The notes beneath the pieces were generated by a model. The model ran no database searches and had not been told where the DNA came from. It saw only the letters and a list, made by a program, of their open reading frames with translations. Position numbers and translations under genes: made by a program. From contig NW_011887292.1 in NCBI RefSeq assembly GCF_000151315.2, forward strand, positions 62,001-126,000: DNA of 64,000 nucleotides. The letters run 5' to 3'. This document shows, piece by piece, positions 1-64,000 of this stretch. Origin of the DNA: Capsaspora owczarzaki ATCC 30864. Lineage: Eukaryota; Opisthokonta; Filasterea. The first letter of the stretch is position 1. The number at the start of each line of letters is the position of its first letter.

Positions 1-1
1 C

Positions 2-2959
2 ACCATCTACCGTAGCCAGCCCGCCCCGCAGTGGTTCTCTGTGGTCATCGCTGTGAACCAGCTGACTGCTGTTTTGACCGTGCCGCTTGCCATGTCGACC
101 GCGCCCTCGTTCGATACCGTCTACACGTACACCATCACCAATGCCACATTGATTGGCTCGACTGCGCGCCCTCCATATATTGGCGACTATGCCACAGCAG
201 CCGTCACTGCCCTTGCGCACAACTACCCCAACGGCCTGATTGCCTGGCGCGCCGTGTCCTTGGTCCTGCAAGAAGGAACCGGCTCGTATGTTACGATTGA
301 CCGTGCCTACGGCACGAATGGATCCGTCACTGTGCGCGTTCGCACCGTCACCCTGACCTATGCTCAGTCGGGCGGCGTTGCACTGGCCAGCACGTCCGAC
401 TACACGTCTTTCTCGCAGCTCCTCACGTTTGCCGAGGACGTCAACACCCTCTCGGTCATTGTGTCAACCTCCGGTGACACGCAGCCAGAAGTGGACGAGA
501 TGTTTGGCGTGCTTGTGGAGTTGGTGTCTGGCGGAGCGACTGTCGATCCGACCAAGTCGCTGCTCCGAATCACAATCGCCGAGAATGACGACGCGCACGG
601 CATCATTTCGATGACCCCCGTCTACACGTGCAATGACGAGTCGCCCATCGTTGGCGGTGTCGCGCAACCCAACAACACGGTCAAGGTGTTGCTTCGACGC
701 GCTGGTGGCCTGTTTGGAGACATTACCTTCACGTGGTCGACGCACGACGGTGTGTTCAACAACGCCAGTCTTGCCTCGCAACGCAATGCATCGGGCGCCA
801 TGTCTGACTATGTCGTGGCCAACCAGCAACGCGTCATCTTCCCTGCAGGTGTGGACCGAATGAACCTGAATGTCGTCATTCTCGATGACACAGTGCCCGA
901 GCTGGACGAGTACTTTTACGCTCAGCTCGACGGTGTGCCGATTGGCGGCGCCGTCATCGATCCAGTCAACAACTATACAAACCTCTGCATTGCCCGCAAC
1001 GACAACCCGTACGGCCTGCTCGGAATCGAACTGCCCAGCCCGATGACCCTTGGTCCGAACGGCCAGCACCGCTTTATTGTGTACGAAGGCGGCTTTGTCA
1101 ACGTGACCATCCACCGCTACTATGGCACCTTCCACACCGTCTCTGGCGTCGTTTCGCTCGTAAATGAGAACACGACCAACGCCGACTTTGGCAACGTCAA
1201 CAACATTGCCGTGACGTTCTCCGAGGGCGTGTCTTCCGTCAGCGTGGCGTGGCCAATCGCCAATGACCTTGCCAACGAGCCGTACGAGATGTTTGGTGTC
1301 AAGTTGGTCGCGAACGGCGCGTCGTCCGGCCAGGAAGCCACGTCTGTCGTGACCACCAGCTCGCTGGACTCGTATCTGCCATGCGTTATCGATGCGAGCT
1401 CGTCGAGCGGTGTCATCCGGTTCCAAAGCCTGTTTATCTCCGTGCAAGAATCGGATGGGGATGCCATCCTGACTGTCTCGCGCTCACCGAATGCCTCCTC
1501 CGTGACGTACTCCTCCGACGCCGTGCCAGGAACAGCCTCGGGATCCGATTTCGACGCGTCCAACCAGAACAATACGCATCTGCTTCCCGTGACGGATTCG
1601 ACGCAGCAGTTTTCGATTCACATTGCGAATGATAACATCCCGGAGGGCGACGAATCGTTCTATGTCAGCCTTGTGAATGTCAGCGGCGCGTACCTGTCCT
1701 GGGCCTCGGTGGCGACCGTCACCATTCTCGCCAATGACGACGGCTATGGCGTGGTCGAGTTTGCGCCATCCACGCTCTTTGATACAGACGTGTACCATTT
1801 CTACGAGAATGCCACCTACATTCGGCTGCCCGTTTGGCGTGAGGTCGGCGCGATCGGGCGCATCAACATGACATTCGAGATTTCCACAAACCGCAGTGCT
1901 TCCCCCGATTATCTTGCCTTCTCTCGAGTCGCGCTGCCTTCGTTGAAAGTGGACATGGCACACGACATTGATCCCGCGACCTACGAAATTGTCATGGCTG
2001 ATGGTCAAAATGAGACTGAGATTGTCATTCCGGTCTTTGACATTCCCCGCTATCAAGGCACCAAGTACATGTTTGTCCACCTGAAGAACATTGGCGGTGG
2101 CGCGCGGTTTGGTGCCTCTCGAGCTGTGGTTGTCATGATTCTCGACCTCGATTCCGCCCCAACCAGCTCTGGTGCCAGCTCTGTGGATGCTGCCATCTAC
2201 ACGATCATTCCTAGCGTGCTTGCGCTTCTCTTGTTGCTGTTGCTAATCATTGTCGTCGTTCGTCGCCGGCGTCAAAAGTCCAAAGTCGCCAAGGTCGCTC
2301 CTGCCTTCATGCACCGCAATGACCCGACCGTCGGTCAGATTGAGCTGAATCCGCTTCATCAACTGAATGAGGAGCGCAACGATACGTACGACGATGTTCG
2401 TCCCGGTGCGCGTGAAGGCCTTTACGACACTCTCGGTGGCGGCGGCAGCTCGGTCGGCAACCCGACGTACGATAGCAACGCCACGTACGATAGCTTGTCT
2501 GCTGCCAACTATCAGTCCGCGTCCGCGCAGTATCAGTCGCCGGCTGGGCAGTATCAGTCGCCGGCTGGGCAGTATGACAACTTTGAGGCCCCGGTCTACG
2601 ACAGTGCTGGTGATGAAAAGGCACCTGAGGCCTACGCCCCAGGCTACACGCACATTGCTGGTCGCACCGCCTCTGACCAGCTTCCTGCCCCGCCCGGCCA
2701 GACGCGTCCGCAGCAGTACGCTGCTCTTGATCACGGAGACGCAGGCGTTTCTCCCGAGGTTGATGCAAAGATGCTCGAAGCTGCAGGCGGGCACTACGAC
2801 AGCTTCGCACCTGGCACCAATGCCCCGCCCAACTATGACAATCTCCCCTCTGCGGTAAATTCTGACGCGACAGCCTCGGAGTATGCCACTCCGCGCTCCG
2901 CTCCCCCGCCAGTGTACAGTCGACCCAGATCCAACCCCCAAGACCCAGTCTATGACTAG
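2..2959 (+). CDS. Calx-beta repeat transmembrane protein with tyrosine-rich cytoplasmic tail (5' partial)
   Basis: The frame is open from base 2 to the TAG at 2957-2959, so the N-terminus lies outside the window. The ectodomain holds about five Calx-beta-type units, each with an acidic E-x-D/E-E-x-F strand and ending in a N-D-D/N-D-N turn (for example near 590, 1005 and 1735). Calx-beta repeats are extracellular Ca2+-binding or adhesion modules, as in integrin beta4 and ADGRV1. A Leu/Ile/Val-rich membrane segment follows at about 2197-2260, then a basic stop-transfer patch (RRRRQK). The roughly 230-residue tail has about 17 tyrosines in SH2-ligand-like contexts: YDN (Grb2 type), YQSP and YATP (Crk type), and YDTL/YDSL. 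A 24-bp unit encoding YQSPAGQ is tandemly repeated near 2525-2570. No kinase domain is present. The topology is inferred: a type I adhesion receptor acting as a phosphotyrosine docking platform. Confidence 0.8.
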   Translation, partial: TIYRSQPAPQWFSVVIAVNQLTAVLTVPLAMSTAPSFDTVYTYTITNATLIGSTARPPYIGDYATAAVTALAHNYPNGLIAWRAVSLVLQEGTGSYVTIDRAYGTNGSVTVRVRTVTLTYAQSGGVALASTSDYTSFSQLLTFAEDVNTLSVIVSTSGDTQPEVDEMFGVLVELVSGGATVDPTKSLLRITIAENDDAHGIISMTPVYTCNDESPIVGGVAQPNNTVKVLLRRAGGLFGDITFTWSTHDGVFNNASLASQRNASGAMSDYVVANQQRVIFPAGVDRMNLNVVILDDTVPELDEYFYAQLDGVPIGGAVIDPVNNYTNLCIARNDNPYGLLGIELPSPMTLGPNGQHRFIVYEGGFVNVTIHRYYGTFHTVSGVVSLVNENTTNADFGNVNNIAVTFSEGVSSVSVAWPIANDLANEPYEMFGVKLVANGASSGQEATSVVTTSSLDSYLPCVIDASSSSGVIRFQSLFISVQESDGDAILTVSRSPNASSVTYSSDAVPGTASGSDFDASNQNNTHLLPVTDSTQQFSIHIANDNIPEGDESFYVSLVNVSGAYLSWASVATVTILANDDGYGVVEFAPSTLFDTDVYHFYENATYIRLPVWREVGAIGRINMTFEISTNRSASPDYLAFSRVALPSLKVDMAHDIDPATYEIVMADGQNETEIVIPVFDIPRYQGTKYMFVHLKNIGGGARFGASRAVVVMILDLDSAPTSSGASSVDAAIYTIIPSVLALLLLLLLIIVVVRRRRQKSKVAKVAPAFMHRNDPTVGQIELNPLHQLNEERNDTYDDVRPGAREGLYDTLGGGGSSVGNPTYDSNATYDSLSAANYQSASAQYQSPAGQYQSPAGQYDNFEAPVYDSAGDEKAPEAYAPGYTHIAGRTASDQLPAPPGQTRPQQYAALDHGDAGVSPEVDAKMLEAAGGHYDSFAPGTNAPPNYDNLPSAVNSDATASEYATPRSAPPPVYSRPRSNPQDPVYD

Positions 2960-3386
2960 CGACGAGCGCCAATGGTGGTTCATCAATTGTCTGTGACTTG
3001 CGTTTGCTGCTGTTTACGTGCGGAGTTTCAAGTGCTTGCGGGCTCTCCGTCCGCTGGTCAACCTTGTGTATGCGTTGTACGCCGTGCTCTATTGTTTGTT
3101 GGACCACGCGCTCAATCTTGTCAATAAAACGAATGCTGTTACCCCTGCCGATTTTTGTTTGGTTGTAACATGAACAAGGATTGTTTCACAGTCGGTCAAG
3201 AGAGCGTGTGAGCGAGAGCATTGAACGGAATGAGAACGAGTTTGCATCGGCTTGGTTTGTTAAGCGTTTCAGCGGGTGGTACGAAGCGAGCTGAAGGTAA
3301 TTTCCTCTGAATTGACAGTTACGGGCACTGGTAACTGGCGATACTGTGAGTTCTACGGGCGATGTAAGCTGTGGCGGAGATGCGAG
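2960..3386. other. Intergenic sequence with 3'UTR of the Calx-beta gene
   Basis: Apart from the likely polyadenylation signal I see no gene here. The stretch ends at the TA target site of the Tc1-type element. Confidence 0.5.
3123..3128 (+). terminator. Polyadenylation signal AATAAA of the Calx-beta gene
   Basis: AATAAA lies 164 bases after the stop codon, in otherwise non-coding sequence. This fits a cleavage/polyadenylation signal. Confidence 0.5.
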
Positions 3387-3388
3387 TA

Positions 3389-3503
3389 CTATCCCGATCA
3401 TTAAATTTCGACCCCCCCTCTTTTTTTCACTTTTTCGCCCTCCCTGGGACCTGTGTTGCTTTCCGTCTCGCCCGCGGAATGTTCATTCATGGTACGGTGT
3501 ACC
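3389..3503 (+). repeat. Left terminal inverted repeat of the Tc1-type element
   Basis: This 115-bp repeat begins CTATCCCGATCATTAAATTT and ends GGTACGGTGTACC. Its reverse complement is at 4926-5040. The match stops just inside 3503, where the sequences diverge. Confidence 0.93.
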
Positions 3504-3640
3504 GAACGTCTGATGAACACCGGGAGCGGGGGTTGTGAGTCATATCAGAGCAGCAGCGAGCAAAATAAAAAATATAAGGAAACTCAAAAAATTCACTTTT
3601 CCCGCCCAAATTTTGGTTTGGGTTCAGTCTTTTTGTGCGC

Positions 3641-4762
3641 ATGACTCGCACACGCAGTCAGTCCACGTCCCGCGTGGCTCCCAGACAGCCCCCGGTATGG
3701 CTGCGTCCAACTTCACCAAAAAGACCGCTGCCCGTGCTGGACAAGATGCCCAGGGAGGTCGTCCGCGGTCAAGTGCTCGCGTTGCGAAATGCTGGCCTCT
3801 CCTACAACAAGATCGCCACCCAGCTTCACCTCCCACGTTCTACAGTGATCAGCATCACCCAACGTTTCTCGGGAAGGGCGACGACGAGCGACAGCCCCCG
3901 CCCCGGTCGCCCCAGCAAGCTCAAGTCATTTCACCGCAACAACATTGTAGCACAGATCCTCCTCGATGAGTCCGACACCGCACCCGAAGTGGCCGCCACT
4001 ATGCGCACATTGTCCAAAGTTCGTGTCTCTCCATGCACGATAAGAAGGGTGCTGCATGGTGCAGGACTTGTCAACGGAGCGAAGGTCAAAAAAGCCCTCT
4101 TGAAAGAGACACACAAAGAGCGACGCTTGGCCTTTGCACTCGCTCATCAGCATTGGACCGTCGATGACTGGCTGAGGGTCGTCTTCTCCGACGAGACTGC
4201 TCTCTATCTCTACAGGAACAACAACGGTGGTCGTGTATGGCGTCTGGTTGGCGAAACGTTGACCGATCGATGCGTGCAGGGCACGGTCAAGTTCGGCGGT
4301 GGCCATATCAATGTTTGGGGCGCCATCTCTCGTTTCGGAATTTCGCTTTTCTGCGAGGTCGGCGACGTCATGAACGGCGACACCTACCTCTCAGTTTTGG
4401 AGAGCGAGTTGCTAGCAAGCATTCGCGTGTGGAACAACAAAAACGAGATGATTTTCATGCATGACAACGCCCCTTGTCACAAAAGAAAAGATGTGGCGAA
4501 GTGGTTCGAAACCAATCAGATCACCGTCCTGGACTGGCCTGCGAACTCTCCCGACCTCAACCCCATCGAAAATGCGTGGAACATGGTCAAGAACAAGATC
4601 TACCAGGAGAGGGAGATCAAGAGCAAGGCCGCGTTGTGGGAACGCTTCCAAGCGGTCTACGAAGAAGTGCTCACGCCAGAGGTCTGCCGCGATCTCATTT
4701 CATCGATGCCGCGCCGCATTCAAGCTGTGATAGATGCCAATGGTGGTTATACCAAGTACTGA
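3641..4762 (+). CDS. Tc1-type DDE transposase (DD34E)
   Basis: An intact 373-residue frame runs from ATG 3641 to the TGA at 4760-4762. A GTG lies two codons upstream, but the ATG is the natural start. The N-terminal third has a paired-like helix-turn-helix (around residues 45-75, motif YNKIATQLHLPRSTV) and a second HTH/GRPR-like linker (PRPGRPSK). The catalytic core shows the first Asp in FSDET, the second in HDNAPCH and the Glu in NPIENAW. There are 34 residues between the last two, which is the DD34E spacing of Tc1 rather than the DD34D of mariner. The length is typical for Tc1 transposases (about 340-370). The enzyme would cut and paste the element using the 115-bp inverted repeats. No stop or frameshift is seen. 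Confidence 0.93.
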   Translation: MTRTRSQSTSRVAPRQPPVWLRPTSPKRPLPVLDKMPREVVRGQVLALRNAGLSYNKIATQLHLPRSTVISITQRFSGRATTSDSPRPGRPSKLKSFHRNNIVAQILLDESDTAPEVAATMRTLSKVRVSPCTIRRVLHGAGLVNGAKVKKALLKETHKERRLAFALAHQHWTVDDWLRVVFSDETALYLYRNNNGGRVWRLVGETLTDRCVQGTVKFGGGHINVWGAISRFGISLFCEVGDVMNGDTYLSVLESELLASIRVWNNKNEMIFMHDNAPCHKRKDVAKWFETNQITVLDWPANSPDLNPIENAWNMVKNKIYQEREIKSKAALWERFQAVYEEVLTPEVCRDLISSMPRRIQAVIDANGGYTKY

Positions 4763-4925
4763 AGTGGAGCGAAGGCGCTGCGACACGTTGTTTGTGTGCC
4801 ATGTAATGCTTTGTGAAAATTGGGCAAAAAATCCGCTCTTTTTCTGTTTTTTTGAGTTTCATTTTTGTCTGTTCTCGCTTCGAATCTTAACTCCCAGCCC
4901 GCTGCTTCACTTCTAAAATGTGTCT

Positions 4926-5040
4926 GGTACACCGTACCATGAATGAACATTCCGCGGGCGAGACGGAAAGCAACACAGGTCCCAGGGAGGGCGAAAAAGT
5001 GAAAAAAAGAGGGGGGGTCGAAATTTAATGATCGGGATAG
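4926..5040 (-). repeat. Right terminal inverted repeat of the Tc1-type element
   Basis: This is the exact reverse complement of 3389-3503 by eye. It is followed directly by the TA target duplication at 5041-5042. Confidence 0.93.
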
Positions 5041-5042
5041 TA

Positions 5043-6059
5043 TTCCTGGCAGTGTGGCGTGTGCTTGTTTGACGTGCAATGTGAGTGTTGCTGGTCATGT
5101 GGCTGTTGTCGGCAAAGCCATACAAAGTGCCGTGTTTCTGACTAGCAATGACCAGCTATTTAAAGACGGGGAGTGAGCCCACTGAGCGCCAACGCCGAGC
5201 GCGGTTGAAATTAGTGCATAATGCTCAATCCAGTCTTGTCCTTGCCAACCACGCCCGAAGACGCGCAGTAAAAGTGTGTCAAATGCGTGTCCAAACCAAG
5301 ATGTATGTTTGTAGAAAATGACAGGCGGTTTGGCTGAAGGTAATGCATTTTTAGGGTCAATGCAAATGTCAAAACAATTGCCTTTCAATGCGCAATAAAG
5401 ACAAAAAAATTGTGCCTAAATTTTTGCGAGCTGCCAAGCATCATCATCGCGTGCAACACATTACATATTGTTACTGCAAATGTAAAACCGCGCCAATCGG
5501 CTTTCCAGATGGTTGGGAACTCGTAATACTCGCTGCTTTGTTTGCGCGTCGTTTATCGAGCTGCTGTTCACTTCCACCTGAGCAGACGCGTTCAGCCTTT
5601 GCATCCCTTCTGACTCAAAATCATATTTCTAATCATTGTAAATTCAGGTTGACTCGATGCAGCTGGGCTGTAGTTCCGATTTGAGCGTTCTTGCGAGCAG
5701 GTGCGGTTGTTCTTTCGAATGTTTCCATTTCATCGTCTCCCAAAGGCATCATCGGCAAGCGAGACTGGTTTTATTCTCGGCACACAGCGCTGCCTGATAT
5801 TGTGAATATTCCGCAAGTGCAAGTCGCTCTACGATGGCTGGAGCAAGCGTTGAACGGCTGCAGTTGAGGCCAATTCTCAATCTGGTCGTTTTTCATCCGG
5901 TTGCTCGGTCACTCCGCTCCACCCTTTGATTCGTACGCAAGTCCAGCATGGCACTCGACCGAGAGTCGTTTTCAAGTTCGATCAACAAGCTTTTTTTTTT
6001 TGCTCAACTTCAAAACTCAGTCTACACTACTTTTTTTTTTCCTGCTTTCTGAAATCTGA
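5043..6059. other. Intergenic region, no recognised gene
   Basis: Only short uninformative frames occur, up to 98 codons, and none resembles a known family. T-rich runs at 5991-6000 and 6031-6040 lie just upstream of the next gene's ATG and probably belong to its promoter/5'UTR. Confidence 0.4.
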
Positions 6060-9000
6060 ATGGGATTGTTCAAGAAGGACAGCGATGCTGGGTCTGCGCC
6101 TGCGGCTGGCGGGCCCTCGACGCCGAGCAAGAAGGAGCTGAAGGAGGCCAAGGAGCGCGAGAAGGCCAACGAGAAGAAGAAGGCGCTGATCTCGACGCCC
6201 AACGTCGGCTCGGTCGTCCACACGAGCTCTGGCGGCGGAGCGGCAGCCGGCGGGCAGCAGCAGATCGCAGGACTCGGTAAGAAAAAAAAAAAAATAAAAA
6301 AAAGAAAGAAAGAAGGGAAGACCGCAACAAGGAAAAGGACGAACGAATGACCGACGTCCGACACGCGGCCGCTTTTCGTCGCTGCAATCGCAGGTGTTGA
6401 TGCAAGCGTGTTTGGCGGGTGAGAGTGAGCGTGATCGAGCGAGGGGGAAAGTGTCTGGATGGCAACTTTGCGGCTTTTGTGGCTGCGATTTGCGATTTGC
6501 TTCCATTCTCATCGAGCAGGCAGGTTGGGGGGGGGGGGGTGAAGTTGGCCCTCTCAAGAAGCGAGTCAATGAGTAGGTTGGCGCTGAGAGTCAGAGAGAG
6601 AGAGTCAGAGAGAGAGAGAGAGACAGCGAGAGAGAGTGAAAGCGATGGCAACGGAACCGAAAAACCGAAAAAATAAAAAAATAAATAAAATAAAATAATA
6701 ACAATTCAAACAAACGAACCTGTTTATTATTTTTTTATTATTTTTTTATGCGTAGTTTGCATTGGAAACCGGTCTTTTTTATTTTTTTTATTTTTTATTT
6801 CCTTTGCTTTTCTGTTGCTTGGTTCGCTTCTGTCCTGTCCTTGCAACGCACCGTTTTTCTTCGCAACCATCCTCTGACGTTTTTTCGTGTTGCAGCGAGT
6901 GAGTGATCAAAGGTGGCGCTGAAGGCAGTTGGTTACTCTTTTACTTCCCCATACTCACTCACTCACTCACTCACACTCACTCTTCTACATCAACATGCCT
7001 CAACAACCAACATACCAACCAAAACAACAAACCGCAGCCTTTTCCGACGATCGCTCCATCCCCCCACCACCATCCCTTCATTTCTCAGTTCTCAACCCAG
7101 TGAGTTCTCATCTCAGTCAATCTCAGTCAAATCTCACTTTTGCACGTCGATTTGAACTCGTTGTCTTCCATTCAGGTGCCGCCTTGCAGCGAAACGCATC
7201 CAACGCATCCGCAAGCACGCGACCAGCATCGGGCGCTGCTGCGTTTGCGGCATCGCCGTCGCCATCGAGCGCGGCCGCCGCGCATCACGTTCCGGACAAT
7301 CGTCGGAGCCTTGCTCTCTCTGCACGCTTTGATTCATCCGAGGATTTGACGGGCGTTGGCTTGCACGAGCATGTCGACGTTGACAACCACGAGCACTTGC
7401 TTGCCCTGACAAACAAGGTCAAGGAGTTTTCCGAGCAAATCACGGCGTTCGGACGCCTCTTCCCCTCCGAGCCCAACGATCAGGCCAAGGAAACGGTCAT
7501 TGTGGGCGTCACCAACCTGCACACACTCATCAAGGATATCAGCGAGACCTTCTCGTTCAACCTTGACGACGTCCTCGTCCACCTCAAGACGCTCATTCTG
7601 GCGACCAAGCAGTGGGCTGCCGGCGCAAACCCCACAGACCCGCAGCGCCCGCACAACTTGAACAAGGTTTTGCAGGACATGATCACCGTGTTCGCCCGCA
7701 TCGTCTCAGAGTACATGCAAGGCTTTGCGACGCCCGAGGCCGAGTCTTCTGCTGCGGCACAGTATGCAGCTGCGCTGCCGCTGGCCACCGCAGGCGGCAC
7801 CATCCCCACCACCGCGCCCCCGGCGTTGCAGCACCAGGCGTCAAAGCTGCACGTGAGCGGCGTGTTGCACGATGTGGACGAGGAAGGCAACTTCTTCTCG
7901 TCCATCTCCCAAGACAAGGATCTCGTGGGCATGCTCTTCATGGACGGTGTTGAGGTCTTGAACGCCCGTTGCAAGGAATGGTCGAGCTACACTGGCGAGC
8001 TCTTGTCCTATCTCAAGAGCCGCGTGGCGCTCGAAAAGGAGTACTCGACCAAGCTTGCCAAGCTGTCGAGCGACACCACCGCCACCTTGAACGAAAAGGG
8101 CTGGCTCAACCGCAGCACAATGCACACCAACACGCTCGCCGTGCTCGCGTCGCATGCAGGAGCCGCTGCTCGTCGCACCGAGTTTTCTCACCAGGTCGTT
8201 TCCAAGGTGATTGAGCCGCTGCACGAGCGCCAGACCGAGCACGACAAGTCACGCAAGCGCATCAAGGAGCAGTGGACCAAGGAGCGCAAGCGGCTAGCAG
8301 ACACGCTCGCTGCCACCGACAAGGCCAAAAAGCACTTCCACGACTCTTCGCGCAACTGGGAAAAGTCGCTGCTCGAGAAGAAAAAGGAGGAAGCGACGCC
8401 CATGCGCCTCAAGCTGGACAAGCGCATCAAGGACGAGGAGGAGGCCCGTGCCAAATGCGGTGCCGCCAACGACGCCTACAAGCAACAGCTCGTTGTTGCC
8501 AACAAGGCCGTCGTGGACTTTGAGGCCTTCTTGCGCAACGTCATCCGCACCCTGAAAATCTTATCCGAGACGTGCGAGCACAAGAGCAAGAACACGGTCG
8601 GACGCCTGCACCAGCTCGAGTACGTCCTCGTCTCGCCCTACGAGGACGAAATGATCAGCCTGATTGATCACACCAAGCACATCAACAACGTGGAAGATGT
8701 CGCACGCTACGTTGCGCGTCAGTCTGCTGGCCAAGAGTTGAAGGTCGAGTCCGTCGAGTACGAGGACTTTTCCCTCCAGCAGGAGACCGCAGCCTATTCG
8801 GGACACGAGCGTTCGGGCCACCTTGGTACTTTGCCTGAGCAACGCGGCAACCACAACGCCACCGGTGGCGGCTTGCTTCAAGTCCCTGGACTCGCCTCAT
8901 CGGCCATGTCTGGCTCGACGAGCGCCGTGAATGGCCATGTCTTCCGTCGTTCCGACGTCCCCGGTCGTTGCGCACACTGCCAAAAGTACGCCTTTTTCAA

Positions 9001-12000
9001 CTCGGCGCGTTGCAACATTTGCAACATTACCTGCCATGTTGGCTGTGGCGATCACGTTGTCGAGATGCCCTGCGATCGCGAGCGCTCCAGCTCTGTTTCA
9101 AGCATCCACGCGCCCGCCATGCGTTCTGCCAGCGGCACGCCCAGCCGTCGCAAGGGCGACAAGCTGTCCTTCTTTGGCTCCGACCTCGTGTCGCTCGCAC
9201 GTTCTGGCCAGCCCGTGCCGCTGGTTGTGCTCAAGTGCATTGCGGATATTGAGCGTCGCGGCATGGACTTGGTGGGCATTTATCGCATTGCCGGCCAAAA
9301 GTCGCGCATTGAAGAGTTGTGCGAGCGCTTTGAAATTGAGCGCGAAAACATTGACGTGTCGCAGCAGCCCGATGAGCATGTCGTGGCTGGTGTGCTCAAG
9401 CTCTTCCTGCGCCAGCTTGCCGACCCGCTGATTCCTTTCGCAGCCTACAGCAAGTTTATTTCAGTGTCGGAAACGGCCAGCACGCCTGCCATCAAAGCCC
9501 TTGTGCGCTCGCTGCCCGACGCCCACTACAACACGCTCCGTGAGCTCATGCGCCACTTGCACAAGGTGTCCCGCAACTGCCACGTCAACATGATGCGCAC
9601 GGATAACCTTGGCATTGTGTTTGGCCCGACGCTGGTCCGCTGCAAGGAGGAATCGGTCGATGCCCTGCTCGACATGCCCAAACAAGTGCGCATTGTTGAG
9701 CTGCTCATCACCAACTACGAGGACATCTTTGACGACGTTTCAGACGAAACCGCCGCACGCATTGCTCGTGAAACCAAGGCCGCTGAAGAGGAAGAGCAAG
9801 AACGCCTTCGCAACGAGCGCGAAAGCGAAGAGAAGGTTTGTAGCATTCGCGCGAGATACGGTGGTTTTTTTTTTGATTTTGTGCTGGTGTTTTCTGTTTC
9901 TCTGACCATTTCTTTTGTGCTCGTCGTCTGCATCACCAACGACACAGCGCGCTCAGGCCGCGAAAGAAGCCGAGGAACTTCGTGCCAAGCAGTGGCAACT
10001 CGACAACGAGCGCTTGGAGCGCGAGCAAAAGCGGTTGCAGGAGGAGCGCAAGCAGCGAATGAAGGAGAAGCGTCGCTCTGAACGCGAGTCGCAGTATTTG
10101 GACGAGACAGCGGATCCACTGCAAGCCATCATTGCGGCAACTGCACCCATTGTCATTGAGGAGGACGAGGACGAGGCTGCCGCCCGCCAAGAAGAGGATC
10201 GTGCCACGCTTCGTCGCAGGCAAGAAGCCGAGGCTGCCGCCGCTGCCGCCGAGATGGAAGCAGCGCTCAAGTTGAAAGAGGAGGCCGACCGCCGTCGTCA
10301 AAAGGAGGCGGCTGATCGCGCTGCCGCCGCTGCTGCTGCGGCTGCCGAAGCTGAAGCTGCTGCCCAAAGGCAGGCTGATGAGCAGGCCGAGCGTGAGCGA
10401 ACGGAGCGTGCCGAGCGTGCACGCCGCGAGCGAGAGGCTCGGGAAGCTCAGGAAGCGCTGGAAGCTCTGGAGGCTGAGGAGACCAAGAAGCGTGAGCAAG
10501 CGGCGGCGGCAGCAGCAGCAGCAGCAGAGGCTGAGGCGGAATCGCGGCGTCAGGCGGAACAAAAAGCCGCCGCCGAGCGCGAGTCGCAACGCAAGGCTGA
10601 CGAGGAAGCACGGCGCCGCGCCGAGCAAGAAGAAGAAGATGCTCGTCGTCAAGAGGCGGAGCGCGAAGAGTCCAAGCGACAGGCTGCTGCTGCCGCCGCC
10701 GCTGCTGCTGCCAAAGAAGAAGAGAAGGCTAGAAAGCCGCCGCTGCTGAAGCCGCCGCCCGCCAAGCTGCCGCGGAGGAGGCCGAGCGCGAAGGGAAGCG
10801 CAAGGCGAAGGGAAGCGCAAGGCTGCTGCCGATGCTGCCGAGCTTGAGGCTGCTTCGGTCGCGTCGCCTGCGCCAGCTTTCCTTCCAGGAGGACGACTCT
10901 TCGCCCTCAATCTCACGAACGCAGTCCATCCTCGACGAGTCTGCTCTGCCGAGCTTGACCGAGGCCGAGTTGAGCAACCTTTCCGAGGCCGATATGCAGG
11001 CCGAGCTGGAGCGTCGTCGCGTCGAACGCAAGCGACAGCGCGAGTTGCGTGCTGCAGCGGCCGCTGAGGCCGAGCGCCAGCGTGCTGATGAAGAGGAGCG
11101 CGAGCGCGAGCGTCAACGCGAAGAGCGTCGTCGCAAGCGCCAATCTGAGGCTGAGATGGCTGCCAAGCTCGAGCAACAGGAGGCCGAAAATCGCCGCAAG
11201 AAGAACGAGGAAGATCGCCGCCGTCGCGAGCAAGAGGATGCCGAACTGTTGGCGCGTGTTGCTGCAGAAAAGGCGGCGGAAAAGGAGGCCGAGCGCCAGG
11301 CTGAGCTTGCGGCCGAGGAGCAACGCCGCATTGCCGCCGAAGAGCGGGCGCGGAAGCGTCGCGAGCGCGAGGAAGAAGAGCGCCGCGAGCTCGAGGCTCT
11401 CGAAAAGGCCAAAGAGGAGCGTCGTCGCAAGGCCGCCTCGGACGCTGAAAGTGAAGCCAAGCGCGTTGCCGATGAGTTGGAGCGCTCGCGCCGTGTACGT
11501 TTTGAGCGATTTGATTGATTGATTTTTTGTTTTTTGTTGGTTCGGTTGCGATGGAGGCTTTTTTTTTTTTTTTTTTTTTGTTTTGTGCTGACCTGAAGTC
11601 CTTACTTTTTCTTTTCACAAATTCTATCAGACTGAGGCTGCAGCTGCCGAAGCTGCCGCCACTGCTGCTGCTGCTGCTGCTGCTTCTGCACCAGCTGCCA
11701 GCACTCCAGGCTCGGCTGACACCGATCCGACGAGCATGATGTGCGTTTGCGGCAAGACGGCCAAGTTCCGCTGCACCATGTGCAAGAGCCAGTACTATTG
11801 CAGTCGCGAGTGCCAAACGAGTGACTGGAAGACTCACAAGCCAGCTTGCAAGCGCATGTCTGTTGCTCCTGATGCCAACGCTGTCGCGGCCGCCACGGCC
11901 AAAGCTGCCGAGGAGGCCGAGGCTGCAAAGAAGGAGGCCGAAGCGACACCTGCCGCTGCACCTGCCGGTACGTCTACGATTCTGAAATGTGCTCTTCGGT

Positions 12001-12237
12001 CATTTTGATTGTTTCAATTTACTGACATTTTGACCTTTGTGTTTTTCTCCAGCGACAGGTTTCAAGACTGCCAAGGCGCTTTACGATTACGAGGCTCGGT
12101 CGGGTACCGAGATCTCTGTGAAGGCTGGCGCGACTGTGACCATCTACTCGCAAGTGAACAACGACTGGTACCACGCAGGAGGTGCCGATGGTTCCAACGG
12201 CTATCTGCCCGCCTCGTATCTGCAGATGCTTGATTAA
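6060..12237 (+). CDS. F-BAR / C1 / RhoGAP / coiled-coil / MYND / SH3 multidomain protein
   Basis: Five exons are inferred: 6060-6276, 7176-9835, 9948-11494, 11631-11967 and 12053-12237 (TAA), all with GT–AG introns in compatible phase. Domains in order: a short Lys-rich N-terminus; an unassigned helical region (about 7390-7700); an F-BAR-like coiled coil (about 7930-8750); a C1 zinc finger with spaced Cys/His (8935-9080); a RhoGAP domain (9170-9730) with the arginine finger in GIYRIAG; a very long Ala/Glu/Arg coiled coil (9950-11490); a MYND zinc finger (CVCGK...C) near 11742-11855; and a C-terminal SH3 (ALYDY) at 12060-12230. F-BAR–C1–RhoGAP is the HMHA1/GMIP arrangement; the MYND plus SH3 tail is not. 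Inferred role: membrane curvature coupled to Rho GTPase inactivation and scaffolding. The frame shifts once or more at about 10730-10890 with no convincing intron. Confidence 0.85.
6277..7175 (+). other. Long first intron of the F-BAR/RhoGAP gene with simple repeats
   Basis: This 0.9-kb intron runs from a GTAAG donor to a CAG acceptor. It holds an AG-rich tract (about 6590-6635), A/T homopolymers and CACT repeats (about 6954-6983). I see no gene in it. Confidence 0.6.
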
Positions 12238-12618
12238 AACGATGTGTTGTGGTTTTTTCTTTTCTTTTTCTGTTGTACTCGAGTGGTGTGTCGCTGTTGG
12301 ATGTGGTTTCTCTGTGTGATGTGTGATGCCTTTGAAGTGAAGTGAAGGCCTTCTTCCCTTTTGATCCTCAGTTGTCCGTTGTGATTGATTCAAATACAAA
12401 AACAACCCAATTTCCTTTGCAGGTTCCTCTGGTTTCTTTTCTCTTCCCCCCCCCTTCACCTCTCAGCTCTCCTTCTCGCTTGCTCCCCACTTCCCCTTCC
12501 CCTTCTCTTCCCCTTCCCCCACTTCCCTTATCGACCTCGACTGCCAATTTGCTCTCCTTTCGATAAGATGGAAGATTTCTTCTTGTTATTCTTGTTCTTC
12601 TTCTTCTGCTTCTTCTTC

Positions 12619-12729
12619 TTCAATTCTTCATCGATTTCTTCTTCTTCGATTTCTTCTTCTTCTTCTTCTTCTTCTTCTTCTTCTTCTTCTTCTTCTTCTT
12701 CTTCTTCTTCTTCTTCTTCTTCTTCTTCT
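12619..12729 (+). repeat. (TTC/TCT)n microsatellite
   Basis: A pyrimidine (TTC)n tract of about 110 bp lies directly 5' of the duplicated N-terminus of the carbonic-anhydrase-related gene. It would read as poly-Ser or poly-Glu in shadow frames, but I take it as non-coding. Confidence 0.85.
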
Positions 12730-13021
12730 GTTGTTGTTGCTGTTGCCATGATGCTGCTGCTATCGGCGTCCTGCGGTTTGCTGCTCGCGTCCGCTGCAGC
12801 TCCTGTTGTTGTTGTTGCTGTTGCCATGATGCTGCTGCTATCGGCGTCCTGCGGTTTGCTGCTCGCGTCCGAACGGCGGCGACGCGGGCTGGGGCTGGAG
12901 CTACTCGCACGGCGGCAAGGCGCTCCACTTTGCGGGGCCAGACCAGAACGGCGGCGACGCGGGCTGGGGCTGGAGCTACTCGCACGGCGGCAAGGCGCTC
13001 CACTTTGCGGGGCCAGACCAG
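12730..13021 (+). repeat. Two back-to-back tandem duplications at the 5' end of the carbonic-anhydrase-related gene
   Basis: A unit containing MMLLLSASCGLLLAS is repeated with a 78-bp period (ATGs at 12748 and 12826). Immediately after, a unit coding NGGDAGWGWSYSHGG is repeated exactly with a 75-bp period (12872 and 12947). Both pairs are near-identical, so they are recent or an assembly artefact. Confidence 0.9.
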
Positions 13022-13819
13022 TGGAGCCGACTGCCGGGCTCGTCCCGCTGCGGCCACGGCGCACCCACCGAGCGCCAGGCACCCGTGAGCATCACCACGT
13101 CCAAGGCCGCATACAACCCGGCGTTCGCGGCGCTCGAGTTTGACTACGACTGGCCGTCCATCAGCGGTCTCACCGTTGTCAACGACGGCGTCTCGCTCAT
13201 CGCAATGCTGGCAGACAGCGGCGCAGCCACAAACACACACACAGACAAGGCAACGCTCTCGGGAGGTCCGTTCGAGGCGGGCGCAAGATTCGTCCTGCGG
13301 GAGGCTCGGTTCCACTGGGGCTCCAACGCCGGCTCATCTGGCTCCGAGCACGCCATCGACGGCCAGTTTGCAGAGGCTGAGGTGCACCTCGTCCACTATT
13401 CAGACCGATTCGCGTCCTCCATCGAGGCCCAGGCCAGTCCGAGAGGTCTCGCTGTCGTCGCAGTATTCATCCGCGTCGGCGACGCTCCAAATGCGGCGTT
13501 TGACCGGTTGCTCGGATCGAGCACGATTGCTGCATTGGCGGAAGCCGGTGCTGCAGTCTCAGTGCCAGGCGTCAGTCTTGCCGAGTGGCTGCCGGCAAGC
13601 ACAGAGCAGTACTTTCACTATCCTGGCTCGCTTACTGCGCCGCCGTGCTACGAAAGTGTGCGCTGGGTTGTCATGCGCGAGCCCATCACCATTTCCCAAG
13701 AGCAGCTTGATCGGCTGCGATCTGTCCGTACCGACCCGACCATCTCCTCCAACAGCCGTCCGCTTCAACCTCTGAATGGGCGTGTTGTCGAAGCCTCGTT
13801 CAATCCCAATTTTGCATAG
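12748..13819 (+). CDS. Carbonic-anhydrase-related protein (CA8-like), predicted acatalytic; N-terminus unresolved
   Basis: The alpha-carbonic-anhydrase fold is clear from 12872 to the TAG at 13817-13819: the QxPV start, the FHWG core, GSEHxID, EVHLVHY and YPGSLTAPPC. The first of the three zinc-binding histidines (His94 in CA2 numbering) is an Arg here (codon 13307-13309, in EARFHWG), while His96 and His119 remain. This is the same His-to-Arg change seen in vertebrate CA8, which lacks CO2 hydratase activity. Upstream, a hydrophobic signal-like start (MMLLLSASCG) lies in another frame at 12748 and again at 12826 (78-bp repeat). The first 25 coding residues are also present twice (12872 and 12947, 75-bp repeat). 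The true start and any first intron therefore cannot be settled. The role is probably a binding or regulatory protein, possibly secreted. Confidence 0.8.
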
Positions 13820-14079
13820 AAAAAAAAACCAACCCCCAAACAACAAAAACAAAAGAAAAAACAAATCCTGCAGGCACAACAACCATCAAAAACATGTCGT
13901 GGTGTTTTGCCCACAATGGCATCAAGTGGATTACCTCATTGGTAGTCTTATCGTGTGATAGTATTAAACAAGTTATTTCAGAACGACGACACGAACATGC
14001 TGTTTTTTTTTTTTTTTTGTTGTTGTGTTTCAAGGTGTTTCCTTCACATATTGCCTTCCCCCCGCCCCCCTGTCCTCCT

Positions 14080-14447
14080 CTTTGAGGATGAATTATTCAC
14101 TGGCGGGGTGACAGTGCAAAACGTGTCTGTTGGTCTTCTGGACCAACCGCAGGGTCACGGCTGCGATGATGATTCAAGCAGTTGTCTTGTCAAACGACAG
14201 CTTGTTTCAAGTGAGAAGGGCTTCCTGAGAATCTCGCACAGATACAAGTGCAAGAGGACGTACTGTTGTCGGTTGGTGCAGGTGTCGCCGGCAGCGCAGG
14301 CCTCGCAGACATTGCAAGCATCGATCGCGATGAACAACACACCAAAGCTGGACTGAAGGCTAGCTCGACCAAAGCACGGGGCTACTCGATCAAGTCCATT
14401 CCGGATGACGAGACGCTGAGATGGCCATTTGCTCTTCCTGCCGATTG
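14080..14447 (+). CDS. Possible small unrecognised gene between CARP and SMN
   Basis: Two overlapping short frames look mildly protein-like: one at about 14080-14200 (GGVTVQNVSVGLLDQ) and one at 14248-14447 ending YSIKSIPDDETLRW. They are in different frames and no clear splice links them. I recognise no family. It may equally be 3'UTR of a neighbour. Confidence 0.15.
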
Positions 14448-14555
14448 ATGCAAAGTTTTTTGGTTGTTGTCTCACCCGAAGAAGGAGAATTCTGAGACTG
14501 GAGTGAAGTGTATTTTGCTTATGCAAATATTGAATTTTCGTTTTTGCAACTCGTC

Positions 14556-16251
14556 CTAGCGAGGAAGTTGTTGACGCTGAGCTTCATAATACCCTGTCAT
14601 ATAGCCAGCATGGTACCAGGCTGAAAGTAATTGAGCAAGCTGCGGGTCGTACGATGGGGTAATCTGAAAAATACAAAAAAAAAAACCATCAAGAACAAAA
14701 TCCATTTGCATCCAAGTTCGCCCCAGACATGAACTTACACCTCCCCACGCAGCGCAGGCGGTTGGACGAATTGTGAATGATCGACGTTTGGTGTGGCAGT
14801 TGCAGTCAGAGTGGCACTGGCTTCCTCCGAATCGAGGTTGGGTTGGAGCGATTCAAGCTCAACCTCTTCCTTGTTGTTGTATCCAAGATATTTGACGATG
14901 CAGTAAATACCTGCGATGCAATTCAAGCACCAAGACGGGTGAGCATTGAGCTTCCCGGCAACAATCCAACTGAGCGTAAATAATACCAAAAAAACAACAA
15001 CAATCTCACCATCGTCCGAGATTTGCTCAATCACGGCGGGATATTCTCGCTGGTCAACGCTATAAACGGATATGCATTCGTCTCCGACGTGCCACTCGAC
15101 CATGCGTGGCTCGAGACTTGCACTCGCTGTCGGCTGTTTTGGCTTCTTTTTGGCGTTCTCCAGTAGGATTGGTTGGCGTGGGAGGGTTGCAGACGAGCTT
15201 GTATCAGCCTCAATTTTCTGTGAACTGTCGACCTTGGGTGTGCTGGTCGCATTGGCCGTGGCGGATGATGCGGGCGGCTTGGACTTTTCCCCAGCACCAA
15301 GTTCTTCCGATTCGGATTTCGGTGGTGCGTTGGGGAGCTTGTGTGTGCGCCGCACAGCATGCGAACGCTCTGTCGTTGATTTTCGAGAGTCGGATGCCTC
15401 TGAGGACACGTCTGAGACTGAGCCGGAGGACTCCCGTGCAAACAATTGGGTTGAACTGCGCAGCTGGGCCTCCTGCAACGGCTGCGATGCATACTCCTCG
15501 AGCTGTGCAACAGTGGGCGGCAGAAGGTCTTCCAGGCTTTGTCGCTCTTGGTTGCCGTACTCGGTGTACGTGACCCAGCAGTGAATGCCTGTGCACAAAC
15601 CAACAGCCAACAGCGGCAGCCAAGTTTAACACAACGCGACAAGCGATCGCTTCCCCAACCGAAGCAAACCACCACCAAAACAAGCTCAAGTAAACCATAA
15701 GCTCAAGTGAGCCAGAGCGACAATAGCCTCGGGACCCTTTACCATCGGCACAGAGCTCGTCGATGGTTGCATTGTAGACAATTCCGTCCTCAGACCACGT
15801 CGCGCGACACAGATCGCCCTGCTTCCACGCGCGACTGCTGGTTTCTGGCTTTCCCGAGCCCTTGCCGTTGCTTGTCTGACTTGTCGTCGATGACGATGAT
15901 GATGACGATGATGATGATGATGCAGCGTTCTGTCAATCCAAACATTCAGCGTTCAGTTAGCTGCTGCATCGCCTCCCGTCCCAAAACGCACACAAGAGGT
16001 CAGACAAAGACCACTCGAGCGTCTCGTCATACATTGGCACTGGCATTGTGCGTCTCGTCCTTGTGCGACTGGATGGACGCCTGGAAGACCTCGAGCAGCG
16101 ACAGTGCGTCGCGTTGCATCTCAGCCGCCTCCGCCGGTCGAAGCAGTCCACCAACGCCGCTGCTTCCACTCTTCCCTTGGCCAGCATCAGCAGACGACGC
16201 GTTCAGCAGGCCTGAAAAGCTTGTCGTCGTCGTTGTCGTTGCTGTCGCCAT
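14556..16251 (-). CDS. SMN1: Survival motor neuron (SMN) homologue with two Tudor domains
   Basis: Five exons read on the minus strand: 16251-16033, 15929-15743, 15588-15010, 14910-14741 and 14663-14556. Together they give about 420 residues. The N-terminal helix (MQRDALSLLEVF) fits the Gemin2-binding position. Tudor 1 spans exons 2-3 (WKQGDLCRATWSEDG ... YGNQERQSLEDLLPP) and closely resembles the human SMN Tudor, which binds symmetric dimethylarginine on Sm proteins. A charged Ser-rich linker leads to Tudor 2 (WHVGDECISVYSVD ... YLGYNNKEEVELESL). The last exon encodes the YG box (AWYHAGYMTGYYEA), the SMN self-association motif, which rules out SPF30/SMNDC1. Both Tudors are split by a phase-1 intron at the same DG|G position. 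Role: snRNP assembly. Human SMN has one Tudor. Confidence 0.88.
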
Positions 16252-16413
16252 GGTTTGTGCTCAGCGAACGAGAGTTTCGTGGGGGACTGAGCCTTCGGTC
16301 TCAGCTGTTGCGCGCCACTTGCACTCATCCGATCCTAATATGCGCTTCCATGTATCTATGATTCCGAAATACTTGTACACACGATTCTCACTCTCTACTT
16401 CTTGATCGCACAA
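16252..16413. promoter_or_regulatory. Bidirectional promoter shared by SMN (-) and BCAS2 (+)
   Basis: Only 162 bases separate the two divergent start codons (16251 minus and 16414 plus). No other gene fits between, so both 5'UTRs and promoters must lie here. I see no obvious TATA box; a CT-rich stretch lies at 16385-16402. Confidence 0.7.
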
Positions 16414-17574
16414 ATGCAAGTCGACGGCGCTTCGTCGTCAGTGGCGTTCAGCAGCGGCAGTTCGATCGCAGCGTCGCTCTCTCGCGGCGTGCGTCTCGAC
16501 GTCATGCCATACGCAGAGCAGGATCTCCAAGACGAGCGTAAGGCGGGGGTTGTGGGGCTGGGGCAGAGACAGGCGAGAGGGGAGCGCAATGGCAATGGAG
16601 AGGCAGCGAGAAGGACTCGGACTCTGGCTGAACCGATGCCCTCTCACATCTGGTTGCTTTTTTTTTTGCTTGCTTGTTCCTTCGATTGCGCCAGAGGCAA
16701 GCGCGAACGTGCTGGCGCTCATCCAGGCCGAGATGGCAACTCTGCCGCAGCGCGACTACCTCGCATCGCTCAACTTGCCGGCGTCCGATCAGCTGTTTGC
16801 ATCGCGCCCGCGTCTGCAACAGGAACTAGCGCGGTAGGAGCGCAAGGGTTTTATGCCGGGGTTGAGGAGATTCAGAGATGGAGGGGGGGGAGTGAGAGAG
16901 AGAGAGTCTCACCAGTGCGTCCTTGCTTCCTGGTAGAGTTGCAGCCAAGCAGCCGCTCCAAGCGATTGACATGAGCAGGTACGAATTCCCAGCAATGGAT
17001 GCCAAGAGCAAGTCGGATCCTGCGGCATGGAAGGCATGCATCGACCAGGCACGGATGCTCATTGAATATCAACACACAAGGTGAGCCGCATTTCTCAGAT
17101 TCTCCAGACCACGTTGGCTGCATGTGTTCCGTCTCTATCTGTGGAGACGCATGGGCAGCTCCATCATTAACGTGTTCTGGACCTGTGTGTTTGCTCTGCT
17201 TCATTGACAGGCTGCTCAATCTCGATCTGTTGGCAAAGCACGGCCCGGCTGCGTGGCGTCTCAATGCTGAAATTGTGGCACACCTGCACACACAGCTGAC
17301 AAATCTGCTCAATGAAGCACAGGACGAAATCCAAGAGGTCAATCGGGAACGCAAGGATCAACAGGTAGGGTTTTAGCGTTTTCGTGTTGGTTCCCGTTTC
17401 TGTCCGCTGACACTGATCTCGTTGGCTCCACCGCAGACCAAGCTTTATAACAAACTGTATGAGCTCGAGTCAACCTGGTACAGCCTGGTGGGAAAGAACA
17501 TGCAGCTTGAACAGGAATGCTCCAGGTTGCAAACCGAGCTCGCACGACGAGAAGAGGAAACCGAGCAACAATAA
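16414..17574 (+). CDS. BCAS2: BCAS2 / SPF27, subunit of the PRP19 spliceosome complex
   Basis: Five exons: 16414-16537, 16695-16833, 16937-17080, 17211-17364 and 17437-17574. The family signature is the early LDVMPYAEQ segment (human: VDALPYFDQ), the Q-P-L-x-x-I-D-M-x-R-Y-E-F-P box just after the third exon starts, the LELL-type helix (LLNLDLLAKHG) followed by AWR, and the C-terminal coiled coil with ELESTWYSLVGKN (human: EMESNWVSLVSKN). The protein is a core component of the NineTeen/PRP19 complex needed to activate the spliceosome, in the nucleus. It is transcribed divergently from SMN, another snRNP-pathway gene. Length (about 230 residues) matches the family. Confidence 0.88.
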
Positions 17575-17615
17575 GAAGAAGAAGAAGAAGAGCAAGAAAC
17601 CATTGTTTGGTCTCC

Positions 17616-17621
17616 AATAAA
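17616..17621 (+). terminator. Polyadenylation signal AATAAA of BCAS2
   Basis: AATAAA occurs about 40 bases after the BCAS2 stop, in the short convergent gap to flotillin. Confidence 0.5.
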
Positions 17622-17834
17622 CAACTTGAACTTCGGGTGGCATTCGAAAAACAATACATCCAAAAGTGCTCGCATCCACTTTTTATTTTTTTTTTTTCGT
17701 AACAACGAATCACAGCCAAACAAAGAACAAGACACAAACGCGAACAAGCCTAACAGCGAATCGGGATAAACATACAGCCCAAAGCAAAGACGGAGGAAAC
17801 CCCCACCCATTCCATTCAGCTCGGATTTCTTTTC

Positions 17835-19121
17835 TTAAACACGCTGGACAGTGCGACGGAGACTGTTGCTAATGTTGACGCCAGTAAGCTTCTCGATGGC
17901 TGGGGGCAGCTGAGTGACAATATCGAGCAGCTCGTTGGTGAGCTTGGAGGCACCGACCTCGCCGTTGCCGCTGGAGACCATAGTGATCTTCTTGACGCTG
18001 GTGAGAGGGTGGGCAACCTCGGCAGCCACGCGGGGGAGAACCTCCAAGACCATGCCGACGAGAGCAGCGTCTTGGTACTCTTGGTAGGCCTCGGCCTTGC
18101 TCAGCATCTTTTCCTTCTCGGCCTTGGCCTTCTCGCGAATGGCAAACGCCTCGGCCTCGCCGCGCAGACGGACAGCCTCTGCCCGGGCCTCAGCCTCGTA
18201 GATGAGCTGGAGACGCTTGGCAGCAGCCACAGTCTCGATCTGGTATCGCTCGGCCTCGGCAGGCTTGGCGATTTGGGCGGTGAGCTCCTTCTCCTTTCGT
18301 GCAATCTCCTGTTGCTGCACCTCAATCTGCTTCTGTCGCTCGACAACCTGGATTTGAATCTCTTGCTCGCGAATGCCCTGGGTGAGCTTTGCGGCAGAGA
18401 GGTCGTAGGCCAGGTCTGCCTGGGCGCGCGACGTCTGCACTTCGGCGTCAAACTCGGCCTGGTGCACGTTGAATGTGCGCTGGGCCGAGGCAACGTGGGC
18501 GTCGTTCGTGTACTTGACCTTGAACAGCTCCTCGCTGGCCTTGGCGGCCTCGATGCCCGAGGCAGCCTTGGCTTCGGCCTCGCCGATCGCGGCATCGCGC
18601 TTGACCTCGGCGGTGCGCTTCATGCCGAGCGCGGCCAGGTAGCCCTCCTCGTCGGAGACGTCCTTGATGGTGAACGAGACAATGCTGATGCCCATGTTGG
18701 AGAGATCCGTGGAGGCGACCTGGAAGACGGCCGTCGAGAACTTGAGGCGGTTTTGGTAAATCTCCTCGACCGTCATGGTGCCCATGATGGCGCGCTGGTG
18801 GCCCTCGAGCGTGGCGTGCGCAACAGCTGCAATCTGCGACTGCGACTTGCCCAGGAACTGCTGGATGGCGCTGCGGAGCATCGAGTCAACGTGCGACTCG
18901 ACCTTGACCTGGGCGACACCCGTCACGTTGACGGCGACACCGTCGTGCGTGTAGACCTTGTGCGACTGGACGACGACCGTGAACACGTTGAGCGACAGGC
19001 GGTTGAGCTGCTGGACGCCCGACCAGACCCAGACGCTCCCGCCGTTCAGCACTCGCGGCTGCGCGTAGCCCATGCCCGAGACAACCATAATCTCATTCGG
19101 GCCGCACTTTCGAAAGACCAT
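17835..19121 (-). CDS. Flotillin (reggie) membrane-microdomain scaffold
   Basis: A single 428-residue exon, about the usual flotillin length (about 425-430). It opens with CGPNEIMVVSGMG, the conserved flotillin start with a membrane-proximal cysteine, and continues with the SPFH/PHB domain (SLNVFTVVVQSHKVYTHDG; VAQVKV). An Ala/Glu-rich flotillin coiled-coil follows (repeated EAEA/AEA, for example residues 200-330), then a C-terminal region ending near ITQLPPAIEKLTGVNIS. Flotillins oligomerise on the inner leaflet of lipid microdomains and act in endocytosis and signalling. The gene is intronless here, unlike most neighbours. The G+C-rich antisense frame opposite it is a shadow. Whether it is the flotillin-1 or flotillin-2 orthologue I cannot say. 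Confidence 0.92.
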   Translation of the reverse strand: MVFRKCGPNEIMVVSGMGYAQPRVLNGGSVWVWSGVQQLNRLSLNVFTVVVQSHKVYTHDGVAVNVTGVAQVKVESHVDSMLRSAIQQFLGKSQSQIAAVAHATLEGHQRAIMGTMTVEEIYQNRLKFSTAVFQVASTDLSNMGISIVSFTIKDVSDEEGYLAALGMKRTAEVKRDAAIGEAEAKAASGIEAAKASEELFKVKYTNDAHVASAQRTFNVHQAEFDAEVQTSRAQADLAYDLSAAKLTQGIREQEIQIQVVERQKQIEVQQQEIARKEKELTAQIAKPAEAERYQIETVAAAKRLQLIYEAEARAEAVRLRGEAEAFAIREKAKAEKEKMLSKAEAYQEYQDAALVGMVLEVLPRVAAEVAHPLTSVKKITMVSSGNGEVGASKLTNELLDIVTQLPPAIEKLTGVNISNSLRRTVQRV

Positions 19122-20371
19122 TGTTTTTGTTTGTGTTTGTTTTGGGGATTCTTCCGCTTGTTTTTTGCTTGGGTGGTTCTGTGTTCAGAAAATCAGATCA
19201 GAAAGCAAACAAAAAACAGTGAGTTTGAATTGAAAAAAAAAAAAAACTCCAAAAAAAAAATCCAAAAAATCCAAAAAATCCATGTTTTTTGGTTTTGGTT
19301 TTGGTTTTTTGGTTTTTTGGTTTTTCGGTTTGTGTTCATTGAATGAATGTGTTGCGTGTGTTGTTTGGTTGAACATCAGAACGTTGCTCATTGTCAACAT
19401 GTGATTTCACTTTTTGATGATGAAAGGCAGGCGAGCGCAGAAGAGTCGCAAAACTCAAACGGACGCGAGTGACGTCGACAATGGAAGATTCAAAATTGTA
19501 AAAAAAAAAAAATAAATAAATAAAAAATAATAAAAAATAAAAAAATCCATTCCAAAAACCCATTCATTCATTCAGGAAAAGCCCTCTCCAACGACAGCGG
19601 CCGCAGTCCTCACACACAAAGAGCATCAAGCAGATGCACGCACCACTTGGGGGGGGGGTCGAACTCAGTGTCAGCACACAACCAAAAACTCAACGACAAA
19701 GAAGAAAATGGATTTTGAAAAAAAAAAAGTGTGCTGAAAGAGTTCACTGCACAAGAAACACACACAGAGCGGCGTTTCAGTTCAGCCAAAACCGCTTCAG
19801 TCATCCAGATGCATGATGATCACTCGGCGAGAAGAGCAAGGCAAGCGTGGTGATGTGGGGGGGCGTAAGTGGGCGGAAGGGGGGACAGCGCGAGGTGCAA
19901 ATGCAAACCCCAAAGAACGAAAAAAAAAAAAAAAAAGAAAAATAAAAGAAAAAAAAAGATCAATAAAAATGCATTACAAAACGTTGAATGAGCTCAGCGC
20001 AATGCAAAACGAGACAAAGCGACAAGGAGATTGAGTCGATTGCAAAAAAAAAAAAAAACCGAAGGCGTGAGAGGGGCACGCATTGAAATGGAAAGTTGAA
20101 ATGGAAAGTTGAAGTGGAATTTGCCATTTGTTTCCGTTCTCGCGTCTTGTTGTATGATCGTTCAACAGCAGGCAATGTGCAGGTCATCGGAAGGAACAGA
20201 CATCTTGTTCAGTTGTCACCCGTCGGATTGCACACTTGACAACATCCTGGCTTTGCTGATCCAACCGGATTTCAAAAATCTGACCTCAACTTCTGACCTA
20301 GATTCTTCATTTGCCAATCTCGCCAAAAAAACCAACTACAGATCAACAAAGCCAAGAAAACGCGCTGCTCG
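19122..20371. other. Intergenic region, no recognised gene
   Basis: This 1.25-kb stretch lies between the flotillin start and the OMA1 stop. It is rich in A/T homopolymers and in TTTTGG and AAAAAATCC repeats (19220-19330). It also has a GGAAAGTTGAAATGGAAAGTTGAAGTGG direct repeat near 20090-20118. No coding signal is seen. Confidence 0.5.
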
Positions 20372-22117
20372 TCAACTCGACCGACGCTCGCGATGGCGCC
20401 GGAGAATGCGGCTCAACGGCGACGAAGGCTGCTCTTCCAGTGCCTGGCCATACAAGCACGCCTTGTCCTGCTCGACACGGGCCTTGGCCATCCATTCGCC
20501 TTTCGGGTCAAAGTTCTTCAAGCGCTCGGAATGGGATGGATGGGTCGAAAGCCACGACTTGAGCTTCTCGGCGCGATCAACGGGGTTGTCCTGGTGAGCC
20601 AGGTCGTCGAATCGCTTCCAGACCTGTTCGGAGACGCAGCCGGCAAGGCAAGAAGGCATGGGAACGAGGGAGTTGAGTGAGAGAGACTCGTCTGCTTGGT
20701 GGAAGGAGAAACCGCACAAGCCAACGAGCAAAACCCCAAAACCATACCTGTTGTGCCTCGTCAATGTTAAAGCAAGCGCGTGCCATCAACATGAGTCTAT
20801 GTCAGCACCAAATAACAACATCAGCAAAAATCCAGTCGTTAGTGAGGAGGTTCGAGTCGCATCAAAAATACTTGACAGAAAACCTTACCCAATCAAATCG
20901 GCTTCCGTTTCTCGGCTGCGGGACAAGGGAAGTTCTGCTGCAACCTTAAAGACCTATTTCAACGCATGCAAACGTATGAGCTCAAAGCCATGAACATGCC
21001 AGGCAACCAAACGTTCTGAAAATAGAAAAAAAAAACGTACACTGGATAGCAGGGCCGAGTTCCAGTCCCACAGCAGTCGGAAGGCTCCCAAAATGACGCT
21101 AAACAAAACTTGCTCCGAGCTGTGATCTAATGTTGTTGTGGAGAAAAGAGTTAAAGGCCAACTCTCTCGCAAAACCAAACCACGCCAAACACTCGACACA
21201 CTCACGAGCAATGTAGTGCCCAATCTCGTGGCTCAGAACAACAGCTGCACCATGCTCGTTTTGCATGATGGGTAGAATGCCAGTGTAGACAAAGACAGTC
21301 CCGCCAGGAGTCACAAAGGCGTTTGGCTCGTTGCTTCGAACCAAGTGATACCGCAACGGCGGAATGCCATTGGCCGTGCAGATACGCTCGCCGACCTCTC
21401 GAATGAGCTGATAGGCCTGTGAGGAATTTTTGTTTTTTGTTGTGAGGCGAGAGGAGGCGGGGGGGGGAGGAGGAGAGCATTTGAGCAACAATCATTCAAT
21501 GCAGCAAACAAAATCCTCGATGCAATCTTACAGGCGATGACTCGGACACCCACATTTCGCGCGTTTCAGCCACAAGGCCCTGGTCTGTCTGATTCCCAAT
21601 CAGCTTTTCCAACCATGCAGGCAGCAGCAGCATGCGCCGGCGACCAGTGAACGGAACTTCTTCAGCCTGGTACCAAGCGTACGCCAGCAGTGCCGCAACG
21701 CCGCCGACAAACAGCCTGAACGACGTCGAGTGCAACGCGACTTCCTTGACTCTGAATCGCACTGTTATGTGGTGGGGGTCCCAGCAAGATCACAACTGAG
21801 CAGCAAGCACAAAACCAACCAGCAGGAATTCCCTGTTGCGACGTACGCTTGCTGTTGTGTGGTGGCGTGCGTTGTTGTTGCTGCTGTTGCTGCTGTTCAT
21901 AGTTTGACTGGAAGCTGCGCTGGGCGAGCGACGGCTGCGTCATGGTTGAGAAGCAGCGCGCCGATCGCCGTGCCAAACAAGGGGCAGCCAATGCGCCGCT
22001 ACGACTACCGCTACGACCAGCCGTGATGACACTGCCGCGCATCAACCCAGACGATGATGATGCGCTCACGGTGACGACTGCGCGAGGCAGCGATCGCAGC
22101 AACGTCAGTGCCGCCAT
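20372..22117 (-). CDS. OMA1: OMA1-like mitochondrial inner-membrane metalloprotease (M48)
   Basis: Seven exons on the minus strand: 22117-21847, 21761-21532, 21416-21206, 21126-21041, 20944-20889, 20796-20748 and 20623-20372. Together they give about 384 residues. The N-terminus is Arg/Ser/Ala-rich (MAALTLLRSLPRAVV, RRSARCFSTM) and fits a mitochondrial presequence. A membrane segment follows in exon 2 (LFVGGVAALLAYAWY). The zinc site is SHEIGH, with the downstream Glu ligand in SRSRETEADLIGLMLMARA, the OMA1 family signature. The THPSHSERLKNF C-terminal box is also conserved. OMA1 is the stress-activated protease that cleaves OPA1 and DELE1 in animals. A poly-Gln run lies in exon 1. All splice phases agree. 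Confidence 0.9.
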
Positions 22118-22408
22118 AAATGACCGAGCGTTCGAAAAAGGAGACTGGACGTTCAGATTTCGCCAAGAGAGCGATTTGCTTTGTGATTGTATTAAACAAG
22201 ATAGGGCTCGTCGAGTCAAAGAGTAAACCTTGTATTGAATAGGATTGTTAACAAGAGAGAGAGGGGGGAAACTCTCGCCGTGAGACGAGAGCAAAAGAAG
22301 AGGGGGTTGTAAAAATTGCCAACCAGCTCGCCCAGCAAAAGGCGCAGCCCGGTCGTGTTCAGCGATCGGCTCAGAAAGCAAGGGAAGCAAAAAGGGGCAC
22401 AACCAACA

Positions 22409-23078
22409 ATGAACGCAACAGCAGCCAAAACCAGAGCGGTAAGCGCACAGCCCAGGGTTTTGAAGCAGTTGGTCTGGAGTGCGCTCAGATCGAATCCCAG
22501 CCAGTCCACGACAAATGGGTTGATGTGCTTCTTTCCCCCCCTCTAGAAAAGTGCTGCTTGTAATGCTTGTGCCAGTAAAGTGCAGTGCGACAAAGAGCGC
22601 ACAGAATCGTGCACCCAACCAGCAACAAGCGAAACAAGCGCAGAGAAGGGGGGATACTGAGGCAACATCAATCCTGCCAATGAAACAAGCTGAAGAGTCG
22701 ACCCTCCGCGCCTTCAGGGACTACCAGCAAAGCCCCTTAGAGTGGCTGAGCGCCCGTTCTGGCAGCACTGGAAAGCGTTCGGTCGTGGACGCCGCGCAGT
22801 TCTTCTCCAAGCCAGAACCAAGCTTGCACAACGCAGAGCCACTTTGGCACGTCGGTGGGCCGACACGCCACACGCCAGAGCAGTCGCTGGTCATGGGTTT
22901 GGGCCAGCGCGTCAACGCCGGCCGCGTTATTTCCTTGCGGCTTAGGTCGAAGCCTTGGCGAAGGAAACAAAAAGAGTTGGCGCGCTTTCGCTCTGCATTG
23001 AAGACGGCGCGACGTTCTCAGTCAGTCTGCGCTGCCACTTATGGGACGCTTTGCGCTCAAAATTTTGAGATGAAATGA
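22409..23078 (+). CDS. Unrecognised possible gene between OMA1 and APC1
   Basis: An open frame from about 22548 to 23078 (ATG at 22563) encodes about 171 residues. The second half is Arg/Lys-rich (LRLRSKPWRRKQKELARF) and could be a small basic protein. A short ATG-led segment at 22409-22438 followed by GTAAGC could be a first exon, but the phase does not join this frame. I recognise no family and it could be spurious. Confidence 0.2.
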
Positions 23079-23294
23079 TACTGCAATTGTAGAGTATCGT
23101 TGCTTGTTGTATGACTGCCTGGGAAGGGGATGAAACGGATTGAATTGAATGAGAAGCAAAAACCCATTGAAAACGACAGCTCACTTGACGACTTTCTCTG
23201 ATGTTGCTCAGACGTTGACCTTACTCAATATTCAAAGCTCTTCATTGTTCATTTTTTTTCTTCTTGCTCCTTGTTATTTGTTCCCATCGAAAGT

Positions 23295-26200
23295 ATGGCG
23301 CTTGAGCTGCCCGTCTTGACGGTGGACTGCATTGGGCCGTTCCATCCGTTTGGTCCTGCGCTGGTGGCGAGCGGAGGCCATCCGACAGCCACCCTGCCTC
23401 CAGATCCTCAAGCACAAGGCAGCACTAGTACTACCGGCCGCCAATCCAGGCACCAGCAGCACCAGCAGCAAGACGGCGGGCGGACGGCGCGCGTCGAGCT
23501 GTTTGACGGGAACGCGGTCGACAATCCAAGCAGCAATCCAGCCGACTCGCGCGACGACGAGGTACGAAGAAGCACAAGCGAGACGAAAGATCTGAAGCTC
23601 GTTCGATGCAGCGATGACGGCTGGCTTGATCTTGGCTTTGGGAGCAACAGCGATTGGATTGTGTCTCGCCGTTTTCCCGCGCTTTTTTGTTGTCCACCCA
23701 GCTCACTTTCTCTCACTCTCACCATTGATCTGGGCCTGGCGATCCAATCAATACTCTAGCTGTTTGTGGCAGGTCGGACTGTCATCTGGAGCTCGGCGCG
23801 CGTCGTGCGCAAATCCGTGACGGTCGACGCAGACATCAAGCAAGCCTGCTGGGCCACGTTCGTGCTGAGCACTGTCGACGGCGCGCTGGCTGCTTCTGCC
23901 GCGTCAGAGCATCATCAACAAGGTGCTGCACATACCCGAGCATCCGAAGTTGCAGATGAAGTCGTTCAGTCGAGTTTGTCGCGAAAAGTAAGTCTTTGTT
24001 TCTGAGCAGATTGGCAACAAAACAAACAAACATTGTATCTAACCTGAGTTTTGCAGCTCCCGCTCAGTGAACAAATTCCCGTCAAGTGTCTGTGCGTGCT
24101 GCAGCACGCACATATCGACATTTTTGCCAACGACGGCCAAGTCTTTGCCGTCCCATTGCCTTCACCTGTAAGTTTTGCGCTTGTGCAACTGTAAAATCCA
24201 TTTGGAGGGCACCAACTCGACTGCCTACACGTTTTTTACAGATTGTGCGAATGCTGCCGCTTGCTGTTGGCATGCTTCTTCAAGCACAGCCACCGAAAAA
24301 ATCACGAGCAGCAGCGCCGTCCAAGAGCGCGCTTTACAGGTTTGAATTATCGCCGTCCGATGTTTGGTGGTGGCCAGTCTCACTCACCAAATGCCCTCCT
24401 GCTTTCTTGTTTGTCTTGTCGCGTAGCCTTTTGCACCCGTTGTCGAGCATCGCTGCGGTTCAGGCTCGAGACAATCCCGTTCTCGCTCCAAGCCCCACAC
24501 TTCTTGCTGCAGCAGACTGCATTGCTGCGTTTTCCTCTCTTCCCGTCTGTGTTTCACAAGACCGCAACAACCCCAGTCAGCATGTTGTTTGGCACATTGG
24601 CGGCTCGGTCTCAGCTCCTGGCAGGTAAGTGAGAATTGATTGATGATGTTTGACTGTTTGGATGAGGTCTCGTTTGTTTGGTTTGTTTGATTTCGTTTTT
24701 TTCTTGGACCCTACTGTGACACGTTGTCTTTGTGCGTCACAGCGTGTCAGACTTGTGCCTGACACGAATTTGGACGGGGTCGCTCAAGGGTGTCACGGAG
24801 CGCTCGAGTGCACTCTTGTGCTGCAACGACGCCTTCAAGTCTCACTTTACACTGTACTTGCTTCGCAATGGGCCCGAAGAATCCTCGACAGTCGTCGCCT
24901 TGAAGCTCGTCAACGATCCAAGCAATGCAAACCAACCCATCGCACCAGCCGGAGAACCAACACACCTCACAGACTGCACCTCCCACGCTGTAGCAATACC
25001 GAGTCTTCTCACACCCTTCCCCATGCATTTTCCAAGGTTTGGAGGCAGCACTGGTGGGCTGCACGGGTCATCACCGAGCGTTTACGTCGTACCTCAAGAT
25101 TTGCTCGTGGTTCAACGCGACGGAAGGTGAGGCGGGAAAGGGGAGGCTTCTGTGTGATTATTTCTCGCGCGCGCGGGGGGGGGGGTTTGTTGAAGGTCTT
25201 TGAAAGTTTTGCGCATGCGAGAAAACAAGCACCAACACTTTTGTTTTGCTGTTGTTCTGCTTGAGCAGTCTCCGGGTCTGGTCGTCCTGCACTCCCATTG
25301 CTTCCATCTCGCTGGCCGACATTTGCACGGACAAGCTGGCTGATGTCGAACATGCGGTCGATGATCGTGTCAGTTTGCGCTTTGCCAATGGCCAGGTAAT
25401 GCGCGTGAGCGTCCCGACGTTGCGGATTGCGCCTCTGCCGATAGCCACAGCCTACGCCGCCTTGGCGAACGCCCTACCCGTTCCATCGCTCCGTGCCATC
25501 GGTGTGACGCTTCTGGAGCAATCGCGCCGCCATCTCCGCAAGGCCACTGTCTCAACCCCGCAAGACAGGTGGGCAATGTTTTGGAGCGCAGTGGTTTCCA
25601 GCATACTGGCACTGCCCGTGCCCGCTGCTGCAGCAGGCCTCGCCGAGTCTGACTGGGACGCCATGGTGTCATCTCACGCGTCGCAAGCTCTCCGTCTGGA
25701 TGCTTTGGGCTCAATCCCCGTTCCATTCAAGCCTCCATCATCCCTGCCGGCAGTGCCGATCGTGCCGTCTTCGTTTAACGCTACCCCGGAGCAGAGCGCC
25801 GTGCTCGAAGCCGCATTTATTCTACTGCATGCTTGCTACGAGGATTTGAAGCTTGACACGCTTCTCAAGGACTATCTCCCGGCGATGGCGCAAAGTCTGA
25901 CATCGACGGCGCTCTTTCTTGGCCAGCGCGTTCTGGTTGACTACTACCTGCGCGATTTTCCTCATCTCGAGGTTGCCACATCCCCTCTCAAAGGCGTTGT
26001 CGCATCCCGGCGTCTCACTGGTAAGGGCGTGTTCGTATCGTTGTTGTCATATTTGTGCTGCGCAGCATTAGGAAATGAGGGGGGGGAGGATTCGACCAAA
26101 ACAAACTACTTGGCCAACCAACGTGCAACCTGCATTTCTTTTGTTCTAGACCTCCTCCCTTGTTGGCTGAATTCGCTCGAAGAGTTGGTGCGATGTGCTA

Positions 26201-29200
26201 CCAATCGGCGGCAGACAGCTCCCAAAGACCCCGTCGCAGCCATGCTTGCGGCTCTGAAATCAGTCGCTGGTTCTGCTCCGAACGGCATGACTGCAGAGCA
26301 AATTCTCGGTCGACTATTGCCATTGCACCAAGCGATGCAACTCTACGCCCGCTGGCTGTCGTCGCAGGATGGCCCGACCAATAATGGCGCCACCACGTCC
26401 GTTTTCAGCATCCTGCAGCTTCTGGCTTCGGCTGGCGTTTCCCTGACAGACATTGATTGCATGCCTCTGAGCGTCAGCGTTGCACTCCAGCACGTGCTTG
26501 CCCGTGGTCGGGAAGCAGCAGAGTCGTCCTGGCCGAAACCCATTCTCGAACTCGTGGAACGGCGCGACATTTTGCGGCAAATCTCGCCTCAGCCGTTCTC
26601 GAACGGCTCGACTCCTCCTCAGGCAACCAACTGGTCGAGTGCTGTGGCGAATCCAGACGGGTCTTCTCGATTTGGAAACGACCATCGCCTGAGCGAAGTT
26701 GCGCGCTTGCTGCAAACCTCCAAGCCTTTGCGCATCAGCGTGAAGCAGCGCCCCGAGATGAGCGATCACGACTTTGTGCAAGAGCAGCAAATGCGGCTCG
26801 TGTTTCGAGGCCACCGCGCCTTGGCGACGTGTGCTGGAGCTGGCGTTCTCGCGATGCACACCCGCCGCCCAGGTGCCACCGAAGCGCTCGTCACCCCACC
26901 CATCAACCTCAAGGGACACGTTCCTCGCAACAACTCGATGATTGTCTTGGACAAGGCGTACGAATTCACGCCCGTCCAAATGATGTGGCCCTGCTTCCAC
27001 TCTGGCGTCGCGTCCAGCTTGCGAATCGCCCCGCATTCGTCGGCCATCAACTCTGCCTGGATTTTGTATCACGTGCCACCACCTGCAGCAGGCCGAGCAA
27101 CGTCTCCCGAGGAGCTCAACACCCAGGCCGTGAATGCAGGCTTTTTGATGGGGCTCGGTCTAAACGGCTTTTTGCACCAACTCCCACCAGTGCACCTGTT
27201 TGAATACTTGGCGCAAAAGCACGACCCGACCAGCATTGCCGTGTTGATTGGATGCTCGGCAGGACAGCGCGGAACGATGGACCCGTTCGTGACGCGCATG
27301 CTCACCGTCCACTTTCCTCCGTTGCTCCCGTCCAACAGCAGCGATCTGGAAATCTCCACCACCGTTCAATCGGCAGCCGCCATTGGATTTGGTCTGCTGT
27401 ATCAGCGTTCTGCCAATCGACGCATTGCCGATGTGCTTTTGAACGAGACGCTCGTGTTGCGCCGCGGTTTGGATCCCAGTGAAATTGAGGCCTACTCGTT
27501 GTCTTGCGGACTGGCCTTGGGCATGGTGCTGCTCGAGCATGGTGCAACGCCGACGCCGACGCCGACGTCGACGACGACAAGCGAGGCGAGCGGCGACTCG
27601 CACCAGCGCGGTGCCTCAGAAGAGCTCGAATCGCTGGCCAACATGGGCTTGGTTGATCGCCTGCTGAACGGCGTGATTGGCGACGCGCCAACCGATCCGA
27701 TCACGTTGTCTGACACGTTCGGATCTGCCCAGCTCCGCTCCTGCGAGGGTCGCAACTTTGGCCTGGTCAGTCGCTCCTCGGCGGCGTTCTGGGAGCGCGA
27801 TGGGCAGACCCGGCAGTTTGGCCGCAGCTCCAAACACAACAACGCCAGCTCGCTGTTGCTGACACCCGCTGGCGATGAGTTTGAAAAGCTCGAGCGAGAA
27901 AACGCCATGCGTGTCATTCCGCCACATCTCACCCCCGTCAACCCGATGGTGGCGGCGCCTGGCGCCCTGATGGCCCTAGCCCTCATCTTTTTGAAGAGCA
28001 ACAACGCCAGCGTTGCCAACCGCATTCCCATTCCGACCACTTCAACTCAGCTGGATGGCATGCACGCGGATTTGATGCTGTACTGCGTGCTTGCCAAGTC
28101 CCTCATCATGTGGGATTCAGTGATGCCAACAGTCGAATGGGTCGAAGGGAATGTGCCGAAATTTGTGCGCGCCGCAACTTGTGCGCGCCGCAACCGCCGT
28201 GGAGCAGTCCATGTTTACATCACCACTACCGGCGTATACTCCCAGTCCGGATGCCGCTGTGGATGGCGCGATGCGGGCAGAGTCGCCAAAGTCGTCAAAG
28301 CACCACGGGCAGCAGCAGGAAGAGCCATTAGCAGCAGCAGCAGCAGCAGCAGCAGCAGCTCCGCTTTCGAAATTAAAGCAACTAGAAGCAATGGCAGAAT
28401 TCGCGCAACGAGCCGCTGACGCCAAGCGCCAAGCAATGGACGAGGCCGCCTCCAGCATGAACCTGTCCCAGAGCCGCATCGACCGCGTGGCTGCCATCAA
28501 TGCACACTGCTACAGCATCGTCGGCGCCTGCTTGGCCATCGCGCTGCGGCATGCGGGCTCGTGCAACCAAACCGCTCTGGTGACGCTCATGCGCTACGTC
28601 AAGTTCTTCCAGCAGCTGTTTGACACGTGTCCTGCTGGAGAGCGCAAGAATGTGCGGACGTGCTTGCATGCAGTTGCCACCGCTGTGGCTGTCGTGATGG
28701 CTGGAAGCGGCCATTTGGATGTGCTGCGCATGCTGCGCAAGCTGCACGTGACGTGCTCGATGGACGTCACCTATGGCATGCACCAGGCAACCCACATGGC
28801 GATCGGCATGCTGTTCATGAGTCATGGCACGGAGAGCTTTGGCACGTCGGGCGAGTCGGTTGCTGCGCTCCTGTGCTGCATCTACCCGCGGTTCCCGCAG
28901 CTGCCACGGCATGGGCAGTACCATCTGCAGGCTCTGCGCCATTTCTATGCTCTGGCCGCCGAGTCTCGAGTGATTCAGGTCCACGACGTCGACTCTGGCG
29001 CCACCGTTGCTTGCGTTCGAGCAGAGTTCCGTCCCGTTGCCACATCGACGTCTGGGCCGTCGCATACTCCCGAGAGCGTGGTGGGCGACACCCCTTCTGT
29101 TGCGCCAGAGCTGCGCTTGCTCCAATGCATCAAAGTCTTGGATACTCCTGATGGTCCCTTCTATCCGCACACGGTGGACCTGTCTACACCCGAGGCGCTT

Positions 29201-30025
29201 GCCCGATTCCGGGAAACCAACATCATTTATGCAATGCGCCGCAAGCCACTTACGCTGGATGGCATGAATCACAAGCAAGGCAATGCGCCGCTGGACGGGC
29301 TGGGTGTTGCGCCATTTTCCGCGCTGGCCCCTGCCGGCGCGTCCTCCTTCCACGGGATTGAGCCGGCGCACCTGCTGGCGCTACCTTCTAACAGCAGTGT
29401 GCCCCACTGGCGAACCGTGCAGTCTGTCGCTTTGCTGGGCGACCAGCCTGCGCTGTTGGATGCTTGCAGCCTTGACGTCTCGCGGATGCTGGAGCACGAC
29501 CGCTTGGCCACGGCCCAGCGTATTTTGCGTGCTTCTCTGGCCACCAGCTCCAACAGCCACTGGGCGAGCACCTTCTTCCGGATTCACGAGGCATTTGGCG
29601 CTTTGGCGGTGGTTCGTCGAGCCGAGGCTGCCAAGCAAAGTGCCAGCACTCCCTTCCAAAGCTCGTTAACGTTGCGACAGCTGCGCCTTGTGCTGGATGT
29701 GCTCGAGTACACCCTCAAATGGCAGCACAATGCGTTCCCGGAAAGTGTGCTGGCCTCGATTCGCGCAGAGCTCGCCCACCAGCTCGCCCCCTCCGAAAGC
29801 GTGTCCAGCAAAACGCAACGCCTTGTGCAGAGCTATGCAAATCGGAGCATTTCCCTCTCCAGCGTTGCGGCGGCCAATCGTCGAGATCTCCAGCTGGTCT
29901 GCGACTACCTCGCCTTCCACGAAAGCGTCACTGGGTCGCTGGCCCTTCCTGCAAGCGCTGGCTCGATGCAAGCTCAGCAACTTCAAGCTCAGTTGCAGCG
30001 CGCACTCGATACCGCTCTGGCATGA
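23295..30025 (+). CDS. ANAPC1: Anaphase-promoting complex subunit 1 (APC1)
   Basis: Eight exons: 23295-23561, 23760-23987, 24057-24167, 24242-24339, 24427-24624, 24743-25126, 25269-26020 and 26150-30025. The N-terminal beta-propeller-like part includes the LFVAGRTVIW and CLCVLQ strands. The C-terminal half has the PC (proteasome/cyclosome) repeats typical of APC1: GFLMGLGLNG, TSIAVLIGCSAGQRGTMD, GFGLLYQ, YSLSCGLALGM, GALMALALIFLKSNN, and further on VMAGSGHLDVLR and YHLQALRH. APC1 is the largest scaffold of the APC/C ubiquitin ligase that targets securin and cyclin B. A 16-bp direct repeat at about 28162-28193 (TTGTGCGCGCCGCAAC twice) throws the frame. Reading with a single copy would give a continuous APC1 protein. 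A poly-Ala run encoded by (CAG)n follows at 28333-28360. Confidence 0.92.
28162..28193 (+). repeat. 16-bp tandem duplication inside APC1
   Basis: TTGTGCGCGCCGCAAC occurs twice in a row. Because 16 is not a multiple of three, the APC1 frame changes here. Confidence 0.85.
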
Positions 30026-30361
30026 GGTGCGATGGAGTGAGATGTCAAAACGTTCGACACACTTACCTTTTTCTGTTTGACGAAATGCCGCCTGTCTTTC
30101 AAGAGCAGCACTTTAATATTTGTTGGAGATCTTGCTTCATCGTAAACACCATGAGTATAGTACATTAGTTTTCAAAAAACTTCAACCACATAACTGGATG
30201 AGAAGCACACGTTGCAGTAGCTCGAAACCCCAAATCACTGCAGCAAGAAGAGCGTCATCTCCAACAACCAACAAAATGAAAAACAACAACAAACACTTGA
30301 ACAATCAAAACAAGGACAAACGCAAGGACAAAAACAAAGCAAAAACAAAACGCGGATTGCT
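30026..30361. other. Convergent 3' intergenic gap between APC1 and the CDK
   Basis: No gene is seen. The stretch is A-rich with AAACAA repeats near 30280-30355, which would serve as 3'UTR on the minus strand. Confidence 0.5.
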
Positions 30362-31772
30362 CTAAGCCATCGCTCGAACATTGGCTTGAAGATCGGAAAA
30401 GTACGGATGGCACATTGCGTCATCTGCGGAAATGCGAGCATCGGGGAGATACATGAGCATGCGGGCAAGCAAGTCGATGCCGTACGAGTCGACGGTCGTG
30501 ACGACCGAGGAGAGCGGTACGCGACGGCAGACGGAAAAGTCTGGCTTCCACTCTGGCAATGAAGAGACGCCCGGCCAGATTTCTTCGTTGGGGGTGCCGA
30601 GTACTTTGAAGATGCGCATCAGTTGGTCGAGCGTGGAGGAGCCCGGGAAGAGCGGTCGGCCACCCATGGCCATCTCTGCAAAGATACACCCGGCCGACCA
30701 AATGTCAATGGATGTCGAGTACCTTCGGGACCCCAACAGCACGTCGGGGGCGCGGTACCAGAGGGTGACGACTTCGTGCGAGTACGCGCGCACGGGAATA
30801 CCGAACGCGCGCGCAAGGCCGAAATCGGCGAGCTTGAGCTCTCCGCGCTTGTTGATGAGCAGGTTTTGAGGCTTGAGGTCTCTGTGGAGGATGCGGTGCT
30901 CGTGGCAGAATGCAATGCCGCGGAGGAGCTGGAAGAGAAAGCTCTTCATGGTCATGACGCCAATGTCGCCCGCGCACTCGTCCAGGTACTTTTTCAAATC
31001 TTGGTCGCAGTACTCGAATACAAGGGTGAGGCGCTTGTCTGCATGCAGCACGTCGTGCAGCCGCACAATGTTGGGATGCTTGAGCTCCTTGAGCAGCGAG
31101 ATTTCGCGAATGGCCGTGCACGGAACGCCTTCGTCCTCGTTGTCCAGTCGGATTGACTTGAGCGCGACAATCTCGCCCGTTTCCTGCGAATATGTAATGT
31201 AGGTTGAAATGTGACGATGGGAGATGAGCGAATGATGATTGAGCGTAAAATCGGCAAGTCTGAGACAGTTGGTTCTGGATTTGAGGCGTTGCGGGATGTG
31301 AATCATCTTGATTGTAGACTATCAGCAAATGCTGTTTTTCCGCAGTGTTTGAGTTTTGAGTTTGAGGTCTGTCTGAGCAACTGAGCGTGTTTTCTACTGC
31401 ATTTGGGGTTCGACCGCCGAAGCAGTTTTGCGTTTTCGACTCTGACGCTGCGCTTCCTTCGTTCGAATCGATATCACACGCAATGCACAACCAGCACAAC
31501 GCCATTTCTACATCCCAGCAAGGAAAGCAGGGCAGCTGGTGTTGTGTTCTACCGAAGTAGGCGGTTTTGTATGGAAGCTGCATTGAAAGTCGCCAGCCCC
31601 TCGAAAGCCAACCCGCGACTTCCAAAGCGACACCCAAACGCGAGACACAGACAAACAGACAGACAGGTAGCGTGGGTACGGTTGAGCGACAGAGCAAAGA
31701 GCGGGATGAGAGCGGCCAGAACTGCCGTCCTGAGGGAGGTCCTATCGCCCTCTCCTCACTCAATAGCTCGAT

Positions 31773-31803
<31 letters not shown>

Positions 31804-31919
31804 AGCGACGATGATGGCGACGAACTGGAGAGTGAGTGAGTGAGTGAGAGGGTGAAGTAACCTGGTTCTACGCCATAGGTGCCCTCGCCGAGCTTCTCAA
31901 TGCGATCGTACTTGTCCAT
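30362..31919 (-). CDS. CDK5: CDK5-type cyclin-dependent kinase with a PCTAIRE helix
   Basis: Exon 1 (31919 to about 31872) encodes [16 protein letters not shown], the Gly-rich loop. The main exon, 31183-30362, supplies the rest, including ETGEIVALK with the catalytic Lys, [35 protein letters not shown] and HPYFSDL. Overall similarity is to CDK5 ([42 protein letters not shown]). However, the C-helix reads PCTAIRE where CDK5 has PSSALRE. The T-loop residue after FGIPVRAYS is Ser, as in CDK5. About seven residues normally between the Gly loop and ETGEIV (VxxKAxN) are not found in either exon. A microexon of about 21 bases in 31184-31871 is likely, but I could not place it. Confidence 0.85.
31184..31871 (-). 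other. Intron(s) of the CDK with an ATG/GAT microsatellite
   Basis: This 0.7-kb stretch contains a (GAT)n tract at about 31770-31803 and GAGT repeats near 31830-31848. The latter read ACTC on the coding strand, close to the donor. A missing microexon probably lies inside. Confidence 0.6.
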
Positions 31920-32175
31920 AGTGAAGCAAAGTAAAATCAAAAAAAGAACGAATGAATGTCGTAGAAACAGAAATAGCATTACTGTAGATGCTCAGTGAAT
32001 GGAGCTGCATTGAAAAGCCGGTTGTAATGTTGTCATGCAAAATGGCCATTGCTAGCTAGCCATTTGAAAGCCCCAATATGAACAAACCCAAGGCTCAGTC
32101 ATTTGATATCTAGTTTCAACCGCCCCTTCAGACTCGAACGCAATCCATAGCAAAAGCTCAGCAAAAAAGGCGAGA

Positions 32176-35100
32176 ATGAAGCGGACTGTGCCTGCGCCTG
32201 CACCGCTGGTCCCGCCACACCAGGCCACCAACAGCAGCACCAACAGCAGCAGTAGCATCAGTGGTAGTAGTAATAATCGTAATAGCAATAGTAGTAATAA
32301 TAGCAGTCGTCGAAGTAGTATGGAAGCCGAGCGAAATGGCGCCAATTCGCATAGTAAGAATGGCGGGAGATTGCAAAGCCCCACTCCATCGACTCCATCG
32401 ACGGCTACGACGACCTCGACCGCGATGATGACTGCGACGAGTCATGCTGCGACGAGTCATGCTGCGACTGCACCGCGAGACAGGCTGAGCGCACGGCCAG
32501 CGCGCTCACAAGGCTCACCTCGAGCGGCGACCGCTTCTCCTCCTCCTCTGCCTAGTCCTCATTCTGCTGCCAACACAAAGTCATCCAAGTCAAGCTCAAG
32601 CTCCAATCCAAGCTCAAGGTCGGGCTCGAGAACAAGCTCGCCAGTCCCAGCAGCAGCGACATCCGAGCTCGCGCCAATGCAGGCTGCCGAACGCGAACGC
32701 GCGCCATCAAGCTCAACAACCAACCATACCAAGAACAACGCAGGCTCAATGAAGCCAGCAAGTCCAGGGAATGAGGCATCCGCGGGCAGCTGGTCGATCG
32801 GGATTCGCACCAATCCTGCTCGACGCAAAGCACCTGCGCCGCAAGCCACGGCTGCGACCTCAGACTCGGATGATAGTGTTGCATCAGTCCAACACCACCA
32901 CCACCACCACGACCACCACGACGGCGCACTGTCAAGCGTTGCGAAACCTGCGGACATGCTGGACGTTGCACCGGCCGGCGTTGTTTCGCCAAGGCCTGCA
33001 GATGTGCACGATTCTGCTTCGAGTGCACTTGCGTTTGTCAATTGGGCGCTCGCATCACTCGAGTCGCATCGTGCCACGGAGCAGCATCTCGCGACGCAAT
33101 CCTCGGCGGGCGAATCATCAACTGGGGCCGGTTTGCCGCTGCTTCAGGCCAAGCTCCGCGCGTTGGTTGCAGCACGCACGGACGTGTATGTCTCGCTGCG
33201 CACAGCTGCGGAAAATGCTTCGCAACGTGTGGCGGTTGCTTGTGCTAGACCCGAGACAGTCGGTCGGCTGCTTGATGTGATTCTTGTAAGAGTTTTTTTT
33301 TTTCTTTTTTTTCTTGTGTTGTTGGACGTTTCTCTCTCTCCCTCTCCCTGTCTGTCTCTCCCCTGCCATTGAAGTGACTAACTTTGATGTTCATGTCATT
33401 GCCTCACTCCTACGCAGTCCGATTTGAAATCCCCACAAACCACGAGTCCGCTGAAAATGGCCATCATTCGCGTGATCGCCTGGCTGCTGCATCACACGAC
33501 GACGGTGGCAAGCATTCCCAATGCCCTGCTGCTCGCTGCCGTGGAGGATTTGTGCGCTCTTGCCCGCGCAACAATGAACGACTCGGCCGCGCCTGTCATT
33601 GAACCCTCCAACGCAAATGTCCCGGCACTCGTCATGTGGGCGCTGGCCTCTGTCAACCTTCCCGAGCCAGTTGATCAAGATGTGGCGTGGAAGGTGGGCG
33701 AGCTCATTGTCCTGATGCTGTCTGTCAAAGCACCCCCGAGTCTCCATCGGGCGGCGCTGGATGCGCTTGATCGATGGATCTCGTACGCCAGGTCTTGGTC
33801 TTGTGATCACTGGTTGGGGCCCATCCTGGAACTAGCTGTCAATTCAGATCGGATCCAATCCCCAGACAAGGCAATCTCGCGCAAAGCGGCCGAGGTCGAA
33901 GCGCATGCTGTGCGAATCCTCCGGCGCGCTGCCGAGCAGCTTGAGTCACAACCTCAGTCCTATCGCACCGTGGTTGCAGTCCAGTTCCTGGCCCCTTGCA
34001 ATCGCTTACTCATCCTCCCCAAGCAAACATTTGCAGCCAGCAAGCGGCAGCTCGCCAGTCCTGCAGCACCCGATCCCGAACTGAAAGCCTCTTCTTCTGC
34101 TGCTGCTGCTGCTGCTGCTGCTACAGACACTCAAGCCAGCTACCCCACCTCCTACGACTACATTCGACTGTTTATTCGCTTGCAGGGAATACGAGCGGTG
34201 CGCTCCAACGACCTGTTGGAACTGTTGCAGCTGCTCTTCTTCCATCCTGAACCCTCTGTTGTCGCCGAGTCGTACCAGATATGGCGCTCTCTGCCACGCT
34301 CGTTTGCCATGGTCGGAGAAGCACCTGCGCCGAAATCCATCTCTGTGATGCTCACGCCGCTCACAGTGTCGAGAGAAATGAGCTCAACTCGCTTGATGCT
34401 CATGCTGCGCTCGTGGTGGTACACGCTGTTGAGCTTGCACACCATTGCTGCAGCCACGAGGACCTCTGATGCTCCGGATCCAAGCCCGACTGTGCTTGAA
34501 GCCACCTTGGAAGGATTGGCTTCTCCCCATCCGCTTGCCTACGTGTTTGCCCTGTCCGCCACATGCCAGCTCGATGCACGGCAGTTTATTTTGTGTGCTC
34601 TGGCTCGGTTGGTCGCGACTCCACGCTACACTCACGCTCACCTGTCCGCTGGCGGCCAGAACGCGCACTCGATTGCTGATCAGCTGGCGCACTACGAAGC
34701 TGCTCTCGCGCCCAGTGCTGCCACGACCACGACGTTGCTCGAGTCATCCGCCGCTCATCATATTGCCTTGGAAGCAGTGCCGCCATTGGTCCAGCCTCTG
34801 CGCTTGACCAGTCTGCCCGAAGCCCTCTTCCCATGGCGGCAACTCACCGCTTCCGACTGGCCACCGCTGTTTCAGTGGCTTGCGGGTTGCATCAGCTGGA
34901 TTGATGCAGACTTTCGCCCAACAAAGCCTGGATTGGCGCCCGCCACATCGGCCGAGGTCTGGTTTTGTATTTTCGACTGTCTGTGCGAGCGAGCGGGCCT
35001 GCTTCTCGTCGCCGAATCGCAAGCACCAGCGACCAGCAAGCCGCAAGCAGCAGCGCTTTCGTGCGGCCGCGCCTTGACTGTATCGTTGCTTCACTTGTTA

Positions 35101-38100
35101 CCAGCCATCCACTCGCCGAGTTTGCTCTTGGCCGCAGCCCAGTCTCTGCAGCGCCACCTGCCTCCTCACATTTGGATCGCCTCGCTGCCGCTTCGAGCTC
35201 TACCCCGCAGCGGGCTGCGTGCAGTGAGTGACCTCGACGAGGACGACACGTCGGTCGACCTGTACAACCAGAACGCACAGGCTGCGCACGATCGCTCCAC
35301 TCGCCACCCTCATGCGAGCACAATTAGTAGTGGTGGTGGGGGTAGTAGTGCTTCAACAACCACAATCTCGGCCGGCGAGCACGATATTGACGCCACGCTC
35401 GCATCATCGGCCGCTTCGACCTGGTCTCCAGTCGTCGCCATGCTTCCCTCGTGCCATGTAGCCCAGGTGCTGCTTTCGACGGCCGCTCCCGGTCTCGCAA
35501 AGCACTCCTACGATGCCATGGCTCGCATCATCAGCCATGCTCTGCTCACGTCCATCGAGTTTCAAGAACGAAGCCTGCCCTTCGCTTTAGCAGCGCAGCT
35601 CATGCGGCTGTTGCGGGACGCTGCGGCCCATCCCTCCGTCTCGGGCGTGCTTCTTTTGGGCATCTGGGTTGCCATTGCCTCTCCGCTTGCCGACTTGGTT
35701 TCTTCCCACAGCGATCTCGTCGTCGTGGCCGAGAGTGGGCTTGTCGAGGCCATGGAGCCTTCTGTACCCTCCACCAACGAGCACGATCAAGACACTGTCA
35801 GCTCAGGCCCAGTTGATGCCACACACGTTCTGCAGAGTCTGATGTCTACCCTCGCGTTCCCGCTACGGGCGGCGGTCGAAGTCAAGGCCCAGCCTGTACA
35901 GCTGCCTGCCGATCTCATTGCGAGTTGGGACCGACTGTTTGCTGCTGTCCACGGTGCCGTTCTACTCAAATTGCCGCGACACGGCACACTGGCCATCCTT
36001 GGCACTTGCTCGCGCATTGGAGATGCAATGAAGCGACGTGAGGTCATTATGGAGGCCGAACAGCGGTCTGCGACACGGGAGAGGCGCAAGAATGGCAAAG
36101 GCGACGACGAAGACGATGCTGACGACGACGAAGAAGGAAATGAGCAAGCCATTCATCGAGACCCTCCCTCGTTGATGGCCGACTGTTTTGCTCCGGTTCA
36201 TCTGGCTGCAAACGCCGTCCAAACCATGCTTGCTGCCAGTGCTGGAGCCTCGAACACCCGCAACGGAAATGGCGCTCGCGGTACTGTCACGCCCAGCACC
36301 TCTCCGCTTCCGCCAGTTTTGCTCCAAACGGTAACAAGTGTCTTGCACGCAGCCGTTCCCTTCCTAATGCAACATCCTGCCTCTGCAACCTCCTATGGAA
36401 TGAAGCTCACCGCCATGGACCTCGCTGCGGACGGCGAACACGTCTACGAGCCTTCGCCATCGGCGAGTGTGAGTGCATTAATCGAGTCCATTACGACGAC
36501 ACTCACCGGCATCCAAAGCTTTTCTGCGCTAGCCACCATCTCCGAAGCGCTCATCCCTGGTCTCGTCTCCTTCTTTTTGAAAGTAAACACTCGGTCATCC
36601 GGATCAAACTACATTGGCGTGTTTCACGCCTGCTTTGACACTCTGCGTCGACGGCAGGACTCACAGGCCCCGCTGGGTGAGCGATGGAACTCTCAAGCGC
36701 TTGGCAGCCTTGAAGTGTCGCTGTGTGCCCTGTTGGCCAGCAGTCACGATGTTCTCCTCAACCTGGTCGTCAAGTTTTGGGCCCAGTCCTTTGCCACCTA
36801 TACCTCATCCCTCAGATATCCTGCGCGCTTGCTCGAACTGCTGCGGCAAGTGTCAGAGTCCATTTTCATGGTCATCCCACCACCATTTGCAGCGGTTGTT
36901 GCCACGCGCCAACTCAGTCAAGACGCGATTCCCACTCCCACCACCACCACCACCACCACCACTACTACTAGCAAAACGACTGCTCAGCCCGCAGCGGAAA
37001 CGGACGCGGCAGCTCTCAACTCGGACAATGATCTGGGAGAGGTTTTGCTGGTCCAACATCAACACGGAGGCCAAAGCCAAGAATCTCAGCTGCCGGACGC
37101 ACCCGCTTCGGCGCTTGAACTGGCCGTGCAGCGAGCGCGAGCGCCACGCGACCGCTGGTTACCCGATCCCTCGCCAGTAAAAGTGGGATCGCGGAGCGGC
37201 ACGCGTGGGCAGGCGTTGGCCCTTGCCGTCTCAACAGCCATGCCGCCATCAGTCGGTGCATTTTCTCATTTCGCCTCCAAGTCCCCCGATGCCTCCCGCC
37301 TGTCGATCAAGCGCAAATCAGATGTCGCGTTCGAACCGCAAGCTGCAGGCGTGGCTTCTGCATCGGCAAGCACCAAGTTTGTGCGCATCACCACCCCTCC
37401 GGCTGACGCTCTGAGTAATTTGACTGGGCTGACTGAGCGGCAGAAGGATCGTTTGCGCGCGCCGTCCGCAGTACCCGTGACCTACACTGGCGTTGACGCT
37501 ACATCGCAAGATGTGTCAGAGGCGGCTGCAATGCTCTTGGCTGCTTCGCAACCACTCTTGAATGAATCCGAGTCGGAGAACATTCCAGAAAGTGATGACG
37601 AAGCCTCGCCAGAAGACGCTGCCGATGCTGCCCCACTCGACGCGAGCAATCTGCCGCTGATTCCCGCAGCTTTTGTTCGACGAACGTCCAGTCAGGAGGG
37701 ACTAGCCGCGTTGGTCGCCTTGTCGTCGACCATGGCTCCGGCTTCCAGCAGCTCGGGCTCCGCCCTTGCTCAGCCAATGTCTGTATTTGACCAGGAAACC
37801 GAGTCTTACTCGTCTGGATCTCCCTCAACATTGGCTGTCGAAATGCAGACTCGAGTCGATGATCATCACGGGCAAATCTCAGAAGCCGCGATCGCAACCA
37901 GTCCGTCGGTACCAGCTCGGGTCGAGCTGGATGATCGTTCAAAGTTGATTCTGCCTGCCGAGCCAGCTGCTGCTGCTCTTCCTCCTCCTCCTCCTCCGCC
38001 AGCCTTGCCGGAAACTAACGTCGGTGCCAATCCCGCACCCGCGCCTCGAGTCAAGCGCGTCTGCATCCGCGAGGAGCTCAATGTCATCCACCAGTTGCCA

Positions 38101-39102
38101 ATTTCAAGCGATTCCGACAGCTCTAGTGAAGATGAGGACCTCCTGCCCACAACCGCCGACGATGTGGACGATCTGGTTTCGCTGGGCTTGCCACCGCTGG
38201 CCGCGGCACGGTTGCCACAGCGGCTCGATACTCGGCAGCAAATGCGAGCCGAGCAAGTCCCTTCGCTGAAAATGTACCATGGATCGACAGGGTATCAACC
38301 CCTCTTCATGCCCGTTGACACGAGCATGGGCGCCTCGCGTGGCGGGCTTTTGGCGACGCCGTCTCGCCGCGCTCGGCTTTCCTTCCTGTCCTCTCCTCCA
38401 CCCCAATCTAGCAGTTCGCAACGAGGTTTGCTGCCTGGGAGCCCATTGGCGTTGTCGAGCAGCAGCAGCAGCAGCACCCCTTCCACCGCTGCCATGTCCG
38501 ACGCCCAGAAACTCGAGTCGGGCGCGCGACTCTGGTCCTCTCTTGCTGCAGACCCTGTTTCCACTGCGCCAAAGCTGTCTGACACGGATGCCTTGATTGC
38601 CCTGGCGGCAACAACGGCCAGTCTGCGGGCCGAGCTCAAGGATTGCACAATGCCGCTGATTGAGACGCTCGGACTCGCAGCCATTCGTGCCACGCCAGGC
38701 AAGCGGCAAGTGCTGCAATCCGGCGGCCTCAAGACGATTGCCGAGCTGCTCGATGCCTACCCCAGCGACGATCAGCTCAACCAACTTCGCCTCGCGGCCT
38801 CGTGGGAGCGCATGGTCGAGGCGCTTGGCATTATCGCGACCATTTGGCGGGCGACGCATCACAAAGCGCGCACTTCCGCGTCCACCAGTGCTGACCAGAA
38901 GCCTGCAGTCGCGGGACCAGCAGTATCAGCGCCATCCGCTGACGGAGCAGCTTTGGAGCCAGTCGCAGTCGGGCTGCATCTGAGCCAACTCGAGTCGATG
39001 GACGCGCTGGTCCACCGCATGACAAGAGACGAGGCGCAGACCCTCCGCGACCGCACGCTACTCTTACTAGAGCATCTAGATGCTCGTTTGAAGCAAGGAT
39101 AG
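32176..39102 (+). CDS. RIF1: RIF1-like telomere/replication-timing protein
   Basis: Two exons, 32176-33285 and 33418-39102 (TAG), give about 2,260 residues. The first exon opens with a Ser/Asn/Thr-rich disordered leader, then the start of the helical repeats (about 33000-33285). The second exon begins with the RIF1 N-terminal HEAT-like region: the box around IWRSLPRSF ... LMLMLRSWWYTLLSL (34277-34440) mirrors human AWKSLIDNF ... KLEVWWYLLMRL, a RIF1 signature. A long disordered C-terminal region follows with acidic runs. It includes a segment with Ser-Ile-Lys and V-A-F (about 37300-37335) that weakly resembles SILK/RVxF PP1 docking. It also includes LTERQKDRL (37429-37455), similar to the conserved RIF1 LTxxQKE segment. 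RIF1 recruits PP1 to control origin timing and guards double-strand-break ends. The gene is divergent from the CDK. Confidence 0.78.
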
Positions 39103-39267
39103 TTGCCGCGATTCTGTGGACGCCCATTGCCTCACAATTGGATGGTTGAGCTCGTTTTACGTTATTGTTTTTCTTGTTTTCTCTCCCGCTTTCATTTTCA
39201 TTGCAATATCAAATATGGTATTTCATTCGCTCCATGTCAGTCTTTATTGTACAGCAACGACCAAACG

Positions 39268-39988
39268 ATGATGATGAGCGTGCTGACTGTTGAGCAGATG
39301 ATGGACGATCTTCAGGCGTGTGTTGCTGTGAGTGCGACTGCCGCTTCCACCACTGCTGCTGCCATTCCGCCATCAGCACCATCAGGCGTTGAGTGGCTGC
39401 AAGCTCAGGCTGCCGACGTCGACGGAGCACGCGAGGACGTTCTCTTCCGCCTGCTGGCTTCGGTCAGTCCAGCAGCTGAAGACAATGCAGCTGAGCGAAG
39501 GCGACCAACCCAAGCAGAAGCAGGAGACATGAGCAACATCACAACATCACTAGTGCTGCCACTGCCACTGCCACTGCCGTCGCCATCGCCGAGCGGATTG
39601 CGCTGCAGCAGGCCAAGCTGAGCGCGCCATCTCGGCCGCGAGCAGCCCGAGTCCCGAGGGCCCCGCTGTGGGCGCCCCATCCTCGCCGCCGTTGCCATTG
39701 CCAATGACGGCGGACACAGGGCTGCGACAGCAGAGCACAACGGACGCGCCGGTTGCGGGTGGCGCTCGGCTTGGCCCGGTCGATCCGGCTGCGAAACGAG
39801 CACTCTACCAGCAAGCATTCGACCTGTGCGTCGACTTTCTGGGCGTTCACGCTGCAGTTCAAGCAGCTGCTACAGAAATGCTGCCGCAGATGAGCGCGAC
39901 GGTGGAGAAGCTCAAGGTTGAGGTCAGCGCTGCGATTGCTGGGCTTTCTGCAGTGCTCGAGTCGGATCAGAACAACGTCAAGGTTTGA
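39268..39988 (+). CDS. Unrecognised small gene, frame interrupted
   Basis: The reading frame starts at ATG 39268 (MMMSVLTVEQMMDDLQ), is open to about 39525, and protein-like sequence continues in two other frames: a segment with AIAERIALQQAKLS (about 39560-39620) and a helical C-terminus at about 39650-39988 (CVDFLGVHAAVQAAATEML ... VLESDQNNVKV). No convincing introns join the three. Single-base indels (sequencing or real) would account for it. The C-terminus looks like a coiled-coil or helical-bundle subunit. It lies only 165 bp after RIF1. I do not recognise the family. Confidence 0.45.
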
Positions 39989-40273
39989 GGCCAGGCAAGG
40001 TGGACCCTATGAGTGGCAAGCAAGAGGCCGAACTTTTCTCAAGCGAGCAATGATGCAAGTTGGAAAACAAAGTTATGAATGATGAGAATGCCGAGAGAAG
40101 TGTATGTGTGTGTGCCGAATTTGGTACATGCCGGAACTTGTTGTCGGTTGCTGCGACGATTACCGGTCGTGTACCAGAGGTCTAGGGTCGTGGCTCAATT
40201 GTTTATTCACTATTTAAAAGCAGGGTGGCCGACTTCAAACAACGTGTTCCTACTTTGGGATGTCGCTCTACAT

Positions 40274-41971
40274 CTATTCATGATCACCGTCATAGTCATC
40301 TTCATAATCATCATCATACCCCTCGACAGCAAGTTCGGAGCGCAGTTGTTGAAGCTCCTGCTCTTTGACAACAAGCATCTGATCTTTGGCAGCAATCATC
40401 TGATCTTTGACAGCAATCATCTGATCTTTGGCAGCGAGCATCTGTTCTTTGGCAGCGAGCATCTGGTCTTTGGTAGCGAGCATCTGGTCTTTGGCAGCCA
40501 ACTCCAGGTTTTTGGCAGCCAGCTCGGAGCGGAATCGCAGAGTTTCAGTCGGAAGAGTGACTGAAGTTTGAGACTCGGTGTATTTCCGAGCACGAACAGC
40601 AGTCCGCTGGCTGTTCAGTGAAGGTTGAGACTCGGTGTATTCCCGAGCGCGAACAGCAGTCCACTGGCGGTCCACGTCCCTACTCGGAAACCGATTTCCG
40701 CCACAACAAGTGAATGGTTTGCTTTTCAACTGACTTCATACGACAATTCAATAAACATGCAAAGTCCTACTTCAGCTTGCAAGTGGTATTGCCCGATCGC
40801 CGGAGCGCAGAGACTCCAACCTCGGTCAAGTAATTCTGAGTCAAGCTAGTGTTGTCGGTTACATGGTCAGACTGTGGCATGAGTCCAACGACCGTCAGAG
40901 AAGCATGAAGAAGCAATCGACACTTACTCGAGTTCGGTCAGCGTCCTGTTCACTTTGAGTGCCTCAGCAATCGCGCTCGCTCCACCATCGCCAATCTGAT
41001 TGGAGTCCAGACTGTCCATCCCCTCCGTACGTGAGCACTCAATATGCCATGGGCTGGATCCCCCAACTATGTTCTCGTGAAAGTGAGATGACTCACTCGA
41101 GCTTAGACAGCCTCTTGTTTGCTTTGAGTGCCTCTGCAATCGCCCTCGCTCCATCATCCTTAACCTGATTAGAGCACAAGCTGTGCGTCCATCAGTCAGC
41201 AGGGACCTTTACTGGATCACTTACAATACGTCAGTTCAAGGGAGACGACTTACGCGAGCTCAGTCAGCGTTGTGTTCACGTTGAGTGCATCAGCAATTGC
41301 CTGCGCTCCGGCGTCGCCAATCTGATTTTTGTACAGACTGTCCAGTGACTTCCATCATTCAGAAAGACCGTTGCTGGAGCATTCACAGTGCATCGGTCGA
41401 AAGTGAGACGACTTACTTGAGGTAAGTCAACCTCATGTTCACTTTGAGTGTCTCGGCAATCGCGCGCGCTCCAGCATCGCCAATCTGATTTTGGCCCAGC
41501 CTGTCCATCGCCTCCATCAGTGAGCATTTTGACTACCCTCTATTGAAATCACCCACTCGAATGCATCAGTCAAAGTGAGATGACTTACTTCAGATCTGTC
41601 AGCGTCGTGTTGACTTTGAGTGTCTCAGCAATTGCGCGCGCTCCAGCACCGCCAATCTGATTGTCGTACAGACTGTGCGTCCCCTCCATCAATGAGCCAC
41701 TTTGAATACCCTGCTTCTGACGACCCATTCACGCGCATCAGTTATTGCGAAATGACGTACTCGAGATCGTTCAGCTTCCTGTTTACTTTGAGCGCCTCGG
41801 CAATCGCCCACGCTTCATCCTCGCCAATCTGCCTGGAATCCAGCCTGTCATCCATATCGTCAATATGCGCGTTTGCCACACTGTTTCCAATAACCTCGGC
41901 TTTTTCTCTTACTCGAGCGCTCTGCACGCATTCTCGACTTTGTCAAACAACTCGCGTTGTCTCTCGCTCAT
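40274..41971 (-). CDS. Leucine-rich-repeat protein with one LRR per 84-base exon and a heptad-repeat tail
   Basis: Eight exons on the minus strand: 41971-41913, then six of exactly 84 bases (41844-41761, 41672-41589, 41500-41417, 41337-41254, 41180-41097, 41011-40928) and a last exon 40679-40274. All introns are phase 2 with GTAAGT/GTACGT/GTGAGT donors. Each 84-base exon encodes one 28-residue ribonuclease-inhibitor-type LRR of the form L-x-x-NQIGDxGAxAIAEALKVN. The last exon has two copies of a 20-residue TAVRAREYTESQ unit. It then has at least seven heptads of AAKDQML type encoded by 21-bp repeats, and an acidic YDDDYEDDYDGD end. The protein is about 320 residues and probably cytoplasmic, since no signal peptide is seen. 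It is probably a protein-interaction scaffold; the function is unknown. Confidence 0.85.
40340..40515 (-). repeat. 21-bp tandem repeats encoding coiled-coil heptads
   Basis: The unit (plus strand, approximately ATCTGATCTTTGGCAGCAA) recurs about seven to eight times with small changes. It encodes AAKDQM(L/I) heptads on the minus strand. Confidence 0.85.
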
Positions 41972-42017
41972 ATTCTGGCACGACAGCATTGCAAGAGCGT
42001 TCAATCAAGGTATATCT

Positions 42018-42388
42018 AACGATAAAAACAAAGACTGCGCCCTTTTCCACTCAAAGCTGACGTTTCGATTCTTCTTGGACCAAAACGCAACGTCGAACAT
42101 TCGACTCTCGACAAAGTACAGTACAGTATTCAATCAGGCCATCACCATGCACATAGAAGCGAATCCGACAAGCCCTACCGTATCAAGTTGGCTGTGCGAT
42201 CTTTTATGACCTCAAGCGTCCAAACGCTGCAGATCAACGATTTGTTGTGCGATTTGTCTCTCGGGACGAATATCGACGCCAGGTCCATGGCGCTGACTGC
42301 CAAGTGTCTAGATGATGTGATTCGACCAGAACTGTTTGAGCAGTTTGAGCAGGAGCCACAGCAGTGGTTTCCGCGCTCCCGATCATGA
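42018..42388 (+). CDS. Possible exon or small gene, unrecognised
   Basis: A frame open from about 42018 to the TGA at 42386-42388 reads like protein (SILLGPKRNVEHSTLDKV ... TLQINDLLCDLSLG ... CLDDVIRPELFEQFEQEP). The only in-frame ATG is at 42206, so it could be the last exon of a gene with an unseen start or an unspliced fragment. It sits head to head with the LRR gene at 41971. The family is unknown. Confidence 0.25.
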
Positions 42389-43012
42389 AGCGAAGCCAAC
42401 GATTTGCGCTGCGTTGGCGATCAAAACCAAAACACAATGGTTGCCGTGCTTTTTCGTCCGTATATTCTGACTTTTTTTTCTTCTCCTCAAAGTCGAAGCT
42501 CGATGGTTGGTTTTCTGCGAAGGGAGTGCCCGTTTGTGTTGTTTGTTGTTTTTGTGGTTGTTTGTTTGTTGTTTGTTGTTTGTTTGTTGACACTTTGTGT
42601 TTTGCGCGTCTGTTCATTTTGTTGTTTGTTGTTTGTTGTTTTCGATAATGTTCGTATTTTTGATCTTCTTATCTTATTGTTTCTGATTGTCTTGTTGTTT
42701 TGTCTGATTGTTTGTGTTTGTTCGTGATCTTCTTCTTTTTTTCGTCTGTTTTCTTTGAGCTTTTCTTTTTTATTTTTATTTTTTTATTATTATTATTATT
42801 ATTTTTTTTTTCCTTTGCTTTCGCATTTGAAATTCCATTCTTTTTTTTTTTTTTTTTTCGTTTTCTTTTCTTCGTTTTTCTTTTGTTTTTCCATCTCAAC
42901 ACGACAGCAACAAAACGACACTTTGATTCTCGCAGACAACCAACGACACTTTGCACCCCCGCTGAGCATTCGCAGAGAAAGAGAGAGCGAGACAGAGAAA
43001 GGAGAGTGAAGA

Positions 43013-46000
43013 ATGGCTTCGTCGTCGTCCTTGTCTTCATTGCCGTACCTCCCCCTCCAGCCCCAGCAGCCACAGCAGCCACAGCAACAACAACAGCAAC
43101 AACAACAACCACAACAACAGCCGCAGCAGCAGCCGGTCAAGTCGTCGCTGCGCCGTGGCGGTGCAAACAGCAACAGTAGCAGCACGACGAGCCTTCCGCC
43201 GCCCTCTGCACCCAACAGCAACGGCACCACCACCACCACAACCACAACCACCACCACCGCGAACGCAACGACGACCATGGCGTCTGCTGTAGGATGGCCA
43301 TCATCGTCAGCATTGGCGGCGTCGTCGTCGTCGTCGTCGTCGTCGTCCAACAAGCTGATGAACCCGCAGGAGCTCTTCCAGTTCGTGCAGGGGCCCAACC
43401 AGTTTGGCACAATGATGCCTGCACTCGATACGAGTCCAAAGACCGAGCGGCGGGCCTTTGCCAGCAGCAGCAGCGGCAACGGCAGCGGCAGTGGCAGTGG
43501 CAGTGGCGCTCGCAGCCCAGCCTATGTGGTTGTCTCAACACCACCAGCAGCTACGACACCCCTCGCACCATCGCCATCGCCAATGGCAGGAGGGCCAGAT
43601 GCTGCTGGGCTTCCTGCCCCTCGGCGGCGCGCCGCGTCTGCGAATGCTCGGTCGTCTGCAGCGTATCGCGCTGCTGCTGCTGCTGCTGCCGCCGCTGCTG
43701 CCGCGACCGCGTCCAGTAGCAGTACTGCTGCCGACATGAGCGTGGCTACTGCTGCTGGGCCGTCGTCGTCGTCGTTTGCTGGCGTGTCTGGTTCGCCGTC
43801 CCCGTCCCCAACCCCGTCCCAGCCAGGTACAATAACCCGCTGCTGCTCCTTTCCCCCCCCCCTCCTCCCCTTTGTCGCTCGCTATTCATTCTCCTGTCGA
43901 ATTCAGCTGCATGGCGTCGGGTCGAGTGAGAGTGAGTGAGTGAGTGAGTGAGTGAGAGAGAGACAAGCGTCTGTTCACAAGAGCTCTTTTTTTTTTTTCT
44001 TCTATTTTTCTTTTTTTTTTTTTTTTATTTTTGTGATTTTTCTTTTTCTTTTTTTTTTCTCTCTCTCTCTCTCTTTGAACCCGAGCAGCAAGAACAAGTG
44101 ATTCAGTGAGGATGGAGTCGGGGTTTAATGAGTTGGGTAGTGAGAGAATCACACACGAACAGACCAGAGACAAGCGAGGGTGTGCGAACTATTCTTCTGC
44201 TCTTTTGCCCCTCAAATACTGCCCGTTTTCCCGCTTTCCCACTCGCACTTTGCACAACCCCCATCACGCGATCATCATCACCATCATCATGGCTCCTTCT
44301 TCTTCTTCTTCTTCTTCTTGTCCCATTCAGTCACTCATCACACTCGGCGTGACGAAGCAGATGCTTTGCTGCTTCAACCGCAAGTTGAAACCGAAAAGCA
44401 CCTCAAACCAAAAACAAAACAATAAGCTGTCACTCTCACCCTCACGCGACAGGGGGAACAGGGACCTGGTCTTGGTTCCGAACATCAACACGCCTTCTTT
44501 TTTGTTCGTTCTACCCGTTTCGCTCTCCCTTTTTAAAAGTGTGATGACAATGATGATGATCTTCCACCCCACAAAACCCCAAAAGAGAGAAAGGGACAAA
44601 CAAAAAAAAAACCGTCAAGCCAAAACAGGGTGTGGTTTGACACGTCTATAATGCAAATGCAAATGCAATACAAATTGCCTAAAAAAGTGCTCACTTTAAG
44701 TGCTCACTTTGATGTTGATGTTGATGTGTTGATGTGTTGCTCGACATCCAACAGGAATGTTCTTCCCTTCGTTGCAACAACAGCAACAGCAGCAACAGCA
44801 ACAACAGCAGCAACAGCGATCCATGTCCAAGTCACAGTCCATGCCATTCGCCGCCACTATTCAACCCATCGACGCTCCAGATGCACCACGGCGAAGGCGC
44901 CAGCTTCTTCCACAACCCACTGGCTCAGCACCAGATGGCCGGCTCGAACAGCACGAACTCAACATCCAACACGGTCAACTCGCTCATCCAGCAGCAAATG
45001 CAGGTCCAGGTCCAGCTCCAGCTGATCCAGCAGCAACAATTACAGCTGCAACAGCAACAGCTGCAGCAGCAACAGCAGCAGTACTTTTTCCGGCAGCAGC
45101 AACAGCACCTGCAGCAGATGAATCGCGACAAGGACATTACTGCGTTTGTCAATCAATCCAACACGACGCTCCTCGAGAGCATGCTTGAATCGTCGTCAGA
45201 ACAAGACCCCGAGGTCGACAACCTCATTCTCTCACTCAAGGCATCCACAAGCATGGATGACCAGCCGCTATTTGACAGCGCGCAGCTCCAGCAACAGCAG
45301 CAACAACAGCAACAAAACCAAATCGCATCCGGCTATGGCTTTGATGCAGCGAATACCCGCGGTCGCTCGTGGTCTTCGGGGCATGACAGCGACATTAGCG
45401 CAAGTACTGGACCGCCAAACCCGACGACAGGTGGCTCGCGTCTCTCTGGATTGAGCGTCGCCAGTGGCAGCAACTTTGGTGCCGGAAATTTCGGCGTCAA
45501 CTTTGACTCGTCCTCCTCCACCATGGCCGATTCGGACTCGATTGCTTCCTTGGCCCAGTCGGTGGGCTCGGATCACACTCTCGCCTCGGTTCTTCGCGAC
45601 CAGATTCAGCAATTGACGCAAGAGTACCAAGCCGCGTCGTTCAATCCCGCCCCTGCGCCAGCCTTCCGAACCATGCGCCACTCGCACTCTGCTGGATTCA
45701 GCGCGGCCTCGTCGGCATCCAACTCGGGCACCTCGTCCCATGCCTCGACTAGCCCCTCTGGCATGGTGGGTGTGGATCAACCCGACACGACAGCTCCCTC
45801 CGGCAACAACAGCAAGCAACATCGCTCCAAACTGCCTCCGCGTCGCATGTCTCTCCCGTCGGTACAACTCGCCAAGGGCAAGCCCGAGCATCTTGCCAGG
45901 CTGAAGCGCGGCGGCAATGCGCGAGGTCTGTACAAGTGTTTTTTGTTTTTCGGTTTTGTTGCTGTGCTTGCGACTGACGGTAATCCCTTCCTCTTCCTCT

Positions 46001-47123
46001 TTCATTGATCTCTTTGGGGCGATTGCTTTTTTTGATCTTTGCAACACACCAGGCGACGAAATGAGAAAGTCAGCCCTCACGGCCTCGCCATCGCCGTCGG
46101 GCGTCGATATCGCAGCCGCACTTCAGCAGGTGCAGCAGCTACAGCTCCAGCAAAACCCCCTGCCCATCGATTTTCGACGACCTGGCTCTGGTGCAGAGTC
46201 TTTCGGTGGCGTATTGCAAGACAATCTGCGTCAACGGCGAGGTACCTATAGTCTTTGGTTTATGGGGTTTTGTTGCGCAGCATTCATCCAGGCCTTGTAC
46301 TCACCGCTTTCCTCGCGTCTGTGCCTTTTTTGGTGTCATAGGGAGCATGCCGACGCTTTCGGTGGAAACGCACCATCTGCCTGCGTCCGTTCCGCAGCGC
46401 GTTGTGCCGATTGGTCAACACTTTCTTCCCGAATCGCTGCGCGCTCGTACGCTTCAGAACCAGACAGACATGAACAATGGCAGTGTCAACATGATGCAGC
46501 AGCCATTCCATCCGGGCCAGGAGCAACGATCCATGACGCGACAGCATTCGCAGCCCATCCAGTCCTCGCAGGTCCACTTGCTCATCTCCAACCTGCTTGC
46601 ACTCGAGCAGCAACACCCGACCGCGAGCAAGGACGACGTGTTTCGGCATTTTGTTGAGACGTATGCTGCGCATCTCAACAACTCGCTGGTGCAACAGCTC
46701 TATTTGCAGTTTACGCATGCACCGCCCGCCAACTGGCGTTCTGCTTCCCTATCCATCCAGCAGCCTTCGCTGCAGCAACAGCAGCAACAGCAGCATCATC
46801 AACAACAACAACAGCAGGCTTTACAGCAACAGCAGGCTTTGCACCAACAACAGCAACAACAACAACAGCAGCAGCAGCAACCGCAACAACACCAACACAC
46901 GGCCCATTCCCTGCTGATGCAGCAATGGCAGCTGGTGGAACAAGACCAAGAATCTGAACACGAGTTGCTTGGCTCCAACACGCTCTCTCCGATGGCTGAG
47001 ATGCCTGGAATTGGAGACGAATCGTTGGACCTTCTGATAAACACGGAACTGTTTGGATTGCCTCTCAGTCCCAGCATGCTTGACCTGTCTACCGAAGTCG
47101 ACATTTTCCAAACTCCGGTTTAG
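43013..47123 (+). CDS. Gln/Ser-rich putative transcriptional regulator
   Basis: Four exons: 43013-43826, 44755-45925, 46053-46241 and 46341-47123 (TAG). The protein is dominated by poly-Gln, poly-Ala and Ser-rich stretches. More ordered islands are FQFVQGPNQFGTMMPALD (exon 1), TTLLESMLESSSEQDPEVD (exon 2), a helical segment HLLISNLLALEQQ ... VFRHFVETYAAHLNNSLVQ (exon 4), and an acidic hydrophobic C-terminus (ESLDLLINTELFGLPLSP), like a transactivation domain. Basophilic kinase sites of RRxS type occur just before or at exon ends (RRMSLPSV, RRGSMPTLS). The composition and such sites recall CREB co-activators (CRTC), but I see no diagnostic domain. The frame appears to shift by one base near 44830-44880. 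Confidence 0.6.
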
Positions 47124-47674
47124 CGCTTCCCAACGAGAGTTGTGACCTCGTTGTGTTCTTGCCGGCCCAGCTTTTGTTCGAGCATTTTACTCATTTTTTT
47201 TTTCAACCATTTTTTACCATTTTATTGTACCATCCCTCCGATTCCATTCTATTCTCTTTATTTTTGTCTCCTTGTTCATTTATGACCATGTTCGTTTGTC
47301 ATTGCAATGTACTCGTGCTGCTCTACTCTCTGTCTCTCTCCTCTTTTGTTCGGTGATGCGTGGGCTCGAGAGCGTTAGCAAGGGCTGGTCTGCCTATTTC
47401 ATGGCTGTATCAAGTGCGGTGGTTGCTGTCGATCATCAACCATCCCTTTTGATCAATCACTCAAGTACAAGGGAGCTATCGTACGGTTTTGGTTTTTGGC
47501 CACGATAGAAGTTTGAACAAGCCACCTTTTGGTCGTTTCTTTAATTGTTTCGTTTCTGGAATCAGGAACTGTATCAGAGCAAGAACAAAACGCATGGAGC
47601 CTCATAAAACCATCAAATACACCATTGTATGCAGTGAACGGCGCCTGTGACATCAAAATGAATCAATCACTTTG
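47124..47674. other. Intergenic, convergent 3' ends of the Gln-rich gene and the receptor kinase
   Basis: No gene is seen. T-rich sequence follows the Gln-rich gene (47190-47270). Confidence 0.5.
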
Positions 47675-50601
47675 CTATTCTTTCAACAATTCACCAATGT
47701 CGCGGACANNNNNNNNNNNNNNNNNNNNNNNNNNNNNNNNNNNNNNNNNNNNNNNNNNNNNNNNNNNNNNNNNNNNNNNNNNNNNNNNNNNNNNNNNNNN
47801 NNNNNNNNNNNNNNNNNNNNNNNNNNNNNNNNNNNNNNNNNNNNNNNNNNNNNNNNNNNNNNNNNNNNNNNNNNNNNNNNNNNNNNNNNNNNAAGCATCG
47901 TCGCAATTGAGAACAAGGTTTGGCCCCACCTCACTACGATAGAGCCTTCGACGTACAGACTGTCACACCAAACGACCAAACATCGGACATGGACGAGAAC
48001 TTGGGGCCAGTCATTGTTTCCGGCGCCATCCACTGCATGAGCAAAATCAACTCATCAGCATCGAGAGAACAAGCAAGTAGCAGCCATTTTCCTCCTCTCA
48101 CCCTTCGACCCACCTTCAAGGGAAGCTCGCGGTTAGTTTGCATTCGATAGTACTTTTCCTCGTCTTCCAGCTCGCGAGAAAGCCCGAAATCAGCAACCTT
48201 GACCACCATTCCTTGTCCCACGAGGCAGTTGCGTGCGGCAAGGTCACGATGCACAAAGTTAAGCGTGCCAAGATACTCCATGCCGAGAGCGATCTGGCGA
48301 ATGACATGGATCTGCTCGTTGTGCGTCCACTCGAACGACTGCTTTTTGGACTTTTGTAGCAGCGTGCGCAAATCGCCATACTGCACAAGCTCTAGCAGAA
48401 CGAGCTGTGGCTCTGACTCGACCAGAGCCGCGAGCAGGCGCACGACATTTGCATGCACAAACGGCGTCATCGAATCCGCCTCGATTTCAAAGTCCTTGCG
48501 AGATTGTTCGTTTGCGTTGGACTTGAGCGACTTGACTGCCACTTGCACGATTTCGGATGCTGCAGGTCCGAGCAAGTTTTGAGCTCGCGGGGGCAAAACG
48601 TTGAACGGCAGCTGACCCAGCGCCACATCGCCAAAGTTGCCACTGGCAAGATGTTTCACGATGGTCAAACTTTCACGAATACGACGAGAAGCGCTGCCAG
48701 TCACGATCGCGCGTTCATTTGCGTAGATCAGTTCTGCAGAGGTCGTCGAAGTGGTTTGGTGCAAAGGCTGTGGACGGTTTTGACCAACCGTTGTATCCTC
48801 ATCATTCTGCGATCGAGTCGACCGGGTCATAGGAGAGATCGACATTTGAACAGCCTCGAAAGTAGAGTCATTTGGTCGCGCAACTGCACTTTGCGAGCGC
48901 CGGCGTATGAGCTCAAGTATCGCAATCGTTGCGACAGTCGCAACAGCAGTGATGGCAGCTTGGGAGCCGCCGCCGAGTTGTGCAATGAATGATGTAACAG
49001 ATGCAACAGATGCCACTGCGATTGACATGAAAGATGCGGCAGATGTCGACACAGTTGAAGCAGCTGCGGCAAATAAAGCCGAAGGAATGGCAGCACAGGA
49101 GCCATCCATCATGATATAACCTTCATAGCACTGAGTGCACACTGAAGATGAATTGCAGGTCAGACAATTGATCCCGCAGCACGCACTTCTTCCTGCGACG
49201 TAGCAGGTGGCACAGGCTGTATCACACGCTGCAGTACAGTTGTCAGTGACATGACGATCACAATTGGATTGCAGTCATCTCGAACCTTACGGTATGGTTG
49301 GGATGCATTGCCGTACATGCTGGGCGGAGCGACAGCGTTCCCACCAAAGGTAAAGTTGTTGGGGCTCAGATATGGTAGCCCACCCGCCGACAAACATAGG
49401 TCGTTTGGCAGGCCCGAAAATAGACCGGGTGGCAAAGTAGTAAAGGGATTGGCATTCAACAACCTGCAAGTCCCGCAAAGTAAGAAGCGAACTGAGATGG
49501 TGCATTCAGATCGCTTGCGTACAGGTCAATCAGCCCAGTCAAGCCTGAGAATGCCGAGGAGGGAATGCTGGTGATCTGGTTGTCTTGCAGATTCCTACAG
49601 ATAGAGTGCAATCGAGTGAGCCGTCTGTGTGCGATTCGTCATGTCCTTGCTTGCTTACAAGTATTGCAGTGCAGTCAGGCCTGTGAATGCGTTTGCAGAA
49701 ATGCTAGTGATCAGGTTGCGATCAAGATCTCTACCAGTGGAGTCATAAACGAGTGAGCCGGTTGTGCGTGGTACATCGTGTTTTTGCTTGCTTACAATTG
49801 AGTCAGCGCAGTCAGGCCGGTGAGTGCGCCAGCAGGAATGCTGGTGATCCGGCTGCCACCGAGATGTCTGCAAATAGAGTGGCCAAAAATGAGCCGTCTT
49901 TGTGCGATTCGTCATGTCTTTGCTTGCTTACAAGTACTGCAGTGCAGTCAGGTCTTTGAAAGCGTTTTTAGGAATGGTGGTGATCCAGTAACCACTGAGA
50001 GCTCTGCAAATAGAGTCGCCAAAAATGAGCCGTCTTTGTGTGGCTCGACCTGTCCTTGCTTGCTTACAAAGTATTCAGCGCAGTCAAACTGATAAATGCA
50101 TCAGCGGGAATGCTGGTGATCCGGCTGCTTTGGAGATACCTACATGAAGTCGCCAACAAGTGAGCCTGTTGTGCGATTCGTCGTGTCTTTGCTTGCTTAC
50201 AAGTGTTTCAGCGCATTGAGATCCGTGAATGCAGAGGAGGGAATGTTGGTGATCGGGTTGTAGTTTAGATCCCTTCCAAACAGAGTCGCAAATAAGTGAG
50301 CCGTTTGTGTGACTTTTGCTGTCGTTGTGTTGCGTGCTTACAAGGTAGTGAGCGCAGTCAGGCCGGTGAATGCATGGATGCAAGGTCAGCGCAACGGCAG
50401 CACATACAGTTCAGTGGTGTCGGCAGGGATTCCGCTCGGAATAGATGTGAGAGATTGGCTTTGGCAATGGACAACGGTTCCCGAGCATGTGCACACACCG
50501 CCAGCTCCACAAGCATTGACTGCTTGTGCCAAGTGGACGTGATTTATCACGCAGAGCAGCAGAGCGAGAATCAGACCAAAGGCAAACTTTTTAGTTGCCA
50601 T
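47675..50601 (-). CDS. Leucine-rich-repeat receptor tyrosine kinase (assembly gap in the kinase C-lobe)
   Basis: Exons on the minus strand: 50601-50408 (signal peptide [19 protein letters not shown] plus LRR N-cap cysteines); six 72-base, phase-2 exons (50272-50201, 50139-50068, 50003-49932, 49867-49796, 49730-49659, 49594-49523), each one 24-residue LRR (L-x-L-x-x-N-x-I-T-S-I-P-x-x-A-F-x-x-L); 49463-49292; 49228-48114 (Cys-rich stalk, membrane helix [18 protein letters not shown], juxtamembrane, kinase N-lobe); and 48032-47959. Kinase motifs are [22 protein letters not shown] (tyrosine-kinase type), [13 protein letters not shown] and SDVWSFGV. The C-lobe end falls in the N-run, but [10 protein letters not shown] then TAG at 47675 is a fitting kinase C-terminus. 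Such receptors are expanded in filastereans. The ligand is unknown. Confidence 0.87.
47709..47892. other. Assembly gap (184 N)
   Basis: This run of N lies in the last part of the receptor tyrosine kinase gene. It hides the C-lobe (APE to the C-terminal helices). Confidence 1.
50340..50407 (-). pseudogene. Relic LRR exon inside intron 1 of the receptor kinase
   Basis: Downstream of the GTATGT donor of exon 1, minus-strand sequence still reads [12 protein letters not shown] followed by a GTAAGC donor, exactly as at the end of the functional LRR exons. The first half of the repeat is unrecognisable and has an in-frame TGA. Splicing from 50408 to 50272 skips it in phase. Confidence 0.6.
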
Positions 50602-50610
50602 CTATGAGGA

Positions 50611-50735
50611 AGGTGATTCAGAAATATTTACAAAGTGAGCTCGCAGTTTTTCAACAACAATTGCAATGCAGAGGGTGATTCAGAAATATTTACAAAGTGA
50701 GCTCGCAGTTTTTCAACAACAATTGCAATGCAGAG
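50611..50735 (+). repeat. 61/62-bp tandem duplication upstream of the receptor kinase
   Basis: The unit GGTGATTCAGAAATATTTAC... (about 61 bases, ending GCAATGCAGAG) occurs twice head to tail and looks identical. It lies directly upstream of the kinase start, so it may be promoter or 5'UTR sequence. Confidence 0.85.
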
Positions 50736-51601
50736 AGCCAATCGTGTGTGATGCATGGCTTCGGGCATTGGTGGTTCGTGTTGACTGAGGCGCTCACCGC
50801 CACTAGCTCAGATTCTCAGTGCGTTGTCTGTCCTTTCCCTCCCCCTCCTTCGCGCCCCGTTCATGACCAACTGCAATACCGGTATTGCGTTGACACACTA
50901 CGCCTTCAAGCGAGAGCGGGGAAAGAAGACGGCGCATCACCCGTTGTCAGACGCTATGCTGTGTGGCTGCGCTTTGCAAACCTCGCTGCTTCTCCGCCCC
51001 TCGCTTCTGCTACTTGATCAGCTTGTTGCATCAGACCTCATCAAGGGATCAGGAGTGTGAGAGACAGCGAAAGAGTCGCCCTGAGCTCCTTTGGCTTGTT
51101 TTTTTTTTTTTTGCTTGTTTTTTTTTTTTTGTTTCACTCCCTCGCTCGCTGAGCTGCTCATTGCCCAGCTGTCGAAATCCAGCAGAGATCACTTCAAAAG
51201 AAGCTAGGAACATCGAATGAGACGAGTGGAGCGCTCGTTGATGCACGTTGGCTTACTGTTCACTGGAGAAAAGAACAAAAAAAAAAAAGTTAGACTGATT
51301 AGATTGGCCATGATTTGTCTGCATTCTAGCTGGATCATGAAGTAGATCTACCCTATCTCTTTTTTGTGTTTATCGTCCAGTCCATTGCATAATCGTGGAG
51401 TAAACAGGGGGCGCTGGTCCCGCAAGCTTGTTCGCAAAAGCGCAGCAATCTTCGCTTTTCCATCCTCGTTCGCTGTGATTAGTTTGAAAGCCCAGTCGCC
51501 CATTTCCAAGTTAATAAAGCGCATCCATTCATCAATCAGATCTTTTTTTGAGATTGGGATGTCATGCATCGATCGGCCAGTCCTTCCTGTTCTTTGTGTG
51601 A
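50736..51601. other. Divergent intergenic region between receptor kinase and aspartylglucosaminidase
   Basis: No recognised gene is present. A 73-codon minus-strand frame at 51348-51569 (MHDIPISKKDLIDEWMRF...) has protein-like composition. However, it has no family I recognise and abuts the AGA start. Confidence 0.35.
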
Positions 51602-53459
51602 ATGCGAATCACTGTTCTCATCGTCATGCTCGGCGCATTGGCTGCCTCCGCTGCTTCTGCTTCTGCTGCTGCTTCTGGTCCCGCGCCGGCCACTGCTGCG
51701 TTCGATGCTGCCAGTGCCTACCTTGCATCCCCCGCCGCACACGTCCCTCGCCCAGCAGCCATCCCGCAGCCGCGCGACAACGAACGTAAAGCGCAAAAAC
51801 CGCCGAACCAACTCGAACCTTTGGCAATCTTGTGCTTCTCCGACGCTTTTGTTCTGAACTGCTGAGCACACCACGAACACCGATTTGCGTTACAAATGCA
51901 ATGCTTGCATCGATGTGACGTGTGGGTGAACCTCCCCCTCTTCCCCGAGTCCTGAGCACAAAGAAGCACTCGAGCGTTCAATCTTCCCTTTGCTTCCCCT
52001 TTTTCGTCCCCCTTTCGTTCGCTCTTCATCTCACTTTTTCACTCAACCTCTGAAACTTTAAACTCTGTCTGTTTTGTTTTTGCGCATTGTTAGCAAACCA
52101 GTTCCAAGCATCGCTTCCGATCGTCATCAACACCTGGCCATTCACCGACGCCACTCGTGCAGGTACACCGCTCAGCCGCTCACTTTTGAGGTTCTCGGCC
52201 TCAACCGACTCACTTGCTCTCGATTATTCTTTTAGCTTGGGCTTCGATTACCACGCCGTCGACGTCAGCAGTGGACGCTGTCGAGATTGGGTGCACTGTC
52301 TGCGAGATTGAACAATGCGACGGCTCTGTCGGTTACGGTGGCAGGTAGTAAAACTGTCAAAAAAAGCCCAAAGTTCTGCTGTTGATCGTTGTTGTTGCTG
52401 TTGCTGTTGCTTGCAATTCCTGACCATCGATGACTTTGGTTGACTGGCAGCCCTAACGAGGACGGCGAAACGACTCTCGATGCCATGATTATGGATGGGT
52501 GAGTCGATAATGTTCCTGTTTCCTGTTGTTTTGAGTCGTATCACTCATTGACCTCTGCATCGTTTGTTGGCCTCAGTATCACGCACGATGTCGGATCCAT
52601 CGGATGCATCAAGCGCGTCAAGAGCGCCATCTCGGTCGCTCGCAAGGTGATGGAACACACTACGCACACGCTGCTCGTTGGCGAGGACGCGACTCGCTTT
52701 GCCGTGTCCATGGGCTTCAAGGAAGAGAGCCTGACTACCAACAACTCGATTTCCATCTATCAGTCGTGGAAGGCTCAGAACTGCCAGCCCAACTACCGCC
52801 TCGACACGCTGCCCGATGCCAACACGAGCTGCGGCCCGTACAAGCCTGCACCAAACACCTCCAACCGCGGCTCCTCGCGCTACCACACGTCACCCCGCAT
52901 CAACCCGGCTGTTGGTCCAGGCAATCACGACACCGTTGGCATGATTGTGATTGACGCGAACGGCAATGTTGCTGGCGGCACCTCGACGAATGGCGCCTCG
53001 CACAAAGTCCCCGGCCGCGTTGGCGACTCGCCCATCACTGGCTCTGGAGCCTACGTCGACAACAATGTTGGTGGTGCTGCCGCCACTGGCGACGGCGACG
53101 TGATGATGCGCTTCCTTCCCAGGTATTGAGTTTTCAGCGTTGGTTTTGTTGGGAGTTTTTGTTTTTTCTTTGAGATGTAGTGCGCTGACCACCACCCCCC
53201 TCTCCTTCGTTATTGGCTCGACAGCTATCAAGCCGTGCGCAACATGGAAGCGGGCATGACGCCGACTGCTGCGGCTGAAGATGCGCTGCGCCGCATCGCA
53301 AAGTTCTACCCAAACTATCTGGGCGCTCTTGTCGCCGTGAACAAGCAAGGTCAATTTGGCGGTGCTGCGCATGGCTGGAACTTTTCCTACTCTGTGCGCA
53401 ACTCGACCATGAGCGATGTTACCGTGTTTTCCGTGACGCCGCTTGATGCCAAGCCATAA
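51602..53459 (+). CDS. AGA: N4-(beta-N-acetylglucosaminyl)-L-asparaginase (aspartylglucosaminidase)
   Basis: Six exons: 51602-51785, 52094-52162, 52236-52344, 52451-52498, 52577-53122 and 53225-53459 (TAA), all in phase. The protein starts with a signal peptide ([20 protein letters not shown]) and matches the human lysosomal enzyme throughout: [48 protein letters not shown] and the autoprocessing site HDTVGM, whose Thr becomes the N-terminal nucleophile of the beta chain. [20 protein letters not shown] and [16 protein letters not shown] follow. The enzyme is an Ntn-hydrolase that removes GlcNAc from Asn in glycoprotein breakdown in lysosomes. All key residues I can check are present. Confidence 0.95.
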
Positions 53460-53480
53460 CAGCACCGAGGGATAAGAATG

Positions 53481-53486
53481 AATAAA
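53481..53486 (+). terminator. Polyadenylation signal AATAAA of AGA
   Basis: AATAAA lies 22 bases after the AGA stop codon. Confidence 0.5.
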
Positions 53487-53658
53487 CACTCGCTTTGTTT
53501 CTGCAGTAACTTTGAGATACGGCGATCATCCGTCGGGTCCTTGCATCATTTTTTTTCTTGAGAATGATCTCGATTTTCCAAAGATGTCCAGTCGTCTCAG
53601 ACAAAGACCCTCATCTTAATCTCAGTCTTCATTTTGCTCCCTCAACGTTTCTACGTTC

Positions 53659-54594
53659 ATGTCGTCGCAATCCGAATCGTCATCATCGCCAAGCCCACAA
53701 TGTAAAAAGTTTTCCCCCTCTTTTTTTCCCTTTTACTTTTTGATCTACTTTTCTCAGAAACATGTGCTTTTGCATTGTAAATCTCCGTTTCGCATCCATT
53801 TTGACGCAATCCTCCGCTCCGCTCGCACTTTCCCCCCCCCCCCGTCTCACACACTCGCTACCATCACTCACTGGAAATGTTGGGGGGGGGGTGTGTACAT
53901 GACTCTTTTGTTGTATTGCGTCGGATGAACAGCGGCGCTTCCGACCTTCCTCCGCGGCACCGTGATCAAGGGGTTCGGCCGCGGAAGCAAAGAGCTCGGC
54001 ATCCCGACCGCCAACCTGCCCGAGGACATTGCCAACTCAATGTCGGAGGGCATTTCGACGGGCATCTACTATGGCTGGGCGTCGGTCACCCAGTCCAAGG
54101 CGTCGGGCTCGGGCTCGTCGTCGACCCCTGCTCCTGCTGCTCCTGCTGCTGCTCCAGTCTACCCAATGGTCATGAGCGTCGGATGGAACCCATTCTACAA
54201 GAACGAGAAGCGCTCGGCCGAAGTGCACATCATCCATGACTTTGCTCAGGACTTTTACGGCGACGAGCTCGCAGTCGTTGTGACGGGCTACATCCGACCA
54301 GAGCTGAGCTTTACCACGCTTGGTAAGAACAAGCAAAGGAAGGCACTGGTCTCAGACTGAAGGATTCTCAGAGTCTCAGCAAAAAAATGTTGCATGAAAG
54401 GAGCAGCGAGCCTCACTTCATTGTACGCCATTGTACGCCATCGTATTCACTCAGACGCGCTGATCGCTGCCATTCACGCGGATATCGAAAAGGCCAAGAA
54501 GGACTTGGAGCTGCCAGAGCATGCCCAATACAAGACATCCGCATGGCTGCAAGGCGGCCCTGCACAGTCTGTTGCCGCTGCCGCTGCGCCATGA
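53659..54594 (+). CDS. RFK: Riboflavin kinase (flavokinase)
   Basis: Three exons, 53659-53701, 53933-54322 and 54455-54594, give about 190 residues. The first exon is a short Ser-rich leader with a weak TGTAAAA donor, so its start is the least certain part. The body matches eukaryotic monofunctional riboflavin kinase: GTVIKGFGRGSKELGIPTAN (the PTAN motif binds ATP/Mg), STGIYYGWASV, SVGWNPFYKNEKRSAEVHI (with the catalytic Glu), DFYGDELAV, GYIRPE and DIEKAKKDLELPEH. There is no FAD synthetase domain. The enzyme makes FMN from riboflavin and ATP in the cytosol. A small Ser/Ala/Pro-rich insertion (about 54105-54160) sits after the GWASV strand. Confidence 0.93.
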
Positions 54595-55062
54595 CGCGAG
54601 ATTGCTTGGTTTCAAAAAGCCTGGTTGTCCGTTTCAACAAGTGGCACGGGAACGGCCAACCGCTGTGTAATTTTAGGCTCGTTGTGCTTTTTTGTCTTGT
54701 CTTGATTTGTAACGTGTGCATGCGTGTGGTGTGCATGTCGGCATGTGTCGATGATGCATTTGTCGCGGTGCATTTCGAGTGTGGTGCTTTTTGTGTGGTG
54801 CGCGTCGTGTTCCGTCGTTCTGCGACTTTCCCCTCCTCCGAAAGCCAGTAGCAACCAGAGATTGTTGCTCTGCTTTTTACGAGACTTGCGACGATGCACA
54901 CTGCACTGATTGACTGACGTTTTTGTGTTTGATGGCAAGTTTTTTGTACTCGATGCTCTGCCGTCTCAAATATATTCCATACTCTTCCCCCCAATCTCTG
55001 AGATTTCACTCTTTCTTTTTGTTTCCTTGTTTTTTGTTCTTCTTCCCCCTTTCTCAGACAAA
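54595..55062. other. Intergenic region between RFK and PepD
   Basis: No gene is seen. TG-rich sequence (54700-54800) and a pyrimidine-rich stretch just before the PepD ATG are likely the 3'UTR and promoter. Confidence 0.5.
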
Positions 55063-56947
55063 ATGTCTCACGAACGCATTCTGAGCGCCGAATCGCTGCT
55101 GCACCTTCCGACGTCGATTCCGCTCGTCGACCAGCTCGGCGGCGATGCGATCTGGAAGTACTTTGCAATGTGCCTCGAGACCCCGCGCCCGTCCTCCAAG
55201 CTCGACCAGTAAGAACGACGGATGAGATAGTCTATTCCATCCACACACACATCACTCACTCACTCACTCACTCACTACGCCTTTGATGATGCTTGCTTTG
55301 GCTTGCTTGCACACTAGGATTCGAGCCAAGGTGACTGGAGTGGCCGACAGGCTGGGCCTCGTGCACAAGACCGACCGAGCGGGGAACGTGCTGATCTGCA
55401 AGCCCGCGACGCCCGGGTACGAGCATGTTGCTGCAGTTGCATTGCAGTGCCATCTGGACATGGTCACGTCCAAGAACGAGGGCGTCGAGCACGACTTTGA
55501 CGTCGACCCGATTCGCGTCAGGATTGACGGCGACTGGCTCAAGGCAGAGTCGACCACGCTCGGCGCCGACGATGGCATTGGCGTCGCGGCGTGCTTGGCA
55601 TTGCTGGAGGACATTGCGCCAGAGCGCATGGAGCTCGAAGGCCGCTCGCACAAGGACAAGCGCGAGTTTGTCCACCCGGCGCTCGAGCTCTTGTTCACCG
55701 CAGACGAGGAGACAACCATGAGCGGCGCCATGGACATTGACCCGGAGCTGCTCAAGGCGCGCCTCATGATCAACGTCGACTCGGAAGAGCAAAACTCAAT
55801 CTGCATTGGCTGCGCTGGCGGGTTTGAAAAGATTCTGCTGCTGCCCGTCGAGTGGGCCGAGAACGGCGACGATGCCGCGGCGCTTTCCACCCCGGGCACA
55901 TTCACCCTGCTGTCGGTGCATCTGAAGGGCTTGCTCGGTGGACACTCTGGCGCGCAAATCCACGAGCCCCTCGGCAACGGCATCCAGCTGCTCGCGCGCA
56001 TCCTGAGCAACACGATCGATGCCGCGCCTGCTGGAGCGGATGTCCGCCTTGCGGCGTACAAGGGCGGCACGGCCATCAACGCCATCCCTCGCGAGGCGCG
56101 TGCAGTGGTGGCAGTTCGCACCGCCCACGTCGCAGAGGTCGTCACCCTGCTCGACACGGCGTTTGCCAGCGTGGTTCGTGGGCGCTACACGCTCGAGCAG
56201 GAGCCCAACGCAGTGCTTGCGGTTGCCACCATGAGTGGCTCTGACGACTGGCACCGCACCGTCCCGACGCCGCTCAAGGTGGTCGAGGACGAGCTCGGCG
56301 AATCTCCCGCCTTTGCTGCGGGCGCCACCAACGCGCGCCTCTGCGCTCTGACGCCAACGTCCACCCGTGCCTCGCTCGACTACATCACGTCCCTGCACCA
56401 CGGCGTCATTTACAAGAGTCGCGAGGTCGAGGGCCTGGTGGAAACCAGCATCGCCTTCACGGTTGCTCAGCTCACCGACAGCGGGCTGTACTGCCACCTG
56501 TTTGCGCGCTCGAGCAACGACGCTCACATGGTGGAAGTGTCGCAACGGCTGGATGAGAGCCACGGCGCTTCTTGGTGGGAGGCGCACGGGCTCACCCAAC
56601 TGGCAGAGACTGCCGCAAGCCGCATCAACGGCAAGACGCTGCAAAAGTTTGGCCCGACGCCCGCGCTGAACGGCTTCCCTGGCTGGATGCCCAACCCCCA
56701 TACCGACTTGCTCAAATCCACGCGCAGTGCCTACGAGTCCGAGTATGGCGTGCAGCCCCGCGTCTACGCCGTGCATGCTGGTCTCGAGTGTGGCTTCTGG
56801 CAGCGCACGTTTGCCGGCATGGAGTGCGTGTCTGTCGGCCCCGAAGTCGCTGCCGCGCACTCTCCCGACGAGCGTCTCGAAATTTCCACCGTCCGCCCCT
56901 TTATGCGTGTGCTCCGTGCCACACTCGATCTGCTCTGCCGTCAGTGA
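55063..56947 (+). CDS. pepD: Bacterial-type aminoacyl-histidine dipeptidase PepD (M20 family)
   Basis: Two exons, 55063-55208 and 55318-56947 (TGA), give about 591 residues. M20 di-zinc motifs are in order: LQCHLDMV (His-x-Asp), TTLGADDGIG (bridging Asp region), TADEETTMSGA (Glu-Glu general base and ligand), NVDSEEQ, GCAGG, LKGLLGGHSGAQIH, NAIPREA and HAGLECGFW near the C-terminus with the last His ligand. The order and wording match E. coli PepD (cytosolic non-specific dipeptidase) rather than eukaryotic CNDP dipeptidases. It is about 100 residues longer than E. coli PepD (485), with extra segments in the middle. The single intron shows it is a resident nuclear gene. Role: cytosolic hydrolysis of Xaa-His and other dipeptides. 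Confidence 0.93.
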
Positions 56948-57251
56948 GCGTAGTTTGGCGAGTTGGTTGTTGTTGTTGTCGTTGTTGTGTGAGTTTTTGC
57001 TTTCTGATGTCAATCTATGAAAGTCTCCCAAGTGATACACGAACAAGTCGCGACGCCGACATGCTTGTAAAGTATATTAAAAGGATGGAGGTCTGAGTTG
57101 AGATCGGTCAGTCCTCTCTTTTTGTCTGTCTTTCTGAGACGACAAGAAAGCCGGCGCTCCCCCACACCCCTTCTCCTCCCTCCGGCTTTGCTACCCTCCT
57201 TGATCCCTCTCACAAACTCTAGGGGGGTTGATTACGCATATTTCGCCAGTC
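56948..57251. other. Intergenic region between PepD and the deubiquitinase
   Basis: GTTGTT repeats follow the PepD stop. A pyrimidine-rich stretch (57110-57215) precedes the next start codon. No gene is seen. Confidence 0.5.
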
Positions 57252-60200
57252 ATGATGGACGTCTCCAGTCGGCCAGTCCCAGTGCCCGTCCCGGTGTCGC
57301 CTGGCGCGGAATCGACCAACTCGGACGACAATGACGGCTGCCCGCACGCCGCGCGCGTCCTGTCCCTCGACAATCTCGCAGTGAGTGTGCGCTTTTGGGG
57401 GTTGGGTTAGGGCTGAGTTACGGTTAGGGTGGGGTTGGGTAAGGGTTGGAGATTTGGCGTCGTATCCCCCGAGTCATAGATTGCATACGACTTGGTTACT
57501 ATTCGGCGGTGGTAGTTTTGGTACTATCTGAGCATTAGAAACGAACATGCTCAGTGCGTTTTGGGATGGTGCAGAAGGGAGAGACAGAAGCACGAAATGC
57601 AGTAGTAATTGAATACAATGCAGTATGTGAAATTGGTTGAGGTTTTAATTCGAAATTGGCATACGAACGTCGCTCAACATTTCAACACAGCGACCCTTTC
57701 TTTCCTTTGCTTTTTCCTTTGCGTTTTAGTGAATCTTTTGGTTGTTTCGTTCTGTTTTTCCTCGTCTTTTTATACTCGTTTTCTAACGCTTTTCCCTAAT
57801 CTCCTCTTCCCTCCCCAACCCTCCTCCTTCCCTCTCCGCCACCAACCCTCCTCCTTCCCGCAGATCATCCAGTCGCTCATGGACCAGCACGTCGTCAAGC
57901 GCAGGCAGCAGCTGGCCAAGGCGCGCCACTCGTTGCCGTCGTCCTCGTCCGCGTCAGCACTTTCCGCTCAAGCTGATCTCACCCAGTACAAGCCAATGGT
58001 GACCGCTACCACGACCGCCGCCGTCCCAAGCAACGCGTCTGCTGCTGCGCGTGACACTGTCAATGGCGGTGGCGATGGCCAGCCAGCAGCAGAGGCACTC
58101 GCGCTGGAACGGGCAATCCGGTACTGCGCCGAGTGCAATGCACAGCACCACCACCAGACAGCGCCAGACACAATGGCAACGATGATGCTTGCTCCGGATG
58201 CTGCAAAAGCGCTTGCGGCGGCGGCTGCATCCCTCGCGCAGACCAACACATCTTCGTCAAGCAACAGCCATCCGTCCATCGCGACGCTGCAGCTCGCCCA
58301 AGCACTCATTTACGACATGTATGCCAACACGGACGTGCTCGCAAAGGCAACGTACGACCCTGCGGCGGGGTCGGATGTCTGGGTATGTCTCTCGCCCGGC
58401 TGTCGACATGTCGGCTGCGGCCAGCAATCTCGCCGACACGGTTTGGCGCACTTTGAAACGCACAAGCATCCTCTCGTCATTCGGGCTGGCGTGCCCATGA
58501 TATGGTGCTACGCTTGCAACAACGAGGTGTTTATCGCGTCGTCGGAGACCACTGACAGCGCCCCGGCCACCCCCATTGACGACCATGACCAACCGAGTCA
58601 CGCCAACCACCACAACAACAACCACAACCACAACCACGCCAACGCGAATCAACCCACCCCAATGGATACAGACGACGATGAACGCACCAACCGCAACCGG
58701 GGATCGGGTGGAGAGCTGCAGCGGCACCATCGAGATCGAACCGCCGGGTCCACCAGCAGCGGCGGCGGCAGCAGCAGCAAGCACAGCAAAGACACTGGTC
58801 TCGGCGGCCATCGTGCCCTGCAAGTGCATCCGCGAGCGCTGATGGCCGAATTGTCGCCGAACGGTGGAATCTCCGGGCTCAACAACCTGGGCAACACTTG
58901 CTACATGAACGCACCGCTGCAAGCGCTCGCACACCTGCGGCCGCTGCTCGTTTTCTTCACCAACTTTTACGCACCCATCCGACCAGTGGCCCACAAGCTG
59001 TTTCACAACCAATCTACGCTCGACCACTTGCAAATGACCAACGACTTTTGCGAGCTGCTGAGCAACCTCTGGTCGGGCCAGTCCATGGCGATCTCCCCCT
59101 CACAAGTCGTTCACGATGTGAAGCGATTAAACCCAAGCTTCCGAGGCTATGCCCATCAAGACGCACAAGAGTTTTTGCGCACGCTCATGAGCGCGCTGCA
59201 CGACGACCTAAAGCGCCGAGTGCACACCGTCCCGACGGCTGCGGCTGCTGCCGACCAACAGCAACAGCAACAGCACCAGCACCAGCAACAGCAACAGGCT
59301 CACGCTGCCGAGAAAGCATCTCTGGATGGAAACGACTCGATCACCACATCCAATCGCGGGGGAAGCGAAGACGGCAGCGAAGACAGCACTACTACTGCAG
59401 CGGCTGCTGCTGCTGGTGGTCTTACCAGCTCTGAACATCACAGCGGAAGCGGCAGCCGGAGAAGCTTTGGTCAGCTCCGCCGATCGCTGGTCAAACGCAT
59501 GTCCAGAAAGGACAAACGGAAGAGCCTCGAGGGCCAAAACCCTCATCTTCCTTCAACGCAGGAGTCGGCTGCGGAGGATGGGTCAAAGCCCGCCACTCCT
59601 GCCCTCTCACCCAGCACATCCCAGCAGTCCACTGCCACCTCCACAGCTCCTTCGTCGGGACCTTCGAAACGGTTTTCGAGTGTCATTAGTTCTGTTTTCG
59701 AAGGCCAGCTTCGGAGCGAAGTCGAATGCGCCAAGTGCCACAATGTGCGTACCATTTCGTTGATGTTGTTGTCGTTGTTGTCGTTGTTGTCGTTGTTGTC
59801 GTTGTTGTCGTTGCTGTTGTCGTTGCTGTTGTCGTTGCTGTTGTCGTTGCTGTTGTTGTCGTTGCTGTCGATTTCCGGTTTGTCTCAATTTCTGTGCCTC
59901 CATTTTGTGTTTTGTGCTTGCTCTGCGCTAGATCTCGGTCACGGTGGACAGCTTCTGGGATTTGAACATCCCGATCGCTTCTGGCGCTGTCAGACGCAAA
60001 GACACGCGCGTTATCAACGGCGAAGATGCGCAGGGCAGCGCCAATCAAGTTGCCCTCGTGGAAACCAAACCAAGCTGGTCGATTCTCGGCATTCTAAGCC
60101 ATTTTAATCCGTTCTCGTCGTGGAAGCCAGTGGCACTAGAAGCTTGTCTTTCTGCTTTTTGCGACACGGAAGAATTGGTTGGCTCGGAGCGCTACCGATG

Positions 60201-61656
60201 CGAGCACTGCAACAAGTTGTGCGACGCCCTGAAAACGCTCTCTGTGCACGTGCTGCCCGAAGTTTTGTGCCTGCACATCAAGCGTTTCCGTCACGACTCG
60301 TACTTGTCCTCCAAGCTGTCCCAGCCAGTGCAGTTTCCGCTGGAAGGCCTGGACATGCGGCCATTCCTTGCACCTGGCTCGACCGAAACCAACACCTTGT
60401 ACACCTTGAATGCCGTTGTCTCCCATCGCGGAGGCGTCAACAGCGGCCACTATGTCGCGTACGCGCAACATCCGCAATCGGGCCGTTGGTTTGAGTATGA
60501 CGACTCGGATACAACAGAAGTCAGCGTCCAAGACGTGTTGGATCAGGAGGCGTACATTTTGTTTTACTCGCGTGAATCGGCTGCCGTTGACAAGGAGCGA
60601 TCGACTGTCGCCCAACTGATGGAGCGCGACTACCAATCCGCATCAGATGCTTCCTCTGTGCGCTACATTTCCAAGCAGTGGCTGGCGTCGTGGATGACCC
60701 TGTCCAATCCAGGCTCCATCTCGAACGGGGACTTGTTTTGTGAGCATGGAGGTAGGTGTCGTTGTGTTTATGCAAGGGGTTTTGTTTTCTTTTTTGTTGA
60801 GGATTTGGTTTTTGGGGACTATGAGCCTTTTTGCTGACATGAATTTTTTGTGTGTCAAACCTCGAAATTCTCAGGAGTGCAAATCCACCTGGAGTCCGTC
60901 ATCCAAACGCTGGTGACGCCTGTGCCCGTGTCAGTTTTTCAGTACCTCCAGAACGTTCACCAAGGAGGGCCCGAAATTATCTCTCTTGGCTCTTGCTCCG
61001 AGTGTTGGGTACGAAACCGTCTTGTGTTTTTGCGTTGGCCTTTGATTAATGATAGTTGCTCATTATGCTATGCCCTCTGTAACCGTTGTGTCCTGGCTGT
61101 GCGATTACAGCGCGAAGCCGAGCAGCTGCAGCAACGCCGAGACGAGGAAACAGCCGCCATCACTCGGCTTGATGTCTGCAATGAACAAGGCATTTGGTAC
61201 ATTATCTCTGCTGCTTGGCTCAAGCAATGGCTTGATTTCAAGAGCTCCAGAGATCCCAGTCAGTGTTGGTCTTTGCTCAATGGTGGTTCGCGACTGAAAA
61301 CGGTTTTCTCATTTCTGCTGTACCTTTTTCTTTCTGGCTTTTTTCTTTGGGCAGATGTTTTGCCTCCCGGTCCGATTTCCAACGATCGACTACTGGATGC
61401 AAATGGCGTTCCATTGCCGCATTTGAAGAAAGGTAACGGATGCTTTGGACTGATTTTTGTGACAGTTGTGTTTTGACAAGGTTTCTCACATGTTACTTCG
61501 TGTGTGTGCATGCTCCTTGTCACAGTCACACATTATCGTGGTGTCAATCAAAAGGTCTGGGAGTACTTTATGAAGCACTATGGCGGCGGTCCAACCATGG
61601 TCCGCAAGGTCATCGACATTCACTCGGCACCTGACTTGCCAGAGAACGATGTGTAG
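57252..61656 (+). CDS. USP33: Ubiquitin-specific protease with ZnF-UBP, UCH and tandem DUSP domains (USP20/33 type)
   Basis: Seven exons: 57252-57380, 57864-59744, 59932-60751, 60874-61008, 61111-61258, 61355-61432 and 61526-61656 (TAG), with consistent phases. The N-terminal zinc finger (CPHAARVLSLDNL split by intron 1, then YCAECN, CLSPGCRHVGCG, HFETHKHPL) is a ZnF-UBP. The catalytic Cys box is GLNNLGNTCYMNA (about 58877-58915) and the His box is VSHRGGVNSGHYVAYA (about 60418-60465), so the enzyme looks active. Between them lies a long poly-Gln/Ser insertion and a CxxC pair. Two C-terminal DUSP-like modules follow (WLASWMTLSNPG; WLKQWLDFKSS, then WEYFMKHYGGGP). ZnF-UBP–USP–DUSP–DUSP is the USP20/USP33 arrangement. 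It removes ubiquitin from substrates. Confidence 0.88.
57385..57455 (+). repeat. Degenerate telomere-like G-rich tract in USP intron 1
   Basis: The intron holds GGGTTGGGTTAGGG, then GGTTAGGGTGGGG and GGGTAAGGG, which are imperfect TTAGGG-type units. It is short and degenerate. Confidence 0.55.
59757..59870 (+). repeat. (GTTGTC)n microsatellite in USP intron 2
   Basis: TTGTCG/TTGCTG units are repeated through most of the intron between exons 2 and 3. Confidence 0.85.
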
Positions 61657-61766
61657 TTTTAGTAGTGTTGTTACAAAACGAAAAAAAAAAAACAATACAG
61701 TACATGGACATGGTGTTTCCCGAAGTTTCAATTCCATCGATTCAGCAGTTTGACCCCAAACGCCTC

Positions 61767-64000
61767 CTACATTGCCTCGAGCGGGTCCAAGCCCAACAAG
61801 CAAAGTCCATTGGCGAGGTTGATGCGGGCGCTTTCGAAGAGTGCCAGTCGCGCGCGAGCCACTTCCTCGGAAGCACCTTTCACGCGAAGATCGCGGAGTC
61901 CTGCCGAGACGGCCAGTGCCAAGTCCATCAGCTGGTCGACCAGCAAGCTTGGCTCTAGCTGCGTTGCGGCTCGCACGATCGCATCCGGGTATGCGGCAAC
62001 GACATCTACGATATACATGGCCGACGGTTCGGAAAGCAGAGACCAATCCACGTCAGCGGCAACGGCGTTGCTTCCCATCTTGCGTTTCAGACTATCCAAA
62101 AAAAAATTAAAAAAAAAAAATAGTCGATCAGCACAACAAGCAAGTCAGAACCCACCAGGATTTCAACAAACCCCAACCATCATCTCGCCGTGTACCTGCA
62201 CAACCGGGCGTGCGTGTACAGTAAATATGGCCCTGTCGTTCCGGTCGTTTGCAGAACTTGATTCCAGTCGAACTTGTATCCCCGCAAGCGCCGTGATTTC
62301 AGGTCTTGCACCACAATCGCAGCAAGAGCGGTTGATCTTGACACGCGCGCACGATCCACGAGTTGATCTGCTGCTGAAGCGTCGTCGGTCGACTCGGCGG
62401 AGGAGGTTGCTGTGCGTTCGCTGCGAGCAAGGCCACGCTCCTCGCCAATTTCGCGCATGTGCTGCTCGCCTTCTTCCAAAACATCCGATAGCAGGACCAT
62501 GTTACCCGTGCGCGAGCTCATGCCTTCCACCTTCCCAAAAGCAACATGGCGACACGCAGCCGCGTATTCGCTGTAGCCCAACACGCGCAGCAGCTCAAAC
62601 AGCTGCTCAAAGTGCAATGCTTGCTCCGGGCCCACCACATACAAGGCCAGGTCAGGCTTGTACTTTTGCCAGCGAGAAACGGCTGCTGCAATGTCTCGGG
62701 TGAGGTAGGTGGACGACTCGTTCGCTTTGGCCAGCACTGTCGGTTTGAGCTGCGGATTGGCAAACAGAGCCACCAATGCGCCATTGTCCTCGCGTTTGAG
62801 CGTCACGGGCGGTGATTCCAAGGCTTGGTTGGTGGTGGTATCGGACTGCGACGCGGCAATTTCCGACGCCGTTTTCACGCCAAGCTTGTCGACCAAAGAA
62901 GCCACGTGCTGTTGCACGAGCTCGTGTTGCAGCGACTCCCCATCGTAAACATCAAACTGCACGTTGAGTCGCGCGTACATGCTTCGGTACTCGACTTCGC
63001 TAAGTGACTTGAACTGGCGCCAGGTGGCGAGCGTCTCCGGGTCGCCTGCAATCGACAGAAATGAGGCTTTCCCAAGGCTCACATTCAACCAAAGCAACAA
63101 GAGGCCCTACCCGTCTCCATTTTCCGGAAGTGCTGCCGTGCCTGATCGTGAATGGCTGGGTCGGTCTCGGCTTCGCGGTTGATCTTGACGTAGACCTCAG
63201 CGAGATGTTGCAAAGGAGAGGATGCCAACTTTTCCTGCGACCCATACTTGGCGAATCCTACTCCGAGCAAGCCTGCAATGAACGCAACCACGTTCCAAGT
63301 AAGAATACAAAAAAAACCCAAATCGTCCGACGCGCAGTGCGAAAACGCACCATACTGCTTGCCCCAGTCACCCAAGTAATTGATAGCGACGGTTTTATAG
63401 CCAACTGCTTGCAGAAGGTTGCGCAAAACGTTTCCAATGATGGCAGAACGCAAGTGGCCGGCGTGGAAGGGTTTGGCAATGTTTGGCGAGCTAAAGTCAA
63501 GGACGGCCGTCTTGCCAGCCCCAATAGAGCGAGCCTCTCCATACTTGCTGCCTTGCGTCAACGCACTGTGAAGAACGTCTTTGGTGAATGTAGGGCGATG
63601 AAACCCAAACTGTATCAACTGGCCCAGTGTTGCAACGCTCGTGATGGCTTGCGAGCTGGTCTGCAGCTGTTTTTTTCAATCAGAACCACACAACAAACAA
63701 TCCAACATCAAAATCAACGAGTTCCAAGATTGAGCAGGATTAGATGATTGAATCAACCACTCTCGCTCAGATCCAGTCTGAACCATTCTCAGAAACCGCG
63801 CCAAATGGCCAAACCTCGTTCTGGATGCGAGCGGCAAGCTGGCCACCCGTTAGCTTGTCCACGGCAGGGCTTTGACTCTGTGAGCTCAATGTCCTTGATT
63901 CGAGATCCCTGCTCGCTTGGGTCGCACTCGGGTCGTCGTCTTCTCTCGTGGCTGGCTGGCTCGCTGGCTTCAGCGCGGCGAGTGCGGCTGCGCTCAGTCG
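61767..64000 (-). CDS. RARS1: Arginyl-tRNA synthetase (5' partial)
   Basis: At least six minus-strand exons: beyond 64000-63815, 63675-63352 (the 5' end of this exon is inferred), 63270-63112, 63047-62196 and about 62092-61767. The stop gives a C-terminus ending GLDPLEAM (the family ends in a DxPxxM-like motif). Class I signatures: DFSSPNIAKPFHAGHLRS (HIGH box), NYLGDWGKQYG, VEGMSSRTGN in place of KMSKS (as in many ArgRS), and TGPYLLYTHARLCR. It charges tRNA-Arg. The 5' end, seen as a Ser/Ala-rich segment ending ARIQNE, leaves the window. One enzyme could serve cytosol and mitochondrion, but I cannot see the N-terminus. It lies tail to tail with the USP, about 110 bp apart. Confidence 0.9.

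Follow-up and report, generated by a model that had tools for sequence, protein, structure and literature searches.

The window, a stretch of 64,000 nt of the Capsaspora owczarzaki ATCC 30864 genome, carries a gene for an SMN-type protein in which two Tudor domains are followed by a YG box at the C-terminus. The gene is probably the SMN gene of this genome, with its Tudor duplicated inside the gene. Its assignment to SMN, and as one gene and not two, is supported by the gene model and by the domain matches. No SMN with two Tudors was found in the titles and abstracts of the open-licence PubMed Central literature searched.

The coding span runs on the minus strand from 16251 (start) to 14556 (stop), exactly the interval given for it in the earlier note. 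Five exons form a CDS of 1263 nt coding for a product of 420 aa, and GT-AG borders are present at all four introns. As read from the DNA, the gene would be spliced as follows:

14556..16251, minus strand: SMN-type gene (GT-AG gene model; Pfam SMN_Tudor twice and SMN_YG-box)
16033..16251, minus strand: exon 1, with a putative Gemin2-binding helix at residues 43-65 (weak; no Pfam match)
15743..15929, minus strand: exon 2, Ser-rich start followed by the first half of Tudor 1
15589..15742, minus strand: intron 2, length 154 nt, interrupting Tudor 1 at nt 88 in phase 1
15010..15588, minus strand: exon 3, end of Tudor 1, linker of 138 residues and first half of Tudor 2 in a single open frame
14911..15009, minus strand: intron 3, length 99 nt, interrupting Tudor 2 at nt 88 in phase 1, free of stops and in frame
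14741..14910, minus strand: exon 4, remaining half of Tudor 2 followed by a spacer
14556..14663, minus strand: exon 5, YG box (22.5 bits for the last 49 aa) and stop

The frame is kept only if intron 2 is removed, while retention of intron 3 would keep the frame and add 33 residues inside Tudor 2. The PF06003 score of Tudor 2 rises from 34.4 bits with intron 3 to 40.9 bits without it. Deliberate retention of intron 3 is not claimed, as 33 stopless codons are expected by chance at about 0.22, and the length contributes a further factor of 1/3. Exon 2 was also matched in the PF06003 genome search, at C1:77744-77830. The earlier note had named separate genes for the two Tudors, seen in transcripts, as evidence against its reading; separate genes are ruled out by exon 3, in whose single frame the last part of Tudor 1 continues through the linker to the first part of Tudor 2.

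Two other features were observed close to the gene. A gene for the splicing factor BCAS2/SPF27 (PF05700, E 4.4e-51) at 16414-17574 on the plus strand and the SMN gene lie head to head, with 162 nt between the start codons, and the two splicing-related genes may have a common promoter. At 12871-13021 on the plus strand, where a carbonic anhydrase domain (PF00194, E 1.1e-59) starts, a unit of 75 bp is exactly repeated in tandem (2.0 copies, 100% matches). The repeat may be a recent duplication, an assembly error or part of an intron that was not recognised.

Tudor 1 comprises residues 107-161 and Tudor 2 residues 300-354 of the product. Both were recognised by PF06003 SMN_Tudor, with 58.8 and 40.9 bits, respectively (Pfam cut-off 22.7), and their alignment to each other has z = 9.9 over shuffles, with none of 5000 shuffles scoring as high. 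Among solved structures, the best match of Tudor 1 is SMN (E 1.8e-14), and the best match of Tudor 2 is TDRD3 (2.7e-9), with SMN next (6e-9). SMN_YG-box (PF20635, cut-off 21.3) exceeded its cut-off on the C-terminal piece and remained below it on the whole protein (17.9 bits) and in the genome search (18.9 bits), where this gene was the sole match in the whole genome at E up to 1. The order of two Tudors and a C-terminal YG box described in the earlier note is confirmed. In the YG box, AWYHAGYMTGYYEA, the motif Y-x3-Y-x3-Y is kept, as are the small residues in the form A-x3-A-x3-T, with Ala in place of the third Gly of G-x3-G-x3-G (motifs as given in PMC8287954). Among solved structures, three SMN YG-box chains (E 0.015 to 0.089) were the only matches of the C-terminus up to E 10. 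When the entire protein was scanned with Pfam at E up to 1, SMN_Tudor, TUDOR and SMN_YG-box were the only matches.

The N-terminus is less clear. In a scan for the Gemin2-binding helix, the best window was residues 43-65, and 135 of 5000 shuffles of the N-terminus scored as high; its helix score is 9.0, against 39.5-52.5 for three known sequences, each held out in turn. The WDD motif of these three sequences is absent, and Pfam SMN_G2-BD gave no match in the protein, one such search being silent also in its controls.

With two Tudors, the gene departs from the SMN pattern of a single Tudor (animals) or none (fungi). This was not counted against membership, because the YG box, and not the Tudor, is present in all SMN orthologs as summarised in PMC8287954. 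The statement of the earlier note that yeast SMN has one Tudor disagrees with the same source, in whose account fungal SMN is without a Tudor.

Four of the six candidates from the PF06003 genome search were matched, namely SMN, SPF30, SND1 and an SNF2-type ERCC6L2-like protein. The SPF30 gene (L003) is separate, with SPF30 as best solved match (6.3e-5; SMN 2.0e-4), and its C-terminus is presumably SPF30-like; the two-Tudor gene as the SPF30 of this genome is thereby ruled out. The SNF2-type helicase gene (GDDMGLGKT; L001 1-1641 and L017, C11 at about 1035000, minus strand) has an SMN-like Tudor at its start (PF06003, 32.1 bits) and resembles animal ERCC6L2, although the solved ERCC6L2 Tudor is matched at E 0.33 only.

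Introns 2 and 3 are both at nt 88 of the 165 nt of the gapless 55-codon Tudor alignment and both in phase 1, so the phase-1 intron at the same residue of each Tudor, as noted earlier, was correctly seen. Each splits a single Gly codon, which is preceded by Asp and followed by Ile-(His/Tyr)-Cys. The 'DG|G' junction of the earlier note holds for the nucleotides (G|GC and G|GT) and not for the protein, which has one Gly there and not two. Internal duplication of the Tudor is favoured because the offset and phase are identical and because halves of both Tudors stand together in exon 3. The segment repeated in tandem would have begun inside exon 2, included intron 2 and ended inside exon 3, giving exon 2, an intron, exon 3 (end of Tudor 1, linker, start of Tudor 2), an intron, and exon 4 (end of Tudor 2). 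In SPF30, SND1 and the ERCC6L2-like gene, all three other PF06003 genes of the genome, the matched Tudor stretch is without an intron. The intron position is the only direct evidence for a duplication, and the reading of the earlier note is supported in part. The note had called the shared intron strong evidence; the identical site and the exon layout do favour internal duplication, and the evidence is good, not overwhelming, in view of introns without similarity, the number of G|G sites and indecisive trees.

The plain chance that an independent intron falls on a named site is about 0.3% (from four introns in 1263 nt). If insertion takes place only at G|G, the chance of a match becomes about 1 in 7, an upper bound given by the seven such sites in Tudor 2; against such a restriction, only two of the four introns of the gene, those in the Tudors, are at G|G. 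It is very improbable that the exon sequence was duplicated inside the gene without its intron and that two introns were later inserted independently at one favoured site. Such a site is conceivable, as the junction sequence GATGG occurs once per Tudor domain, at the intron site only, and G|G is found at both junctions. Furthermore, no sequence shared by introns 2 and 3 could be detected (684 of 1000 shuffles score as high), but intron similarity is expected to vanish over long times anyway. Two gains at one of 165 positions would be required, and GG is common to both domains at three aligned positions only, against 11 G|G sites in Tudor 1 and 7 in Tudor 2. Hardly credible is a wrong gene model in which the Tudors are never united in one mature protein, be it through an assembly error, through alternative splicing or because translation starts inside exon 3. 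The model was read from DNA alone, and intron 3 has no stop and keeps the frame; against this, one open exon covers both Tudors, and canonical splice sites restore a gapless Tudor of 55 columns twice.

It is considered unlikely that Tudor 2 derives from a different, TDRD3-like Tudor gene and reached SMN through fusion or exon shuffling, the shared intron then being an old intron of the Tudor family at large or a coincidence. Counted against internal duplication were the introns without shared sequence, the lack of a supported tree branch, TDRD3 as the best solved match of Tudor 2, and the identities over 55 columns, in which Tudor 2 is no nearer to Tudor 1 (22) than to human SMN (22) or TDRD3 (21). 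The remaining pairs are Tudor 1 and human SMN with 29, human SMN and TDRD3 with 20, and Tudor 1 and TDRD3 with 19 identities. Tudor 1 is thus nearer to human SMN than to Tudor 2, with 12 vs 5 discordant columns (p = 0.14). The BLOSUM62 sums for Tudor 2 are 115 with TDRD3, 110 with human SMN and 105 with Tudor 1, and Tyr102, Glu97, Lys126 and Val136 (human SMN numbering) are common to Tudor 2 and TDRD3 and not found in SMN. No branch was supported in a tree of eight Tudors. Smaller trees, from which its two most divergent rows (own SPF30 and own ERCC6L2-like) were omitted, gave different best topologies. With SND1 (six rows), Tudor 1 and Tudor 2 were joined with support 45/45, and Tudor 2 with TDRD3 had p-AU 0.407. 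Without SND1 (five rows), Tudor 2 and TDRD3 were joined with weak support of 59/43, and Tudor 1 with Tudor 2 had p-AU 0.403; because of this tree, confidence in internal duplication was lowered slightly. Against a TDRD3-like source stand the identical offset and phase of the introns and the borders of Tudor 2, which are without the phase-matched introns on both sides that simple exon shuffling would leave. Also, no TDRD3-like Tudor was found in the genome beyond the four known genes (E up to 10), nor near the one RMI1_N locus, although an intron-split Tudor could escape both searches.

No branch reached the support threshold in the trees of eight, six and five Tudors, and none of the tested clades was rejected. 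The earlier note had named a grouping of Tudor 2 with SPF30 or another family as evidence against duplication. SPF30 was the least favoured grouping, with p-AU 0.186 (six rows) and 0.111 (five rows), both above rejection, and TDRD3 remained compatible with the data as given above. Since neither identities nor trees reveal closeness of Tudor 1 to Tudor 2, the internal duplication would be old or Tudor 2 would have evolved fast, and phylogeny is indecisive between the two. A published survey, covering 111 holozoan proteomes (112 according to its methods; PMC12147562), likewise left the relations among its T1, T2 and T3 Tudor types unsettled.

Compared with human SMN1 (PDB 1MHN, 4A4E, 4GLI), the protein has an SMN-type Tudor and a C-terminal YG box as well, but two Tudors instead of one and no clearly recognisable Gemin2-binding helix. 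The TDRD3 Tudor (PDB 2LTO, 3PMT) shares with Tudor 2 the Tyr at the position of SMN Trp102, and differs in the cage at position 127, which is Phe in TDRD3 and Tyr in Tudor 2. To our knowledge, TDRD3 has no YG box and another set of domains. Its Tudor is accompanied by an RMI1-like OB region and a UBA, neither of which was found in the two-Tudor SMN by the whole-protein Pfam scan at E up to 1. SPF30/SMNDC1 belongs to the same Tudor family; the SPF30 of this genome, unlike its SMN, has one Tudor without an intron (22.7 bits, equal to the SMN_Tudor cut-off) and no YG-box match. Folded tandem Tudors are known from 53BP1, UHRF1 and KDM4A, which also have two Tudors per protein. There they form one folded unit, whereas here they are 138 residues apart and therefore probably separate beads. 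No relatives were confirmed in viral contigs. The holozoan survey lists SMN1-2-DC1 as 'Single T1' (PMC12147562).

The methyl-arginine cage of human SMN is formed by W102, Y109, Y127 and Y130, and N132 touches a bound compound (PMC9481570). The positions were transferred to both Tudors in a mapping of our own, whose spacing agrees with the residue numbers of PMC9481570 and PMC3281842. The earlier note had correctly seen that WSEDG of Tudor 1 is YSVDQ in Tudor 2. With position 134, which we take to be a further cage position, the residues at 102, 109, 127, 130, 132 and 134 in the gapless alignment are W, Y, Y, Y, N and E in Tudor 1 and Y, Y, Y, Y, N and E in Tudor 2. The sole cage change in Tudor 2 is Trp102 to Tyr; beside the cage, Tudor 2 has Asn for Gly131 and Val for Gln136. 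The proposal that Tudor 2 had lost identities and so might bind a different ligand was overstated. Tudor 2 is not degenerate, and its ligand is probably still methyl-arginine, because all cage positions are filled by suitable residues.

A preference for different marks by the two Tudors was also considered. At the cage positions, TDRD3 has Y566, Y573, F591, Y594 and N596. It favours asymmetric dimethyl-arginine about 2 to 4 fold, and SMN favours the symmetric form, with Kd 34 vs 97 uM for one peptide (PMC3281842). As Tudor 2 has Tyr102 like TDRD3, Tudor 1 with its Trp cage might prefer symmetric and Tudor 2 asymmetric dimethyl-arginine, which we regard as distinctly unlikely. The SMN mutation W102Y turned the binding of one small compound TDRD3-like, a result for a compound and not for a methyl-arginine type (PMC9481570), and PMC12147562 credits TDRD3 with binding of the symmetric mark. 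The rule that Tyr means asymmetric is weakened because the SND1 Tudor of this genome has Tyr at position 102 (in-register alignment) while human SND1 prefers symmetric marks (PMC3281842); human SND1 carries Phe there (PMC9481570). If the two Tudors did differ in this way, one oligomeric SMN would read marks of both methyltransferase classes, and Sm-core assembly would be tied to factors marked by type I enzymes, for which animals use separate proteins.

The protein most likely acts like SMN. Its YG box would form oligomers, Gemin2 may be bound by an N-terminal helix, and each Tudor would recognise dimethyl-arginine in RG-rich tails, for example the tail of SmD1, with Tudor 2 adding avidity or another mark preference. 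Gemin2 (PF04938) was recognised in two stretches at one locus on C16, with 36.5 and 22.9 bits (43.1 together; cut-off 27). PRMT5 is present, PRMT_C matched seven stretches at five places in the genome, and the Sm-fold 14 stretches. The genome (27.5 Mb) also has six T-box stretches on two contigs, as fits a unicellular holozoan. RG-dense stretches were found at three of the 14 Sm-fold loci scanned (L022, L028, L032), that of L028 following a sequence which we take to be SmD1-like.

Loss of SMN causes spinal muscular atrophy, and the contribution of the SMN Tudor is not simple, as fungi do without it. With two cages differing at one aromatic residue, this SMN is a natural experiment for the study of valence and of mark preference. 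The gene also represents a probable domain duplication that may have brought its intron along.
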